Below the pieces are notes generated by a model. The model had not been told where the DNA came from and searched no databases. It saw nothing but the letters and a program-made list of their open reading frames with translations. The position numbers and the translations under genes were made by a program. 64,000 nucleotides of DNA. It comes from Thalassovita mediterranea. GTDB lineage: Bacteria > Pseudomonadota > Alphaproteobacteria > Rhodobacterales > Rhodobacteraceae. Positions 1 through 64,000 of this stretch are shown piece after piece (the stretch's first letter is position 1; the number at the start of each line of letters is the position of its first letter). The stretch spans positions 124,001 to 188,000 of the forward strand of contig NZ_CYSF01000006.1 of the NCBI RefSeq assembly GCF_001458435.1, written 5' to 3'.

Positions 1-2
1 AA

Positions 3-1484
3 ACCGAACAATCCAAACCTGACACAGCTGAAAAGAGCGCGACAGAACAACCGCCTTCGATGGCGGTGTTTGGCACCCGCAGCGAAACGACCAAGGTTGG
101 CGGCAAACCGCGTTACCTGGGCTTGATCCTGACCGCCGCGTTGCTGGTTGGCTTTGTCATTGCCTATGGCTGGGCGTCGTTGGGGGAACGTGGCACCGAG
201 GGATCCTTCACCGACCTGGCGTCGCAACAGGCCGAGGCGCCCGCATCGGCTGAGGTCGCAACCAGCGCCATTCCTGCCCCCACCGAAGAGCGTCCCTTGC
301 CCGCCGTCGAAGGTGCCACCCTACAAGCCGCCCCCGACACGGATGAGGTCGCCGACCTGCCACCAGAACTACAGTACGAACCAGAGGCCCCAGCTGAAGC
401 AGAGACCGTCGAAGCCATCGACGGCGTCGCAGAAGACGACACCGCCGATCTGGCAGAGATCACCGATACCGCCGAACCTGCGCCAGAAGTGGTCGAGATC
501 AGCACCGCTGAACGCTATGCGTCAAGTGGGATTTGGGATGCAGCGCCTACGCGCCCAAATACGCCTGATGCTGCCTCGCTTGAAGATCTGTATATCGCGT
601 CGATTGACCCGGATGTGCCGGCATTTGATGCGGTTGCACTGCCGGATGCTGGCCGCGTGCGTTCAGACATCACACCACCTACCCAATCACTGCCCGCAGC
701 GGCTGGCACGACATTCTCGTTTGATCAACGTGGTCTGGTCACGGCCACCCGCGAAGGTGCCCTCACCCCGGACGGTATCCTGATCTATCTGGGCAAACCG
801 CCCGTCCGTCCTGCCAACTTGCCTGAACGCGCGCCCGCGGCTGACGCAACCGAAGCTGTCCCCGGAGAAATCAGCGCCGAAGAACTGGAGCGGCGGTCTA
901 AGGTACGCCCACAGGCACGGCCTGAAAACCTGATCGAAACCAACGAGCGCAGCCAATTGGGCGGTCGTACCCGTAGCGAACTAGCAGGCCTGCGACCTAA
1001 ACTGCGCCCCGAGGGGTTGGCCGAAGCGAATGAACAGAACCGCCTTGCCCTTTTGAACAGTGCTTCTGCCCCGCTCGTTGACCTAAGCGGCGAAACCCGT
1101 GATGCGATCAACGAAGCGGTGGCGCAGTCTGTCGTATCCACCTCGTTGAAACCCAAGGCACGCCCGCAAAACCTCGATACCTCTGTCTCGGGGTCTGTTC
1201 AGGTTGCCTCTGCCGTACGTTCACAGCCGCAACTGCCCTCTTCCGCTTCGGTTGCGCGTCAGGCGACTGTGAAAAACCAGCTGAACCTGCGCAAGGTCAG
1301 CCTGATCGGGATTTCTGGCAAGTCGGGCGCGCGAAATGCACTGGTGCGAATGAAAAACGGCCGCATAAAAAAGGTCAGCGTAGGTGATCGCCTTGACGGT
1401 GGGCGCGTAACAGCCATCAGTGACAGTGAGCTGCGCTATAAACGGTCGAGCCGCACGGTTGTGCTGAAAATGCCTCGCGGTTAA
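3..1484 (+). CDS. Membrane-anchored protein with repeated RP motifs (5' end may lie outside window)
   Basis: The first ATG in this frame is at 60, but the frame is open to the window edge and no Shine-Dalgarno precedes 60, so the true start is probably upstream. Counting from that Met, there is one membrane segment at about residues 20-40, then a long Ala/Glu/Pro-rich, probably disordered stretch to about 400. Three spaced copies of a (V/L)(R/K)PxxRPxxL motif follow at about 282, 313 and 365 (VRPQARPENL, LRPKLRPEGL, LKPKARPQNL), with a looser copy near 245. The last ~65 residues form a compact basic domain resembling the small beta domains of PilP/GspC-like proteins (vKNGRikkVsVGDrldgGrV). 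The topology suggests a short cytoplasmic N-terminus and a periplasmic body. I do not recognise a named family, and the function is unknown. Confidence 0.75.
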   Translation, partial: TEQSKPDTAEKSATEQPPSMAVFGTRSETTKVGGKPRYLGLILTAALLVGFVIAYGWASLGERGTEGSFTDLASQQAEAPASAEVATSAIPAPTEERPLPAVEGATLQAAPDTDEVADLPPELQYEPEAPAEAETVEAIDGVAEDDTADLAEITDTAEPAPEVVEISTAERYASSGIWDAAPTRPNTPDAASLEDLYIASIDPDVPAFDAVALPDAGRVRSDITPPTQSLPAAAGTTFSFDQRGLVTATREGALTPDGILIYLGKPPVRPANLPERAPAADATEAVPGEISAEELERRSKVRPQARPENLIETNERSQLGGRTRSELAGLRPKLRPEGLAEANEQNRLALLNSASAPLVDLSGETRDAINEAVAQSVVSTSLKPKARPQNLDTSVSGSVQVASAVRSQPQLPSSASVARQATVKNQLNLRKVSLIGISGKSGARNALVRMKNGRIKKVSVGDRLDGGRVTAISDSELRYKRSSRTVVLKMPRG

Positions 1485-1702
1485 CCGGCGCTTCGGCTGC
1501 CTTGGCATCCAAAACTGCACCGCGCAGCAGCATTCCACATCGTTTGTTCGTAAATCCGGCATAAACGCCCCCAGATGGTGCGTTTTTTGCTGAGCGACCT
1601 GTGCTATCGTCACATTTGCGAACATATGTGACACTCACAGGCGCGCCGTATCTTTCCGCAGCGCGTCAGGACACCCTTTTAACCGGACGCTGGCCGCACC
1701 TG

Positions 1703-3598
1703 ATGCAAGATTTTCTCTTTTCCGCCTCTATCTACCTCATCGCTGCAGTGATTGCTGTGCCGCTGGCCGCGCGGCTCGGACTGGGATCCGTGCTGGGTTA
1801 CCTCAGCGCTGGGATCATTATCGGGCCCGTTCTGGGACTTGTGGGGTCAGAAACTCAGGACCTCCAGACCTTTGCCGAATTTGGCGTGGTGATGATGCTG
1901 TTCATCATCGGTCTGGAACTGGACCCGCGCGCGCTATGGGCCATGCGACATCGTTTGATCGGCTTGGGCGGGTTGCAGATCACCCTGACGATGGCCGCCA
2001 TGACTGCCCTGTCGATGGCGCTGGGGTTGGCGTGGCAGCCAGCACTGGCGGTTGGGATGATCTTTGCGCTGTCGTCTACAGCGATCGTGCTGCAAACCCT
2101 GTCTGAAAAGGGGTTGATGCAAACGGGCGGAGGGCGATCAGCATTTTCGGTGCTGCTAACGCAGGATATCGCCGTTATCCCGATGCTGGCATTGCTACCG
2201 CTGCTTGCGCTGTCACCCGGTGGGGATATCCCCGGTGCAGGCGGGGGAGGCCACGCAGGGGCGCCGGGCGGTGTTTCTTTGGTGGATGGTCTACCGGCCT
2301 GGGGCGTGACACTGGTGACGTTGGGCGCGGTTGCTTCGGTGGTGCTGGCAGGGATTTTCCTGACGCGCCCCGTGTTTGCATTTATCCACCACGCCCGCCT
2401 ACGGGAGATGTATACCGCACTGGCATTGCTGATTGTCCTAGGAATTGCCGCGATCATGACGGCTGTAGGCCTGTCGCCTGCATTGGGAACCTTCCTTGCT
2501 GGGGTGGTTCTGGCCAACAGCGAGTTCCGTCATGAATTGGAAAGCGACATCGAACCATTCAAAGGTCTGTTGCTTGGGCTGTTCTTCATCACGGTCGGCG
2601 CAGGTATCGATTTCAACACCTTCTTTGATGCGCCACTTGATATTTTGGGCCTGACCCTGACCGTCCTGCTAATCAAGGGATCGATCCTCTATCTGCTGAG
2701 TCACCTGTTCAAAATTCGTGGTCGCGCGCGCTGGCTATTCACCCTATCGCTGGCCCAGGCCGGGGAATTCGGTTTTGTCCTGTTGTCCTTCTCGCGCCAA
2801 CAAAACGTTTTGCCGAGCCCACTAGCAGACACACTGTCGTTGGTGGTCGCATTGTCGATGCTGGCGACGCCACTCCTCTTCATCATCTATGATCTTTTGT
2901 CGAAATCGATGAAAGAAGGCGAACACCACGAAGCGGATGAGATCAACGAGCAGGGTCCAGTCATTATCGCCGGAATTGGTCGATTTGGACAAATTGTTAA
3001 CCGATTGGTACAATCAAGCGGCTTCAAAACGGTTGTTTTGGACAACAATATGGAAACCATCCAACTGATGCGCAACTTCGGTTTCAAGGGTTTCTTCGGT
3101 GACCCGACGCGTCCAGAACTTCTCCATGCTGCAGGTCTGAAAGAGGCCAGCGTGCTGGCTGTCACATTGGACGATCGCGCAGCGGCCACACGGCTGGTAA
3201 CCTTTGCCCGCCGTGAACGCCCTGATCTGCACATCATCGCACGGGCCCGCGACCGCACCCACGTGTTCGAACTTTACCAAGCAGGCGCGAACGACATTGT
3301 ACGTGAGACCTTTGACAGTGCTTTGCGTGCTGGACGCTATGCGTTGGAAAACATCGGTCTCAACGACTACGAAGCGGCAGAAGCCGAGCGCGTGTTTTAC
3401 CAACACGACCGGATGGCAATCCGAGAACTGGCGCAACTTTGGCGCCCGGATGTTCGATCCGCCGAAAACGCGGCCTATATCAAGCGCGCGCTGGAGTTGG
3501 AAAAAGAGCTGGAGACAGCACTGCTCACACAACTGGAAGCGCAGCGCAGCGAAGATGGCGAAGCAGTCGACACCAGCCAAGACGACGGCAAAGCCTGA
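1703..3598 (+). CDS. KefB/KefC-type monovalent cation:proton antiporter (CPA2) with RCK domain
   Basis: This is an inner-membrane K+/H+ (or Na+/H+) antiporter of the CPA2 family. About 390 residues of hydrophobic helices (Na_H_Exchanger domain, including the GLELDPRALW motif and a G-S-E-F-R-H-E-L-E stretch) are followed by a TrkA-N/RCK nucleotide-binding domain starting near residue 423 with the Rossmann loop GIGRFGQIV. The C-terminal tail is acidic and helical. I start at 1703 (MQDFLFSAS) because the first membrane helix begins there. An in-frame ATG at 1601 would add 34 non-membrane residues unlike the family. The length of about 631 aa is normal. It is monocistronic, with a strong hairpin directly after the stop. 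Ion specificity and any glutathione gating cannot be told from sequence; a KefF/G partner is not adjacent. Confidence 0.88.
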   Translation: MQDFLFSASIYLIAAVIAVPLAARLGLGSVLGYLSAGIIIGPVLGLVGSETQDLQTFAEFGVVMMLFIIGLELDPRALWAMRHRLIGLGGLQITLTMAAMTALSMALGLAWQPALAVGMIFALSSTAIVLQTLSEKGLMQTGGGRSAFSVLLTQDIAVIPMLALLPLLALSPGGDIPGAGGGGHAGAPGGVSLVDGLPAWGVTLVTLGAVASVVLAGIFLTRPVFAFIHHARLREMYTALALLIVLGIAAIMTAVGLSPALGTFLAGVVLANSEFRHELESDIEPFKGLLLGLFFITVGAGIDFNTFFDAPLDILGLTLTVLLIKGSILYLLSHLFKIRGRARWLFTLSLAQAGEFGFVLLSFSRQQNVLPSPLADTLSLVVALSMLATPLLFIIYDLLSKSMKEGEHHEADEINEQGPVIIAGIGRFGQIVNRLVQSSGFKTVVLDNNMETIQLMRNFGFKGFFGDPTRPELLHAAGLKEASVLAVTLDDRAAATRLVTFARRERPDLHIIARARDRTHVFELYQAGANDIVRETFDSALRAGRYALENIGLNDYEAAEAERVFYQHDRMAIRELAQLWRPDVRSAENAAYIKRALELEKELETALLTQLEAQRSEDGEAVDTSQDDGKA

Positions 3599-3610
3599 CG
3601 CGAAAAACCA

Positions 3611-3634
3611 AAGGGGGGCCCACAAGCCCCCCTT
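3611..3634. terminator. Bidirectional rho-independent terminator
   Basis: A GC-rich hairpin (AAGGGGGGC...GCCCCCCTT) is flanked by A and T runs. It lies between the convergent antiporter gene and cobT and can serve both. Confidence 0.8.
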
Positions 3635-3660
3635 TTCTATTCTGCAAACTGATAACAGGA

Positions 3661-4674
3661 TCAGCTGTCGGAAACGCCTGCCTCGGCAAAGGTGGCCATG
3701 CCCGAATGGCAGGCAATCGCCCCCTGTAGAACACCAATTGCCAGCGCGGCACCGGATCCTTCACCCAGACGCAGCCCCAACGACAACAGCGGCTCTTTAC
3801 CCAACAGCTCCAACAACTTGGGATGCGCACCTTCGGCACTGACGTGACCGGCCAGCGCGTGATCCAACGCCTTTGGGTTCACAGCCTGCAGGGTGGCAGC
3901 GGCAGCACAGCAAATAAAGCCGTCCAGCAACACTGGAATACGTTCGACACGCGCGCGCGCAATGGCACCCGCCATCGCTGCCAGTTCACGCCCACCCAGA
4001 CGGCGCAGCATTTCCAGACCATCGCCTTGACCTGCATGATTGGCCAGACCTTCGGCAACAACACGGGTTTTATTGGCCAGCCCCGCATCATCGACACCAG
4101 TACCACGCCCCGTCCATTCATCCGCACCGCCCGAGAACAGCGCAGCACACAGCGCCGACGCAGGCGTCGTGTTGCCAATGCCCATTTCACCGGTCACCAG
4201 CAAATCTGCATTCTTGTTCACTGCATCCCATCCCGTTTGCAGCGCCTCCAGCAGTTCTTCCTCGCTCATGGCGGGGCCTTTGGTGAAATCGGCAGTCGGA
4301 CGGTCCAACGACAGAGGGTGAACAGCCATCTGTGCGCCAAAGGTTTTGCACAGCTGGTTGATCGCGGCACCCCCGTGCTGGAAGTTCAGCACCATCTGTT
4401 CGGTGACTTCGGCCGGAAAGGCGGAAACCCCCTGCTCCATCACACCGTGATTGCCCGCAAAGATCAGAACCTGCGGGAATCGCAGACGCGGCTTGGAATC
4501 GCCCTGCCAACCCGCGAACCAGATCGCCACATCTTCCAGTCGCCCCAACGCACCAGGCGGTTTGGTCAGTTGACCATTGCGCGCCGCCGCCCCTGTTTGA
4601 GCGGTTTCGTCGGTTTCTGGCAAGGACGTCAAAATATCGCGAAATGCGTCAACAGATTGAAAAATATGACCCAT
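3661..4674 (-). CDS. cobT: Nicotinate-nucleotide--dimethylbenzimidazole phosphoribosyltransferase
   Basis: CobT makes alpha-ribazole phosphate from nicotinate mononucleotide and 5,6-dimethylbenzimidazole in the lower-ligand branch of cobalamin synthesis. The family motifs are present: [10 protein letters not shown] near the N-terminus, [15 protein letters not shown], and the phosphate/base-binding [10 protein letters not shown]. The 337-residue length is typical. I use the ATG at 4674 ([11 protein letters not shown]); a longer in-frame ATG at 4737 adds 21 residues that would run into the divergent cobS promoter. The gene is divergent from cobS and the two share a ~70 bp upstream region. No cobalamin riboswitch fits into that spacer, so control is probably not by the usual B12 element. 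Confidence 0.93.
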
Positions 4675-4745
4675 AACTTCCCCAAGTCCTCTGCTAATAT
4701 ATGGTTCCCTGTTTACCTGAATGATAGGCTCCGGCAAGGCGCGGA

Positions 4746-5513
4746 ATGAGACCCAGAATGAATGAAAACGACAAAAACCCCATGAATTTCAGGGATATTG
4801 CAGTGTCAATTGCGTTGCTGACAAGGCTGCCTATACGTTTGCATAGTGACAGTTTCGCGCGTGGCGCGCGTGCTGCTTGGGCATATCCTCTTGCGGGTGT
4901 CACGGTAGCGCTACTTTCAGCCGCACTGGCTTGGGTGATGCTACTTTGGGGTGCTGGTAGCGCCACCGTTGCCTTGTTGATTCTCGCCTTCGGTGTGGTG
5001 GTTACAGGCGCCATGCACGAAGATGGCTTGGCCGATTGTTCAGACGGGTTCTGGGGGGGCTGGACCCGCGAGCGACGGCTGGAGATTATGAAGGACAGCC
5101 AGATCGGCAGTTACGGCGTTCTTGCATTGGTGCTGGCGATGGCCGCCCGTTGGTGGGGGCTGTCCCTAATGATCGAAGCACGCGCACTCTTGACGTTGAT
5201 CGCGATTGCCGCACTCAGCCGTGGCGCAATGGTCGTCGTGATGGCCGCTCTGCCTCATGCGCGCAGCAACGGCTTGAGCCACGCACAGGGCCGCCCAACC
5301 GCTTTGACGGCTGCGATGGCCGTTGGGATTGCCGCAATCGTGGCGGCGATCTCTTGTGGGGCGGCAGCTGTTCTGATGTTGGCAGTGTCTGCGCTGACAG
5401 CCCTGGGCGTCGCCATGATTGCCCGCGCCAAGATAGGCGGGCAGACGGGGGATGTTTTGGGCGCGACGCAGGTGATGGTCGAGATTGCGCTACTTCTGGT
5501 GCTGTTTGGCTGA
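4746..5513 (+). CDS. cobS: Adenosylcobinamide-GDP ribazoletransferase
   Basis: CobS (cobalamin-5'-phosphate synthase) joins AdoCbi-GDP to alpha-ribazole in the inner membrane, the step after CobT. The sequence has the metal-binding motif [15 protein letters not shown] near residue 83, followed by several hydrophobic helices. Length is 255 aa, normal for the family. Met codons at 4746, 4758 and 4782 are all possible starts. The first is used here, but homologues usually begin close to the [14 protein letters not shown] segment. It is divergent from cobT, so the two lower-ligand genes form a pair without the corrin-ring genes, which must lie elsewhere. Confidence 0.9.
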
Positions 5514-5544
5514 GCCCAGCCAGAGGCACAAACACCCCCAATAG

Positions 5545-5577
5545 AAAAAACCGCGCCTGATGACAGGCGCGGTTTTT
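5545..5577. terminator. Bidirectional rho-independent terminator
   Basis: A perfect stem CCGCGCCTG/CAGGCGCGG is flanked by an A run on the left and a T run on the right. It lies between convergent cobS (+) and carD (-). Confidence 0.88.
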
Positions 5578-5599
5578 AATTGCAACGATAACGACCAGA

Positions 5600-6109
5600 T
5601 CACGCGGCGCGCGATACCAGAACTTCATCCACCTTTTTGGCGGCCTGCACTTCGTCGCTGCCGGACACGGCGGCAACTTCGCGGGTCAGACGTTCCAGCG
5701 CCGCTTCGTACAGCTGACGCTCAGAATAACTCTGCTCGCGCTGATCGTCGGTGCGGTGCAGGTCACGAACCACCTCGGCAATCGCAATCAGATCGCCCGA
5801 GTTGATTTTCTGTTCATATTCCTGCGCGCGGCGCGACCACATGGCGCGTTTTACCTTTGCCTTGCCTTTCAGCGTGGTCATCGCTTGCGACACCACATCC
5901 GGGCTCGACAGCGAACGCATACCGATTTCGGTCGCTTTGTTGGTGGGAACCCGCAGGGTCATCTTGTCCTTTTCGAACGAGATCACGAACAGTTCCAGCG
6001 CGATGCCGGCGATTTCCTGTTCCTCGATCGAGACGATCTGGCCGACCCCATGCGCCGGATAAACGACGTAATCGTTGGGGCTGAATTCAGATTTCTTCGC
6101 TTTGCTCAT
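5600..6109 (-). CDS. carD: CarD family transcriptional regulator (CdnL-type)
   Basis: A 169-residue RNA-polymerase-binding factor of the CarD/CdnL family. The N-terminal RNAP-interacting Tudor-like domain (NDYVVYPAHGVGQIVSIEEQE) is followed by a helical C-terminal DNA-binding domain with the conserved SRRAQEYEQKI motif. In alphaproteobacteria these proteins stabilise open complexes at many promoters, including rRNA promoters. It is the last gene of a minus-strand run (TPR, helicase, S4, fdxA, carD), but ~300 bp separates it from fdxA, so it probably has its own promoter. An AT-rich patch lies near 6260-6280. Confidence 0.93.
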   Translation of the reverse strand: MSKAKKSEFSPNDYVVYPAHGVGQIVSIEEQEIAGIALELFVISFEKDKMTLRVPTNKATEIGMRSLSSPDVVSQAMTTLKGKAKVKRAMWSRRAQEYEQKINSGDLIAIAEVVRDLHRTDDQREQSYSERQLYEAALERLTREVAAVSGSDEVQAAKKVDEVLVSRAA

Positions 6110-6369
6110 GCAATCCTTCTCCGCAAGGATGCCTGAAATTTAGCGACAAAAAGTCCGCCGAGGTGCAACTGCACGCCCGCCAGTCAAACTGTATCGCAAA
6201 AAGTGGCCTCACCCAGCAGACACACGGGGTGATCGCCATCAGGCAGTCTTCGTCATGTAACAACAATATATCATATTTTAGGCCGCCTCGAAAGCGCCCC
6301 AAACGACCGGAACAGCGCATATCCCGCGGATATACGCATTGTTTCCAGCAGATTTCAGCAGTTTTACCC

Positions 6370-6400
6370 GAATCGCGACCAAGTCACGAATCGCGATTCG
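6370..6400. promoter_or_regulatory. Cluster of three GANTC sites with a 14-nt palindrome
   Basis: GAATC at 6370, GAATC at 6388 and GATTC at 6395 fall in 30 bp. The last two form the perfect palindrome CGAATCGCGATTCG (6387-6400), and half of it is repeated at 6369-6378. GANTC is the CcrM methylation site of alphaproteobacteria. The block sits between fdxA and carD. A separate ATATCC-CGC-GGATAT inverted repeat is at 6319-6333. Confidence 0.5.
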
Positions 6401-6406
6401 CTGCTA

Positions 6407-6745
6407 TCAGCTGCCTTCGCCCGGCGCTTCGGAGAAGTATTTCTCCAGCTTGCCAGTTTCGCCATCGCGCTCTTCGTGGCCTGGCAGGGGATCTTTCTTC
6501 TCGATGATCACCGGCCACAGTTCCGCGTATTTGCGGTTGAACTCGACCCATTTTTCCATGTCCGGTTCGGTGTCAGGACGGATCGCATCCGCCGGACATT
6601 CCGGTTCACAGACACCACAGTCGATACATTCGTCGGGGTGAATCACAAGTGTGTTCTCACCCTCATAGAAACAATCCACCGGGCACACTTCTACGCAGTC
6701 GGTGTATTTGCAGGCGATGCAATTGTCGGTGACGACGTAAGTCAT
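6407..6745 (-). CDS. fdxA: Seven-iron ferredoxin FdxA
   Basis: A 112-residue soluble electron carrier with one 3Fe-4S and one 4Fe-4S cluster. The Cys pattern at residues 9-25 (C-x7-C-x3-CP) and the second motif [12 protein letters not shown] around residues 40-51 are the FdxA signature. The C-terminal extension after about residue 60 is typical of the alphaproteobacterial form. It lies 39 bp downstream of the S4 gene on the same strand, so it may be co-transcribed with the helicase operon. The redox partner is not evident from the neighbourhood. Confidence 0.95.
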
Positions 6746-6784
6746 GGCTTTCTCTCTGGCTTTTGGCTTGTCGCACTAGCTAAT

Positions 6785-7186
6785 TCACTGCGGCGTATCA
6801 TTCAAGCCTCGCTGACGATCAAGGTCGATCATTCGCCGGTCACGTTTTGTTGGGCGCCCTTTGCCCTCAAATTTCGGGCTACGCGGAACGCTCTCCTTCG
6901 GTTCGGTCAAATCGGCGTACAGTGTTTGCGCTTCTGGGGCGGGTCCACGACGATCGCCGATCCCTTCGATCCGCACAACGCGAATCTGGTTCCCCTGCGG
7001 AAAGGTCAAAACATCGCCCGGTTTCACCGAATGGGCGGGTTTCGACACCTTGTCGGAATTCACCCGAACATGGCCAGCGGACACCATTTTCGAGGCCAAC
7101 CCACGGGTTTTGTAAAACCGCGCGTGCCACAGCCATTTATCAAGGCGCTGCTTGGTGGCCGAAAGGTGAGAGGGGGCATCGCTCAT
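6785..7186 (-). CDS. S4-domain RNA-binding protein, Hsp15 (HslR)-like
   Basis: A 133-residue protein with an S4 RNA-binding fold at residues 12-75 (QRLDKWLWHARFYKTR, then GHVRVN and VKPGDVLTF), followed by a basic tail (KGRPTKRDRR). Hsp15 proteins bind stalled 50S subunits carrying peptidyl-tRNA. The bacterial ribosome-rescue role is known for the family; here it is inferred. It lies 46 bp after the helicase stop and just before fdxA, in an arrangement recurring in Rhodobacterales. Pairing with an RNA helicase supports an RNA or ribosome role. Confidence 0.85.
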   Translation of the reverse strand: MSDAPSHLSATKQRLDKWLWHARFYKTRGLASKMVSAGHVRVNSDKVSKPAHSVKPGDVLTFPQGNQIRVVRIEGIGDRRGPAPEAQTLYADLTEPKESVPRSPKFEGKGRPTKRDRRMIDLDRQRGLNDTPQ

Positions 7187-7232
7187 GCGACGCCCCCACC
7201 CATGTGTTCGTTCTGGCAGATCGCCAAACCCA

Positions 7233-10046
7233 TCAGCCTTTTTTCAGACCCATCAGGGCTGCGGCGAAGGGGTTATCGGGATCGATGGCCTTTTCTTTCT
7301 TCGGCGGGCGCGCCTCAAAGGATTTGGCGCCTTTCGGGGCACCGCGACCTTTGCCGTCGCCACGGGGCTTGCCGCCCTTGCCGCGCGGTTTGCCGCCACC
7401 TTTGCGTTCGCCACGGTCTGCGCCGCGATCACCGCCACGTTCGTTGCGGCCACGACCACGGTTGCCACCTTGATTGCGACGACCGCCCCAGGTGAAGGTA
7501 AAGAACACTTCGACCTCAGGCTCTGCCGCGTCTGCGGTTTCTGCAGGTGTTTCAACGGCTTCGGCAACCTCAGCTACGGCTTCAACAGACGCTTCTTCGG
7601 CGGGGGCTTCGGCTGTTTCCGCCGGTGCTTCCGCACCTTCGGCAACTGCTTCAGCAACCGGCGCAGCCTTAACCTTGGCACGTTCGCCACGTTCAGCGGC
7701 GTAGCCCAGACCCTGCATCAGGTCAGCGAACTGTTCCAGCGTCATGCCGGTGATCGACAGCATGTCTGCCTTGGCCTCAAAGCCGCCACGGCTGTCTTCG
7801 ACGCGCAGCATATCGGCCAGACGTTCCAGCATGTCGATACGGATCGAGCGTTCTCCAGCAACGCGGTAACCCGACATGGTGTCGGCACCTTCGGGCGCAC
7901 CTTTGTCGGTGGGCACGGTGACCAGACCGGGGGGCGGTGCTTCGGGGAAGACGTCCAGACCTTTGGCCAGCGCCCACAGAACCAGACGCAGACGGGTCGG
8001 CGCCGGTTTCAGCATCAGAGGCATAAAGATGGTGAACTGACCAAAACGAATGCCGTGTTTGCGCAGCGCGCCACGGGCGTCCTGATCCAGTGCCTTCACA
8101 TCATCCGCAACCTGCGCACGCGGGATCACGCCGAGGTTTTCAACCATCTGGAAGGCGAAACCACGGGCCAGACCCGACAGTTCTTCATCACGGCCCAGCG
8201 CCAACAGCGGCTCAAACAGTGCGGCGATTTTGCGGTCGATGAAGTGCTGCAGGCGGCGTTCCACCTTCTGCGCCACATCAGCGCCCGCTTCGTCATCCAC
8301 AAAGGCGGTGACAGTCGGCTTCAGCGGATCGCTACCGGCGACCAGTTTACCAACCGCCTCAGAGCCCCACATCAGGCCACCCTGTTCGGTGAAATCAATC
8401 TCGGTATCGGGGGCGTTGTAAAACCGGTCTGCGCGCAGCGAGAAATGCGGCGCAAGCGCCTGCAGGCTGGCCTGACGCAGTGTCTTTGCCTCCTGTCCGC
8501 TGGCGTCCTGATCCTGGCGGAAACGGAACCCTTCCAGACGACCGACGAATTCGCCTTCGACGGTCACTTCACCTTTATCGTTTACTTCGGCCAAAAGGGC
8601 CTCCTTCTGCTTGAGCCGGCGCAAAAGCACGGATGTGCGCCGGTCCACAAATCTTTGGGTCAGACGCTCGTGCAGCGCATCCGACAATCGGTCTTCTACA
8701 GCGCGCGTTTCGCCACGCCAATGACTTTCGTCATCTACCCAGCCGGATCTTTGCGCGACATAGGTCCACGTGCGGATAAATGAGAGACGTTTCGATAATG
8801 TGTCAATGTCACCATCAGTGCGATCAATGCGCTGAACCTGACGTGCCATCCAATCGTTGGGCACCCTGCCCTTTTCGTGCAGATAGCCATAAATCGTTTC
8901 CAACAGCTGGGCATGTTCGCTGTGACTGATGCCACGGAAATCAGGCACGCGGCATACGTCCCAGAGCAGCTTGACCGACGGGCCATCGCTGGCGCGTGCG
9001 GCCACCTCTGCCTCTGCCGATAGGGATTTCAACGCCAAGAGGTCATCGGCATCGCGGGACCGCACCAGCATCTCATGATCAGGTGCCGCCTCTAGTGACC
9101 GGATCAGCGCATCGGGGGTACCGAACTGCAAACGAGCGTTACGCCATTGGAGTTTGCGCACCGGCGCAAAGCGGTGATCCCTGATCGCCTGCGCCACACC
9201 TTCATCCAGCAACTCCGCCTCACCAGTCACGCCAAAGGTGCCATCAGACATGCCGCGCCCAGCACGACCGGCGATCTGCGCCAGTTCATTCGGCATCAGC
9301 ATCCGCATCCGGCGGCCATCAAATTTCACCGTGGAGGAGAAGGCGACGTGGTTAATATCCAGGTTCAGCCCCATGCCGATGGCGTCCGTCGCCACCAGAA
9401 AATCCACATCGCCGTTTTGATAGAGTTCGACCTGCGCGTTGCGTGTGCGCGGGCTGAGCGCGCCCATAACAACGGCTGCCCCGCCCTTCTGGCGGCGGAT
9501 CAATTCGGCGAACGCGTAAACATCATCGACCGAAAATCCGACCACAGCAGAACGCGGTTTCATACGCGAAATTTTACGCGAACCGGTGTATTCCAGCTGG
9601 CTCATCCGCTCGCGGCGCATGAAATTCACCCCGGGAACCAGCGCCGCAATCGCCGGACGCATCGAATCAGAGCCAAGGAAAACTGTTTCCTGCGTGCCGC
9701 GCGCGCGAAGCAGTCGATCGGTGAACACATGCCCACGTTCTGGGTCTGCGCAAAGCTGGATTTCATCCACCGCAAGGAAGTCGCAGCCCATACCCTCGGG
9801 CATAGCCTCAACCGTGCAGACCCAATATTGGGCGCGGTCAGGAACGATGCGTTCCTCCCCCGTCACCAGCGCCACAACCGATGGGCCACGGGCGGCAACG
9901 ATTTTGTCATAGACCTCCCGTGCCAAAAGGCGCAGCGGCAGACCGATGATGCCGGTGCGATAGGCCAGCATGCGTTCGATCGCATAATGGGTCTTGCCGG
10001 TGTTGGTGGGGCCAAGGACCGCAGTAATCCGGGAATTTTGGGGCAT
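7233..10046 (-). CDS. SUV3-like superfamily II RNA helicase with RG-rich tail
   Basis: A 937-residue helicase related to mitochondrial SUV3. It has Walker A GPTNTGKTHYA near residue 12, the DEIQ box (VDEIQLCADPERG), a helicase C-terminal domain with the ATDAIGMGLNLDI motif, and the arginine-finger motif QIAGRAGRG. A large central helical region follows. The last ~200 residues are low complexity: first Ala/Glu/Val-rich, then an Arg/Gly-rich segment (GGNRGRGRNERGG and similar) and a basic tail. The RG segment probably binds RNA. It starts 30 bp after the TPR gene stop and precedes the S4 gene, so the three are probably one operon. SUV3 works with exoribonucleases, but no RNase gene is adjacent. 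Confidence 0.9.
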   Translation of the reverse strand: MPQNSRITAVLGPTNTGKTHYAIERMLAYRTGIIGLPLRLLAREVYDKIVAARGPSVVALVTGEERIVPDRAQYWVCTVEAMPEGMGCDFLAVDEIQLCADPERGHVFTDRLLRARGTQETVFLGSDSMRPAIAALVPGVNFMRRERMSQLEYTGSRKISRMKPRSAVVGFSVDDVYAFAELIRRQKGGAAVVMGALSPRTRNAQVELYQNGDVDFLVATDAIGMGLNLDINHVAFSSTVKFDGRRMRMLMPNELAQIAGRAGRGMSDGTFGVTGEAELLDEGVAQAIRDHRFAPVRKLQWRNARLQFGTPDALIRSLEAAPDHEMLVRSRDADDLLALKSLSAEAEVAARASDGPSVKLLWDVCRVPDFRGISHSEHAQLLETIYGYLHEKGRVPNDWMARQVQRIDRTDGDIDTLSKRLSFIRTWTYVAQRSGWVDDESHWRGETRAVEDRLSDALHERLTQRFVDRRTSVLLRRLKQKEALLAEVNDKGEVTVEGEFVGRLEGFRFRQDQDASGQEAKTLRQASLQALAPHFSLRADRFYNAPDTEIDFTEQGGLMWGSEAVGKLVAGSDPLKPTVTAFVDDEAGADVAQKVERRLQHFIDRKIAALFEPLLALGRDEELSGLARGFAFQMVENLGVIPRAQVADDVKALDQDARGALRKHGIRFGQFTIFMPLMLKPAPTRLRLVLWALAKGLDVFPEAPPPGLVTVPTDKGAPEGADTMSGYRVAGERSIRIDMLERLADMLRVEDSRGGFEAKADMLSITGMTLEQFADLMQGLGYAAERGERAKVKAAPVAEAVAEGAEAPAETAEAPAEEASVEAVAEVAEAVETPAETADAAEPEVEVFFTFTWGGRRNQGGNRGRGRNERGGDRGADRGERKGGGKPRGKGGKPRGDGKGRGAPKGAKSFEARPPKKEKAIDPDNPFAAALMGLKKG

Positions 10047-10076
10047 GATCTGTCCCTGACGTTCTTTGAGGACGCT

Positions 10077-10649
10077 CTAGAGGCTCTCGCCCTGCACCAG
10101 CGGCGTCAGGCGACTAACAGCTTCTGTTGCTTCCTCGTACTGCGGGTGAATGTTCAACACAAGCCGATAGGCCCGCAAAGCCAGCTTGGGACGGTTCAGT
10201 TGCTCTAGCGTTACGCCGAGACCAAACAGTGCATGGAAATGATTCGGGTTAAGCGCCAGCACCTGTTGTAGATCAGACAACGCTAAACCAGGTTCGTCCA
10301 GATGATGCCAAGCGCGGGCGCGTAGGGCCCAGCCCTCGGCAAAATGGGGCGCATGATCGGTCAGTGCTGTTAGATGATCGACAGCAGCGCGATAATCACT
10401 GCGGTTCAATGCCGCTTCGCCTCTGTTTAGCAACAAGTTCATCGACGCAGAACCGGATTTGGACCATTCCAACTCTAGCGCGCGCGCAGCCTGACGCGAG
10501 GCCACAGGGTCGCCCTGTTCCAATTCCTGCAACAGTGCGCCTACATCGTCATTCGTCGCGGAATTTGACCCTTTGACGGGTGACGTAAACAGAAATAACG
10601 TCATGCTTGCCGCGACGATAACCTTGGGGCTGAAACCAACTATGCTCAT
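10077..10649 (-). CDS. Secreted/periplasmic TPR-repeat protein
   Basis: A 190-residue protein with an N-terminal signal peptide (hydrophobic residues 9-22 ending near SPVKGS), then two to three tetratricopeptide repeats between residues 70 and 180 (AEGWALRARAWHHLDEPGLAL and HALFGLGVTLEQLNRPKLAL are repeat cores). TPRs mediate protein contacts, and the partner is unknown. It is the first gene of the helicase run and is divergent from the SCP2 gene across a 107 bp spacer. The specific function cannot be assigned. Confidence 0.78.
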   Translation of the reverse strand: MSIVGFSPKVIVAASMTLFLFTSPVKGSNSATNDDVGALLQELEQGDPVASRQAARALELEWSKSGSASMNLLLNRGEAALNRSDYRAAVDHLTALTDHAPHFAEGWALRARAWHHLDEPGLALSDLQQVLALNPNHFHALFGLGVTLEQLNRPKLALRAYRLVLNIHPQYEEATEAVSRLTPLVQGESL

Positions 10650-10711
10650 AGTGTAGTCAGTTTAGAGCGCTGTGGGGAATAAACCAGCCCCGTACAGCAA
10701 AACACCACCCA

Positions 10712-10735
10712 ACGATCCGGAGAGGAGACCGGATC
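10712..10735 (+). other. Perfect 8-bp hairpin in the leader of the SCP2 gene
   Basis: CGATCCGG and CCGGATCG enclose an 8-nt purine loop (agaggaga). It lies 21 nt before the SCP2 start and upstream of its own AAAGGA ribosome site at 10742-10747. It may act as a 5' mRNA stabilising hairpin or an operator. Confidence 0.45.
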
Positions 10736-10756
10736 GCAATCAAAGGATAATTCCCC

Positions 10757-11047
10757 ATGAGCGATCAAGTAGAAGCAGCCGTCACAGCCCTGACCGAAAA
10801 AATGTCCGGTGCGGACTTCTCTGGTTCGGCCAAATTCGTTGTCGAAGGCGTTATGTCCATCGTCGTGGACGGCGAAGGCGTACGCGCCAGCGAAGAAGAC
10901 GCAGATGTCACCATGACTGCAGACGCTGACACCTTTGAATCGATGATGAACGGCGACCTGAACCCGACCGCCGCATTCATGAGCGGCAAGCTGACCATCG
11001 ACGGTGACATGGGTCAGGCAATGGCGCTGGCTTCGGCCTTCGCATAA
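10757..11047 (+). CDS. SCP2 sterol-binding domain protein
   Basis: A 96-residue single-domain protein of the SCP2 fold, which binds lipids or fatty acyl-CoA in a hydrophobic tunnel. Visible family features are FVVEGVMSIVVDGEGV, the acidic VTMTADADTFESMMNGDLNPTAAF segment and the terminal GKLTIDGDMGQAMAL motif. There is no signal peptide, so it is cytoplasmic. Start is supported by AAAGGA 9 nt upstream. The alpha/beta hydrolase gene follows after 24 bp, so the two are likely co-transcribed and may act together on lipids (inference). Confidence 0.9.
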   Translation: MSDQVEAAVTALTEKMSGADFSGSAKFVVEGVMSIVVDGEGVRASEEDADVTMTADADTFESMMNGDLNPTAAFMSGKLTIDGDMGQAMALASAFA

Positions 11048-11071
11048 GCCGCGACAGAAAGCACGATACAG

Positions 11072-12067
11072 ATGCAAAAGGCCCCGTTCTTTGGCTCCAT
11101 CATTGATGCGTTTCCTGCAGGGGAGGCGTGGTGGATAACTGCCGAAGACGGGGTGCGCATTCGTGTCGGCCTGTGGCGTCCCGATCCCCAGCAGGATCAA
11201 TCCCCAGATCAACTCACGGGCACGGTCCTACTGTTCCCGGGGCGCACCGAATATATCGAGAAATATGCCCCCACAGCTGCAGATTTTGCTGCGCGAGGAC
11301 TGACAACACTGGCCGTCGATTGGCGCGGCCAGGGTATTGCCGACCGCCTGCTAGACGATCCGCTGATCGGACACGTCGACCGGTTTTCAGATTTCCAACT
11401 AGATGTACAGGCCGCATTGAAAGCGGCGCGTGATCTGGATTTACCTGAACCTTATTTCCTGCACGGCCATTCGATGGGTGGCTGTATCGGGCTACGTGCA
11501 ATGCACAATGGCCTGCCTGTTGTTGCCGCCAGCTTCAGCGGCCCGATGTGGGGCATCGAACTGGCCCCAGCGCTGCGCCCCTTTGCCTGGGCAACCAGTT
11601 GGCTCAGCCGTCATGTTGGTCTCTCTGGGAAAATGGCACCGAATACCTCGGCAACGCCTTATGTTCTGGATGCGCCCTTCGACGACAATACCCTGACGCT
11701 GGATCGCACAATGTGGGATCTGATGGGCGATCAGCTACGCGCCGAACCTGCCCTGTCGCTGGGTGGACCTAGCCTGAACTGGCTGTTTGAGGCCCTGCGC
11801 GAAATGCGGCAGCTGTCACGTATGCCGTCACCGTCGCAGCCCTGCCTGACCTATCTGGGCAGCAATGAACGCATCGTGTCACCCCAGCGCATCCGGGACC
11901 GAATGGCGAATTGGCCAAACGGCGATCTGGTGATCGTACCCAAGGGCGAGCATGAGGTTCTGATGGAGGGCGAAGCGATACGCAGCCCGATCACCCAGGC
12001 CATTATCGAACATTACCTGCTTGCCGCTGAAAACACAGCCCAGCGCCGCGATCACGCCGCACAATAA
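11072..12067 (+). CDS. Alpha/beta hydrolase, lysophospholipase-like
   Basis: A 331-residue hydrolase of the PldB/monoacylglycerol-lipase type. The nucleophile elbow GHSMGG is at residues 132-137 (Ser134), and an oxyanion region FPGRTEY lies near residue 55. The likely catalytic acid and His are in LGSNERIVSP and KGEHEVLME near the C-terminus. No signal peptide is seen. It follows the SCP2 gene closely. The substrate is probably a lipid ester, but that is family-level inference only. Confidence 0.83.
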   Translation: MQKAPFFGSIIDAFPAGEAWWITAEDGVRIRVGLWRPDPQQDQSPDQLTGTVLLFPGRTEYIEKYAPTAADFAARGLTTLAVDWRGQGIADRLLDDPLIGHVDRFSDFQLDVQAALKAARDLDLPEPYFLHGHSMGGCIGLRAMHNGLPVVAASFSGPMWGIELAPALRPFAWATSWLSRHVGLSGKMAPNTSATPYVLDAPFDDNTLTLDRTMWDLMGDQLRAEPALSLGGPSLNWLFEALREMRQLSRMPSPSQPCLTYLGSNERIVSPQRIRDRMANWPNGDLVIVPKGEHEVLMEGEAIRSPITQAIIEHYLLAAENTAQRRDHAAQ

Positions 12068-12136
12068 TGTGCCCCCCTCTTGAGGCACCGCGTCCTGCGG
12101 CATATGTCTGGTGCAACAGACATCAAGAGGTTTCCC

Positions 12137-13957
12137 ATGTTTCAACTTCCCTTCCCCCTACGTGACGTGACCGCCGACACCGGCGCCAAGGAACTGGGGG
12201 ATCTGCCCGAATGGGATCTGAGCGACCTCTACCCCTCGCCCGACGCGCCAGAACTGCAGGCAGATCTAGACTGGCTCGCCGCAGAATGCGCCGCTTTTGC
12301 TGCCGATTATGAAGGCAAGCTGGCTGATCTGGACGCTGCGGGCCTGCTGGAATGCGTGCAGCGCAACGAAATGATCAGCACCAAAGCGGGCCGCGTTATG
12401 TCCTATGCGGGCCTGCGCTATTACCAGATGACCGTGGATGCCGACCGGGCCAAGTTCATGTCCGACTGTCAGGAAGCGATCACCAATTTCACCACGCCGC
12501 TGGTGTTTTATTCGCTGGAACTCAACCGCCTCGAAGACGATGCGCTGGAAGCGATGCTAGCCGAAAACGCTGATCTGGCCCGCTACCGCCCGGTCTTTGA
12601 ACGCACCCGCGCGATGAAGCCCTATCAGCTGTCGGATGAGCTGGAAAAGTTCCTGCACGATCTGTCCGTCACGGGTGACGCCTGGGAAAAGCTGTTTGAC
12701 GAAACCATCGCTGGCCTTGGCTTTGAGGTAGATGGCGAGCCGCACAATATCGAAGGCGCCTTGAACTATCTGACCGAACAGGACCGCAGCAAACGCGAAG
12801 CCGCCGCGCGCGAACTGGCCACTGTGTTCGGCGCCAACATCAAAACCTTTGCCCGTGTGCACAACACGCTGGCCAAAGAGAAAGAGATCGTCGACCGCTG
12901 GCGCAACATGCCCACGGCACAAACAGGCCGCCACCTGTCCAACCATGTGGAGCCCGAGGTGGTCGAAGCGCTGCGCAACGCCGTTGTCGAGGCCTACCCG
13001 AAACTCAGCCACCGTTACTATGAGCTGAAGCGCAAATGGCTGGGCCTTGATCGCATGCAGGTCTGGGACCGCAATGCACCGCTGCCGATGGAAAGCACCA
13101 AAGTGGTGGATTGGACCGCCGCCACCAACACGGTGATGGAGGCATACAATGCCTTTGATCCCCGCATGGGTGAGATTGCAGAACCGTTTTTCACCAAAGG
13201 CTGGATCGATGCAGGCGTGAAACCGGGCAAAGCGCCCGGCGCCTTTGCCCACCCCACCGTGACCGAGGTGCACCCGTATGTGATGCTGAACTACCTCGGC
13301 AAACCGCGTGACGTGATGACGCTGGCGCACGAACTGGGCCACGGCGTGCATCAGGTGCTGGCGGCGGAACAGGGTGAAATGCTGTCCTCCACCCCGCTGA
13401 CGCTGGCAGAAACCGCGTCGGTGTTTGGGGAAATGCTGACCTTCCGCAAGATGCTGGACAAGGCAGAAACCAAAGAAGAGCGCAAGATCCTCTTGGCCGG
13501 CAAGGTCGAGGATATGATCAACACCGTGGTGCGCCAGATCGCATTTTATGACTTTGAATGCAAACTGCACGCCGCCCGTCGCGAAGGTGAATTGACCCCA
13601 GATGACATCAACGATCTGTGGATGTCGGTGCAGGCCGAAAGCCTTGGCGATGCGTTTGATTTCATGGAAGGCTATGAAACCTTCTGGGCCTACATCCCGC
13701 ACTTCGTGCATTCGCCCTTCTACGTCTATGCCTATGCCTTTGGCGACGGTCTGGTGAACGCGCTGTATGCCGTTTACGAAGAAAACCCAGAAGGCTTCCA
13801 AGACAAGTATTTCGACATGCTGAAAGCAGGCGGATCGAAACACCACAAGGAACTGCTTGCACCTTTCGGCCTTGATGCCAGCGACCCGACCTTCTGGGAC
13901 AAGGGGCTTAGCATGATTTCCGGCATGATTGATGAACTGGAGGCGATGGAGGACTAA
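12137..13957 (+). CDS. pepF: Oligoendopeptidase F (M3 family metallopeptidase)
   Basis: A 606-residue cytoplasmic zinc peptidase cleaving short peptides. The zinc motif HELGH is at about residues 398-402 (MTLAHELGHGVHQ), with the downstream glutamate in LAETASVFGEML. Start at 12137 is chosen because AAGAGG lies 6 nt upstream; an in-frame ATG at 12080 would add 19 residues without a ribosome site. The length fits the family. It has its own terminator and no operon partners. Confidence 0.94.
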   Translation: MFQLPFPLRDVTADTGAKELGDLPEWDLSDLYPSPDAPELQADLDWLAAECAAFAADYEGKLADLDAAGLLECVQRNEMISTKAGRVMSYAGLRYYQMTVDADRAKFMSDCQEAITNFTTPLVFYSLELNRLEDDALEAMLAENADLARYRPVFERTRAMKPYQLSDELEKFLHDLSVTGDAWEKLFDETIAGLGFEVDGEPHNIEGALNYLTEQDRSKREAAARELATVFGANIKTFARVHNTLAKEKEIVDRWRNMPTAQTGRHLSNHVEPEVVEALRNAVVEAYPKLSHRYYELKRKWLGLDRMQVWDRNAPLPMESTKVVDWTAATNTVMEAYNAFDPRMGEIAEPFFTKGWIDAGVKPGKAPGAFAHPTVTEVHPYVMLNYLGKPRDVMTLAHELGHGVHQVLAAEQGEMLSSTPLTLAETASVFGEMLTFRKMLDKAETKEERKILLAGKVEDMINTVVRQIAFYDFECKLHAARREGELTPDDINDLWMSVQAESLGDAFDFMEGYETFWAYIPHFVHSPFYVYAYAFGDGLVNALYAVYEENPEGFQDKYFDMLKAGGSKHHKELLAPFGLDASDPTFWDKGLSMISGMIDELEAMED

Positions 13958-13980
13958 GCGCCGACATCTGAAACAAAACA

Positions 13981-14011
13981 GGCCGCTGCGGGACACCGTG
14001 GCGGCCTTTTT
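13981..14011 (+). terminator. Rho-independent terminator of pepF
   Basis: The stem GGCCGC...GCGGCC with an inner GCGG/CCGT pairing is followed by TTTTTC. Confidence 0.75.
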
Positions 14012-14166
14012 CATATCTTGGCGGATGTAGCGCACACAAATGTGGGCGATTTCTGTAACACTGCACCCGATGCTCTGACGCTGTTTCACAGGCCCGTGAG
14101 GGCGCTAGCGCCAAGGCCTGCGGTCCTCCACATTGATGTCATAACACAGACCGGAGACCTGACATC

Positions 14167-14634
14167 ATGACCCTGCCCCGCCGCGCTTTCCTCTTTGCCT
14201 TGCCCGCCGCCGCCGCTGTTGCCAGCTTTGGCCTGCCCACCGCAGCATTGGCCCGCACCCCTGAAATCTATACCGAAGACGGCATCGCCGTAGATGGTTC
14301 TGACGTGGTTGCCTATTTCACCGAAGGCAAACCCGTCATGGGCAGCAAAGACATTACCCACGACTGGAAAGGCGCCACTTGGCTGTTCTCCAGCGAGGCA
14401 AACCGTGATGCGTTCGCCGCCGATCCCGAAGCCTACGCACCGCAATTCGGCGGCTACTGCGCACTGGCGGTTGCTAATGGCGCCACCGCCCCCACCGTGC
14501 CCGAAGCCTGGCATATCGTTGATGGCAAACTGTACCTAAACTTCTCCACCTCGGTACGCCGCCGCTGGCTGAAAGATATCCCCGGCAACATCGCCAAGGC
14601 GCGCGCCAACTGGCCTGCAGTTCTGGATCGCTAA
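14167..14634 (+). CDS. YHS-domain protein with Tat-type signal
   Basis: A 155-residue exported protein. A twin-arginine-like signal (LPRRAFLF then an Ala-rich core) is predicted to be cut after ALA near residue 29. The mature part holds a YHS domain (VDGSDVVAYF, then TWLFSSEANRDAFAADPEAYAPQFGGYCA), a fold associated with metal or metallated partner binding. Metal ligands cannot be assigned with certainty. It is monocistronic with a strong terminator. Confidence 0.85.
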   Translation: MTLPRRAFLFALPAAAAVASFGLPTAALARTPEIYTEDGIAVDGSDVVAYFTEGKPVMGSKDITHDWKGATWLFSSEANRDAFAADPEAYAPQFGGYCALAVANGATAPTVPEAWHIVDGKLYLNFSTSVRRRWLKDIPGNIAKARANWPAVLDR

Positions 14635-14658
14635 GGTTCCCCCCCAACCAGTCCCTGA

Positions 14659-14694
14659 ATGGCGGCGCTGCTCCCTCCAGCGTCGCCATTTTTG
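14659..14694 (+). terminator. Rho-independent terminator of the YHS gene
   Basis: AATGGCGGCGCTG pairs with CAGCGTCGCCATT (one G-T), followed by a T run. Confidence 0.85.
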
Positions 14695-14795
14695 TTGTCT
14701 GAGGACCTGCCTCACTCCACCCGTTCAATCACCCGACGTTAACCTTGGGGAAATGGCACGGCGCGCATAGGCTTCGCCTCAAACGGGAGGGACCA

Positions 14796-15974
14796 ATGCT
14801 AAAATGGATCAAACGACTTTTTGCCGCCACTCTGGTGCTGGCAGTTGCAGGGGCGGCTGCGTTTTTCACCTTTGCGCCCAGCATCGTAGAAAAAAGCCGC
14901 AACACTGTTGAACCCCATGCCCCCTATCCGGTTTCGGATCAGGCCGCGGCACTACATGCGGATTTGCTGGTGGGCGATCTTCATGCCGACCCGCTGCTTT
15001 GGGATCGGGATCTGACGGAACGCGCGGACTATGGACATGTTGACCTGCCCCGCCTGCGCGAAGGCAATGTTGCGCTACAGGTCTTTACTGCTGTGACCAA
15101 ATCACCGTCTGGTCAAAACTACCACGAAAACTCTGCCGACAGCTTTGACAACATTACCTTACTGGCAATCGGTCAGCTGTGGCCGGTCCGCACCTGGGAC
15201 AGCCTGTTGCAACGCGCCCTGTACCAAGCCGAACGCCTACGCGGTTTCGAAGAAAAAGCCCCCGATCATCTGAAAATCATCCGCACCCGCGCAGATCTGG
15301 ACACCCTGATGCAGATGCGCGCATCTGGCTCGAAAATCACTGGTGGCCTTTTGGGTATCGAAGGCGCCCACGCGCTGGAAGGTGACATCGCCAACATGGA
15401 CGCGATTGAAGCGGCAGGCATCCGGCTGATTGGCCTGCACCACTTCTTTGACAACGAACTGGGCGGATCACTGCACGGGATCAGCAACGAAGGTTTGAAC
15501 GATTTCGGAAAAGAGGTAGTCAGACAGGCCGCCGCACGGGGCATGGTGATTGATCTGGCCCACTCCAGCCCAGCGGTGGCGCGGGATGTATTGGCATTGG
15601 TCGACCAACCAGTTGTGGTTAGCCATTCCGGCCTGCATGGCCATTGTCCGGTCAAACGCAACTATCACGACGATCTAATGCAGATGATCGCCAAACGCGG
15701 CGGTGTGATCGGCATGGGTTATTGGGAAGGTGCTGCCTGTGACGACATCACGCCAGCAGGAATCGCCCGGATGATTGTCAAAGCGGTCGACACTCTTGGC
15801 GCCAACCACGTCGCACTGGGTTCGGATTTCGACGGGTCCGTCGGCACCGCCTTTGACACTTCGGAACTGGCTGCCCTGACGCATGCCCTGATCAACGAGG
15901 GCATGAGTGAAGCCGACATTCGCAAAGTCATGGGGGAAAACATGCTGCGTATCCTGCGCGCCAGCCTGCACTAA
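14796..15974 (+). CDS. Membrane dipeptidase (M19 family)
   Basis: A 392-residue zinc dipeptidase of the renal-dipeptidase family. An N-terminal hydrophobic anchor or signal (residues 8-28) precedes the M19 core: the metal ligands VGDLHADPLLWDRD near residue 60, the bridging-glutamate motif LLGIEGAHALEGD, LIGLHHF, VIDLAHSS, VVVSHSGLHGHCPVKRN and the late GSDFDGSVGT motif. Start at 14796 has GGGAGG 5 nt upstream and begins directly at the anchor. It probably acts in the periplasm on dipeptides. Confidence 0.92.
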   Translation: MLKWIKRLFAATLVLAVAGAAAFFTFAPSIVEKSRNTVEPHAPYPVSDQAAALHADLLVGDLHADPLLWDRDLTERADYGHVDLPRLREGNVALQVFTAVTKSPSGQNYHENSADSFDNITLLAIGQLWPVRTWDSLLQRALYQAERLRGFEEKAPDHLKIIRTRADLDTLMQMRASGSKITGGLLGIEGAHALEGDIANMDAIEAAGIRLIGLHHFFDNELGGSLHGISNEGLNDFGKEVVRQAAARGMVIDLAHSSPAVARDVLALVDQPVVVSHSGLHGHCPVKRNYHDDLMQMIAKRGGVIGMGYWEGAACDDITPAGIARMIVKAVDTLGANHVALGSDFDGSVGTAFDTSELAALTHALINEGMSEADIRKVMGENMLRILRASLH

Positions 15975-16010
15975 ACGGCCAGTCACACGACATACATCGC
16001 CTAAAACAAA

Positions 16011-16035
16011 GAGGGTGGCCCACCGGGCCACCCTC
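16011..16035. terminator. Bidirectional terminator
   Basis: GAGGGTGGCCC and GGGCCACCCTC form a near-perfect hairpin between two convergent genes. Confidence 0.75.
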
Positions 16036-16085
16036 CTACGGCGTCTGGACTGCGGACTGAACCGTACACAGGCCCTGGACGGGAT

Positions 16086-17051
16086 TTAACAGCCCACCAG
16101 CACACCGCAGCCTTCCAGCACTGCTTCGATTTGCTTCTGTGCCTTATCCTTCCAACCCTTGCCGGAAATATCCAAACAGTTCTGTCGAAGGAGCCAGAAC
16201 AGGTATTCCGCATCCGGGCGATCCTGCGTTGCGGCCTCTTCCAGTGCGGGGCGCAACGCTGCCACGTCAGACAGCGTGATTGCGTTATGGTGAAACAGCG
16301 TTCGCGCAAACACCACTGCGGGCACCCGGTACATCATCGCGTCGACGCTCACGGCGGCGGCGACGCTGATACAGGCCCGTACACCACGCAACATGTCGTG
16401 GACATTAGCGTCAACGATGTGTAGCTGCGCATCCTCGGCGGCCATAGCGGTCAGGGCCTGCACAGTTGTGTCATCACTGCCCGCCGGATGGGGTTTTACC
16501 AACACTTTGACATCCGGATATTGTCGGCGCAGTTCCTGAACAATTTCCGTCTCGGTCACCGTGCAGCCGGGATAATCACGTCCTGCCCCTTTCAAGAACA
16601 CAGCAAAATGGCCGGTTCCAAAATCCTGCCGCACCTGCGGCTGAGGCAACTTGGACACCCCATCGCGCACGAAACGACGCTGGAGGCGCTCAAAGAAGGT
16701 TTGCACGCGTTCCCTTGGCAGCGCTTTCGGATCAAATTCCGCAGCCGCGATCGAACTGAACGCAGAAACCCCCATCGGATCCAGATACCAGAACTGGCGC
16801 AATGGCGCGGCCGCAGCATAGATTGCGTTCGGGTAGACACGCGGCATCGTTTTAACGCAGTTACGGGCGTGCAGGACGTGTAGCACATCAGGCTCCAGGT
16901 CTACGCCAGCCGCGACATCCAAGTTTGTATCAAACTCAGGCTCCAGACCGCAGCGGTGCAACACCTGACAAAGATCACCCACAACCCCCGGCGCTCTCGG
17001 ATGCGCAAGGGCTGCCTTGTGTGGGGGCAGATGTACGATCGCCCGCCTCAT
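16086..17051 (-). CDS. Putative GT-B-fold surface-polysaccharide transferase
   Basis: A 321-residue protein. The C-terminal half shows the KPHP motif (VLVKPHPAGSDD, around residue 185), seen in capsule (KpsC/KpsS-like) and CDP-glycerol transferase families, followed by ISVAAAVSVDAMMYRVPAVVF, a typical nucleotide-sugar-binding turn. The N-terminus is less conserved. No signal peptide or membrane helix is seen. It is isolated, with no other polysaccharide genes nearby. The exact donor and acceptor are unknown, and the family assignment is tentative. No good ribosome site precedes the ATG at 17051, so the start is uncertain. Confidence 0.6.
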   Translation of the reverse strand: MRRAIVHLPPHKAALAHPRAPGVVGDLCQVLHRCGLEPEFDTNLDVAAGVDLEPDVLHVLHARNCVKTMPRVYPNAIYAAAAPLRQFWYLDPMGVSAFSSIAAAEFDPKALPRERVQTFFERLQRRFVRDGVSKLPQPQVRQDFGTGHFAVFLKGAGRDYPGCTVTETEIVQELRRQYPDVKVLVKPHPAGSDDTTVQALTAMAAEDAQLHIVDANVHDMLRGVRACISVAAAVSVDAMMYRVPAVVFARTLFHHNAITLSDVAALRPALEEAATQDRPDAEYLFWLLRQNCLDISGKGWKDKAQKQIEAVLEGCGVLVGC

Positions 17052-17371
17052 AACACACCAACATGCGGCAGCATGCCCTCCCCTTTGTGGATGGTAAGGG
17101 CAAATTTCGACGTCGTAATCGCCTGCTGCTCTTGTTTTGGCGCGCTGGTTCTATTCGCATACAGCAAAATAATTCTCCAACTTATAACAACTAAAAATAG
17201 AGTAAGTGGGGAACACTAAAGCGCAAGATTTCAAAAGAATAGATAGGCGAAAGAGAAAAAGCACCTCGCCTTTGGGGGTAGAGGCCAAAATTTATTCAGC
17301 AAAAACAAAAAGAAAACTCCCACCCAACAGCGTGGGAGGGAGTCGATTTTGTTCGTTTATTCGTGAATATG
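17052..17371. other. Gene-free AT-rich spacer with rpoH terminator
   Basis: This 320 bp spacer lies upstream of the putative transferase and downstream of rpoH. Apart from the hairpin at 17317-17338, no gene, repeat or clear operator was recognised. The stretch 17155-17315 is unusually A-rich for this window and probably holds the transferase promoter. Confidence 0.5.
17312..17342 (-). terminator. Rho-independent terminator of rpoH
   Basis: On the minus strand CTCCCAC...GTGGGAG is followed by TTTTCTTTTTG. Confidence 0.8.
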
Positions 17372-18268
17372 TTAACGAATAGCGAGCATTCCGCGCTCAG
17401 ACGCAAGATCACGCATACGTTTCTGCAGCTTCTCAAACGCGCGCACTTCGATCTGGCGGATACGTTCACGGCTGACGTCGTATTGCGTCGACAGATCCTC
17501 TAGCGTGACGGTTTCATCGGCCAGACGGCGCTGCACCAGAATGTCACGTTCACGCTCGTTAAGAACGTCCATCGCCTCTGACAGCAGTTCGCGGCGCGCT
17601 TCCAACTCGTCACGTTCAGCGTAGTCACCGGCCTGATCGGCGTCTTCGTCTTCCAGCCAGTCCTGCCACTGCATGCTGCCTTCGCCTTCGGCACCCACTT
17701 GGGCGTTCAGCGACGCATCGCCACCAGACATCCGGCGGTTCATCGACACAACTTCGTCCTCGCTCACCCCCAGATCATGGGCGATCTGAGCGACGTTTTC
17801 AGGACGCAGGTCGCCCTCTTCCAGCGCGCCAATACGTGCCTTGGCCTTGCGCAGGTTAAAGAACAGCTTCTTCTGTGCCGAGGTGGTGCCAAGTTTCACC
17901 AGCGACCAAGACCGCAGGATATATTCCTGGATCGAGGCACGGATCCACCACATGGCATAGGTCGCCAGACGGAAACCTTTTTCAGGGTCAAAACGTTTCA
18001 CCGCCTGCATCAGACCGACATTCGCCTCAGAAATCACTTCGCCCTGCGGCAGGCCGTAGCCACGATAGCCCATCGCAATCTTCGCCGCGAGGCGCAGGTG
18101 CGACGTCACCATCTTGTGGGCCGAGGCGCTGTCCTGCTCCTCCACCCAGCGTTTTGCCAGCATGTACTCTTCCTCCGGCTCCAGCATGGGAAATTTGCGG
18201 ATTTCCTGCATGTAGCGGTTCAGTCCACCTTCGGGGGACGGCGCCGGGAGGTTTGCGTAGTTGCTCAT
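17372..18268 (-). CDS. rpoH: Heat-shock RNA polymerase sigma factor RpoH (sigma-32)
   Basis: A 298-residue sigma factor. Region 2 contains EANVGLMQAVKRFDPEKGFRLATYAMWWIRA, with the RpoH-specific stretch around ILRSWSLVKLGTTSAQKKLFFNLRK just after it. Region 4 ends with the helix-turn-helix TLEDLSTQYDVSRERIRQIEVRAFEKL. It directs heat-shock and oxidative-stress transcription in alphaproteobacteria, where several paralogues are common. I start at 18268 (MSNYANLPAP), the usual N-terminus, instead of the in-frame ATG at 18283. It has its own 228 bp upstream region and a terminator. Confidence 0.95.
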   Translation of the reverse strand: MSNYANLPAPSPEGGLNRYMQEIRKFPMLEPEEEYMLAKRWVEEQDSASAHKMVTSHLRLAAKIAMGYRGYGLPQGEVISEANVGLMQAVKRFDPEKGFRLATYAMWWIRASIQEYILRSWSLVKLGTTSAQKKLFFNLRKAKARIGALEEGDLRPENVAQIAHDLGVSEDEVVSMNRRMSGGDASLNAQVGAEGEGSMQWQDWLEDEDADQAGDYAERDELEARRELLSEAMDVLNERERDILVQRRLADETVTLEDLSTQYDVSRERIRQIEVRAFEKLQKRMRDLASERGMLAIR

Positions 18269-18332
18269 GATCCCTGTATCCAACTCGTTTATCGTTTGCG
18301 GGTTCGCTTAATGTTTATCAGCTTAACATCCA

Positions 18333-18360
18333 GTTATGTACGATGTTAGCGCCTTTCAAG
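18333..18360 (-). promoter_or_regulatory. Possible sigma-32-type promoter upstream of rpoH
   Basis: Read on the minus strand, CTTGAAA (18360-18354) is followed after 15 nt by CATAAC (18338-18333), about 65 nt before the rpoH start. The -35 matches the RpoH consensus well and the -10 only partly. It suggests autoregulation. Confidence 0.35.
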
Positions 18361-18495
18361 ACGCCTGCTGAAGGAATTCCAACTTGAATCCTGTATGAAC
18401 GCACGATTCCCCAAAGGAAACCCCTACAAAAGTGCGTTCACGCGCATGTGCTGTTTGTGACAGCCGCTAACATAACCTGCAAAACTGACGAGGAC

Positions 18496-19533
18496 TTAGC
18501 CCTTGGGCCCAGCGCGCATCGCCTCGATCAGTTTGGTCATGTCACTGGGCAGTGGTGCCTCAAAGCGCATTTCCTCACCCGTGACAGGATGCACAAAACC
18601 CAAAACAGCGGCATGCAGCGCCTGACGGGGGAAGTCCTTGGCCGCAGTGACACCGCGAATGCCCAGCGTCTTCTCAGACAGCTTGCGCCGCCCGCCATAA
18701 GTCTGATCGCCGATCAGCGAATGGCCTGCATGGGCCAGATGCACGCGAATTTGGTGGGTACGGCCAGTTTCCAGCCAACATTCGACCAATGCCGCGACCT
18801 CGGGATTGCCAAACGCCTCGACAATACGCACACGGGTCACGGCATGACGCCCGCCTTCAAAAAGCACTGCCTGACGCTGACGGTCGGTTTTATGCCGTGC
18901 CAGCTGCGTGGTGATTTTCATGATGTTGCCGGTTTCAAAGTTCACCCCTTTGACCCCGCGCACCCGTGGGTCATTGGCATCCGGCACGCCGTAGCAGACT
19001 GCCTGATAATAGCGTTCGACCGTGTGTTTTTCGAACTGTGTCGCCAGCCCGTGGTGGGCCTTGTCCGACTTTGCCACCACCAACAGACCGCTGGTATCCT
19101 TGTCGATGCGATGCACAATACCGGGGCGTTTCGATCCCCCCACACCGGACAGAGTGTCGCCGCAGTGATGCAGCAGCGCGTTGACCAGCGTGCCCGACGG
19201 CGTGCCGGGCGCGGGATGCACCACCATGCCGACGGGTTTGTTGATGACGATCAGATCGGCGTCCTCATAGATCACCTCCAGCGGGATGTCTTCGGGGCCG
19301 ATGTGGCTATCCTCGGCCTGCGGGATCTGGATGTCGATCACGTCGCCTTCAGCCACGCGGCCTTTGGGATCGGTCAGCGCTTCACCGGCGCGGGTGACCA
19401 TGCCGTCGGCCATCAGTTTCGCCAGACGGGTGCGCGACAGCGAAGCTTCGGCTGGCACATCACGCGAAAGCGCCTTATCAAGGCGTTTGGGCGGGTCCGC
19501 CTGAATGGTGACGGAAAGCTGCGTGAGCGACAT
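18496..19533 (-). CDS. RluD/RluA-family 23S rRNA pseudouridine synthase
   Basis: A 345-residue enzyme. An N-terminal S4 domain (RLDKALSRD to about residue 75) is followed by the catalytic domain with the motif PGIVHRIDKDTSGLLVVAKSD, whose Asp in HRIDKDTSG is the nucleophile. The downstream GRTHQIRVHLAHAGHSLIGDQTYGG block is RluD/RluA-specific. The Met at 19533 (MSLTQLSVTIQ) matches the family N-terminus; longer in-frame starts would overlap the divergent gene. The start codon sits in CATG and shares two bases with the start of the plus-strand neighbour. RluD acts on helix 69 of 23S rRNA; the exact target here is inferred. Confidence 0.92.
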   Translation of the reverse strand: MSLTQLSVTIQADPPKRLDKALSRDVPAEASLSRTRLAKLMADGMVTRAGEALTDPKGRVAEGDVIDIQIPQAEDSHIGPEDIPLEVIYEDADLIVINKPVGMVVHPAPGTPSGTLVNALLHHCGDTLSGVGGSKRPGIVHRIDKDTSGLLVVAKSDKAHHGLATQFEKHTVERYYQAVCYGVPDANDPRVRGVKGVNFETGNIMKITTQLARHKTDRQRQAVLFEGGRHAVTRVRIVEAFGNPEVAALVECWLETGRTHQIRVHLAHAGHSLIGDQTYGGRRKLSEKTLGIRGVTAAKDFPRQALHAAVLGFVHPVTGEEMRFEAPLPSDMTKLIEAMRAGPKG

Positions 19534-19861
19534 GGAAAACTCCCAAGAGCCAGAAACGAATGAGACACCCGCAGCAGAGCTGCCCGCGGACCTGAAGTAC
19601 CTGCGCCTGTTGGTGACAGGGTTAACAGGCACGATGATTGTCGGGCTTTTAGTGCTGATCGCGGTGATTGTCATCCGCTTCAACGATAAATCGCTGGATT
19701 TCCCCGAAACGCTGGTCCTGCCCGACGGTGTGCGGGCCGAGGCCTACACCCAGACCAAGCGTTGGCAGGCGGTGGTGACGACGGATGATCGCGTGCTGAT
19801 CTATAGCCGGGATACCGGCAAGCTGAGCCAGGTGATCGAGCTACAACAGGGTAAAGACTAG
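19532..19861 (+). CDS. Small single-pass membrane protein next to rluD
   Basis: A 109-residue protein. It has a charged N-terminus, one membrane helix at about residues 30-50 (TGTMIVGLLVLIAVIVI), then a C-terminal periplasmic domain of short beta strands (WQAVVTTDDRVLIYSRDTGKL). It appears to be a conserved hypothetical of Rhodobacterales that sits beside the pseudouridine synthase, probably in the DUF6476 group (recalled, not checked). The start is taken from the CATG shared with the minus-strand gene; an alternative ATG at 19505 would lie deeper inside rluD. Function is unknown. Confidence 0.75.
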   Translation: MENSQEPETNETPAAELPADLKYLRLLVTGLTGTMIVGLLVLIAVIVIRFNDKSLDFPETLVLPDGVRAEAYTQTKRWQAVVTTDDRVLIYSRDTGKLSQVIELQQGKD

Positions 19862-19904
19862 CGCAGATCTCGCCGCAAGTGCTGCAAAAGAAGGTTGGTA
19901 GAGG

Positions 19905-20025
19905 CCCCGGATCAAGTCCGGGGCGGGTTGCACTCGGTCGCAGTCTGCGGATCAGACCGAGGCAGGCGGCATGGTGCGCGGTCGGGTGGGTGGCAACATC
20001 ATCGCGCCCCGGACTTGATCCGGGG
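19905..20025. repeat. REP-like pair of inverted 19-nt palindromic units
   Basis: CCCCGGATCAAGTCCGGGG at 19905-19923 and its exact reverse complement at 20007-20025, each itself a hairpin (7-bp arms, 5-nt loop), are separated by 83 bp. The layout is that of a REPIN (two REP units in opposite orientation). Similar units are common between genes of alphaproteobacteria. Confidence 0.75.
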
Positions 20026-20059
20026 CCCCTTGCGCCCAAATAGCACTTACGCCAAATAA

Positions 20060-20085
20060 AAACGCCCACCAAGCGGCGGGCGTTC
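20060..20085 (-). terminator. Terminator of the glutamate-synthase-like gene
   Basis: On the minus strand AACGCCC...GGGCGTT is followed by TTTATTTGG. It lies 25 bp after the stop codon at 20110. Confidence 0.7.
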
Positions 20086-20109
20086 TAATCTCTGAACCTT
20101 GCAATATCC

Positions 20110-21711
20110 TTAGGGGATATAATCCACCGGCGCAAAGCTTTCGGCGCGGGCGCGTTCCCAGCGTTTCATGTAGCCGCCGCCCACATCTTCGTTGCGCAGC
20201 AGGAAACCTTCGGGCAGGTAGGGATAAACCTCATCCCCTGTTTTCATATCCGCATCCTTTTCGCGGATCAGCAGGTGGTGCGGTAGGAACTGGCTGGGGT
20301 GTTCCAGCCCCGCCGCACCGGTCATTTCCGCCAGCGCGTGCATAGTGTTCTTGTGGAAGCGATACACCCGTTCCGATTTCGTCGGCACGTTCAGCGCACG
20401 GGCACGCAGGGGATCCTGTGTCGCCACGCCCACCGGACAGTGGTTCGTGTGACAGGCCTGTGCCTGAATGCATCCGATAGAGAACATGTACCCACGGGCC
20501 GAGTTCGCCCAATCCGCCCCCAGCGCAATAATGCGGGCCAGATCAAAGGCCGACACAATCTTACCCGAAGCACCGATTTTCAACCGATCCCGCAGGCCAA
20601 CCCCACGCAGGGTGTTGTGGGCAAACGTCAGACCCTCGGTCAGTGGCATGCCAAGGTGATCAGCAAATTCCACCGGCGCGGCACCAGTACCGCCCTCTTT
20701 GCCGTCGATCACAATGAAATCCGGCACGATGTCAGTTTCCAGCATTGCCTTGACCAGACACATGAATTCGCGACGGTGGCCAATGCACATCTTGAACCCG
20801 ATCGGTTTGCCACCGGACAATTCACGCAGGCGGGCAATGAACTGGCACAGTTCAATCGGGGTTTCAAACTCTGGGTGGCGGGCGGGTGACACACAATCCT
20901 TGCCCATCGGCACATCGCGTGCCTCGGCAATTTCTGGGGTGATCTTGGCCGCCGGTAGAACGCCGCCGTGACCGGGTTTTGCGCCTTGGCTCAGCTTGAT
21001 CTCAATCATCTTCACCTGCGGGTTGGCGGCAACCTTGGCGAATTTATCGGGGTCGAAACGCCCCTCTTCGGTGCGGCAGCCGAAATAGCCCGATCCGATC
21101 TGATAGATCAAATCGCCGCCACCCTCTTTGTGATAACGGCTGATACCGCCTTCACCAGTGGTATGGGCAAAACCGCCCTTCTTGGCACCAGTGTTCAACG
21201 CCAAAATGGCGTTCGGCGACAGTGCGCCAAAGCTCATACCGGAAATGTTATAGATCGACGCCTGATAGGGCTGCTTGCAGTCTGGACCGCCAACTGTGAT
21301 GCGGAAATCCTCATCTTCGATCTCTTTGGGCGCGACCGAATGGGTGATCCACTGATAGCCTGAATCATAGACCCGCTGACGGGTGCCAAAGGCGCGCTTG
21401 TCCTCGACACCTTTGGCCCGTTGGTAAATCAGCGAACGGGCATCGCGGGAAAACGGTTCTTCGTCCTGATCGCTTTCGATCAGGTACTGGCGGATCTCAG
21501 GGCGGATACCTTCGAACAGGAACCGCATGTGACCAATCACCGGATAGTTGCGCAAAACCGCGTGACGCGCCTGCACCAAGTCATGCACACCAAGAATACT
21601 CAGGAAGCCAAAAAATAGGAACGGCAGCAAGAACCATACATTAAAGATCGCCGCCAAAAGCGACAGCGCAGTCAGCGCCACGACGATTGAAAAAACGAGA
21701 AAACGTCCCAT
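20110..21711 (-). CDS. Membrane-anchored FMN-dependent glutamate-synthase-like protein
   Basis: A 533-residue protein. Two membrane helices at the N-terminus (residues 4-45) precede a GltB2-type FMN/Fe-S domain. Visible motifs are GMSFGALSPNAILALN, HTTGEGGISRYH, KLSQGAKPGHGG, the substrate-binding VIDGKEGGTGAAP and the cluster-ligating segment ACHTNHCPVGVATQDP. There is no glutaminase domain, so it is the archaeal-type or stand-alone form whose physiological reaction is not settled. Start at 21711 begins right at the first helix; 22 extra residues to 21777 are unlikely. It is monocistronic. Confidence 0.88.
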   Translation of the reverse strand: MGRFLVFSIVVALTALSLLAAIFNVWFLLPFLFFGFLSILGVHDLVQARHAVLRNYPVIGHMRFLFEGIRPEIRQYLIESDQDEEPFSRDARSLIYQRAKGVEDKRAFGTRQRVYDSGYQWITHSVAPKEIEDEDFRITVGGPDCKQPYQASIYNISGMSFGALSPNAILALNTGAKKGGFAHTTGEGGISRYHKEGGGDLIYQIGSGYFGCRTEEGRFDPDKFAKVAANPQVKMIEIKLSQGAKPGHGGVLPAAKITPEIAEARDVPMGKDCVSPARHPEFETPIELCQFIARLRELSGGKPIGFKMCIGHRREFMCLVKAMLETDIVPDFIVIDGKEGGTGAAPVEFADHLGMPLTEGLTFAHNTLRGVGLRDRLKIGASGKIVSAFDLARIIALGADWANSARGYMFSIGCIQAQACHTNHCPVGVATQDPLRARALNVPTKSERVYRFHKNTMHALAEMTGAAGLEHPSQFLPHHLLIREKDADMKTGDEVYPYLPEGFLLRNEDVGGGYMKRWERARAESFAPVDYIP

Positions 21712-22023
21712 TACGTTGTCCTTTGCTAGAGGCCCTGCACAAACACGCTTGCGGGGCACATTGCTGGGGAACTGCAACTAACGGGCCATGCAGCGCGACA
21801 AAGCGAGACAGGGCAGCGCCATTGCGCCGTTCCAAGCGACCATGAGTCGTAGAAATACGACCCTTAAGTGACGCAACGTAGCGCGACGGTCCGCGACAGG
21901 AAAGGCGCTAAACGCGGACCTTGCCTCTTTTCTGGGCACAAATTCGTGAGAGCATTCAACGGGGTTATCCCCCGATAAAGCCGCGCTATGGTCGCTAAGG
22001 TTTGCTAGCGCGAAACCGGCAGA
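21712..22023. other. Gene-free spacer with small hairpins
   Basis: No gene was recognised here. It contains GTCGTA-GAAA-TACGAC at 21846-21861 (6-bp stem, GNRA-type tetraloop), a 5-bp hairpin around 21960-21974 (CGGGG...CCCCG) and a GGTTT...AAACC inverted repeat near 22000-22018, just after the permease stop. None has a T run. Confidence 0.45.
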
Positions 22024-23706
22024 TTAGCGGTTGGCACGCGCCAGCATTGCCACTGCTGCCAGCCCGACCAGCACCACCAAAATGGCCGCCGGCGAGGCAT
22101 CGCCAAGATTTTCCAGCGACGCCTGTTCATGCACCCGCGTCGCCAAGGTATCGAAGTTGAACGGGCGCAGCAGCAGAGTGGCAGGCAGTTCCTTCACCGC
22201 ATCCACGAACACCAAAAGCAAGGCCGAGCCGACAGATCCGCGGATCAGCGGCGCATAGATCTGGCGCAGCACCTGCCCTTTGGTGCGACCCAGCGACCGC
22301 GCCGCCATCGGCAGGCTGGGGGACACCCGCCCCATCGCTGCATCCGCCGCCCCCTGCGCAATGGCAAAGAAGCGCACGCCATAGGCAAAGATCAGCGCCA
22401 CCGCAGATCCTGTCAAAACCAGACCGATATCAACACCTGTCGCGGCCTCGATCATATCGGCCATCCAGTTGTCAAAGGTGGCCAGCGGGATCAGAATCCC
22501 AACGCCCAGCACCGCACCAGGGGCCGCATAGCCGATGGTGGTGATCGGCAACAGCAGACGCGGCAGGCTACGGCCCGACAGGCGCACGCCGTAAACCATG
22601 AACACCGCTGCCAGCACCGTCAGCACCGCCGCGATGCCCCCAACGTAAAGCGTATTCCACAGAGCGGTATACAGCGCGGGATCCTGCCAAACTTCGGCAT
22701 TGCGCAGCGCATGGTGCAGGATCACACCGGCAGGCATCACAAATCCGATCAGGAACGGCAGCGCACAAATTACCATCGCACCCCATGCCCCGGCCCCATT
22801 GAGCGGCACGCGGGTCACAGCACGATGGCGGCCGGACATGGCAAAGAAACGGGTCTTGCGACGACTGACCTTTTCCATCGTGACGAGGAAGATCACCAGA
22901 ACCAGAACCACCGACGCCAACTGCGCCGCGCCGCCTGCGTTGTTGCTTTCCAGCCAGACGGTGAAAATGCCGGTGGTCAGGGTCTGCACCGCAAAATAGT
23001 CAACGGTGCCAAAATCATTCACCGTCTCCATCATCGCAATCGCCATGCCAGCGGCAATGGCCGGACGCGCCAGCGGCAGGCCCACACGGAAAAACCGTCC
23101 CCACGCGTTCGAGCCGAGCGAGCGCGCAACCTCTTCGGTCGCGGCAGATTGCTCGCGGAACGCTTGCCGTGCCAACAGATAGACATAGGGGTAAAGCGCC
23201 GCGCCTAACACAATCACCGCCGCGCCAAAGCTGCGGATTTCAGGGAACCAGTAGTCGCGCGACGTCTTCCACCCCATCACCCCGCGCAGCCATGTCTGCA
23301 CCGGACCTGCGTATTCCAACAGATCAACCAGCGCATAAGCCCCCACATAGGCCGGGATCGCCAATGGCAGCAGCAGCAGCCATTCCAGCCAGCCTGACAG
23401 CGGGAAACGATAGCGCGACACCAACCATGCTGTCACAGTTCCCATCACCCCGGCCAGCGTGCCAACACAAACCATCAGCAACAGTGTGGTGCGCATATAA
23501 CGCGGCAGCGTGGTGGAAATCAGATGCGGCCAGATATTATCGGTCGGGTTAAATGCAATCCAAACCACCGCCACAATCGGCATCAACACCAATGCCGCAA
23601 TCAACGCCGCGCCAATCGACCACGGGCTAAACGACCGCCAGAACGGTTTGCTTTTCGCGACCTGACGGGCGGAGGTGCTGGAAGAAGGGGCAGTGCTGTG
23701 GGTCAT
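22024..23706 (-). CDS. ABC transporter permease of the iron(III)/thiamine type, fused two-domain
   Basis: A 560-residue inner-membrane permease with about 12 helices in two binding-protein-dependent transport domains, as in FbpB/SfuB/ThiP. The EAA-like loops are EEVARSLGSNAWGRFFRVGLPLARPA in the first half and MAARSLGRTKGQVLRQIYAPLI in the second. Fe3+ import is the usual role for this length. The matching binding protein and ATPase are not in the window, so it is an orphan here. It is divergent from a sulfotransferase-like gene. Confidence 0.85.
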   Translation of the reverse strand: MTHSTAPSSSTSARQVAKSKPFWRSFSPWSIGAALIAALVLMPIVAVVWIAFNPTDNIWPHLISTTLPRYMRTTLLLMVCVGTLAGVMGTVTAWLVSRYRFPLSGWLEWLLLLPLAIPAYVGAYALVDLLEYAGPVQTWLRGVMGWKTSRDYWFPEIRSFGAAVIVLGAALYPYVYLLARQAFREQSAATEEVARSLGSNAWGRFFRVGLPLARPAIAAGMAIAMMETVNDFGTVDYFAVQTLTTGIFTVWLESNNAGGAAQLASVVLVLVIFLVTMEKVSRRKTRFFAMSGRHRAVTRVPLNGAGAWGAMVICALPFLIGFVMPAGVILHHALRNAEVWQDPALYTALWNTLYVGGIAAVLTVLAAVFMVYGVRLSGRSLPRLLLPITTIGYAAPGAVLGVGILIPLATFDNWMADMIEAATGVDIGLVLTGSAVALIFAYGVRFFAIAQGAADAAMGRVSPSLPMAARSLGRTKGQVLRQIYAPLIRGSVGSALLLVFVDAVKELPATLLLRPFNFDTLATRVHEQASLENLGDASPAAILVVLVGLAAVAMLARANR

Positions 23707-23803
23707 GCGCGCTTCCTTGCCTGAAACCAGTTTATCTGTCCAGAAAAGACCGTATAGTGCGGCAACTCACCGTCATTGCCTCTCAACACTTCTGAGGAAA
23801 CCA

Positions 23804-24682
23804 ATGCAAGTCATCCTGCACGCTGGTGCCCACAACACGGACGATGAACGACTTGTCCGCTGTCTTTTGAAAAACCGTGACGATTTCCTCAAAAGAGGCA
23901 TCAGTGTTCCCCGCCCTACTGCCTATCGCCGTTTGATCCGTGACGTCTTGCACGCAATGGAACAAGGGCCGTTGGCGATGGATGCGCGCGAAACCATTCT
24001 AGAAGAGGTGCTGGATGGCGCTGATCATCCTGATCGGGTGCTCTTGTCCAACGAAAATTTCTTTTCGGTCCCCAAAGTGGCGATCAACAAAGGTGTGTTC
24101 TATCCCGGTGCCGAAGTGAAACTCGCACGGTTTTGTCAGCTTTTTGATCAGGACAATGTTGAACTGTATCTGGCCATCCGCAATCCAGCCACGTTCCTGC
24201 CAGCGGTATTCGATCAGGCGCCGACACCCGACTTTCTTGATTTCATGGGCGGGGCAGATCCGCGCCACCTCCGCTGGAGCGAATTGTTCACCCGCCTGCG
24301 GCAAGCGGTGCCCAACGTGCCAATCCATGTCTGGTGCAACGAAGACAGTCCGCTTCTCTGGGCCAATCTGGTGCGCGAGATGGCAGGCCTGGAACACAAC
24401 GAAAAGATCACTGGCGGCTTTGACCTGCTGTCAGAAATCATGAGCAAAGACGGCATGCAGCGGTTCAGGGGGTATTTGAAGAAGCACCCCAACATGAACG
24501 AGATGCAGAAACGACGTGTCATCGCTGCGTTCCTCGATAAATTTGCGCTGGATGAAGAGCTGGAGCAAGAGGTTGACCTGCCCGGTTGGGACGATGCGAT
24601 GATCGACTCGCTCAGTGATATCTACGACGAAGATGTATATGACATCTCACGCATCCCGGGCGTCACGTTAATCGAACCCTGA
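23804..24682 (+). CDS. Conserved protein, possibly sulfotransferase/P-loop-like
   Basis: A 292-residue protein starting MQVILHAGAHNTDDERL, with GAGGA at 23794-23798 as ribosome site. The N-terminal beta-turn resembles the nucleotide-binding start of sulfotransferase-like families (HAGAHNT, comparable to HxGxxKTGT), and AIRNPATFLPAVFD resembles the 3'-phosphate-binding RNPxxxxxS motif. No canonical P-loop lysine is seen, so catalysis is doubtful. The C-terminus is acidic and helical. An earlier in-frame ATG at 23675 would overlap the divergent permease and lacks a ribosome site. Function is unknown. Confidence 0.72.
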   Translation: MQVILHAGAHNTDDERLVRCLLKNRDDFLKRGISVPRPTAYRRLIRDVLHAMEQGPLAMDARETILEEVLDGADHPDRVLLSNENFFSVPKVAINKGVFYPGAEVKLARFCQLFDQDNVELYLAIRNPATFLPAVFDQAPTPDFLDFMGGADPRHLRWSELFTRLRQAVPNVPIHVWCNEDSPLLWANLVREMAGLEHNEKITGGFDLLSEIMSKDGMQRFRGYLKKHPNMNEMQKRRVIAAFLDKFALDEELEQEVDLPGWDDAMIDSLSDIYDEDVYDISRIPGVTLIEP

Positions 24683-24706
24683 AGGTAACGCCCCCAGCGG
24701 GTGCAC

Positions 24707-25540
24707 TTAGAATGTTGGTCCCGTCACCGGCGTCAGCAACGACAGACGCAGCCCCAGAGACTGCACCGCATGTCGCAGGGCGTCGCAGACGCGGGCGACA
24801 TCGTTGTCTTGGGCGGATACCCCCAGCATTGGCACGGTAACTGCGGCAAGCACGCTACCACTGCTATTGGTACCGTCTGGCGCGCCCGTATCAATCCGAA
24901 CAGGTGCCGAAACTTCCATCACACCGCGCGCTTGCAGGCTGGGCTGAACGCTGATCTGTTGCTTGGCACATGTCTCGACCTCTGGATCGAAAGCGCCATA
25001 AGCGTCGGCATCTACAAACTCGCCCAGATCATGCAGCATTTGCAGTCGCTGGGCAGGGTCAGGCTGACCGGACAGGAAGCAAGCCCCTGCAGAGGACTGG
25101 AACAGCGCGCCCTCTTCACCTTCCTTCAGAGACAGGCTGTAAGGCGCGGCACTGCCTGTGGAGAGCGCAACGCGCATCTTGCCGTCGGCAATAACCCACA
25201 TGTGGTTGGAGTGTCCGGTTTCCTCGCTCAGCCGGGATAAAAACGGCTGGGCCACTTCGCGCAGACGCGCTTCGCTCCGCGGGGCGGTGAGGTTGGCGAT
25301 TTTCGGCGTTAAGCAGAACAGGTCCTCTGCCCCGCGCTCGATATAGCCGCGCTCTTCGAGCACGACCATCATACGGAAAATTTCGTTCTTGGACCGCCCC
25401 AACCCTTTGGCGATATCTGCATGGCTCAGCGGGGTTTGCGCCTGCAAGGCCAGCAGTTCAAGGATATCCAACCCCTTTTCCAGCGCAGGCGCTGCATACT
25501 TCTGCAATCGGGTTGGTTTATCGGTCACGTCACGAGCCAC
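24707..25540 (-). CDS. IclR-family transcriptional regulator
   Basis: A 277-residue repressor/activator. The winged HTH is at residues 20-80 (LEKGLDILELLAL, LSHADIAKGLGRSKNEIFRMM, LEERGYI), followed by the IclR effector domain. It lies 90 bp downstream of the second sugar ABC transporter on the same strand and is the last gene of that block, so it is the obvious candidate regulator of the sugar island (inference). Its ligand is probably a sugar acid or keto acid. The shared promoter region it would bind has apparently been lost (see 33293-34172). Confidence 0.9.
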   Translation of the reverse strand: MARDVTDKPTRLQKYAAPALEKGLDILELLALQAQTPLSHADIAKGLGRSKNEIFRMMVVLEERGYIERGAEDLFCLTPKIANLTAPRSEARLREVAQPFLSRLSEETGHSNHMWVIADGKMRVALSTGSAAPYSLSLKEGEEGALFQSSAGACFLSGQPDPAQRLQMLHDLGEFVDADAYGAFDPEVETCAKQQISVQPSLQARGVMEVSAPVRIDTGAPDGTNSSGSVLAAVTVPMLGVSAQDNDVARVCDALRHAVQSLGLRLSLLTPVTGPTF

Positions 25541-25630
25541 CGTGGTTAAGATATGTAAACTGCGCAGGAGACTTAGGCCCCTGCGCAGCCATTGTCGACC
25601 CCACCGGGAGGTCGCAGGGCCGAACCCTGA

Positions 25631-26590
25631 TTATTTCAGGCCGTTACGCTTCAAAATGTCGTCAGCGTTGTCAGCGGTCACCGCTTCGGTGCCCATCACA
25701 ACCGACTTCTCCACTTCGGCGCCGCCCAGATAGGCCAGTGCCTGACGCAGACCTTCGGCACCCGGGGTCGGGTAGAGGAAGGTTGCAGCCAACTCACCAT
25801 TGGCGACCCAGGTCACACCTTCGCCCGGCAGCGCGTCCACACCGATGAACATGATGTCATCCGCACGACCCGCATCCTTGGCCGCCAGGTAGGCGCCATA
25901 GGCCATCGGATCGTTGTGACCATAGACCATGGTGATGTCTTCGTAGTTGCGCAGGGCGGTGGACATGATGTCGTAGGCCTGATCCTGCTTCCAGTCGCCG
26001 GACTGCTGGTCCAAGAGGAAGCTCACGCCGGCCTCATTCTCAAACGCTTCGTGGAAGCCGTTGGCGCGGTCATGTGCCGCCTGCGTGCCAAGACCACCCC
26101 AGATTTCGACGATGGTGCCTTTGGCAGCGCCCATGCCACCCAGTTTTTCCAGCGCGAACTTACCTGCGGCGCGACCGATCAACTCGTTGTCACCACCAAC
26201 CCACTGAACGTATTTGTCGGTGTCAACGTTACGGTCCAGCACAAAGACGGGAATGCCCGCGTCCGTTGCCTGTTCAACCACACCGGTCAGACCAGCGGAT
26301 TCTTTCGGCGAAATCAGGATCGCGTCCACCTCTTGGCGGATGAAGTTTTCCACGTCCGCAACCTGCTTTTCGGTACGGTCGTTGGCGTCTGCCATCAGCA
26401 GCTCTACGTTTTCGTGCAGAGCAGCCTCAGCGCGCAGATCTTTATTGAACTGGACGCGCCAGGGTTCAACGGTGGTCACCTGCGAAAACCCGATCACGTA
26501 GTTCTTGTCTGCCGCCATCAGAGCGGATGCGCTGGTGGTCAGTGCCAGTGCCGCGACAAAAACACCCTTGCTGAAAGTACGTCGTTGCAT
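25631..26590 (-). CDS. CUT2 sugar ABC transporter, periplasmic binding protein (system 2)
   Basis: A 319-residue periplasmic binding protein of the ribose/galactofuranose (RbsB/YtfQ) type. The signal peptide (MQRRTFSKGVF, cleavage near ALMA-AD) is followed by the peripla_BP_4 fold (VIGFSQVTTVEPWR, VDAILISPKESAGL, VFVLDRNVDT, MVYGHNDPMAYGAY). The opening resembles YtfQ more than RbsB. Start at 26590 is preferred over 26608 because the signal peptide begins there. It is the last component of the second transporter; the order is ATPase, permease, binding protein. The sugar cannot be named from sequence, but L-fucose or a related aldose fits the neighbours. Confidence 0.88.
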   Translation of the reverse strand: MQRRTFSKGVFVAALALTTSASALMAADKNYVIGFSQVTTVEPWRVQFNKDLRAEAALHENVELLMADANDRTEKQVADVENFIRQEVDAILISPKESAGLTGVVEQATDAGIPVFVLDRNVDTDKYVQWVGGDNELIGRAAGKFALEKLGGMGAAKGTIVEIWGGLGTQAAHDRANGFHEAFENEAGVSFLLDQQSGDWKQDQAYDIMSTALRNYEDITMVYGHNDPMAYGAYLAAKDAGRADDIMFIGVDALPGEGVTWVANGELAATFLYPTPGAEGLRQALAYLGGAEVEKSVVMGTEAVTADNADDILKRNGLK

Positions 26591-26673
26591 ATTCTTCTCC
26601 CTTGTCATGGATCAGCCTGTTGGCTGAGTGGCAAAACCCTGATCTCCGGTCCTCCAAAACTGTGAGGTCAGGG

Positions 26674-27957
26674 TTATTTCTCTCCGCGCATTTTCCGTTT
26701 TGCGGCAGAGAGGAATTCTTCGATGCGGCCTTCTTGCAGCAGCACCGCGGCGATGATGATCACACCTTTGAGGATCAGCTGCGTGTTGCTGTCGATATTG
26801 TTGAGCTGCAGAATGTTGCTGAGGAAACCAAAGATCAGCACCCCGACAAATGTTCCCAGGATCGCGCCACGTCCGCCCATCAGGCTGGTGCCGCCGATAA
26901 CCACCGCTGCGATCGCGTCCAGTTCCAGACCCAGACCCGCATCCGGTTTACCCTGACGGAACTGCGCCACGTAAAGGATGCCGGCCAGCGCAGACAGACC
27001 GCCTGCAATCGCATAGGTGACGATGGTGTTGCGTTTGACGTTGATGCCCGCCAGACGCGCCGCCTCGGCATTGCCGCCAATGGCCAGCAGGTAGCTGCCA
27101 AAGGTGGTAAAGCGCGTCAGCACAAAGAACACCGCCAGCACCGCCAGAAAGAACAGACCGGGCACAGGCACCACGCCCCACAGCAGGCTGCGCAGAATGT
27201 CAAATTCCTGCACCGCGTTGCTGCCAGTGTAGACCGGATAGACCGCGGTATCCTGCCCCGCGATCACCCGCGCCAGACCCAGCGCACCCACCATCATCGC
27301 CAGTGTCACGATGAACGGCTGCAGGCGGCCATAGACGATCAGCGCACCGTTAAGGCTGCCCATCACAATGCCAACACAAGGCACAGCGATCAGTACGGCC
27401 ATCACGCCAAACTTGCCCTCAACCTGGCCCATCATCCAGACCATCACCGCCAGTGACAGCCCTGCCGCCACCAATGCAGCAGGCAGTTTGGAAACGCTGG
27501 GCTTTTCATCGCCTTTGGATTTGCGCATTTGCACCTGCACAAAGTAGATCAGCGCGATCACTGCAATGAACAGCACCACACCCGTGGCTGGGATGGAAAA
27601 GACGCTGGCCGCCGTCCAACCCGCCTGTGTCAGCAGCATCGCGCAGATCACAGTGCCCAGTGCCATCACAGATCCCACCGATAGGTCGATGCCTGCGATA
27701 AAGATCACCAGCGTCATGCCGACAGCCACGATCCCCGTAACAGAAACCTGTCGCAGAATGTCTGTCAGGTTGCCCAGCGACAGAAAGATATTGTTGCCCT
27801 TCGAGGACAGCGGTGAGGTCAGTGCGCCAAAGACAATCAGCGTCACAAGGCCCCAGTAAAGCTTGGTTTTTCCCAGTGCCTGCAGAAACACGCTGCGGGC
27901 GGAGCGGGCCTCGCTCGTCTGCGGCGCGGCGGTGGTCGATGTTCTGGCGTCAGTCAT
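26674..27957 (-). CDS. CUT2 sugar ABC transporter permease (system 2)
   Basis: A 427-residue permease of the BPD_transp_2 family (RbsC/XylH-like) with about ten or more helices. The family signatures GIDLSVGSVMALG and GGTSLMGGRGAILGT are visible. It is about 100 residues longer than the system-1 permease, with an inserted hydrophilic loop and extra helices at residues ~110-190, as in XylH-type permeases. Start at 27957 (MTDARTS) leaves a 12 bp gap to the ATPase stop. It is translated with the ATPase upstream and the binding protein downstream. Confidence 0.9.
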   Translation of the reverse strand: MTDARTSTTAAPQTSEARSARSVFLQALGKTKLYWGLVTLIVFGALTSPLSSKGNNIFLSLGNLTDILRQVSVTGIVAVGMTLVIFIAGIDLSVGSVMALGTVICAMLLTQAGWTAASVFSIPATGVVLFIAVIALIYFVQVQMRKSKGDEKPSVSKLPAALVAAGLSLAVMVWMMGQVEGKFGVMAVLIAVPCVGIVMGSLNGALIVYGRLQPFIVTLAMMVGALGLARVIAGQDTAVYPVYTGSNAVQEFDILRSLLWGVVPVPGLFFLAVLAVFFVLTRFTTFGSYLLAIGGNAEAARLAGINVKRNTIVTYAIAGGLSALAGILYVAQFRQGKPDAGLGLELDAIAAVVIGGTSLMGGRGAILGTFVGVLIFGFLSNILQLNNIDSNTQLILKGVIIIAAVLLQEGRIEEFLSAAKRKMRGEK

Positions 27958-27969
27958 GATCTGGCCCAC

Positions 27970-29529
27970 TTAGAGTTGTTCAAATTGCATAGAGAGGTCT
28001 TTGATCGCATCCAGCGACATCTCCTCTCGGTTCAAGGTGCCGGCGACGCGGCCTTCGCATAGGACGACCATCCGGTCGCACACCGCCAGAAATTCAGGAA
28101 TTTCCGAGCTGGCAAACAGCACCGACAGCCCCTGATCTGCCAGACGGCCAATCAGATCGTAGATCTCATCCTTGGCACCGATGTCGATGCCGCGGGTCGG
28201 CTCATCCAGCAGCAGCACGCTAGGTCCTGTAGCCAGCCATTTGCCCAGCACGACCTTTTGTTGATTGCCCCCACTCAGGCGGCCAACGGTGTGATCGACC
28301 CCTGTGGCTGCAACCCGCAGGCGTTCGATGACGCGCTGCGCCTCGTCGTCACGGGTTTGATTGGACAACACGCCGAAACGGGATTTGCGCGGTAACAGCG
28401 GCAGCACCACATTGTCCGCGATCGAGCGTTCCAGCAGCAGGCCGTTGCCTTTGCGATCCTCGGTGATCAGCGCCAGACCGTGATCCACCCCATCTGCGGG
28501 TGTGCGCAGATCAACCACCTGCCCTTCCAGCGTGATCTGGCCGGCATGACCGCCACCCCGGGCGCCGAAAATCGTTTCCAGCAGTTCGGTACGACCGGCC
28601 CCCAACAGACCGCCGATCCCCAGCACCTCACCCCGGCGCAGTTCGAACGAAACATCATCCAGAACCTTACGCCCCTGATGCTGTGCAGTCAGGCCTTCGA
28701 CCTTTAGCACAACGTCTGGTGCGGCTGGGACGGTGCGCTGCACGGGTTTGATTTCGACCGCGCGTCCCACCATCATCTGAACCAATTCGCCCGGCGTTGT
28801 TTCGCTGGCCAAGGTGGTGCCGATCAGGTCGCCATCGCGCAGAACCGTCACCCGATCCGAGATTTCGAAAACCTCATCCATACGGTGAGAGATATAGACG
28901 ATCGCTACACCCTGACGGGCCAGATCGCGTACCACCTCCATCAGGATATCCGCTTCGCTCTGCGACAGCGCAGAGGTGGGTTCATCCATGATCAGCAGTT
29001 TGGCATCCATAATCAGCGCGCGGGCGATTTCGACCAGCTGCTGTTCGCCAACGCGCAGATCGCGCACCAGGGTGTCTACATCCAGCGAAAATCCGAACTT
29101 GCGCAGCGCCTCACGGGCGGTTTCGCGCAGAGCTTTGTTGTCGACCCACAGGCCAGCAATCATCGGTTCCTGCCCCAACATCACGTTCTGCGCGACAGTC
29201 ATGTCGGGCATCAGGCTAAGTTCCTGATGCATAATCACGATGCCTGAGTCATTCGCCGCTGCGGGGGTGTCGAACTGTACCGCTTGGCCGTCGATTTCGA
29301 TGGTGCCTGTGCTGGGGGGCTGAACGCCACTGATGATCTTCACCAGGGTACTTTTGCCCGCGCCATTTTCACCCATCAGAGTGTGAATTTCGCCGCCCGA
29401 GATTTCTACGTCGACGCCGCGCAGTACATTCACACCAGAAAAGGATTTGCCAATCCCTGACAGCTGCATGGTAATTTTGCTATTCTGGGCACGATGATCT
29501 TCGCGCGCCAGGCTAGAAGCTGAAATCAT
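27970..29529 (-). CDS. CUT2 sugar ABC transporter ATPase, two-domain (system 2)
   Basis: A 519-residue protein with two fused ABC cassettes. The first has Walker [10 protein letters not shown] and Walker B LLIMDEPTSAL. The second has the degenerate P-loop GLLGAGRTEL normal for this family, signature LSGGNQQK and Walker [13 protein letters not shown]. It is the first gene of the second transporter, with a 142 bp upstream spacer carrying the terminator of the first system, so it may have its own promoter. About 25 non-conserved residues precede the cassette; a later Met (MQLSGIGKSF) is a possible true start. Confidence 0.93.
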   Translation of the reverse strand: MISASSLAREDHRAQNSKITMQLSGIGKSFSGVNVLRGVDVEISGGEIHTLMGENGAGKSTLVKIISGVQPPSTGTIEIDGQAVQFDTPAAANDSGIVIMHQELSLMPDMTVAQNVMLGQEPMIAGLWVDNKALRETAREALRKFGFSLDVDTLVRDLRVGEQQLVEIARALIMDAKLLIMDEPTSALSQSEADILMEVVRDLARQGVAIVYISHRMDEVFEISDRVTVLRDGDLIGTTLASETTPGELVQMMVGRAVEIKPVQRTVPAAPDVVLKVEGLTAQHQGRKVLDDVSFELRRGEVLGIGGLLGAGRTELLETIFGARGGGHAGQITLEGQVVDLRTPADGVDHGLALITEDRKGNGLLLERSIADNVVLPLLPRKSRFGVLSNQTRDDEAQRVIERLRVAATGVDHTVGRLSGGNQQKVVLGKWLATGPSVLLLDEPTRGIDIGAKDEIYDLIGRLADQGLSVLFASSEIPEFLAVCDRMVVLCEGRVAGTLNREEMSLDAIKDLSMQFEQL

Positions 29530-29623
29530 CTTCCCCCTCCCAAGGTCGATGTCATTTCATATATAAAACCACTTCATATTTAAAACGTCAACGATTCTAG
29601 CGTTAAAAAATAGGCATTTTAGA

Positions 29624-29651
29624 AAAAAATGGCCCGCCAGGGGCGGGCCAG
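29624..29651 (-). terminator. Terminator after the first sugar transporter
   Basis: On the minus strand GGCCCGCC-CCTG-GCGGGCC is followed by ATTTTTTT, 20 bp after the binding-protein stop. Confidence 0.85.
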
Positions 29652-29670
29652 TTAGGGAAGTAAGTGGCTC

Positions 29671-30618
29671 TTAGTCGTAGAGAACCGCAGCAACCTTCGG
29701 ATCGTCGATGTTGCTAGCGTCATAGTAGTAGAAACCAGTGTCGATCAGCGCTGGGACGGCCTCGCCCTTTTGCGCCATCACAGCCGCTTTCACGGTTTCA
29801 TAACCAATGCCGACAGGGTTCTGAGTGATCGCGCCCGCCATCAGACCGCTGCGGATCGCATCTTTTTGCGCTTTGCCGCTGTCATAACCAATGATGACCA
29901 GTCCTTCGGTGCCCAGTTCCTGCACACCGTTAACAACACCAATGGCAGAACCTTCGTTGGTGCCGAAAATACCATTCAGATCAGGGTTCGCAGTGAGGAT
30001 CGCTTTGGTCACCTCGGTGGATTTCAGGTGGTCACCCTGACCATACTGAACAGTCACAACTTCGATGCCGGGGTAGTTCGCCTCGATGCGGTTCACAAAA
30101 CCATCGCGGCGGTCGATGCCGGTGCGGCTGGTCTGGTCGTGCGCGACAACGGCAACTTTACCTTTGCCACCGATCAGCTCGGCCATTTTGTCAGCAGCCA
30201 TACCGGCAGCCAGTGCGTTATCGGTGGTGGCAGTGGCCAGTGGGATGTCGCTATCGACGCCGCTGTCAAACGCGATTACCGGAATGCCTTTTTCATTGGC
30301 CTGACGCAGCAGCGGAATTGCCGCCTGGCTATCCAGCGCAGCGAAACCGATGGCGGCCGGGTTGTTCGCCAGAGCGGCGGCCAACATGTCGATTTGACGG
30401 TCAACCATGGTTTCGTTGTCCGGACCTTCAAAGGTGATGCGCACACCAAATTCGTCAGCTGCCTGTTCGGCGCCGGATTTAACCGCCTGCCAGAACTGGT
30501 GCTGGAAACCTTTGGACACCAGCGGGATGTAAAGCTCGTCTGCGGCGGTAGCGACCGATGCAGGAACAGACAGGGCGGCGGCGCTCAGGGCCCCCAGAAT
30601 GAAACGACGTGTAAACAT
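29671..30618 (-). CDS. CUT2 sugar ABC transporter, periplasmic binding protein (system 1)
   Basis: A 315-residue periplasmic binding protein with a Tat-like signal (MFTRRFILGAL, cleavage near ATA-AD) and a peripla_BP_4 fold (LVSKGFQHQFWQAVKSG, IGFAALDSQAAIPLL, VIAFDSGVDSDIP). It is not closely similar to the system-2 protein, so the two transporters are not a recent tandem duplication. It is the last gene of system 1 and is followed by a terminator. It likely binds a pentose or deoxyhexose. Confidence 0.9.
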   Translation of the reverse strand: MFTRRFILGALSAAALSVPASVATAADELYIPLVSKGFQHQFWQAVKSGAEQAADEFGVRITFEGPDNETMVDRQIDMLAAALANNPAAIGFAALDSQAAIPLLRQANEKGIPVIAFDSGVDSDIPLATATTDNALAAGMAADKMAELIGGKGKVAVVAHDQTSRTGIDRRDGFVNRIEANYPGIEVVTVQYGQGDHLKSTEVTKAILTANPDLNGIFGTNEGSAIGVVNGVQELGTEGLVIIGYDSGKAQKDAIRSGLMAGAITQNPVGIGYETVKAAVMAQKGEAVPALIDTGFYYYDASNIDDPKVAAVLYD

Positions 30619-30716
30619 GTTACTCCTCCTTAATGTTCGTTGTCGTAGGTTTGGTCTTGGTCGTTTTGGATCCCGGGCACTGCGACGCGCCCGGGGTCAG
30701 AACTTCGTTGCGGGGA

Positions 30717-31724
30717 TCAGCCCGACTTCTTGCGGCGGACCATATCGGCGTAAACCGCAAGGATGATGATCGCGCCGGTCACGACGGTCTGCCATTCCTG
30801 TGCAACCGACAGAACCCGCAGGCCATTGGTCAACACAGCCATGATCAGCGCGCCGATGATGGTGCCAAGGATGGTGCCGCGACCGCCCGACAGCGAGGTG
30901 CCGCCAATCACAACCGCAGCAATCGCTTCCAGTTCATAGCCCAGACCCAGTGCAGGCTGTGCCGAGTTCAAACGCGAGGCGATCAGGATGCCACCGATGC
31001 CACAGATGCCGCCGGCCAGTGCATAGATACGCATTTTCCACACATCGGTGTTCACACCGGACAGGCGCACGGCTTCTTCGTTCGAACCCAGTGCAAAGGT
31101 GTAGCGGCCCAGCACGGTACGGCTCAGGATATAGGCGGCGGCGATAGCCACGATGAACAGGATCAGCACGCCATTGGGGATCGGCAGCGACGGGATCACC
31201 TTGCCAATCAGCGACCCACGCGAGATTTGGTCAAAGCCCGGCGTGTCGTTGAAATAGATCGGACGGGTACCCGAAATCACCAGCGACAGACCTTTCAGGA
31301 TCAACATCATACCAAGGGTAGCGATGAACGGCGGGATCTTCATCTTGGCCACAAAAGTGCCAGATACCAGACCGCAGAGTGCGCCCGCGCCAATCGCTGC
31401 GGCAACACCCAGCAAGAGGGGCATGCCCATGTAGGTCAGAACCACACCGGCGATCACCGCACAGAAGGTCATCAGCGTTCCGACCGACAGATCGATACCG
31501 CCGGTGATGATAACCAATGTTGCCGCAACGGCCAGAACGCCGTTTACCGATGTCGCCTGCAAGATGGCGATCATGTTCGAGGTTTGCATAAAGTTCGGCG
31601 ATGCGATGGAGAAACCAATCAGCAGCGCAATCAAGCTGGCGAAGGCCAATAGCTTTTGATAGGCGCCGGAGGACCCCATATTGGCCAGCGGCGATTTTTC
31701 GTTCACGTCTGTTACTGAGGTCAT
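30717..31724 (-). CDS. CUT2 sugar ABC transporter permease (system 1)
   Basis: A 335-residue BPD_transp_2 permease with about ten helices. Signatures [14 protein letters not shown] and [15 protein letters not shown] are present. The start at 31724 overlaps the ATPase stop as ATGA, so the two genes are translationally coupled; longer in-frame starts inside the ATPase gene are not supported. Compact RbsC-like size. Confidence 0.93.
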
Positions 31725-33244
31725 TGAACCGTCTCCACTACGCGCATGGCTGCCTCTCGTTGGGTTGCCAGCTGCATGATGTCTTCTTGGGTGGTGTCTT
31801 TGCCGCCGGGCAGAATGCCCGTCAGCCTGCCTTCGCACATGACCGCGATGCGGTGGCTCAGGCGCATGATTTCCGGCAGCTCCGAGGAAATGACGATGAT
31901 CGTCTTGCCCTCGGCTGCCAGCTCTTCGAGCAATTTGTAGATCTCGGATTTTGCACCGATGTCGATCCCGCGGGTCGGCTCGTCAAAGATCAGGATATCG
32001 CAATCGCGCAGCAGCCATTTTGCGATGACCACCTTTTGCTGATTACCCCCTGACAACAGGCGCACTTCCTGCGTATCCGACGGCGTGCGGATGCCCAGAC
32101 GGCGGATAAACTCCTGCGTCGTCGAGGCCATCGCCGCTTCGTCCAGCTGTCCGCCCTTGGAAAACAGATCCAACGAAGACAAAGCGATATTGTCACGCAC
32201 GTTCATTCCGGTTGCGAGGCCAAAATGCTTGCGGTCCTCGGACAGATATCCAATGCCCGCCTTCACCGCATCGCTGGGGGTGCGAATGTTGACGCTTTGG
32301 CCATGCACTTCGATCACGCCGCCATCGCGCGCGTCCGCCCCGAAGATTGCGCGCGCCACTTCGGTGCGCCCTGCCCCCATAAGACCTGCAAATCCCAATA
32401 TCTCACCGCGCTGCACCGAGAAGCTGACATTTTGAATGTCGCGCCCGCGATTTAGCCCCGTCACCTTGAGCGACACTTCGGCGTCACCCAGATCGGGCAC
32501 TTCCAGCGGCTCTTCGTTGACTTCGCGCCCCACCATCATGGCAATGATCTGGCTGATCGGGGTTTCTGCCGCGCCAACGGTTCCGACATATTCGCCATCG
32601 CGCATTACAGTCACACGATCCGCGATCTGCTTGAGTTCGTCCATTTTGTGGCTGATGTAGACAATGCCGACACCTTCGGCCTTCAAGCCACGGATAATGA
32701 CAAACAGTTCGGCGATTTCGGCATCATTCAATGCCGCGGTCGGTTCGTCCATGATCAGAACCTTGGACCGGAAAGACAGAGCTTTGGCGATCTCAACCAT
32801 TTGCTGTTTGGCAATTGTCAGGCTGCCCACAGGCACGGTCGGATCCATATCCAGATTCATGGATTCAAAAATCTCGGCCGTTTGAGCGTTCAGCGCCGCT
32901 TCGTCCAGACGGCCGAAGCTTTTGCGCGGCTCACGCCCAATAAAGATGTTCTGCGCGGCGGTCAGATCATTCATCAGACTAAGCTCCTGATGGATGATGC
33001 CAATACCCAGATCCTGCGCCTCACCGGGGGTGGTCGGGCTGACCGATTGGCCATTGATCACCAGATCGCCGCCATCGCGTTGATAGATCCCCGAAAGGAT
33101 TTTCATCAGCGTGGACTTGCCCGCACCATTTTCCCCCATGAGAGCATGCACCTCGCCCGGTGCAATATCGAACTGTACGTTTTTCAGCGCGTGAACGCCG
33201 GGGAAATATTTTTCAATTCCCGTCATTTCGACTAGCTTTGACAT
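31721..33244 (-). CDS. CUT2 sugar ABC transporter ATPase, two-domain (system 1)
   Basis: A 507-residue protein with fused ABC cassettes: Walker [10 protein letters not shown] near residue 38 and Walker [12 protein letters not shown] in the first, and degenerate P-loop [10 protein letters not shown], signature LSGGNQQK and [12 protein letters not shown] in the second. The strong ribosome site GGGAGGGG precedes the ATG at 33244. It starts 48 bp after the stop of the uxaA remnant, which suggests that the original operon began with uxaA and that the operon promoter lay upstream of uxaA, in DNA that is now missing. Confidence 0.95.
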
Positions 33245-33292
33245 ATCCCCTCCCTTGAATTGTCGTGTTTCTTGATAGTGCTGGTATCGGCG

Positions 33293-33448
33293 TTACATCA
33301 CCGCGCCGATCTGCCAGGGGACAAACTCCACCCCGCCAAATCCCAGCTCTTCGCTTTTGGTTTGCTCGCCAGAGGCCACTCGGATGATCAGCTCCAGCAA
33401 TTCCTCGCCTTTTTCCTCGATGCTGACGCCCTCGCTGACGATGTCGCA
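33293..33448 (-). pseudogene. 3' remnant of a UxaA-family (altronate/fuconate-type) dehydratase
   Basis: Reading the minus strand from about 33448 to the TAA at 33295-33293 gives a C-terminus of about 50 residues: DIVSEGVSIEEKGEELLELI, then IRVASGEQTKSEELGFG, ending EFVPWQIGAVM. This is the conserved end of UxaA-type sugar-acid dehydratases (ASGExTKSE and EFVPWQxG), normally about 400-500 aa. All of the N-terminal and most of the catalytic domain is absent. The homology stops where that of the plus-strand aldose dehydrogenase begins. I infer that it encoded the L-fuconate/D-arabinonate dehydratase of this pathway. Confidence 0.75.
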
Positions 33449-34172
33449 GAAACGCATCGTTTTTGACTACACCTATGACGGTGTCATGCGATCATATGAG
33501 GCCAGCCTGAAACGGCTGGGCGTAGATAATGTTGATGTGCTGTTGGTGCATGACGTCTGTGTTTTCAGCCAAGGCAGTCAGGAAGCATCCGACGCCAAGG
33601 TGCGCGAACTGTTCGACGGCGGCGGTTACCGTGCGCTGACGGATCTGCGCGACAGCGGTGACATTGCCGCAATTGGCGCAGGCGTCAATGAATGGCAGGT
33701 CTGTGAAAAACTGCTGGGACTGGGCGATTTTGACGGTTTCCTGCTGGCGGGCCGTTATACCCTGCTGGAGCAAGAGGCGCTAGATAGCTTCCTGCCGCTG
33801 TGTGAAAAACGGGATGTCGGCATCATTCTGGGCGGGCCTTACAATTCCGGCATTCTGGCAACCGGCGCGATTGAGGGCGCGAAATACAACTACGCTGATG
33901 CGCCGCCTGAAATCATGGACCGCGTGCGCCAGATCGAAGCGGTCTGCGCCGCCCATGACACCCCGCTGATCGCTGCCGCACTACAGTTTGTGCTGGGGCA
34001 TCCTTGCGTCAAAACCGTTGTGCCCGGCGCTGTTTCGGCCAAAGAGGTAGAAGCAAACGCCGCGCTTATGGATCGGCAGATCCCCGCAGGTCTGTGGAGC
34101 GATCTGCGCAGCGAAGGATTGATCCGCCCCGATGCCCCCCTGCCTGGGGAGGACACAAACGATGCTGCGTAA
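33441..34172 (+). pseudogene. Aldo/keto reductase (aldose 1-dehydrogenase type) lacking its N-terminal third
   Basis: The first plausible Met is at 33441, without a ribosome site; homology begins at IVFDYTYDGVMRSYEASLKR. The remaining ~240 residues match the L-fucose/D-threo-aldose 1-dehydrogenase group (LLVHD, FLLAGRYTLLEQEALDSFLP, GGPYNSG). Family members are about 320-340 aa. The missing part carries the cofactor-site Asp, Tyr and Lys of the catalytic tetrad; only the His in LLVHD remains, so activity is not expected. The frame stays open upstream to 33357 only by reading antisense through the uxaA remnant. It overlaps fucU by 11 nt. Confidence 0.75.
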
Positions 34173-34602
34173 TATCGATCCCGTCCTGTCGCCAGAATTG
34201 CTGAAGATCCTGCGTGCCATGGGGCACGGGGATGAAATTGTCATCGCTGATGCGAATTTCCCCGCAGAAAGCACCGCCCGCGCCTCCGGCGCGGCCTGTG
34301 TGCGGGCGGATGGGTCTGATGCCAGTGAAATGCTGCGCGCGATCCTATCAGTGCTGCCGCTGGACAATTTCGTGCCGGATCCGGCGTTGAGCATGCAGGT
34401 GGTTGGCAACCCTGATGAGGTGCCCGCGGCAGTCGCTGATTATCAAACCATCATCAATGACGTGGCCGATCATCCCGCCCAGATCCAGAGCTTGGAACGC
34501 TTTGCCTTCTACGACCGTGCGGCGCAGGCCTATGCGGTGGTGCAAACAGGTGAACGGCGCCTTTACGGCAATATCATCCTGAAAAAAGGGGTGATCGGAT
34601 GA
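34162..34602 (+). CDS. fucU: RbsD/FucU-family sugar mutarotase
   Basis: A 146-residue protein of the RbsD/FucU fold, which interconverts anomers of L-fucose or ribose. LSPELLKILRAMGHGDEIVIADANFP contains the family's GHGDxIxIxDxNFP motif; the late FYDRAAQAYAVVQTGERRLYGNIILKKG matches the C-terminal active-site strand. Start at 34162 has GGGGAGG at 34146-34152. It overlaps the aldose dehydrogenase remnant upstream and, by ATGA, the lactonase downstream. Confidence 0.92.
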   Translation: MLRNIDPVLSPELLKILRAMGHGDEIVIADANFPAESTARASGAACVRADGSDASEMLRAILSVLPLDNFVPDPALSMQVVGNPDEVPAAVADYQTIINDVADHPAQIQSLERFAFYDRAAQAYAVVQTGERRLYGNIILKKGVIG

Positions 34603-35429
34603 GAATCGACGCACACCAACACTTCTGGGCGGTTGAACGGGGTGACTATGGCTGGCTGACGCCAGAACTGGCGCCGATTTACCGCGATTTCCTACCCGAA
34701 GATCTGGCCCCGATTTTGGAACGCCACGGTATCACTGGCACCGTTCTGGTACAGGCAGCTCCTACGGTTGCCGAAACCGAATTTATGCTGTCACTGGCGG
34801 CCAAATCGGCCTTCATCAAAGGTGTCGTCGGTTGGGTCGATTTCGAAAGCGACACGGCGGTGGACATGATCGCATCGCTGGCACAATCGGGCAAACTGGT
34901 CGGCATCCGCCCGATGATTCAGGATATCGAAGACACCGATTGGATGCTGCAGGATCGCTTCACGCCCGTGTTCGAAGCAATCATCGAAAACGATCTGGTC
35001 TTTGACGCCTTGACCCTGCCCCGCCATCTGCCCGCCCTGCGCAAACTTCTGGATCGTCACCCAGAGATGCGGGTGGTGATTGATCACGGGTCCAAGCCGT
35101 TGATCGCCGACGGCATCATGGCTGGCTGGGCCGAAGACATGGCCGCCCTCGCGGCGCGCGAAAACACCTGCTGCAAACTGTCAGGTCTGGTGACCGAAGC
35201 GGGCGAAGACTGGTCCGCAGTAGATCTGAAACCCTATGTTGATCACCTGCTGAACACCTTTGGGCCCGCACGCCTGATCTGGGGCAGCGACTGGCCGGTT
35301 TGCACACTGGCAGCCACTTACGACCACTGGGTCGCCACAACACAAGGGCTACTGGCCCATCTCACACAACAGGAAAGAGACGCGATCTGGGGGCTCAACG
35401 CCCAGCGTGTCTATAAACTCGGGGAGTAA
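34599..35429 (+). CDS. Amidohydrolase-family lactonase (L-fuconolactonase-like)
   Basis: A 276-residue TIM-barrel hydrolase of the COG3618 group. The metal-binding HxH motif is in MRIDAHQHFWAVERGDYGW, with VVIDHGSKP in the middle and GSDWPVC near the end. It would open the sugar lactone formed by the aldose dehydrogenase. The start overlaps the fucU stop (ATGA), showing translational coupling. The exact lactone is inferred from neighbours (FucU, SDR, FAH hydrolase). Confidence 0.88.
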   Translation: MRIDAHQHFWAVERGDYGWLTPELAPIYRDFLPEDLAPILERHGITGTVLVQAAPTVAETEFMLSLAAKSAFIKGVVGWVDFESDTAVDMIASLAQSGKLVGIRPMIQDIEDTDWMLQDRFTPVFEAIIENDLVFDALTLPRHLPALRKLLDRHPEMRVVIDHGSKPLIADGIMAGWAEDMAALAARENTCCKLSGLVTEAGEDWSAVDLKPYVDHLLNTFGPARLIWGSDWPVCTLAATYDHWVATTQGLLAHLTQQERDAIWGLNAQRVYKLGE

Positions 35430-35433
35430 TCCG

Positions 35434-36540
35434 ATGGAGCTGACCACTCTTGACCAAACCGGCCTTTGGCTGGGCCGTATCGAACGGCCCGGCGTTGGCC
35501 CCTGTGTCGTCACCCTGCGCGATGGCGTGCTGACGGACATCACCAGCAAAACCGCACCGACCGTGCGTGACATTATGGAACGCGCAGATACGGCGAACTA
35601 TGTGGCACAGGCCACTGGCTCTGCCGTTGAAGGGGATGATTTCACATGGCTCGCCCCCTGCGACCTCCAATCGGTCAAGGCCTGTGGCGTGACCTTTGCC
35701 GGGTCGATGGTGGAACGTGTGATCGAAGAACAGGCCGCAGGTGATCCCGCCAAGGCCGACGCCATCCGCGCCCGTATCGGTGCGCGCATCGGTGACAGCC
35801 TGTCCAACATCACCCCCGGTTCTGCCGAGGCGGAGGAAGTGAAACAGGCCCTGATCGAAGAAGGCCTGTGGTCGCAGTATCTGGAAGTGGGCATTGGCCC
35901 CGATGCCGAGGTATTTTCCAAGGCGCAGGTGCTGTCCTCGGTCGGTGCCGGGGCCGAGATTGGCCTGCACCCGATTTCCACTTGGAACAACCCAGAACCC
36001 GAAGTGGTGCTGGCCGTGACCTCCAAGGGAGAGATCAAAGGCGCGACACTGGGCAACGACGTGAACCTGCGTGACGTCGAAGGACGCTCTGCCCTGCTGC
36101 TGAGCAAGGCAAAGGACAACAACGCCTCCTGCGCCATCGGTCCGATGATCCGTCTGTTTGACGCGCATTTCACCCTTGATGACGTGCGCGCCGCAGAGGT
36201 GTCGCTGACCGTGACGGGCGAGGATGGGTTCACCCTCGAAGGACATTCCTCCATGTCGCAGATCAGCCGCGATCCTGCCGATTTGGTGCGTCAGACCATC
36301 GGCCGCCATCACCAGTATCCCGACGGGTTGATGCTGTTCCTCGGCACGCTGTTCGCGCCGACGCAGGACCGCGACACCAAAGGGGGTGGCTTCACCCACA
36401 AGCTGGGGGATGTGGTCACCATCGCAAACCCCAAAATGGGCAGCCTGACCAACACGGTCCGCCTGTCAACGGAATGCCCTGAGTGGACCTTCGGGGCCTC
36501 TCATCTCATGCGTAATCTGGCCCAACGCGGCCTTCTTTAA
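35434..36540 (+). CDS. FAH-fold 2-keto-3-deoxy-sugar-acid dehydratase (XylX-like)
   Basis: A 368-residue protein of the fumarylacetoacetate-hydrolase superfamily. It is longer than the usual 280 aa and resembles Caulobacter XylX, which dehydrates 2-keto-3-deoxy-pentonate to alpha-ketoglutarate semialdehyde. The metal-site region NNPEPEVVLAV, DVNLRDVEGRSALLLSKAKDNN and the late GGGFTHKLGDVV are visible. GGGGAG at 35421-35426 is the ribosome site for 35434. The next gene is a ketoglutarate-semialdehyde dehydrogenase type, which supports the role. Substrate stereochemistry is inferred from the fucose-type neighbours and would be D-arabinose-derived. Confidence 0.8.
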   Translation: MELTTLDQTGLWLGRIERPGVGPCVVTLRDGVLTDITSKTAPTVRDIMERADTANYVAQATGSAVEGDDFTWLAPCDLQSVKACGVTFAGSMVERVIEEQAAGDPAKADAIRARIGARIGDSLSNITPGSAEAEEVKQALIEEGLWSQYLEVGIGPDAEVFSKAQVLSSVGAGAEIGLHPISTWNNPEPEVVLAVTSKGEIKGATLGNDVNLRDVEGRSALLLSKAKDNNASCAIGPMIRLFDAHFTLDDVRAAEVSLTVTGEDGFTLEGHSSMSQISRDPADLVRQTIGRHHQYPDGLMLFLGTLFAPTQDRDTKGGGFTHKLGDVVTIANPKMGSLTNTVRLSTECPEWTFGASHLMRNLAQRGLL

Positions 36541-36552
36541 GGAATACACACC

Positions 36553-38055
36553 ATGATTACCGGAAAACACCTGATCGCTGGCGAATGGGTCAGCGGCGAC
36601 GCCACCTTTGCTTCTGAAACCGCCCATGGCCCCAGCCGTGACTATAGCGTTGGCACCCCGCAGCATGTGGATGCCGCCGTCGAAGCTGCCGAAGAGGCCT
36701 TTTTGACCTTTGGCTGGTCCTCGCGTCAGAACCGCGCCACCCTGCTGCGTCGCATCGCGGATGAGATCGACGCCCGTGGCGAACAGATCACCGAGATCGG
36801 CACCCAGGAAACCGGCCTGCCCGCCGCCCGCCTTGAAGGTGAGCGTGGCCGCACCACCGGCCAGCTGCGCCTGTTTGCGGATCACATCGAAAAGGGCGAC
36901 TATCTGGACCGCCGCTATGATGAGGCCCTGCCCGATCGCGCGCCCCTGCCCCGCCCCGAACTGCGCATGATCCAGCGCCCGCTGGGTCCAGTGGCTGTGT
37001 TCGGCGCCTCCAACTTCCCGCTGGCCTTTTCCACCGCAGGCGGTGACACCGCCGCAGCACTGGCAGCAGGCTGTCCGGTTGTGGTCAAAGGCCACTCCGC
37101 CCACCCGGGCACCGGTGAAATCGTGGCACAGGCCATTGATGCCGCGATCAAGGCGCTGGATGTGCACCCCGGTGTCTTCTCTATGGTGCAGGGTGGTAAA
37201 CGTGATGTGGGCACCCGTCTGGTGCAGCACCCACTGATCCGCGCCGTTGGTTTCACCGGCTCGCTGGGCGGTGGTCGTGCGCTGTTTGATCTGTGTGCGC
37301 AGCGCGATGAGCCGATCCCCTTCTTTGGTGAACTGGGCTCTGTGAACCCGATGTTCCTGCTGCCGAACGCCGCCGCCAACCGTGCCGAGGCTCTGGGCAC
37401 CGGCTGGGCCGCATCGCTGTCGATGGGCGCAGGCCAGTTCTGCACCAACCCCGGCATCGCCGTGGTGCTGGATGGCGACGACGCCGCAACCTTCCAAGCG
37501 TCCGCTTTGGCGGCACTGGGCGAAGTTGCGAACCAAACCATGCTGACCCCCGGCATTGCCGATGCCTACCGCAGCGGCACCCAGCGCATTGAGAACAGCA
37601 CTGGCGTTGATATGCTGATGGGCACCGCCTGCCCGAACCGCGAAGCTGCACCGTACCTTTTTGCCGTGTCCGCTGACGACTGGCTGGCCGATGCCCACCT
37701 GCAAGAAGAGGTCTTTGGCCCCTTGGGCATCATTGTGCGCGCCAAGGATTTTGCCCAGATGCAGGACATCGCCCGCAAGATCGAAGGTCAGCTGACTTGC
37801 ACCCTGCACTATGACGCAGAGGACAAGGCAGACGCTGCAGCACTGCTGCCGCTACTGGAGCGCAAGGCTGGTCGCCTGTTGGCGAACGGGTTCCCCACCG
37901 GGGTTGAGGTCAGCGATACCATGGTTCACGGTGGTCCCTACCCCGCCTCGACCAACTTCGGCGCGACCTCGGTCGGCACTTTGTCGATCCGTCGTTTCCT
38001 GCGTCCGGTCTGCTACCAGAACATCGCAGCCGACCTCCTGCCCGAAGAGGTATAA
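36553..38055 (+). CDS. Alpha-ketoglutarate semialdehyde dehydrogenase-type ALDH (NADP)
   Basis: A 500-residue aldehyde dehydrogenase. The catalytic Cys is in MGAGQFCTNPG, the general-base Glu in FFGELGSVNP, and the nucleotide-loop region is FGASNFPLAFSTAGGDTAAALAAGCP. The GQFCTNPG form is typical of the NADP-dependent KGSA dehydrogenases that end the Weimberg/Dahms-like pentose route. It comes 12 bp after the XylX-like gene and is followed by an SDR one base after the stop, so it is clearly in the same operon. Confidence 0.88.
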   Translation: MITGKHLIAGEWVSGDATFASETAHGPSRDYSVGTPQHVDAAVEAAEEAFLTFGWSSRQNRATLLRRIADEIDARGEQITEIGTQETGLPAARLEGERGRTTGQLRLFADHIEKGDYLDRRYDEALPDRAPLPRPELRMIQRPLGPVAVFGASNFPLAFSTAGGDTAAALAAGCPVVVKGHSAHPGTGEIVAQAIDAAIKALDVHPGVFSMVQGGKRDVGTRLVQHPLIRAVGFTGSLGGGRALFDLCAQRDEPIPFFGELGSVNPMFLLPNAAANRAEALGTGWAASLSMGAGQFCTNPGIAVVLDGDDAATFQASALAALGEVANQTMLTPGIADAYRSGTQRIENSTGVDMLMGTACPNREAAPYLFAVSADDWLADAHLQEEVFGPLGIIVRAKDFAQMQDIARKIEGQLTCTLHYDAEDKADAAALLPLLERKAGRLLANGFPTGVEVSDTMVHGGPYPASTNFGATSVGTLSIRRFLRPVCYQNIAADLLPEEV

Positions 38056-38056
38056 A

Positions 38057-38797
38057 ATGTCGGGGCGGTTAACAGACAAAATCGCCCTAATCACCGCGGC
38101 GGGCCAAGGAATTGGCCTCGCCACGGTGGAACTATTCATCGCTGAAGGCGCGCAGGTGATCGCCTGTGACATCGACGATGAATCATTGGCGAAACTGGCC
38201 GGTATTGACGGTGTCACTCCGCTGAAGCTGGACGTGACAGATGCAAACGCCGTGGCCCGCGCCACCGCAGAATTGCCGCCGCTGGATATTCTGTTCAACT
38301 GTGCAGGTTATGTCGCTGGCGGCACGATCTTGGACTGTGCCGAGGACGACTGGGACTTCAGTTTCGATCTGAACGTCAAGGCAATGTACCGCCTGATCAA
38401 ACTGACCCTACCAGCGATGTTGGCGAACGGCGGCGGCTCCATAATCAATATGTCATCGGTCGCCTCATCGATGAAGGGCGTTCCGAACAGGTTTGCCTAC
38501 TGCGCATCCAAAGGCGCCGTAATCGGCTTGACCAAATCGGTGGCAGCGGATTTTGTCGCACAGGGCATCCGCTGCAATGCGATCTGCCCCGGCACCGTAG
38601 ATAGTCCCAGCTTGCACGACCGTTTGCGCGCCACCGGCAACTATGAGCAGGCGATGGCAGATTTTATCGCCCGTCAGCCCATGGGCCGCATTGGCAGCGC
38701 GGATGAAATTGCCGAACTTGCCCTCTATCTGGCGAGCGACGCCAGCAAATATACCTCCGGCCAGCCCTTCGCCATTGATGGCGGCTGGACGATCTGA
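38057..38797 (+). CDS. SDR oxidoreductase (2-keto-3-deoxy-L-fuconate 4-dehydrogenase-like)
   Basis: A 246-residue short-chain dehydrogenase. The cofactor loop TAAGQGIG, NCAGYV, the catalytic Ser in NMSSVASS, and YCASK are all intact, as is the C-terminal SGQPFAIDGGW. In the L-fucose/L-rhamnose non-phosphorylative route an SDR oxidises the keto-deoxy acid at C4, and the following FAH protein cleaves the diketo acid. That pairing is present here. It starts one base after the ALDH stop codon. Confidence 0.9.
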   Translation: MSGRLTDKIALITAAGQGIGLATVELFIAEGAQVIACDIDDESLAKLAGIDGVTPLKLDVTDANAVARATAELPPLDILFNCAGYVAGGTILDCAEDDWDFSFDLNVKAMYRLIKLTLPAMLANGGGSIINMSSVASSMKGVPNRFAYCASKGAVIGLTKSVAADFVAQGIRCNAICPGTVDSPSLHDRLRATGNYEQAMADFIARQPMGRIGSADEIAELALYLASDASKYTSGQPFAIDGGWTI

Positions 38798-38815
38798 AAA
38801 CAGGAAGGACACGAA

Positions 38816-39658
38816 ATGAAACTGCTGCGTTATGGCGCCCCCGGTGCGGAAAAGCCCGCATTGTTGGATCAGGACGGTGTGATCCGTGATCTGTCTGGCG
38901 TAATCAGCGATGTTGCGGGCGCGGCCCTGTCGGATGAAACGCTCACCAAATTACGCGCGCTCGACACAGCCAGCCTGCCTGCCGTGGCTGACGATCCCCG
39001 CATCGGCCCCTGTGTGGGTCAGGTGGGCAAGTTTATCTGCATTGGCCTCAACTACGCCGACCATGCCGCCGAGGCAGGTATGGAACTGCCCGCCGAGCCT
39101 GTCGTCTTTTTCAAAGCGACCTCCGCCATCTGCGGCCCCAACGATGACGTGGAAATCCCGCGCACCTCGGTGAAAACCGACTGGGAAGTTGAACTGGGCG
39201 TGGTGATTGGCAAGCACGCCAAATACGTCACCAAGGAAGAGGCGCTGGATCACGTTGCAGGCTACTGTGTGGTCAACGACCTGTCCGAGCGTGACTTCCA
39301 GCTGCACCGCGCAGGCCAGTGGGTGAAAGGCAAATCCGCCGACACCTTCGGCCCCATCGGTCCGTGGCTGGTTACCCGTGATGAAGTGGCAGATCCGCAG
39401 AACCTGAGCATGTATCTGGATGTCAACGGTCACCGCTATCAGGACGGCAGCACCAAAACCATGCACTTTGACGTGGCCACCGTGATTTCGCACCTTAGCC
39501 AGTTCATGTCGCTGCACCCCGGTGACGTGATCACCACCGGCACCCCTCCGGGTGTGGGCATGGGCCAGAAGCCGGAAACCTACCTGAAGGCCGGTGACAA
39601 GATGGAACTGGGCATCGAGGGTCTGGGCGTGCAAACCCAAAATGTGATCGCAGGTTAA
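38816..39658 (+). CDS. FAH-family 2,4-diketo-3-deoxy-sugar-acid hydrolase
   Basis: A 280-residue member of the fumarylacetoacetate-hydrolase family. FICIGLNYADHAAEAGMELP, the metal ligands in DWEVELGVVIG, NDLSERDFQ and GDVITTGTPPGVGMG are the hydrolase/decarboxylase signature. With the upstream SDR it would split 2,4-diketo-3-deoxy-L-fuconate into pyruvate and lactate (family knowledge). It is the last gene of the sugar operon. No clear terminator was identified in the ~65 bp that follow. Confidence 0.9.
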   Translation: MKLLRYGAPGAEKPALLDQDGVIRDLSGVISDVAGAALSDETLTKLRALDTASLPAVADDPRIGPCVGQVGKFICIGLNYADHAAEAGMELPAEPVVFFKATSAICGPNDDVEIPRTSVKTDWEVELGVVIGKHAKYVTKEEALDHVAGYCVVNDLSERDFQLHRAGQWVKGKSADTFGPIGPWLVTRDEVADPQNLSMYLDVNGHRYQDGSTKTMHFDVATVISHLSQFMSLHPGDVITTGTPPGVGMGQKPETYLKAGDKMELGIEGLGVQTQNVIAG

Positions 39659-39724
39659 GCCGCGCCACTCACGGGCGCAGCGTGTCCAGATCAGGTGCCG
39701 CGAGGATTGGGGCGGATCATCCCG

Positions 39725-40321
39725 TCACAGATCAAGCGACATCTGCAAATGCGCGCTGCGTCCGGTGATCTGTTCTACAGATTGCTGCAAACGCTCTTCG
39801 GCAAGCAGCACCACCTCTGCCGCAGCGCGGGCATCTTCGCCTGCGTCGTGGTGATGGAACGACAGGCCCAGCGCCTCTTTCAAATGGGCCAGCCCGTGCC
39901 CGCCATTGCCGCGAAATTCAGGCCAAGCTTTGCGTGCGATTTTCACACTATCGGCCCAGATCAGTCGCGGCACTGGCAACCCTGCCTGTTCACTGGCCGC
40001 ATTGATCGCTTTTTCATCAAACCCGCTGTGCTGGATGATCAATTGCCCACGCAAAAAAGGCAAAAGGCGGACCCACGCCTGCGCAAACACCGGCGCACCG
40101 CGCACGGTTTCAGCGTCAATGCCGGTCAGGTCGGTGTTGAAGGGGGCAAAATCCTCAGCCGGATCGATATAGGTGGCAAAGGTCTGCATCCCCCCATCCA
40201 GCCCCACACAGGCCAGACCAATCTGACTGATGCTGCCGCGATTGCAATTGGCAGTTTCCACGTCCAGTGCAATGAAGCGGAACGGGCCTTTGGGCAGCGG
40301 GTGATCAGGCAGGAAGGTCAT
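39725..40321 (-). CDS. DEDDh 3'-5' exonuclease (DNA polymerase III epsilon-like)
   Basis: A 198-residue exonuclease. Exo I is FIALDVETAN (Asp and Glu ligands), Exo II is in IIQHSGFDEKAI and Exo III is HDAGEDARAAAEVV. It is shorter than DnaQ and lacks the polymerase-binding tail, so it is probably a stand-alone nuclease in repair or RNA turnover. The Met at 40321 (MTFLPDHPLPKG) is preferred; the frame stays open to 40417 but reads a basic low-complexity stretch. Confidence 0.85.
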   Translation of the reverse strand: MTFLPDHPLPKGPFRFIALDVETANCNRGSISQIGLACVGLDGGMQTFATYIDPAEDFAPFNTDLTGIDAETVRGAPVFAQAWVRLLPFLRGQLIIQHSGFDEKAINAASEQAGLPVPRLIWADSVKIARKAWPEFRGNGGHGLAHLKEALGLSFHHHDAGEDARAAAEVVLLAEERLQQSVEQITGRSAHLQMSLDL

Positions 40322-40462
40322 AAGCGCAAGATGGGCAGAAGCCGCGGCGGGGGCAAGTCGAAAGCGCCTCGGCGGAAGAAGGCTGCGCCTAGATCCCCTC
40401 CTTTCTTCGAGGGCCAATGCACGCTACTCCTGCCCGCAGACACCAAGCCACATGGACCGCAG

Positions 40463-40840
40463 ATGAAAGCCAAACCCCTGATCATAGCAGGCGCGACCCT
40501 ACTGACCCTCGCAGGCCTTGTAGGATTTGAGGTGCAGCGCGCAGCACAGCCCGTCGTGCGCACAGCCGTGACGCAGTCCATCTACACCATCGGTGAACGG
40601 TCCAGCTATTCGCAAGCGCTCGCTGACGGCGCTCAAGTGCTGAAGTTCGGGCCGATGTTTCTAGGCCTCTACCCCGGCGGGATGGCGTTTGCCACGCCAG
40701 AGGCCGCGCAGGCCTATCTGCGCGACGGGGATTGGGACCTGCAACGCTGGTCGGTCTACCGCCTGTCTGGTGACTATGCCCTAGACACGCGGGCGGGATA
40801 TATCACCGCCTCGCAACTGGTTCTGGTTGAGGTGAAGTAG
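40463..40840 (+). CDS. Exported small protein of unknown function
   Basis: A 125-residue protein with an N-terminal hydrophobic signal or anchor (residues 5-22, LIIAGATLLTLAGLVGF). The rest is a compact soluble domain (GMAFATPEAAQAYLRDGDWDLQRWSVYRLSGDY). The frame is open far upstream, but only the part after 40463 has composition like the neighbours. It ends 4 bp before the convergent tetR stop. I do not recognise a family. Confidence 0.65.
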   Translation: MKAKPLIIAGATLLTLAGLVGFEVQRAAQPVVRTAVTQSIYTIGERSSYSQALADGAQVLKFGPMFLGLYPGGMAFATPEAAQAYLRDGDWDLQRWSVYRLSGDYALDTRAGYITASQLVLVEVK

Positions 40841-40844
40841 CCCC

Positions 40845-41444
40845 CTACCCCAAAGCGCGTTCCAAATGATCCAGCAAGGCATCTGCGGCGGTGTGCAGCT
40901 CCTCCGCCCCGTCGGCAAAGCGGGCGTAGGTCCAGGTACCTTGCGCCGCCACCATGGTGTAATGGCCCAGCGCCGCCAGCGCCTCGGGCGTCAACCCAGC
41001 GCCACGCTGCGTATTCTCATGAGTCAGCGCCGCAGTGAACCCTGCGCTCAGCCGCGCAGCATGGGATTGCAGGCGGGCCACAACCTCCGCCTCGCCCACA
41101 TCGACTTGCGTCCAACTGGTGCAAACCAAACAGCCTCGTAGCCCGCGTTCCGGCATCGCTTCGCCAACGATGGCGGCCCTCAGGTAGTCGCGGATCGCAG
41201 GCAACCCAGCGCCCGCCGCCTCCACCCGACCGAACAGCGGCGTCACCACCTGTGTCTGGTAATGATCCAGCACCGCGCAGAACAGCGCCTCTTTACCCGC
41301 ATAGTCGCTATAAAGGCTGCTGCGGCTCACGCCCGTGTCGCGCACCAGATCCCCGACGGACACCCCGCGATAGCCGTGCCGCCAGAAGCTGACCATCGCC
41401 GAGGTCAGCAAATCCTGACGCGGTTGTGATTGTTGCCGTGCCAT
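40845..41444 (-). CDS. TetR-family repressor divergent to haloalkane dehalogenase
   Basis: A 199-residue TetR regulator. The HTH is at residues 12-55 (MVSFWRHGYRGVSVGDLVRDTGVSRSSLYSDYAGKEALF). The C-terminal ligand domain has a CLVCTSWTQVD segment, as in the TetR_C group of YcdC/AcrR-like proteins. A perfect 18-nt palindrome lies 37 bp upstream of its start, in the shared promoter with the dehalogenase, so it likely represses both genes. The inducer is unknown; a haloalkane or alcohol is plausible. Confidence 0.9.
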   Translation of the reverse strand: MARQQSQPRQDLLTSAMVSFWRHGYRGVSVGDLVRDTGVSRSSLYSDYAGKEALFCAVLDHYQTQVVTPLFGRVEAAGAGLPAIRDYLRAAIVGEAMPERGLRGCLVCTSWTQVDVGEAEVVARLQSHAARLSAGFTAALTHENTQRGAGLTPEALAALGHYTMVAAQGTWTYARFADGAEELHTAADALLDHLERALG

Positions 41445-41480
41445 CGCTCTTACCTGCTCTCTTGTTTTGGCGCTTTTATT

Positions 41481-41498
41481 CTGGAATGATCATTCCAG
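41481..41498. promoter_or_regulatory. 18-nt perfect palindrome, probable TetR operator
   Basis: CTGGAATGATCATTCCAG is fully self-complementary. It sits in the 123 bp spacer between the divergent tetR and haloalkane dehalogenase genes. Confidence 0.75.
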
Positions 41499-41567
41499 TA
41501 TTTTGCCACCCCCCACCCTGCGGCGCAACCGGAAACGCCCGTTCCCAATCATCGAAGGATCTGCCTC

Positions 41568-42446
41568 ATGTCTACAGATTTCCGCAACCGCAAGAAATTC
41601 GCCACCGTGCATGGCAAACAAATGGCCTATATTGAGGAAGGCACTGGCGATCCCATCGTCTTCCTGCATGGCAATCCGACCTCATCCTATCTGTGGCGCA
41701 ATGTGATGCCGCACCTTCGCGGGATGGGCCGCTTGATCGCGCCGGATCTGATCGGCATGGGCGATAGCGATAAACTCGATAACAGCGGGCCGGACAGCTA
41801 CACCTTTGTGCAGCATCGCGACTACCTCTATGCGTTGCTTGATCAACTGGGCGTGCATGAAAACGTAACGCTTGTGATCCACGACTGGGGCTCTGCGCTT
41901 GGGTTTCGCTGGGCCCATACCTACCCCGACCGTGTGAAAGGTATCGCCTTTATGGAGGGGATCGTTGCACCTGTGCCCAGCTGGGATGCCTTCCCCGCTG
42001 CCGCGCGTCCGATCTTTGAGGCAATGCGGTCGCCCGCAGGTGAAGAGATGATCCTGGAAAACAACACCTTTGTAGAGGCGATCCTGCCCGGTTCCATCCT
42101 GCGCGATCTGACCGAGGAAGAGATGAACGAATACCGCCGTCCCTTCCTGAACAAGGGAGAGGACCGCCGCCCCACCCTGACATGGCCGCGTCAGATCCCG
42201 ATCGAAGGCACGCCAGCGGATGTGGCAGAGATTGTCAGCGCCTACTCTGCATGGCTGCGCGAAACCCCGCTGCCCAAACTGTTCGTGAACGCCGAACCCG
42301 GCGCGCTGATCGCCGGTCCCGTGCGCGACTATGTGCGCAGCTTTCCCAACCTGTCTGAAGTAACCGTGGCCGGTAGCCACTTCATCCAAGAAGACAGCCC
42401 GGATGAGATCGGCACGGCGGTGAAGGACTGGTTGCAGGGGCTGTGA
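41568..42446 (+). CDS. Haloalkane dehalogenase (HLD-II, LinB/DhaA type)
   Basis: A 292-residue alpha/beta hydrolase that replaces halogen by hydroxyl on haloalkanes. The complete catalytic pentad is visible: Asn36 (HGNPTSS), nucleophile Asp106 and Trp107 ([10 protein letters not shown]), Glu130 (FMEG) and His271 (GSHFIQED). These positions parallel LinB almost exactly. There is no signal peptide. GAAGGAT 7-8 nt upstream supports the start. The gene is controlled by the divergent TetR. Marine bacteria often carry such enzymes; the natural substrate is unknown. Confidence 0.92.
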
Positions 42447-42466
42447 CCCAAACCACCTGATCGCAT

Positions 42467-42493
42467 GGACGCCCAGCCACGCGGCGGGCGTCC
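42467..42493. terminator. Hairpin between convergent genes
   Basis: GGACGCCC and GGGCGTCC form an 8-bp stem with an 11-nt loop between the dehalogenase and the second tetR. There is no T run. Confidence 0.5.
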
Positions 42494-42506
42494 CGCAGGG
42501 GAGGTG

Positions 42507-43031
42507 TCACACCGCCTCCCCATTCTCTGGCCTTATCTCCGCCTCTAGCCCTGCTCCCGATCCTGACAGATAGGTCAGCAACAACCGCCCCAACAGACGT
42601 TGCAGTTCCTCTTCAGCCCTCTCCTCCCCCACGATCCCCGCGACAAGTGCGCGGTAGTTCGCAACGGCAAGCCCCATCGCCTCATCCGCTGCAATCGCTG
42701 CCGGTTCCTTGCCACGCAGATAGTCAAACACCAGTGACATCTCGCTGGCGAAGGTCGGCGCCATTGCGCTGTAGAGGCGGTCAAGGTTCTGCCCGTCGGA
42801 TAGCGCCGGATCCAGCAGATCCGCCTCCTCCCCACTCATGATCATCTGCGTGCAGGCGAGGAACAGTGCCTCTTTGGTTGGGAAGTAATGGTAAAGCGCA
42901 CTTTTCGACAGGCCAAGATGCGCCGCCACCTTGCGCATACTGGTCCCCGCATAGCCATGAGCAGAAAAATAACTGGCCGCCTGCACCGCCAATTGGCGGC
43001 TGTAGACGTCGTGATCAACAATCTTCGGCAT
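42507..43031 (-). CDS. TetR-family repressor divergent to a membrane methyltransferase-like gene
   Basis: A 174-residue TetR regulator from the Met at 43031 (MPKIVDHDVYSRQ). The HTH is TSMRKVAAHLGLSKSALYHYFPTKEALF. Longer in-frame starts at 43067 and 43151 would read through two operator-like repeats, so the short form is preferred. The C-terminal domain is helical and acidic. It is divergent from the 43153 gene, and inverted repeats with the half-site CGTCCA lie in the shared promoter. Confidence 0.85.
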   Translation of the reverse strand: MPKIVDHDVYSRQLAVQAASYFSAHGYAGTSMRKVAAHLGLSKSALYHYFPTKEALFLACTQMIMSGEEADLLDPALSDGQNLDRLYSAMAPTFASEMSLVFDYLRGKEPAAIAADEAMGLAVANYRALVAGIVGEERAEEELQRLLGRLLLTYLSGSGAGLEAEIRPENGEAV

Positions 43032-43119
43032 CTTTTTCGTCCATTTGGTCCAGATAAAGCTTCTCATAGATTGAACCAATCGTCCAGCGTTCCTAAATCG
43101 TCCATGTGGACGAAAAAGA
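43031..43119. promoter_or_regulatory. Paired operator-like inverted repeats in a divergent promoter
   Basis: CGTCCA-TG-TGGACG is at 43099-43112, with a degenerate copy (CGTCCATTTGGTCC) at 43039-43052. Including flanks, TCTTTTTCGTCCA (43031-43043) is exactly inverted as TGGACGAAAAAGA (43107-43119). Probable binding sites of the adjacent TetR. Confidence 0.6.
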
Positions 43120-43152
43120 GACGCCTCTACGCAGGCAACTGGAGATTTCACT

Positions 43153-43833
43153 ATGAGTACAAAATTCGGCGGTGTTGACCGCGCGCACCAGCGGTCTTTG
43201 GGACCAAAACTGACCTTCGCATTGCTGCACGGCAGTGTTGTCGCGACCTGCTTGTGGCTGGCGTTTGGACCGCTGAACTGGGCAGATCCAACCCGCGCGA
43301 AGCTGCTGGCGCTTGTCGCAGTCCTGTATTTCCTGCGTCATCTGGTGACGCTGTTTGTCCTGCTACAGCGCAAGGTGGACCTGTCCGAGGGGCTGGGCCT
43401 GACCCTGTTTATCGCCGTCTTTGAAATTGGGTTTCTGCTGCTTGGGGCCGGTCTATTGTCTGGTGAGGCAACGCCCTTTGGCCTCTGGGATGGTATCGGG
43501 CTGGGTCTGTTGGCGCTGGGATCCTACCTGAACACCGGATCTGAACTGCAACGGCGCGCGTGGAAGAAACGGCCAGGCTCCAAAGGCAAATGTTACACAG
43601 GTGGGCTCTTCGCCTATTCCATGCATATCAATTATCTGGGCGATAGTATCCTGTTCACCGGCTGGGCCATTTTGACCGCATCCCTCTGGGCCTTCGCAGT
43701 GCCGGCGCTGATGACCTATATGTTCATCTTCTATCACATCCCGCCGCTCGATACCTATCTGGCCGAACGCTATGGCGCCCCGTTCAAGGCCTATGCGGCA
43801 AAAACGGCCAAGTTCCTGCCCTTTGTCTATTGA
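43153..43833 (+). CDS. DUF1295/isoprenylcysteine-methyltransferase-like membrane protein
   Basis: A 226-residue integral membrane protein with about six helices. The late motif GLFAYSMHINYLGD, then YHIPPLDTYLAERYG, matches the steroid-reductase/ICMT-like superfamily (usual form GLFRYSRHPNYxGE, then RYG). It is therefore either a membrane methyltransferase or a reductase. GGAG 8 nt upstream supports the start. The divergent TetR suggests induction by a small hydrophobic compound. Confidence 0.78.
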   Translation: MSTKFGGVDRAHQRSLGPKLTFALLHGSVVATCLWLAFGPLNWADPTRAKLLALVAVLYFLRHLVTLFVLLQRKVDLSEGLGLTLFIAVFEIGFLLLGAGLLSGEATPFGLWDGIGLGLLALGSYLNTGSELQRRAWKKRPGSKGKCYTGGLFAYSMHINYLGDSILFTGWAILTASLWAFAVPALMTYMFIFYHIPPLDTYLAERYGAPFKAYAAKTAKFLPFVY

Positions 43834-43854
43834 GATGACGCGTGATCATCGCAC

Positions 43855-43882
43855 AAAAAACCCGGCCTCAAAGGCCGGGTTC
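43855..43882 (-). terminator. Terminator of gapR homologue
   Basis: On the minus strand AACCCGGCCT-TTG-AGGCCGGGTT is followed by a T run (TTTTGTGC). It may also stop plus-strand transcription from 43153. Confidence 0.85.
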
Positions 43883-43910
43883 AATGCGTCTTGAAACCGC
43901 TCAGGCAGGT

Positions 43911-44198
43911 TTACACCATGCCCAGCGCTTCTTTGTACATTTCCATCACCGCTTCTTCTTCGGCGATGTCGTCCTTGTCGCGTTTGCGCAGGGCGATCAG
44001 CTTGCGCATCACCTTGGTGTCGTAACCACGGCCCTTGGCTTCGGCCATCACCTCTTTCTGGTGATCGGCGATGTCTTTCTTTTCCATCTCCAGACGCTCG
44101 AACCGTTCGATGAACTGGCGCAGTTCGTCGGCGGTGACGCGGTAGCTGGAGTCTTTGTCTTGTTTGTAGTCTTGTTCTTCCATGGCGCTCATCTCCAT
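43911..44198 (-). CDS. GapR-family (UPF0335/DUF2312) nucleoid-associated protein
   Basis: A protein of up to 95 residues. VTADELRQFIERFERLEMEKKDIADHQKEVMAEAKGRGYDTKVMRKLI is the DUF2312 signature, which in Caulobacter GapR forms a clamp on AT-rich, overtwisted DNA and helps replication. It is highly helical and basic in the second half. Three Met codons (44198, 44192, 44183) could start it; GGAG before 44183 argues for a shorter form. Confidence 0.88.
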   Translation of the reverse strand: MEMSAMEEQDYKQDKDSSYRVTADELRQFIERFERLEMEKKDIADHQKEVMAEAKGRGYDTKVMRKLIALRKRDKDDIAEEEAVMEMYKEALGMV

Positions 44199-44349
44199 TT
44201 GCTTTGCCCTTCCCTAGCGCCCCTGTGTCGCCCCCGCAAGGGGCAGCGCAGCGCGGGCGGCCTGCGCGCGCAAAAATGCGCCACGTTGCCAAGCCCTGTG
44301 GGATCAGGTAGGCCGACGCCAGCATCTATTACGGGAAGGACCAGACATC

Positions 44350-44565
44350 ATGGCTGTATTAACTTGGGGTGGTGCCGCGCTGGCGGTTGCAGGGTTGTTC
44401 GGTCTGTTCTGGTGCATCCTGAAAGTGGCCGGCGCCAAAAAGGCAGGTCTCAGTGATGAAGAGATGCGTGAGACGCTGAAAAAGATGGTGCCGCTGAACA
44501 TGGCGGCCCTGCTGCTGTCTGTCTTTGGCCTGATGATGGTGGTGATGGGGATCTTCCTCGGCTAA
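44350..44565 (+). CDS. Small two-helix membrane protein
   Basis: A 71-residue protein with membrane helices at residues 6-26 and 48-69 and a charged loop between them (KKAGLSDEEMRETLKKM). GGGAAGGA at 44333-44340 supports the start. It is conserved-looking but belongs to no family I recognise. Similar small proteins are frequent in Rhodobacterales. It stands alone on the plus strand. Confidence 0.72.
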   Translation: MAVLTWGGAALAVAGLFGLFWCILKVAGAKKAGLSDEEMRETLKKMVPLNMAALLLSVFGLMMVVMGIFLG

Positions 44566-44591
44566 GGCCGATCCCCGATCAGGCGGATGCC

Positions 44592-44852
44592 TCAAACCGG
44601 CATATTGTCGAAGTAATCCTCGACTTCAGCATCATCAGCGCCCCCCTCGATCACCGATAGGGCCCCATTGCGTGCGACCAATCCGGCCTCCAGCTGGGTG
44701 GCAAGTGCGCGCAGTTTCTTGACCAGCGCATGCACCTCATCTGGTGCCGTCGTTGCCAGAAAATCTGACAGATCCGCCTCACCCACATTTCTGATGACAG
44801 AAAGTGACTGTGAAAGCGCCGCCTGAGCGGTGGCAGTTTCTTTGGACTTCAT
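44592..44852 (-). CDS. Small acidic helical protein of unknown function
   Basis: An 86-residue soluble protein, rich in Ala, Glu and Leu. It is predicted to be two helices followed by an acidic tail (DDAEVEDYFDNMP). GGGAGGAAG directly precedes the ATG. It lies downstream of the DksA-like gene on the same strand, with a hairpin between them. No family recognised. Confidence 0.65.
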   Translation of the reverse strand: MKSKETATAQAALSQSLSVIRNVGEADLSDFLATTAPDEVHALVKKLRALATQLEAGLVARNGALSVIEGGADDAEVEDYFDNMPV

Positions 44853-44871
44853 GGTCTTCCTCCCTCGGTAA

Positions 44872-44890
44872 GGGCCGGCAAATCCGGCCC
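44872..44890 (-). terminator. Hairpin after the DksA-like gene
   Basis: GGGCCGG-CAAAT-CCGGCCC forms a 7-bp stem between the DksA-like gene and the small acidic gene. There is no T run, so it may be only partial termination. Confidence 0.4.
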
Positions 44891-44954
44891 GAATGTCAAC
44901 TTTTGGTTCCCCTCGCGCAAAGTGCGATCCTAGGCGCGACCCTAGGCGCGAGCC

Positions 44955-45278
44955 TTAATGGTTTGCGGCGCAGGACGCACAAAACGGAGTGTCCGGAAGA
45001 AGGTCCAGCCGCTCTTCCGCGATGTCTTCGCCGCATCGCACACAGGCGCCATACTCATCCTCGCGCATGCGCTGCAAAGCTGCCCGAATACGCCGGATTT
45101 CTTCCTGACCCGCATTGCCAAGCCCTTCAAGAACCTCTTCGCCTTCGCGTTCCACAGCGGCCTCTTCCCAGTCCTGAGAATGTGGGCTGTCCAAGGAGTC
45201 CTCAATTTTGTGCAGGCGGCTGTCCAGCTCTCCAAGACGGCGCAGCAACTGTTCACGACGATTTTTGAGCGGGGTCAT
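44955..45278 (-). CDS. DksA/TraR-family C4 zinc-finger protein
   Basis: A 107-residue protein. The N-terminal two-thirds is a coiled-coil hairpin (RREQLLRRLGELDSRLHKIE, then GQEEIRRIRAALQRM). The C-terminal zinc finger has CVRCGEDI and FCASCAANH (four Cys). DksA-type proteins enter the secondary channel of RNA polymerase with ppGpp. This one is shorter than housekeeping DksA (about 140-150 aa) and lacks a clear DxxDxA tip, so it may be a paralogue with a different role. A ribosome site (GAAGGAAG) precedes the start. Confidence 0.88.
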   Translation of the reverse strand: MTPLKNRREQLLRRLGELDSRLHKIEDSLDSPHSQDWEEAAVEREGEEVLEGLGNAGQEEIRRIRAALQRMREDEYGACVRCGEDIAEERLDLLPDTPFCASCAANH

Positions 45279-45451
45279 AACGGCTTCCTTCTGCTATGGT
45301 GTATCTTGTTCACCCGTTAATATTATGGACGAACAGGGGGATTGATGCCTTGATACACATCAACAGACAGCGGCAGCACACATGCTATGGCACCACCCCG
45401 CACAGAGAATTCGACAACGAACACGCTGTGGGACTTGAAACATATTCACTA

Positions 45452-45467
45452 ATTAATATATATTAAT
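45452..45467. promoter_or_regulatory. 16-nt perfect AT palindrome upstream of the persulfide operon
   Basis: ATTAATATATATTAAT lies 34 bp before the start of the MBL dioxygenase gene. AT-rich palindromes are typical operators of BigR/SqrR-type ArsR repressors that control such operons, although the ATTC-N8-GAAT form is not present. It could overlap the -10 region. Confidence 0.5.
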
Positions 45468-45500
45468 CCAACGGACACATACGCGCGAAGGAACACCGCC

Positions 45501-46364
45501 ATGACACCTGCTGTCACCGCATTTTTTGACGACGCCACCAACACCATCTCTTATGTCGTGCGCGACCCTGCAGGCACTGCTGCAGCCGTCATCGATAGCG
45601 TATTGGACTTTGACTACGCCTCCGGTCGCACCGATACCGCATCCGCAGATGAGGTTATCGCATTTGTCGAGCGTGAAGGGCTGGACGTTCAGTGGCTGCT
45701 GGAAACCCACGTTCACGCCGACCACCTGAGCGCGGCGCCCTATTTGCAGGAACGACTGGGCGGCAAGATCGGCATCGGCGATCAGATCAAGATCGTTCAG
45801 GACACCTTCGGCAAGGTGTTCAACGAAGGCACCCAGTTCCAGCGCGATGGTAGCCAGTTTGACAAACTGTTCGTCGAAGGGGACAGCATCCACATCGGCC
45901 AAATGCGTCTGGATGTGCTGCACACACCCGGCCACACCCCCGCTTGCATGACCTATGTGGTCGGCGATGCAGCCTTTGTTGGTGACACGCTGTTCATGCC
46001 CGATTTCGGCACCGCGCGTTGCGATTTTCCCGGTGGCTCATCCGAAGTGTTGTTTCAGTCGATCCAGAAAATCCTCGCCCTGCCGGACGAAACCCGCATT
46101 TTCGTTGGCCACGACTATAAAGCACCTGGGCGTGAGGACTATGCCTGGGAAACCACTGTGGGCGAGCAGAAGGCGAAAAACATCCACGTCGGTGCAGGTG
46201 CCGCGCAGGAGGATTTCGTCAAAATGCGCGATGAACGGGATGCACAGCTGGCGATGCCCAAACTGATCATTCCCTCCCTGCAGGTGAACATGCGCGCCGG
46301 GCAGATGCCGGAACCGGACGAGCAGGGCGATGTGTTCCTGAAGGTACCGGTCAACAAACTCTGA
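45501..46364 (+). CDS. MBL-fold persulfide dioxygenase (Blh/ETHE1-like)
   Basis: A 287-residue metallo-beta-lactamase-fold protein. The metal ligands are THVHADHL (His70, His72, Asp74, His75), HTPGHTP, VGDTLF and VGHDY. These features match Blh/PDO sulfur dioxygenases, which oxidise glutathione persulfide to sulfite with mononuclear Fe(II). The C-terminal NMRAGQMPEPDEQG segment is typical of Blh. It is first in an operon with two YeeE/YedE halves and a DUF442 protein, the usual bacterial H2S-detoxification set. No BigR/SqrR or SQR gene is adjacent. Confidence 0.92.
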   Translation: MTPAVTAFFDDATNTISYVVRDPAGTAAAVIDSVLDFDYASGRTDTASADEVIAFVEREGLDVQWLLETHVHADHLSAAPYLQERLGGKIGIGDQIKIVQDTFGKVFNEGTQFQRDGSQFDKLFVEGDSIHIGQMRLDVLHTPGHTPACMTYVVGDAAFVGDTLFMPDFGTARCDFPGGSSEVLFQSIQKILALPDETRIFVGHDYKAPGREDYAWETTVGEQKAKNIHVGAGAAQEDFVKMRDERDAQLAMPKLIIPSLQVNMRAGQMPEPDEQGDVFLKVPVNKL

Positions 46365-46492
46365 GTGCAGCAACACTCCCTTAACGATTGGCCCAGCCTG
46401 ACTGGGCTACCCTGCTCTCTAAGTGTGCGAACGGGCCGACCCCACAGGGCCAGGCGGCAGGGAGATATAGCGACATCAGGAAAGGAAACGCG

Positions 46493-46930
46493 ATGTTGAG
46501 TTCAATTCCCACAGATTGGATCTGGGGGCTCATTGGCGGCATGCTGATCGGCCTCGGCGGTGCGGTCTACTTGCTAGCAAATGGCCGCATCATGGGCGCC
46601 AGTGGCATTATCGGCGGTCTGGTTGACCGTTCCGGCTGGTCCACAGGTGCCGAACGGCTGGTGTTTCTGGCTGGCGTTTTTGCCCTGCCGATTTTGCTGA
46701 CACCCTTGGTCGGTGCAGTGGACACACATGTAACTGACAACTGGCCGGTGATCATCGCGGCGGGCCTGCTGGTTGGGATCGGCACCCGCCTGGCCAACGG
46801 CTGCACCTCAGGGCATGGGGTCTGCGGCATCTCGCGCCTGTCGCTGCGCGGTATGGTGGCGACTGTGTTCTACATCATGGCGGGCGGGCTGACCGTCATT
46901 GTGTTCCGTCACATTCTGGGAGTGATCTGA
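46493..46930 (+). CDS. YeeE/YedE (DUF395) half-transporter, first subunit
   Basis: A 145-residue membrane protein with about four helices. The sulfur-relay motif NGCTSGHGVCGISRLS carries two Cys. YeeE proteins move thiosulfate or related sulfane sulfur; here the protein is split into two separate halves (this and the next gene), as in PmpA/PmpB. AAAGGA ends 6 nt before the ATG at 46493. An earlier in-frame ATG at 46388 is in the inter-gene spacer. Confidence 0.9.
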   Translation: MLSSIPTDWIWGLIGGMLIGLGGAVYLLANGRIMGASGIIGGLVDRSGWSTGAERLVFLAGVFALPILLTPLVGAVDTHVTDNWPVIIAAGLLVGIGTRLANGCTSGHGVCGISRLSLRGMVATVFYIMAGGLTVIVFRHILGVI

Positions 46931-47361
46931 TGCGCTTGATCTATGCGTTTATCGCAGGGGGCCTGTTTGGCACTGGCCTGTATCTGTCGGGCATGACCGA
47001 CACCACCAAGGTGCAGGGCTGGCTGGACATCTTCGGCAATTGGGATCCCACGCTGGCTTTTGTCATGGGCGGGGCGATCCTGCCGATGGCCGTTGCCTGG
47101 CTACTGGTTCCGGGGCGCAAACCGCTGGCGGGCGGCACCTTCCCCACCCCGCCAGAGCCGAAACTGGGCCGCAACCTTGTCCTTGGATCTGTCCTATTTG
47201 GGGCAGGCTGGGGTCTGGCGGGTCTGTGCCCGGGACCAGCAATCGCATCACTGTCCTATGGCGGCGTAGGCGGCGTGATTTTTGTGCTGGCGATGATCGC
47301 GGGCATGGCCGTGGCGCCCCGCGTGCGTCAAACACTGGACAGCGCGGTTCCCGCAGAATAA
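46930..47361 (+). CDS. YeeE/YedE half-transporter, second subunit
   Basis: A 143-residue membrane protein. LAGLCPGPAIASLSYGG is the second-half Cys motif. Its start codon shares one base with the stop codon of the first subunit (TGATG), so the two are translationally coupled and presumably form one pore. Confidence 0.9.
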   Translation: MRLIYAFIAGGLFGTGLYLSGMTDTTKVQGWLDIFGNWDPTLAFVMGGAILPMAVAWLLVPGRKPLAGGTFPTPPEPKLGRNLVLGSVLFGAGWGLAGLCPGPAIASLSYGGVGGVIFVLAMIAGMAVAPRVRQTLDSAVPAE

Positions 47362-47371
47362 GGCTGAGCAC

Positions 47372-47788
47372 ATGGATATTCGTCAAATCACCCCCCGCTA
47401 TAGCGTATCGCCGCAGATCAACCCTTCCGACCTGCCCGCCATCAAGGCGGCTGGCTTTAGCAAGGTGATCTGCAACCGCCCTGACGCTGAAAACCCGCCC
47501 AGCCACCAGGCCGCCGCAATGGCCGAAGCGGCTGCAGCGGCAGGCATCGCGTTTGAGGTTCTGCCGCTGACCCACCAGACCATGACGCCTGAAAACGTCG
47601 CCAAACAGTTTGAAATGGTCGATGCCGCAGGCGAAGGTCCGGTTCTGGCCTACTGCGCTTCCGGCACCCGCTGCACGGTGGTCTGGGCGTTGAGCCAAGC
47701 TGGCAAGGCGTCTGCCGATGACATCCTCGGCACCGCGGCCGAGGCGGGCTATATGCTGGAACAGCTGCGCCCGCATCTTGAAGGCTGA
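47372..47788 (+). CDS. DUF442/TIGR01244 rhodanese-like phosphatase-fold protein
   Basis: A 138-residue protein of the tyrosine-phosphatase fold. The active loop is YCASGTRCTVVW, a Cys-x4-Arg loop as in sulfurtransferases of the Blh N-terminal domain. In some bacteria this domain is fused to the MBL dioxygenase; here it is a separate gene in the same operon, 10 bp after the second YeeE half. It likely handles persulfide or thiosulfate sulfur transfer. Confidence 0.88.
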   Translation: MDIRQITPRYSVSPQINPSDLPAIKAAGFSKVICNRPDAENPPSHQAAAMAEAAAAAGIAFEVLPLTHQTMTPENVAKQFEMVDAAGEGPVLAYCASGTRCTVVWALSQAGKASADDILGTAAEAGYMLEQLRPHLEG

Positions 47789-47874
47789 ACAAGTACCCCG
47801 CGAAATATAAGGTGCCGGACATGATTGTTCATGGTCCGGCATTTTCTATGCCTTACATGTTCGCCCTGCACTAA

Positions 47875-48018
47875 GAGCAGCGCCCGACCCTGGGTGGGCG
47901 CATCGGAACACTCATTCAGCCATGCAACGGTGTAATAAGCGTAACATATCCGTCTAGCGTATCGTTTCCAAAGCGCCCTCCCACTATATAACATCGGAGG
48001 GAGGGTCGGGCGCTGCTC
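47875..48018. repeat. 17-bp perfect inverted repeat enclosing 110 bp
   Basis: GAGCAGCGCCCGACCCT (47875-47891) is exactly inverted as AGGGTCGGGCGCTGCTC (48002-48018). The interior is non-coding. It looks like a small mobile palindromic element (REPIN or MITE-like) or the stem of an RNA. It fills the spacer between the sulfur operon and the histidine kinase gene. Confidence 0.65.
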
Positions 48019-48063
48019 GGGCTGACGCCCTCACAATCGCAATTCCTTACTGACTCGCCTCAA

Positions 48064-50790
48064 TCACTCCGCCGCCTGACGCATCCGCATCGGCAACGTC
48101 ACGCGGAACGACGCACCGCCCTGCCCCGGTAGATAGGTGATTGCCCCGCCAAGACGCGCCATGATCTCGCGGCAGATCGCCAGCCCCAGACCAGCACCGC
48201 CTGCTTTCTGGTCGCTGACACGGGCAAACTTTTCAAAGATCAGATCCTGTTTGTCACGCGGCACACCGGATCCGTTGTCGGTGAAATCTAGAACCAGATG
48301 ATTGTCCCGCTGCGCCGCGCGGATGGTCAGCGCAGGACGCGGTGCGTCGCAGTATTTATGTGCGTTGGCAATCAGGTTGATAAACACCTGCGACAGACGA
48401 TCCAGATCCGTTTCCAGCATCAGATCCAGTTCCAGCCCACGGGTGTGAATGCGCAGCCCCTTTGCCTCGACCCCAGTGCTGGCCAGCGCGTGATCTATCA
48501 GCGCCTGCAATGACCCGCTTTGTACGTTCAGGCTGACCTGCCCGTTTTCCAGCACCGACAGATCCAGCAGATCGTCCAGCAGGCGGGTCAGGCGGATCGC
48601 CTCTTGGTGGATGATGTTGGCATATTTACTGAGCTGTTCCTGCTCCAGCCCCTCACCGTCGCGCAGGATTTCAGAAAACGACCGGATGGAGGTCATAGGC
48701 GTGCGCAATTCGTGACTGATCTGGCTGAGGAAGGCGTCTTTTTGCACCGACAGTTGGGTCAGCTTGTCATTCGCTGCGCGCAGCTGACGGGCGGTGCGGG
48801 TCAGTTCGGCAGATTTTGCCTCCAGTTGCGACTGGTGCTCCATCATCTGCGCGGTTTCATCTGCCACCGCCAACAGATCCTCAACAGATACCGTGGCGCG
48901 GCCCATGATCTGACTGACCATTGCATGTGCCGTTGCCGCCCCCACAGAGCCAGACATTTCCCGTTCCAGCAATTGCAAAAACTCTGGTGTGGGATCAGGC
49001 AGATAACCTGCCAGCCCCTGTGCTGCGGCGGCGTTCTGGAACAGCATCTGCGCCTCTCGCGGGCCAAGAATACGCTGCGCCATGACCATCAGATCTTCGG
49101 ACTGGGCAATGCCACCGGACCAGCCCTGCGGATTTCCGGTGTGCTGGAACACATTGACGAACTGCGCGCCCTGTAACCGCTCCAGCGGTTGCGGGAACGT
49201 CAGAAGCGATACCAGAACAAACACACCAGTGTTGAACGCGGCTGACCACAGCACCGAATGCACCACGGGATCCAATCCGGCGATACCGAACAAAGCCTGC
49301 GGACGCAGCCAACTGTATCCGAACAGGCCGTTTTCCATAATCGTGGCGGATAGCACCGCGTCAGGCCCAAAACTGGGCAAAAACAATGTGTAGGCCCAAA
49401 TGATGAAACCAACAGACAGCCCTGCGATAGCCCCAACACGGTTGGCCCCGCGCCAAAAAACACCCCCCATCAATGCAGGCAGCACCTGTGCCACACCGGC
49501 AAAAGATACCAACCCGATGGAGGCCAGCGCGATACCGCCCCCAGATAGGTAGAAGTACAGATACCCAAGCCCCAGCACGCCACCGATGGACAGGCGGCGC
49601 GACAACAACACCACCTGACGCACATCACCCGAAATCATCGCGCCACCTTCTGCGACGCGGAGCCAGATCGGCATAACAATATGGTTCGATACCATCGTCG
49701 CCAGCGCCAAAGAGGCCACGATCACCATGGATGTGGCTGAGGAAAACCCACCGATAAACGACAGCATCGCCAATCCTTCGCGGCCTTGGCTCAGTGGAAT
49801 GGTCAATACGAACTGATCGGGGTTTGCGTCCTGTGGCATCAGATCCAGCCCCAGCACAGCGATCGGCACCACAAACAGACTCATCAACATCAGATAGGTC
49901 GGGAAAGCCCAAGCCGCGGTGCGCAGGTGGCTTTCGTCTTCATTTTCGACCACCAGAACCTGAAACATCCGCGGCAGGGTCAAAAACGCCGCCGCTGACA
50001 ACATGATCAGTGCGGCCCAGCGGCCATCCTGCGACTGCCATTGTCCAATGGGTGAGGCATCAATGCGTTCCAGCGTCGCGCTGACACCGCCGCCCAGCCC
50101 CCACACCACAAAGGCCCCAACAGCCAGCAATGCAAAAAGCTTCACCACGGCCTCTAGCGCGATGGCCATCACAACCCCGTGGTGCCGTTCATTAGCACCC
50201 AAATTGCGCGTCCCAAAAAGGATCGTAAACAGCGCCAGCCCCGCCGCCACCCACAACGCCGTCGCATTGTGATCAGCAAAAGCAACCGCACCCGGCACCG
50301 CGCCCGCGTTTACGGCGGCCTGCGCGGCCTCTTGTGTTACGTTGTCAGAAAAACTGGCAAACGACAAAACCACCGACTGCAGCTGCAACGCGATGTAAGG
50401 CGTTGTGCCCGCCACCGCGATCAACGTCACAAAAACCGCCAACAACGGCGATTTGCCATATCGCGATGACACAAGGTCCGCGATTGACGTGATGCGCTGG
50501 GTGCGCCCAATGCGCACCAATTTGCGCAGCCCCCACCACCAACCCAGCATCACCAGCGTTGGGCCGATGTAGATGGTCAGAAATTCCAACCCTGAGCGCG
50601 CGGCAAAACCTACGGCGCCATAAAATGTCCAACCGGTGCAATAGATCGAAAGCGATAGCGTATAGACCAGCGGCGAACGCAACCAACGAGCACGACCGCG
50701 CACCGCTTCGCGTTCAGCCCAGAATGCAACGACAAACAACAGCGCAACATAGCCCAGACAAACAGCCACAAGGGTGTTCAATGTTCCCAT
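48064..50790 (-). CDS. Sodium/solute symporter-fused sensor histidine kinase (CrbS-like)
   Basis: A 908-residue sensor. Residues 1-530 form a sodium:solute symporter (SLC5/ActP-like) with about 13 helices. A STAC-like helical linker around 580-640 (IMGRATVSVEDLLAVADETAQ) and a coiled coil follow, then HisKA with the H box SQISHELRTPM (His about 693) and an HATPase domain (N box NLIANAHKYCD, G boxes DNGSGVPRDKQD and GGAGLGLAICREI). This is the architecture of CrbS, which senses acetate or acyl metabolism and controls acs with CrbR. Here it precedes (by ~8 kb) a plus-strand acs gene. The last three genes (receiver, small membrane protein, kinase) are one operon. Start at 50790 begins at the first helix. 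Confidence 0.9.
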   Translation of the reverse strand: MGTLNTLVAVCLGYVALLFVVAFWAEREAVRGRARWLRSPLVYTLSLSIYCTGWTFYGAVGFAARSGLEFLTIYIGPTLVMLGWWWGLRKLVRIGRTQRITSIADLVSSRYGKSPLLAVFVTLIAVAGTTPYIALQLQSVVLSFASFSDNVTQEAAQAAVNAGAVPGAVAFADHNATALWVAAGLALFTILFGTRNLGANERHHGVVMAIALEAVVKLFALLAVGAFVVWGLGGGVSATLERIDASPIGQWQSQDGRWAALIMLSAAAFLTLPRMFQVLVVENEDESHLRTAAWAFPTYLMLMSLFVVPIAVLGLDLMPQDANPDQFVLTIPLSQGREGLAMLSFIGGFSSATSMVIVASLALATMVSNHIVMPIWLRVAEGGAMISGDVRQVVLLSRRLSIGGVLGLGYLYFYLSGGGIALASIGLVSFAGVAQVLPALMGGVFWRGANRVGAIAGLSVGFIIWAYTLFLPSFGPDAVLSATIMENGLFGYSWLRPQALFGIAGLDPVVHSVLWSAAFNTGVFVLVSLLTFPQPLERLQGAQFVNVFQHTGNPQGWSGGIAQSEDLMVMAQRILGPREAQMLFQNAAAAQGLAGYLPDPTPEFLQLLEREMSGSVGAATAHAMVSQIMGRATVSVEDLLAVADETAQMMEHQSQLEAKSAELTRTARQLRAANDKLTQLSVQKDAFLSQISHELRTPMTSIRSFSEILRDGEGLEQEQLSKYANIIHQEAIRLTRLLDDLLDLSVLENGQVSLNVQSGSLQALIDHALASTGVEAKGLRIHTRGLELDLMLETDLDRLSQVFINLIANAHKYCDAPRPALTIRAAQRDNHLVLDFTDNGSGVPRDKQDLIFEKFARVSDQKAGGAGLGLAICREIMARLGGAITYLPGQGGASFRVTLPMRMRQAAE

Positions 50791-50791
50791 A

Positions 50792-51118
50792 TTAGGCCTC
50801 ACCGCCGTGCGAGGGGGGCTCTTGTGTGTCTAGGGTTGGCACAGGGGAAACAGGCGGCTGCGCCTCGCGCTCAACATTGGTCGTATCTTCTAAAAACAAC
50901 GACAGGACCAACGTGACAACAACCAGCAGCACCCAGACGCCGAAAATATAAAAGATCGCGTTTGAACTGAGGATCGCGCCGTCTTCGCCCTGTGGCCATA
51001 GCATTGGCACCGCAAACAGCAGTGCCCCAAGGAATGGCAATAGCCGCGCCGCATCCACCAGACGACGCAAACGATAGCTGCGCCGTTCCAGAAACAGTGG
51101 CGAGGCTTTGCGCATCAT
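50792..51118 (-). CDS. Small two-helix membrane protein, candidate symporter accessory subunit
   Basis: A 108-residue protein. Helices at about residues 25-42 and 55-75 are separated by a short loop; the ends are a basic N-terminus and a Pro-rich acidic C-terminus. It sits between the receiver (ATGA overlap) and the symporter-kinase (one base apart). ActP-type symporters often have small two-helix partners (DUF485/DUF4212), so it may be the equivalent for the sensor. That is inference from position; the sequence was not matched to a family. Confidence 0.75.
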   Translation of the reverse strand: MMRKASPLFLERRSYRLRRLVDAARLLPFLGALLFAVPMLWPQGEDGAILSSNAIFYIFGVWVLLVVVTLVLSLFLEDTTNVEREAQPPVSPVPTLDTQEPPSHGGEA

Positions 51119-51483
51119 GCGCTCACCAGTTCGCGCAGGGCCTCCAGAACTTCGGCGTTGGAAAAGGGCTTGGTCATGAACCGGCTGGCCCCCAAACGGG
51201 TTGCCAGATCACGATCCTTGTTCTGACCACGAGCAGTCAGCATCAGAACCGGCAGGTCCTTTGTTGCACCATCCGCGCGCAGTTCTGTCAGGATGTCATA
51301 CCCTGACTTGCCCGGCAGCATCACATCAAGGATCAGCAAGTCCGGCTGTTTCGCCCGCACGACATCAACAGCATCATGGCCATTGGAATGCGTCGCGACA
51401 GCCCAGCCGTCACGCGATAAAATAAATGAAATCGCTTCGATGATGTTTGGTTCATCTTCGATGACAAGAACACTTTTGCCCAC
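51115..51483 (-). CDS. Stand-alone receiver domain (CheY-like response regulator), GTG start
   Basis: A 122-residue REC domain. The acidic pair is in VLVIEDEPN, the phospho-acceptor Asp53 in LLILDVMLPG, then TARG and the lysine in FMTKPFS. No output domain follows. I choose the GTG at 51483 because AGGAGAGG lies 9 nt upstream; the ATG at 51522 has no ribosome site. It overlaps the next gene by ATGA. As first gene of the operon it is the likely partner of the symporter-kinase, but unlike CrbR it has no DNA-binding domain. Confidence 0.88.
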   Translation of the reverse strand: MGKSVLVIEDEPNIIEAISFILSRDGWAVATHSNGHDAVDVVRAKQPDLLILDVMLPGKSGYDILTELRADGATKDLPVLMLTARGQNKDRDLATRLGASRFMTKPFSNAEVLEALRELVSA

Positions 51484-51589
51484 GAAACTGCACCTCTCCT
51501 TCCCCCCGGGGCGCCATTGCACAATGACGAAAGCGCCCTCTCCCGACGGACTTTATCGCGCGTTTAACGCGATGTGTCAAAACCCAAGC

Positions 51590-52979
51590 TTACACCCCCG
51601 CGAGGATTGATGGTTCACGCCGCGCGCTACAGTCGTTCAAGGGACAAATCCGGCAGCTAATCCCCAAAGCAGTCGCTGGCGCCGCCGTGGCAGCCGCAGA
51701 TCGTTTGCGACCGGAACCTGCCACCGCATCCCAACCGTCCCGGGCCACCAATAACATATGTGCCTGATACAAAGGCGGCGTGTTAAAACTGGGGGCTTCG
51801 GCAGGTTCTGCGACCGCATAGGCATCAAAGACCGCCTCACCCCGCACATCCTGATGCACACTACGATGCAAGGGCATCATCGGTTGCGACAACGCCTGAA
51901 ATAACGGCCACTTGGGGCAAGCGGCACCGAAACGCGGCAATGAAAATCCATCCAGCGGTTTGCGGAAAATCAGCGTCCCTGAGGCATCACAGCTGACCAA
52001 CCCCATTTCGGGCACGTCATCCGCATCTGTTGGCAAATCCGCAAGGCGCCGCATGGCACGCGGCAAACTGACGCCGAAATTGCGCGCGACCAAGGCCGGA
52101 TCCGGCCCGACATCGCGCAAACAACTCAACACATCAGCAAGGGGCATGTCGCGGGCGTCTTCGGCATAGCGCAACAAGTGCGATCGTACTGCCCCCCCGC
52201 CCTGCCGTGGTTTGCAACACGTCCGCACGCGCCACTATTTCCTCGATCCGTTCGGCCGCCTTGGGCGCTTTGAGGGGTGTCGCGCCGCGCGCAGTGGACG
52301 GACCCGTTTCTAGCGCAGCAATATGATACTTGGTGTCGCGCAGGAATGCCTCGACCTCTTCCTGCGGGGTGGTCAGACCACCATCGGAATCTCCGCCTTC
52401 GTCCAAATAGGCAACCAAGCCCTGCGCCCCATCCGCCAGACGCGCGGCATCTTCGTTCAGGTTACGATAAAATCGGTCCCGCCATTCGGGTTCCAATTCA
52501 GGGGTATCGGCCAGAATGCCTGCCGTGGACCGGATCGCAGTGACTGTCGACAACACCTCATGCAAGGCCGCTGCGAGAAACGGGTCATGGGTCAGGCGAT
52601 CATTCAACACCTCGACCGTGCGTTCCAATTCCAAAACGCGACGATGACGACGCGTCAGCAACTCCGCCCATCCGGGGTATCGCCCAGCGAATGCTTCGGG
52701 AGTTTCCTCTTCGCGCGTTGCTTCAGGATCAGCGGCACGCGCCTCTCCGAGGGTGGCAATTAACGTCGCCTCTGCCCCTTCGGACAGTAGGGATGGCTCC
52801 ACTTTCAACGCTTCGGCCAGAGAGAGCAGCAATTTGCCGCCGATTCTGCGCCTATTATGTTCAATCAAATTGAGATAGGAGGCGGAAATGCCCGCTTTTT
52901 GCGCCAATTCGGCCTGTCGCAGACCCTGCATGAGCCGCCGCTCACGAATACGCGTTCCGGTAAGTTGCCCTTGCGGCAT
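51590..52979 (-). pseudogene. ScfR-type XRE regulator (DUF2083) split by a frameshift in a G7 tract
   Basis: The first frame begins MPQGQLTGTRIRERR with an XRE HTH (LRQAELAQKAGISASYLNLIEHNRRRIGG) at residues 10-60 and a long helical middle part. It leaves frame near 52192-52198, where the minus strand has seven G, and stops about 60 bp later. Removing one G restores a protein of about 462 residues that continues AVRSHLLRYAEDARDMPLADVL and ends with the DUF2083 motif CRICPLNDCSARREPSIL. ScfR proteins (RamB, PccR) sense short-chain acyl-CoA and regulate acetate or propionate genes. It is divergent from the ABC transporter/acs block. Real mutation, phase variation or a sequencing error are all possible. 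Confidence 0.78.
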
Positions 52980-53006
52980 TTTATTTTCCCACTGAAATCA
53001 AGCCAC

Positions 53007-53068
53007 TTCTGCGTCGCAGAATAATTTCTTTACAAAGTATACTATGGTACCGTTCAAAAATTTACAAA
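53007..53068. promoter_or_regulatory. Probable operator region of the ScfR regulator
   Basis: Two TTTACAAA elements at 53029-53036 and 53061-53068 are 32 bp apart (about three turns), next to the inverted repeat TTCTGC-GTC-GCAGAA at 53007-53021. A related TTTGCAC is at 53128. ScfR sites described for RamB and PccR contain TTTGCAAA (recalled). An additional inverted repeat ATTACG...CGTAAT spans 53075-53102. Confidence 0.45.
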
Positions 53069-53194
53069 AAAAATATTACGGAAATGCACGTTATTGCGTA
53101 ATTTTCCAACCGCACCCGATAATGAATTTGCACGAATGTGCCCGTGGTGACGCAAGAGGAGGCGGCGCCACACTTCATAAAACGGGAGGAATAT

Positions 53195-54532
53195 ATGACC
53201 AAGACCAACATGTCTCGTCGTGGCGTGCTGAAGTCGGGGGCCGTTGCTGGCGCCGGGCTGGCGGTGCCAACCATTTTCACAGCGCAATCTGCTGCCGCCT
53301 ACACCAACGAACCCACCGGTAGCACCGTGACGCTGGGCTTCAACGTACCTCAGTCCGGCCCCTATGCTGACGAAGGTGCAGACGAACTGCGCGCCTATGA
53401 GCTGGCGGTTGAGCACATCAACGGCGGCGGCGACGGTGGTATGCTGAACACCTTCTCGTCCAAGGCCTTGGACGGCACCGGTATTCTGGGCAAGAAGGTC
53501 GAATATGTGACCGGCGACACCCAGACCAAATCCGACGCTGCGCGTGCATCGGCCAAGTCGATGATCGAAAAAGACGGCGCGGTGATGATCACCGGCGGCT
53601 CAAGCTCGGGTGTGGCTGTTGCTGTACAGGCGCTCTGCCAAGAGGCAGGCGTGATCTTCATGGCGGGTCTGACCCACTCCAACGACACCACGGGTAAAGA
53701 TAAGCGGGCCAATGGCTTCCGCCACTTCTTCAACTCCTACATGTCGGGTGCTGCACTGGCGCCGATCCTGGCCAACAACTACGGTAAAGACCGTAAGGCC
53801 TATCACCTGACCGCCGACTACAACTGGGGCTACACCACCGAAGAAGCGGTGCGTACCTCGACCGAAGCAATGGGCTGGGAAACTGTGGCTGCGGTGAAAA
53901 CCCCGCTGACACAGACCGACTTCTCGTCCTACATTGCGCCGGTACTGCAGTCGGGTGCAGACGTTCTGGTTCTGAACCACTACGGCGGCAACATGGTGAA
54001 CTCGCTCACCAATGCGGTTCAGTTCGGCCTGCGTGAAAAACAGGTGAACGGTCACAACTTCGAAATCGTTGTTCCGCTGTTCTCGCGTCTGATGGCGCGC
54101 GGTGCGGGTGCCAACATCAAAGGCATCTACGGTTCGGCAAACTGGCACTGGTCTCTGCAGGATGAGGGCACCAAAGCCTTCGTTAAATCCTTCGGCACCA
54201 AGTACGGCTTCCCGCCGAGCCAGGCTGCGCACACCTGCTACGTACAGACCCTGCTCTATGCAGACGCCTGTCAGCGTGCCGGCACCTTCAACCCCTGTGG
54301 CGTCGCTGCCGCACTGGAAGGCTTCGAGTTCGACGGTCTGGGCAACGGCAAGACGCTCTACCGCGCAGAAGACCACCAGTGCTTCAAAGACGTGCTGGTT
54401 GTGAAAGGTAAAGAGAACCCGACGTCCGAGTTTGACCTGCTGGAGATCGTTGAGATCACCCCGCGTGGTCAGGTTGAATACGACGCCTCGATCTTTGGTG
54501 GCAACCTCGGCGCCTGTAACGGCGGCGCCTAA
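53195..54532 (+). CDS. Branched-chain/amide-type ABC transporter substrate-binding protein
   Basis: A 445-residue periplasmic binding protein with a Tat signal (MSRRGVLKSGAVAGAG, cleavage near SAAA-YT). The fold is the type-I LivJ/UrtA superfamily (VTLGFNVPQSGPYADEGADELRAYELAVEHING, then MITGGSSSGVAVAVQAL). It is longer than LivJ (~370) and has several Cys, like the urea/short-chain amide group. GGGAGGA at 53184-53190 supports the start at 53195. A strong hairpin follows the gene, as commonly seen when binding protein is made in excess over the permeases. The substrate is unknown; position next to acs hints at a small carboxylate or amide. Confidence 0.9.
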   Translation: MTKTNMSRRGVLKSGAVAGAGLAVPTIFTAQSAAAYTNEPTGSTVTLGFNVPQSGPYADEGADELRAYELAVEHINGGGDGGMLNTFSSKALDGTGILGKKVEYVTGDTQTKSDAARASAKSMIEKDGAVMITGGSSSGVAVAVQALCQEAGVIFMAGLTHSNDTTGKDKRANGFRHFFNSYMSGAALAPILANNYGKDRKAYHLTADYNWGYTTEEAVRTSTEAMGWETVAAVKTPLTQTDFSSYIAPVLQSGADVLVLNHYGGNMVNSLTNAVQFGLREKQVNGHNFEIVVPLFSRLMARGAGANIKGIYGSANWHWSLQDEGTKAFVKSFGTKYGFPPSQAAHTCYVQTLLYADACQRAGTFNPCGVAAALEGFEFDGLGNGKTLYRAEDHQCFKDVLVVKGKENPTSEFDLLEIVEITPRGQVEYDASIFGGNLGACNGGA

Positions 54533-54542
54533 ACGGCCACAA

Positions 54543-54569
54543 AGGATGGGGGCCCTGCGCCCCCATCCT
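54543..54569 (+). terminator. Strong hairpin after the binding-protein gene
   Basis: An 11-bp stem AGGATGGGGGC/GCCCCCATCCT has a 5-nt loop. No T run is present, so partial termination or mRNA stabilisation is likely. Confidence 0.6.
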
Positions 54570-54639
54570 CCCCTTCTAAAATGACTGCCTGCCTCCCGCT
54601 GCGGAGGCTCTCTCCACACTCCGACACAAGGGTGGGACA

Positions 54640-55671
54640 ATGGACGCTATAATCCTCCAAATCCTGAACGGGCTCGACAAAGGCTCGGCCTATGCGCTGA
54701 TCGCGCTGGGACTTACACTTATCTTCGGCACGCTGGGCGTTGTGAACTTTGCGCATGGGGCGCTGTTCATGATCGGCGCGTTTTGTGCTGTGACCCTCAA
54801 CAAGATCCTGACCCTGAGCCATACGGTCATCGATCCCACCAAGACCGACTTCCTGGGCAACCCAGCGAAAATTCAGGTTCCTTATGTCTATGACATCTTT
54901 GGCGAAAGCGCTGGTGCCTCGATCATTGACTGGTCGGTTCCCTTGGCAATCTTCTTTGCCATTCCGGTTATGATCGCCATCGGTTTCATCATGGAACGCG
55001 GTTTGATCAAGCATTTCTACAAGCGTCCGCATGCGGATCAGATTCTGGTGACCTTTGGTCTGGCGATCGTGCTGCAGGAAGTCATCAAGTACTACTACGG
55101 CGCCAACCCGATCCCGACCCCCGCACCTGCGGCCTTCAAAGGGTCCTTCGATTTCGGCGCGATGCTGGGTTTTGATCCCAACGTCATCATCTACCCCTAC
55201 TGGCGTCTGGTCTACTTCTGCTTTGCAGCGCTGATCATCGGTGCCGTCTTTGCCTTCCTGCAATTCACCACTTTCGGCATGGTTGTCCGTGCGGGCATGG
55301 CGGATCGTGAAACCGTTGGCCTTCTGGGCATCGACATCGACAAGCGTTTCACCATCATGTTCGGCCTGGCGGCTGCAGTCGCCGGTCTGGCGGGGGTGAT
55401 GTACGGGCCGATCAACGCGCCGAACTATCATATGGGCATGGACTTCCTCGTCCTGAGCTTCGTTGTGGTGGTTGTCGGCGGCATGGGCTCTCTGCCCGGT
55501 GCGGTTGCGGCAGGTTTCCTGCTGGGCATCCTCGAAAGCTTTGCCTCCATGCGTGAGGTCATCGCCTTCATCCCCGGTATTAACCAGGTCATCATCTACC
55601 TGGTCGCCATCATCATTCTGTTGACACGTCCCCGTGGCCTGATGGGTCGCAAAGGCGTGATGGAGGACTGA
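54640..55671 (+). CDS. LivH-type ABC transporter permease
   Basis: A 343-residue permease, about eight helices, BPD_transp_2 family. The motif GLTLIFGTLGVVNFAHGALFMIG and the late VVVVGGMGSLPGAVAAGF are typical of LivH. It has a hydrophilic insert (residues ~50-90, KILTLSHTVIDPTKTDFLGNP) not seen in E. coli LivH, which is usual in the UrtB/amide-type systems. The next gene starts 3 bp after the stop. Confidence 0.93.
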   Translation: MDAIILQILNGLDKGSAYALIALGLTLIFGTLGVVNFAHGALFMIGAFCAVTLNKILTLSHTVIDPTKTDFLGNPAKIQVPYVYDIFGESAGASIIDWSVPLAIFFAIPVMIAIGFIMERGLIKHFYKRPHADQILVTFGLAIVLQEVIKYYYGANPIPTPAPAAFKGSFDFGAMLGFDPNVIIYPYWRLVYFCFAALIIGAVFAFLQFTTFGMVVRAGMADRETVGLLGIDIDKRFTIMFGLAAAVAGLAGVMYGPINAPNYHMGMDFLVLSFVVVVVGGMGSLPGAVAAGFLLGILESFASMREVIAFIPGINQVIIYLVAIIILLTRPRGLMGRKGVMED

Positions 55672-55674
55672 TCT

Positions 55675-56895
55675 ATGTTTGGCTTGAATAAACAAGACAC
55701 CACCCTGCTGATAGTCGTCGCCATTCTGGCGCTGTTCGCACCCTTTATCCTGAACCCCTTCCCCGAAGGGTCCGCCATGGCGCAGTTCAACGCGGGGTAT
55801 CCCGACCTGATGCAGCGTTTTGTGATCTTTGGCATCTTTGCCATTGGGTTCAACATCCTGTTCGGCCTCACCGGCTACCTGTCCTTTGGTCACGCGGCCT
55901 TCCTCGGTGTGGGATCCTACGCGGCGATCTGGATGATGAAACTGCTGACCATGAACGTCATTCCCGCGATCATCATTTCGGTCATCGTGGCGGGTCTGAT
56001 CAGCTTCCTCGTGGGTTGGATTTCGCTGCGCCGCTCGGGCATCTACTTCTCGATCCTGACGCTGGCCTTTGCGATGATGATGTATCAGCTGGCCTATTCG
56101 GACCTGTTTGGCCAACTGTTCGGCGGCGTGCTGACCGGTGGTGAAACCGGCCTGCAGCCAAAAGTTAGCGATCCGCGTATTCTGGACGCCGCACTGGCAG
56201 AGGGCGCAACGCCCAAAGCACATTTGTTCGGTCTGGAAATGGGCGCCAGCCACAAGATGAACGTGGGCGCATGGTCCTTCACCTTCAACGCGGGCTACTA
56301 CATTGCCGCAGCCGCGATGCTGGCCGCCTTCTACCTGTCGATCCGCATCTTCCGCTCGCCCTTTGGCATGATGCTGCGTTCGGTAAAATCGAACCAACAC
56401 CGCCTGAACTACACCGGCCTGAACCCGAAACCCTACACTCTGGCCGCTTTCGTCATCTCTGGCATGTATGCTGGTCTGGCAGGTGGTCTGTTGGTTGCGA
56501 TGGACACGCAGGTGGGCGCGGAACGTATGTTCTGGACCGCATCCGGTGAGGTAGTGATCATGACCATCCTTGGTGGCGCGGGCACGCTGATTGGTCCGGT
56601 GCTGGGATCCGGTCTGCTGAAGTACATGGAAAACATCCTGTCCAAGATCAACAAAAGCGTGCTGGAGAGCTGGTTCTCCTTCATGCCGGATGGGCTGTCG
56701 GACTTCTTCATCGCGATCACCAACCTGTTCGTGGGCAAACAGTGGCACATCACTACCGGCGTGATCTTCATGCTTGTGATCATCTTTGTGCCCGGCGGTC
56801 TTGTGGAACTGGGCAAGCGCATTGGCGCACGGTTCAGCCGCAAGAAAGAGCCTAACAACACCGATGGGTCGGCCAAAGCCGAACCTGCCGAATAA
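55675..56895 (+). CDS. LivM-type ABC transporter permease
   Basis: A 406-residue permease with about ten helices. [21 protein letters not shown] and [16 protein letters not shown] are the LivM signatures. The C-terminal tail is charged ([18 protein letters not shown]). The ribosome site GGAGGA overlaps the end of the upstream permease gene. Confidence 0.93.
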
Positions 56896-56916
56896 GCCTG
56901 AGAAGGAGATACAAAC

Positions 56917-57672
56917 ATGGGTATCCTAGAAGTCAAAGGCGTCAACAAACGTTTCGGCGGGTTGCAGGCGCTGGGGGATGTGAACCTGAGTGTGAAAGAA
57001 AACTCAGTTCACGCCATCATCGGCCCCAACGGCGCGGGCAAATCCACCCTGCTGAACTGTCTGGTGGGCAAGCTGATCCCCGACACCGGATCGGTGATGT
57101 TCAACGGTCAGTCGGTGCTGGGACGCAAACCCTATGAGATCAACCAGATGGGTATTTCCCGCGTGTTCCAGACCCCCGAAATCTTCGGTGATCTGACCGT
57201 GCGGGAAAACATGATGATCCCGATCTTTGCCAAACGGGACGGTGCGTTCCGCATGCATGCGATCAAGGACATGCTGAAGGAACGCGAAATCGTCGATGCC
57301 GCAGATCACATGCTGGAAGAGATGAACATGGCCGACAAGCACGGCATGCACGCCTCTTCAATGTCGCGGGGGGACAAACGCCGCCTTGAGATCGGTATGT
57401 GTCTGGCACAGGAGCCAAAGCTGCTCTTGCTGGACGAACCCACCGCCGGTATGGCGCGCGCCGACACCAACAACACCATTGATCTGCTCAAACAGATCTC
57501 AGACGAGCGTGACATCACCATCGCCATCATTGAACACGACATGCATGTTGTGTTCTCCCTCGCCAACCGGATCACCGTTCTGGCGCAGGGCACCCCGCTG
57601 GTCGAGGATGATCCCGAAAACATCAAAGGCAACCCCAAGGTGCGCGAAGCCTACCTGGGCGAAACCGCATAA
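56917..57672 (+). CDS. LivG-type ABC transporter ATPase
   Basis: A 251-residue ATPase with Walker A GPNGAGKST near residue 35, the variant signature MSRGDKRRLEIGMCLA and Walker B LLLLDEPTAGM. The signature departs from the canonical LSGGQ/LSYG pattern, but lysine and arginine after it are retained. GAGAAGGAGATAC precedes the start. Confidence 0.93.
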   Translation: MGILEVKGVNKRFGGLQALGDVNLSVKENSVHAIIGPNGAGKSTLLNCLVGKLIPDTGSVMFNGQSVLGRKPYEINQMGISRVFQTPEIFGDLTVRENMMIPIFAKRDGAFRMHAIKDMLKEREIVDAADHMLEEMNMADKHGMHASSMSRGDKRRLEIGMCLAQEPKLLLLDEPTAGMARADTNNTIDLLKQISDERDITIAIIEHDMHVVFSLANRITVLAQGTPLVEDDPENIKGNPKVREAYLGETA

Positions 57673-57684
57673 GGAGGGCAGGAT

Positions 57685-58440
57685 ATGAACGTAAAACCCG
57701 ACTTTTCCAAAGGTCACAACCTTGCCGAAACCGCCCCCGCCTTTCTGTCGGTCTGGGATCTGCACGCTTACTACGGCGAAAGCTACATCGTGCAGGGCGT
57801 TGATTTTAACGTACACGAAGGTGAAATCCTTGCGCTTCTGGGCCGTAACGGCGCGGGCAAGACATCGACCCTGCGTGCCATCGCCCGTCTGGATGATCCA
57901 GAGATCAAGCGCGGTGAGGTTTGGCTGGACCACCAGCCGCTGCACCTGATGAGTTCGCATGAGGCATCGCGCGCCGGTCTGGCATTGGTGCCCGAAGATC
58001 GCCGCATCATCCCCGGCCTGACGGTTGAGGAAAACCTGAAACTGGCACAGATCGCCCCGCCCATCGGCTGGTCGCTGGAACGCCTGTATGAGCTGTTCCC
58101 CCGCCTTGGCGAACGTCGCCAGCAGGAAGGTGTGACGCTTTCGGGTGGTGAACAGCAGATGCTTGCAATTGCGCGGGCCTTGGCGCGTGACATTAAGGTG
58201 CTGCTGCTGGATGAACCCTATGAAGGGCTGGCGCCGGTGATCGTGGACGAGATTGAACGCACCCTGCGCAAGATTAAGGAACAGGGCATTACAACCGTAA
58301 TTGTGGAACAAAATGCGGTCCGTGCCCTTGAACTTGCCGACAGATCCGTGATCCTTGATACCGGAAATGTTGTGTTCGACGGATCGGCAGCAGAGGTACT
58401 GCAGAACAAAGAACTGCGGGAGGAATACCTCGCCATCTAA
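57685..58440 (+). CDS. LivF-type ABC transporter ATPase
   Basis: A 251-residue ATPase with Walker [10 protein letters not shown], signature [15 protein letters not shown] and Walker [14 protein letters not shown]. The DEPYEGLAP form is the LivF/UrtE one. It starts 12 bp after LivG and completes the transporter. Two hairpins separate it from acs. Confidence 0.93.
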
Positions 58441-58489
58441 TGGCCCCATCACCTAGGCCATCAAAGAACACCATACATCACGCATTTCG

Positions 58490-58509
58490 CCCGCCTCGTC
58501 AGAGGCGGG
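58490..58509 (+). other. Hairpin between livF and acs
   Basis: CCCGCCTC-GTCA-GAGGCGGG forms a perfect 8-bp stem. A second, smaller one (TGGCC...GGCCA, 58441-58459) lies just after the livF stop. No T run; may be a processing or stability element. Confidence 0.5.
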
Positions 58510-58544
58510 TCTATGCACTTAAGGGATCGAGGGAGGAGCCCACA

Positions 58545-60491
58545 ATGTCAGACGCCGTCTATCCGGTGCCAGCCGATTTTGCAGCCAAGGCCCATATCAA
58601 CGCTGAAAAATATCAGGAAATGTATGCCGCATCCGTAAACGACCCCGAAGCCTTCTGGGGGGAACACGGCAAGCGCATTGATTGGATCGAACCGTTCACC
58701 AAGGTAAAAGACACCAATTTCAAACTGGGTGAGGTGTCGATCAAATGGTTTGAGGATGGCGTTTTGAACGTCGCCGCCAACTGCATCGACCGCCACCTGC
58801 CGACCCGTGGCAACCAGACCGCGATCATCTGGGAACCCGATGATCCAAACGACCCTGCCCTGCACATCACCTATAATGAACTGTCCGAAAAGGTGAACCG
58901 GTTCGCCAACGTCCTGCTGTCACAGGGCGTGATGCGGGGCGACCGTGTGGTGATCTACCTGCCAATGATCCCCGAAGCGGCCTATGCGATGCTGGCCTGT
59001 GCCCGCATCGGCGCCATTCATTCCATCGTTTTTGCAGGCTTCAGCCCCGACGCGCTGGCCAACCGCATCAACGACAGTGAGGCAAAGCTGCTGATCACCG
59101 CCGACACCGCCCCGCGCGGTGGCCGTCGCACCGCGCTGAAATCCAACGCCGATCAGGCGCTGCTGCATTGTTCGGACAAGGTGCGCTGTCTGGTGGTCAA
59201 ACACACTGGCGATCAGACCACTTGGGTGGATGGCCGTGATGTGGATGTAAAGGCGCTGATGGAAACCGCCAGCCCTGACTGCCCACCGCGTCCGATGAAT
59301 GCCGAAGATCCGCTGTTCATCCTCTACACCTCCGGCTCCACCGGCAAACCCAAGGGGGTTGTGCATTCCTCCGGCGGGTATCTGGTCTATGCGGCGATGA
59401 CCCATCAATACACCTTCGATTACCACGAAGGGGATGTGTACTGGTGTACCGCTGATGTGGGCTGGGTCACGGGGCACAGCTATATCGTCTATGGCCCCTT
59501 GGCCAATGGCGGCACCACGGTGATGTTCGAAGGTGTGCCCACCTACCCCGATGCGGGCCGGTTCTGGGCCGTATGTGAGAAACACAACGTCAATCAGTTC
59601 TACACCGCCCCCACCGCCATCCGTGCGCTGATGGGTCAGGGCAATGAGTTCGTCGAGAAATACGACCTCAGCGATCTGAAACTCTTGGGCACCGTGGGTG
59701 AGCCGATCAACCCCGAAGCATGGAACTGGTACAACGACGTGGTCGGCAAGGGCAGCCGTCCCATCGTCGATACATGGTGGCAGACCGAAACCGGCGGTCA
59801 TATGTTGACCCCCCTGCCCGGTGCAACCGCCCTGAAACCGGGGTCCGCGACCAAGCCGTTCTTTGGCGTGCAGCCGGTGCTGCTGGAACCACAGACGGGT
59901 GAAGAAATCCACGACACCGCCGCCGAAGGCGTGCTGGCGATCAAGGACAGCTGGCCCGGTCAAATGCGATCCGTTTGGGGGGATCACGAACGGTTTGAGA
60001 AGACGTATTTTGCCGATTACCACGGCTACTACTTCTCCGGCGATGGTTGTCGCCGTGACGCCGATGGCGACTATTGGATCACCGGGCGTGTGGATGACGT
60101 GATCAACGTTTCTGGCCACCGGATGGGCACCGCTGAGGTGGAAAGCGCACTGGTCGCCCATGCCAAAGTGGCCGAGGCCGCGGTGGTCGGTTACCCCCAC
60201 GACATCAAGGGCCAAGGCATCTATTGTTATGTCACCCTGATGAATGGCGAAGAACCCAGCGAAGAGCTGCGCAAAGAGCTGCGCACTTGGGTGCGGACCG
60301 AAATTGGCCCGATTGCCGCGCCGGATCTGATCCAATGGGCCCCTGGCCTGCCGAAGACCCGTTCTGGCAAGATCATGCGCCGCATCCTGCGCAAGATTGC
60401 CGAAGATGACTTCGGCGCGCTTGGCGATACCTCGACCTTGGCGGATCCGTCAGTGGTGGACGATCTGATCGAAAACCGGATGAACCGCTAA
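58545..60491 (+). CDS. acs: Acetyl-CoA synthetase (AMP-forming)
   Basis: A 648-residue enzyme making acetyl-CoA from acetate. The adenylation motif is [30 protein letters not shown] and the [29 protein letters not shown] block are present. The acylation site lysine is in [11 protein letters not shown] (Lys609, the usual position). GGGAGGA 10-15 nt upstream supports 58545. It follows the ABC transporter in the same direction after a 104 bp spacer with hairpins and ends in a good terminator. The nearby symporter-kinase, ScfR regulator and PAS-LuxR protein are candidate controllers. Confidence 0.96.
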
Positions 60492-60507
60492 ACACAGTAC
60501 AATCCAC

Positions 60508-60535
60508 AAAACGGCCCGCCCTTGCGCGGGCCGTT
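60508..60535 (+). terminator. Terminator of acs
   Basis: AAACGGCCCGC and GCGGGCCGTTT form a strong hairpin followed by GCTTTTG. Confidence 0.8.
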
Positions 60536-60653
60536 TGCTTTTGTAACGTAGCTGACACACAGTGCTGTCACTGGGCAATCACTGCGCTGTCATTCAGGCG
60601 GTTCACAAGAGCAGCCACTGCCAGCCGACATCTATCAAGTAATGGACACTCAC

Positions 60654-61454
60654 ATGTCGAAAATTTTGGTCATGACCGACCTGCACATCACTGTGCCGCC
60701 TGAAACCATCATTGATCTCAACCCTGTGGAACGCCTGCACGAAGGTCTGGCCCATGCGGCGCGCCTGCACCCTGATGCGGATCACCTGATGCTGACAGGC
60801 GACCTGACACACGAAGGTTCAGCTGCTCAATATCAAGCACTGAAACCGCTGCTGGCGGACCTGCCGTGGCCGGCGACGATGCTGATGGGCAATCATGACC
60901 TGCGGGGCCCGTTCTGCGCCACATTCCCTGATGCCCCCGTCACGGCGGATGGGTTTGTGCAATCGGTTGTCGATCTGCCCGATGTGCGCCTGATCAGCCT
61001 AGACACGCTGGATACAGAGGCCGCCGTTGAACATGCGGGGCGCCTGTGCCCTGCCCGCCTTAACTGGTTGGAACAGGTGTTGCGCGATGCGGGCGACAAA
61101 CCCTGCCTACTGTTCCTGCACCACCCACCCTTTGACACAGGGTTCAACGGGATGGATGGCATCGGGCTGGTAAACGCCGATGAGCTGCTGGCGCTGACCG
61201 GACAGTACAATGTCCGCCACATCTTTGCCGGTCATATCCACCGCACCATCACCGCCACCGTTCAGAACCAGTCGATGACCGTATTCAAAAGCACCTGCCA
61301 CCAGATGCCTATGATCCTTGGCCAAGAAGGTTTTGGCCATTCGGTCCCCGAACCCGGCGCCTATGGCATCATTCTGACAAACGGGCAGGACGTCGTTGTC
61401 CACACCGAAGATTTCACCCTGCCCGACATGCAATCGCGCGACTTCGAAGAGTGA
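60654..61454 (+). CDS. Metallophosphoesterase (CpdA/Icc-like phosphodiesterase)
   Basis: A 266-residue class III cyclic-nucleotide phosphodiesterase-like protein. The dimetal motifs are all visible: VMTDLHI, GDLTHEG, GNHD, LHHPPF and FAGHIH. In this family cAMP is a usual substrate (CpdA). The Met at 60654 (MSKILVM) fits the family start; 60642 would add four residues. It has a role in second-messenger control only by family analogy. It is monocistronic after the acs terminator. Confidence 0.88.
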   Translation: MSKILVMTDLHITVPPETIIDLNPVERLHEGLAHAARLHPDADHLMLTGDLTHEGSAAQYQALKPLLADLPWPATMLMGNHDLRGPFCATFPDAPVTADGFVQSVVDLPDVRLISLDTLDTEAAVEHAGRLCPARLNWLEQVLRDAGDKPCLLFLHHPPFDTGFNGMDGIGLVNADELLALTGQYNVRHIFAGHIHRTITATVQNQSMTVFKSTCHQMPMILGQEGFGHSVPEPGAYGIILTNGQDVVVHTEDFTLPDMQSRDFEE

Positions 61455-61570
61455 TCAACGCAACACCGGATCAAGCCACGATCTGATAGAAACACGGTGG
61501 GGCGCAGTTTGCAGATGCCTTTTGCTGCGCCCCTTGCTAAAACAGCCCCGAGTTGAGGGGGAGCGACAGC

Positions 61571-62113
61571 ATGGATCTGGCAGAGCTAGGGTTTGAATTT
61601 GCACCTGTAGGCCTGTGCATGCTGGAAAACCGCATCATTCGCGGCTGCAATCGCCAATTTGCCGAAACCTTCGGCGGCGCGGTGGACAGTTTCGCCAATG
61701 AACCCTTCGCCAATTTCTACGCCAGCGCCGAAGACTACGAAGCGATCGGCGCCCGTGGTCTGGCGGCGATGCAGGAAACCGGTCGGTATTCCGATGAACG
61801 GGTGATGAAACGCCGTTCTGGCGAATTGTTCTGGTGCCGGGTGCGCGGTCAGTCCCTGACGCCCGATGATCCATTTCAACGCGGCATCTGGTCGGTGACC
61901 GATCTGTCCGATGAGCGCCCCATCGTCGAGTTGACACAGCGCGAACGCGAAGTAGCCATCCTGACGTGTCGAGGCCTGACCAGTAAGGAAATCGGGTTGG
62001 AGTTGAACCTGTCTTACCGCACGGTCGAAGTCTATCGCGCCCGCCTGCTGGAGAAGTTTCAGGCCCGTAAATTGGCAGAACTGGTCGCTAAACTGTCCGG
62101 CATGCCACTTTGA
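61571..62113 (+). CDS. PAS-LuxR transcriptional regulator
   Basis: A 180-residue protein. An N-terminal PAS domain (EFAPVGLCMLENRIIRGCNRQFAETFG to about residue 110) is followed by a LuxR/GerE HTH (LTQREREVAILTCRGLTSKEIGLELNLSYRTVEVYRARLLEK). No receiver domain is present. GGGGGA at 61557-61562 supports the start at 61571. It lies just upstream of accB-accC and downstream of acs, and so is a candidate regulator of acyl-CoA genes. Confidence 0.88.
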   Translation: MDLAELGFEFAPVGLCMLENRIIRGCNRQFAETFGGAVDSFANEPFANFYASAEDYEAIGARGLAAMQETGRYSDERVMKRRSGELFWCRVRGQSLTPDDPFQRGIWSVTDLSDERPIVELTQREREVAILTCRGLTSKEIGLELNLSYRTVEVYRARLLEKFQARKLAELVAKLSGMPL

Positions 62114-62335
62114 CGCGACACATGTTTGTGATTCTGCCGTTACGTCGCAAACACGACCTCTATTTTCAAAGCTGAGGCATTTTTTTCGCAATTCCCCTCG
62201 AATTTTTTGCGTTAAACCCCCACTTTATCTCGCATATGGGCGCTTTCCGCTTCGTCAAGGATGGCTTATAAGGCGTCCAGATGGGGATTGGGCGCAACCG
62301 TATCGTCGCCCACCAAAAAACCGGTCGAGGGAACA

Positions 62336-62836
62336 ATGACTAAGAAACACGACTCCGACGTCGCATTTATTCAGGCACTGGCTGAACTGCTGGCCGCAAA
62401 CGATCTGACCGAGCTGGAAGTGATGCGCGAATACGGCGACAACGACAGCCTGAACGTCCGCGTTAGCCGCGCCACCGAGGCACCTGTTCATATCGCAGCG
62501 CCCGTTGCAGCCGCCCCCGTGGCCGCCGCGCCTGTTGCCGCAGCACCTGCCGCTGCCGCCCCCGCCGCAGCCCCTGCTGCCGCAGAGGATCCTGCCAGCC
62601 ACCCCGGCGCCGTAACCTCGCCGATGGTTGGCACCGTGTATCTGCAGCCGGAACCTGGCGCACCGTCCTTTATCAGCGTTGGCGCACAGGTCAGCGAAGG
62701 CCAGACCCTGCTGATCATCGAAGCGATGAAAACCATGAACCAGATCCCGGCGCCGAAATCGGGCACCGTGAAACGTATTCTGGTCGAAGACGGCGGTGCC
62801 GTTGAATTTGGCGCCCCGCTGGTCATCATCGAGTAA
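62336..62836 (+). CDS. accB: Biotin carboxyl carrier protein of acetyl-CoA carboxylase
   Basis: A 166-residue carrier. A short N-terminal helix domain, an Ala/Pro-rich linker (residues ~50-85, [20 protein letters not shown]-type), then a biotinyl domain with EAMKTMNQI, where Lys132 is biotinylated. GAGGGA 6-8 nt upstream supports the start; an ATG at 62261 would add 25 unrelated residues. It precedes accC by 9 bp, the usual pair. Confidence 0.95.
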
Positions 62837-62845
62837 GGCACAGAG

Positions 62846-64000
62846 ATGTTTGAAAAAATCCTGATTGCGAACCGGGGTGAGATTGCGCTGCGCGTGATCC
62901 GCGCCTGCCGCGAGATGGGCATCAAATCGGTAGCGGTACATTCCACCGCAGATGCCGATGCCATGCACGTACGCATGGCTGATGAATCCGTCTGCATCGG
63001 CCCGCCCTCCGGCACTGAAAGCTACCTGTCGATCCCCGCGATTATCGCTGCCTGCGAAGTGACAGGCGCACAGGCGATCCACCCGGGCTATGGCTTCCTG
63101 TCCGAGAACGCGAACTTCGTACAAATTGTCGAAGATCACGGTCTAGCCTTTATCGGCCCGACCGCGGAACACATCCGCGTCATGGGTGACAAAATCACCG
63201 CCAAGGACACCATGAAAGAGCTGGGCGTTCCATGCGTTCCGGGTTCTGACGGTGGCGTGCCTGATCTGGCCGCAGCCAAGCGCATTGGTGAGGAAATCGG
63301 TTATCCGGTGATCATCAAGGCAACCGCTGGTGGCGGTGGCCGTGGCATGAAGGTGGCGCAAACCGCCGCTGACATGGAAGAGGCATTCATGACCGCCCGC
63401 GCCGAAGGCAAAGCCGCCTTTGGCAACGATGAGGTCTACATTGAAAAATACCTCACCACCCCACGCCACATCGAAATTCAGGTATTTGGCGACGGCAAGG
63501 GTAAGGCGGTTCACCTTGGTGAACGCGACTGTTCGCTGCAGCGCCGTCACCAGAAGGTGTTTGAAGAGGCCCCCGGCCCCTGCATCACCCCTGCAGAGCG
63601 CGCGGCCATCGGTAAGGTCTGTGCGGATGCGGTTGCCAAGATCAACTACATCGGCGCCGGCACGATCGAATTCCTCTATGAAAACGGCGAGTTTTATTTC
63701 ATCGAAATGAACACCCGTTTGCAGGTGGAACACCCCGTGACCGAAGGCATCTTTGGTGTTGATCTGGTACGCGAACAGATCCGTGTCGCCGAAGGCCTGC
63801 CGATGTCGTTCAGCCAAGACGATCTGGAGATCAACGGTCACTCGATCGAGGTACGGATCAACGCGGAAAAGCTGCCGAACTTTGCCCCATGCCCGGGCAA
63901 AATCACTGCCTACCACGCCCCCGGTGGTCTGGGTGTGCGGATGGATTCGGCGCTTTATGACGGCTACTCGATCCCGCCGTACTACGACAGCCTGATCGGC
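62846..64000 (+). CDS. accC: Biotin carboxylase of acetyl-CoA carboxylase (3' end outside window)
   Basis: An incomplete gene of at least 385 codons, open at the window edge. It starts [25 protein letters not shown], the usual AccC N-terminus, and has the ATP-grasp loop [13 protein letters not shown], then [15 protein letters not shown] and the active site [16 protein letters not shown]. It carboxylates the biotin on AccB with ATP and bicarbonate. The first 385 residues cover nearly all of the ~450-residue protein. Confidence 0.96.

Follow-up and report, generated by a model that had tools for sequence, protein, structure and literature searches.

The genes at the locus

The window analysed here is a stretch of 64,000 nucleotides of the marine bacterium Thalassovita mediterranea, whose genome (G000) is 3.43 Mb in 19 contigs and is rated 100% complete. 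Two operons point away from each other in it, and where they meet the innermost gene of each side is cut. The features around this point are as follows.

29671-30618, minus strand: ABC substrate-binding protein, intact (named by reading)
30717-31724, minus strand: ABC permease, intact (named by reading)
31721-33244, minus strand: ATPase of a sugar ABC transporter, the first gene left intact in the minus-strand operon
33293-33448, minus strand, within the ORF 33293-33457: remnant of a UxaA/GarD-type sugar-acid dehydratase (translation, Pfam, alignment to the intact gene of G007)
33436-33448, no strand: deletion junction (1-12 bases shared between the alignments to relatives on either side)
about 33446-34172, plus strand: remnant of an aldo/keto reductase (AKR), by context of the L-fucose/D-arabinose 1-dehydrogenase type (Pfam, translation, G007 alignment)
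34162-34602, plus strand: FucU-type L-fucose mutarotase, intact (NCBIfam NF011949, 129.5 bits, cut-off 141)
34599-35429, plus strand: amidohydrolase, L-fucono-1,5-lactonase-like, intact (Pfam Amidohydro_2; NCBIfam NF052480, 226 bits, cut-off 400)
35434-36540, plus strand: FAA-hydrolase-family protein, intact, a possible 2-keto-3-deoxy-acid dehydratase of route II (Pfam FAA_hydrolase; putative role)
36553-38055, plus strand: aldehyde dehydrogenase, intact, a possible alpha-ketoglutaric semialdehyde dehydrogenase (NCBIfam, none above cut-off; putative role)
38057-38797, plus strand: SDR, intact, likely a 2-keto-3-deoxy-L-fuconate 4-dehydrogenase of FucF type (Pfam and NCBIfam; role by context)
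38816-39658, plus strand: FAA hydrolase, intact, 2,4-diketo-3-deoxy acid hydrolase of FucG/LRA6 type (NCBIfam NF053535, 429 bits, cut-off 500)

What is left of the two innermost genes? The first-pass annotation had read 33293-33448 as only the last ~50 residues of a UxaA-type dehydratase, and translation, Pfam and alignment all agree with it. The remnant corresponds to residues 478-527, i.e. the last 50, of the 527-residue intact protein of Thalassobius sp. Cn5-15 (G007), and it matches the Pfam profile GD_AH_C at positions 196-241 of 242 only (the last 46). The SAF, the second and the C-terminal domains are all present in the UxaA of the relative, and the remnant lacks this three-domain composition by which UxaA/GarD members are recognised. 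The 54-codon ORF that contains it starts at a chance ATG inside AKR-derived DNA. On the plus strand, the AKR had been described as starting at about 33456 without its N-terminal third and three of four catalytic residues, which Pfam and the G007 alignment likewise bear out. The remnant begins at about residue 111-114 of 350 (G007 numbering), with the first ~110 residues gone, and covers positions 80-281 of 291 of the Pfam AKR profile (from 33456), while the intact relative covers 2-287. In the same numbering D57, Y62 and K88 are absent and H145 is retained; these four residues we take to be the AKR catalytic tetrad. Neither the complete barrel nor the full Asp-Tyr-Lys-His set of the aldo/keto reductase superfamily is found in it. 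Its frame is open over 238 codons without stops, and upstream the open frame continues across antisense uxaA as far as a TTG at 33357.

As a whole, the cluster fits a non-phosphorylating pathway for L-fucose or D-arabinose. The NCBIfam scores of these window genes all stay below the model cut-offs, so exact substrates are given as putative. Compared with route 3 of L-fucose breakdown, the non-phosphorylating one (FucM, A, B, C, F, G; PMC11199699), the window keeps the mutarotase, lactonase-like, SDR and hydrolase genes clustered, but, unlike in that route, the deletion has truncated its genes for the 1-dehydrogenase and the dehydratase. A second comparison is cluster 4 of P. mimosarum, where, according to PMC6336799, a D-arabinonate dehydratase stands beside a COG0667 aldo/keto reductase that is active on D-arabinose, L-fucose and L-galactose. 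This dehydratase type, also found in H. huttiense, is placed by those authors in the UxaA/GarD superfamily, and the H. huttiense enzyme strongly prefers D-arabinonate (PMC6336799). The P. mimosarum D-arabinose cluster and that of T. mediterranea share the same two enzyme families, while in T. mediterranea both genes are broken and the substrate is a predicted one; the lost dehydratase may have preferred D-arabinonate.

The order of the remaining genes varies among relatives. The FAA-hydrolase/aldehyde dehydrogenase pair (35434-38055) is present in the loci of Thalassovita autumnalis CECT 5118 (G003) and of G002 and absent from that of G007, where the lactonase-like gene adjoins the SDR directly. 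The G014 locus has a match to the diketo-acid hydrolase beyond the transporter genes on the other strand (L038 15127-15783), and the G025 locus (L037) has no DNA match to the SDR or the hydrolase. Judged from these alignments, the remainder of the cluster is arranged differently in G014 and G025.

Extent and reality of the deletion

The locus was compared in six relatives, G007, G003, G002, G037, G025 and G014. Both flanks of the scar align collinearly in all six, with 2514-2624 bp more between them (G007 2545, G003 2558, G002 2558, G037 2552, G025 2624 and G014 2514 bp), and this pattern is the ground for reading the scar as a deletion. In the nearest relative, G007, the 2545 bp that T. mediterranea is missing span the remainder of uxaA, one whole 237-codon gene and the first part of akr. 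The alignments from left and right overlap by 1-12 bases at the junction, within 33436-33447, in agreement with the earlier statement that the truncated ends meet within ~10 bp. The proposal of a single deletion in a divergent locus, with both gene starts and the stretch between them lost, is also borne out, both by aligning the remnants to full-length homologues and by comparing the junction with relatives that keep the complete pair. Its size had been put at ~1.5-2 kb, which is too small.

Is the complete arrangement the usual one? Loci were collected by AKR similarity and compared for the best 80 of the 340 that encode a relative. The order uxaA (leftward), gntR (rightward), akr (rightward) was found in 61 of the 80. 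Among the other 19, 12 had neither partner (E 1e-15), 5 the regulator only and 2 the dehydratase only; in 5 of these 19 the AKR lies at most 2.6 kb from the start of the locus. In a separate search of 394 genomes of the family, drawn evenly, 20 matches scored above that of T. mediterranea, all of them full length (from residue 9 or earlier to residue 343 or later), with one stop inside the match in G355 and in G300. T. mediterranea alone among the 21 best matches lacks the AKR start, so that a check for relatives sharing the short form gave 0 of 20. Lower among the matches listed, three are short, in G170, G030 and G149. The first two start at bases 5 and 2 of their respective contigs, and the third covers residues 79-342 at 55% identity; cut AKR genes may thus exist outside T. 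mediterranea too. At the DNA level, some match to a 1.3-kb junction query was found in 40 of 61 genomes (T. mediterranea included), many of the matches being short. In an AKR tree of 18 sequences, T. mediterranea pairs with G007 (support 93/94, not starred).

Could the scar be a fault of the assembly, the strain itself being intact and 2.5 kb having been dropped by the assembler or through a mixed culture? The data for T. mediterranea are the assembly sequence, with one genome per species, and the genome is a draft of 19 contigs. Against this, the junction sits inside a 730-kb contig, and the lost portions of AKR and UxaA turn up on none of the other contigs, the genome being rated complete. 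The breakpoint regions in the six relatives (150 bases each side) have only words of 7-13 bases in common, much shorter than the words that assemblers usually work with, so there is no long repeat to cause a false join. We therefore regard an artefact as very improbable. With a lesion of a single culture or an assembly fault weighed as alternatives, the deletion looks real, by argument and not by proof. Among the papers listed on Thalassobius and fucose, on the dehydratase and its pathway, or on L-fuconate dehydratase and Rhodobacteraceae, we noticed none on the scar.

On the reading as a deletion, one event would have removed the first ~477 codons of uxaA, the intergenic stretch, a complete GntR/FCD gene and the first ~110 codons of the AKR. 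The scar would have formed by joining at a few shared bases, and both remnants are probably non-functional as enzymes. Elsewhere in the genome, neither a second UxaA nor an intact AKR of the same kind was found. The pair has intact collinear counterparts in the relatives and no intact copy at home, as in a pseudogene pair made by deletion, and UxaA or AKR paralogues were rejected as a backup.

The lost regulator, a probable loss of promoters, and the age of the loss

The 237-codon middle gene of G007 is a GntR/FCD regulator by Pfam, and the whole gene is absent at the scar. A gene of this type is also present in the G003 and G037 loci. In T. mediterranea, no protein matches the GntR query at more than 33% identity. 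The first-pass annotation had supposed that an IclR operator was lost. This is unsupported, because the regulator at the deleted place is of GntR type and, across the eight further genomes of the genus, the best match to the IclR protein of the window reaches no more than 30% identity. With a GntR/FCD gene standing in the deleted stretch of G007, G003 and G037, IclR was rejected as the regulator of this locus.

A second sugar ABC transporter and the IclR gene lie at 24707-29529, directly beyond the fucose-type transporter. Collinearity of the window with G007, G003 and G002 stops at about 29544-29623. Of the block 24707-29529, no more than 38% is covered by any of the plasmid matches listed.

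A shared promoter had also been claimed as lost. The part of the claim that stands is that the stretch between the divergent genes, as seen in the relatives, is gone, including the region upstream of uxaA in the minus-strand operon. In G007, 55 bases separate the starts of the longest uxaA and gntR open frames; in L063 and L082, the aligned parts of the two genes start 135-136 bases from each other. From this arrangement we infer that both flanking operons, which point away from the scar, lost their own promoters. A replacement promoter at the scar was rejected: in a simple scan, 1 kb at the scar has one sigma-70-like match (plus strand, 33817) vs 0.6 expected by chance, so the matches are not beyond chance.

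When were the genes lost? Substitutions were counted on codons where G003 and G002 agree. For the AKR remnant there are 2 amino-acid vs 30 silent changes on the T. mediterranea side, and 3 vs 33 on the G007 side. The expectation without selection is 2.26-2.97 amino-acid-changing per silent change, and thus 30 silent changes would accompany about 68-89 amino-acid changes. As a rough estimate, the AKR would have been free of selection for at most about a tenth of the T. mediterranea branch. A remnant without stops or an excess of amino-acid changes suggests that the loss is recent.

The same numbers might be read in another way, namely that the short forms, a UxaA tail peptide and a truncated AKR, are working, domesticated products. 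The AKR remnant is indeed open over its whole length and not relaxed. However, the low change ratio is equally explained by a recent deletion, three of the four catalytic residues have been lost along with the beginning of the barrel, and none of the 20 other best matches has the short form. We give this explanation almost no weight, and a recent deletion remains the preferred reading.

No other gene tested differs significantly between the T. mediterranea and G007 branches; for the amidohydrolase, there are 10 amino-acid and 24 silent changes vs 4 and 28 (p 0.13). For the first hydrolase gene just 29 codons were available to the test, and there were none for the aldehyde dehydrogenase, which has no match in the G007 locus. 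With no significant relaxation among the genes that were kept, the cluster may still be in use.

A second sugar-acid cluster and what the loss means

There is a further question, how a cluster without two of its enzymes and its regulator could still be of use? One answer may lie elsewhere in the genome, in a second cluster with the following position and content.

contig C6, 564613-571475 (L177:6614-13476): IclR, SDR, hydrolase, enolase-type L-fuconate dehydratase and TRAP genes

The SDR and hydrolase are 73% and 81% identical to the counterparts in the window. The TRAP transporter is recognised by NCBIfam for the solute-binding protein and by eye for the large permease. The enolase-type dehydratase is similar over its full length to solved L-fuconate dehydratases, with 560 bits and 2.6e-167 against 2hxt (residues 3-422 of 429) and 834 bits against 4ip4, and L-fuconate dehydratase is its predicted activity; the NCBIfam scores of this protein all stay below cut-off. 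In PMC11199699, 2hxt/1yey is the X. campestris enolase-type L-fuconate dehydratase, and PMC6336799 names that enzyme among those also using D-arabinonate. T. mediterranea has further dehydratases: two of the IlvD/EDD family, and three enolase-superfamily genes, at C9:46904 (cis-3-hydroxy-L-proline dehydratase model, 321 bits, cut-off 500), at C5:119849 (just 26% identity to the fuconate dehydratase) and, as the fourth of that superfamily, at C2:167120 (29.7 bits).

Where did the second cluster come from? Among nine genomes of the genus, T. mediterranea alone has the enolase-type dehydratase, the other eight having no match above 33% identity, and the protein is 82.7% identical to that of Ruegeria sp. 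TM1040. In a tree of SDR and hydrolase, which left out G037 as its locus gave no hydrolase, the second-cluster genes fall with their TM1040 counterparts (97/99), apart from the pair of the window. Enolase-type and UxaA-type clusters as a whole are not separated in this tree. Some 1.2 kb past the TRAP genes there is a phage-type integrase gene (L177:14635-15867), in a region of 49-51% G+C vs 54-61% on its left. No tRNA was found beside the cluster in 18 kb. The likeness to TM1040, the absence in the genus and the nearby integrase make acquisition from outside likely, though not proved.

Plasmids offer a comparison for the gene content. An AKR gene lies at most 10 kb from this dehydratase in 4 of 6 plasmid regions (Ruegeria sp. 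TM1040, Parasedimentitalea, Pseudosulfitobacter and Shinella), while those of Paracoccus yeei and Roseibium aggregatum have none within 10 kb. Near the second cluster of T. mediterranea, no AKR was seen by eye among ORFs of at least 220 aa in 18 kb. On the plasmid of Shinella sp. PSBB067 (L189), the enolase-type dehydratase, an AKR and a UxaA-type dehydratase stand side by side with IclR and GntR regulators, both dehydratase types within about 5 kb, and therefore a backup alone does not explain the loss.

The first-pass annotation held that two of the six pathway steps were disabled. For the dehydratase step this goes too far, since the enolase-type enzyme, together with its SDR and hydrolase, would provide an unrelated substitute; for the 1-dehydrogenase step it may hold, there being no AKR of its kind left. 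The one other AKR in the genome (C6:358234-359208) is unmatched by the G007 AKR at E 0.001; by eye it presumably is a Tas-type reductase. The sugar-oxidising step would then be left without its only enzyme of AKR type, while the half of the pathway from the acid to pyruvate would stay encoded through the second-cluster dehydratase, SDR and hydrolase.

Is the pathway then fully disabled? The loss of both enzymes together with the regulator, and the want of a first-step AKR, speak for it. On the other hand, an intact enolase-type L-fuconate dehydratase, an SDR and a hydrolase are encoded elsewhere, the window retains the mutarotase and lactonase-like genes, and the absence concerns aldose dehydrogenases of AKR type, beside which SDR and Gfo/Idh types exist. 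Full loss of the pathway seems to us rather unlikely. A more speculative scenario, which we think quite unlikely, is that the lineage switched from sugar user to sugar-acid user: the gain of the cluster with acid uptake of TRAP type and the non-homologous L-fuconate dehydratase would have freed the old one, the AKR, the old dehydratase and the regulator would then have been lost in one step, and the organism would depend on L-fuconate from its neighbours.

The reading we favour, and consider highly probable, is a recent and simple deletion of ~2.55 kb in the T. mediterranea lineage, in which the start of uxaA, the intergenic stretch, gntR and the start of akr were lost, and which is probably tolerated because the second cluster has a non-homologous L-fuconate dehydratase, an SDR and a hydrolase. 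The event is an ordinary gene loss in kind. As an example from a catabolic cluster it is clean and recent, and the genome concerned also encodes a non-homologous substitute for one of the two enzymes that were lost. It illustrates that a broken operon read alone can overstate the loss of function. The prediction is that T. mediterranea would retain the use of L-fuconate, while its use of L-fucose would be weakened or lost.
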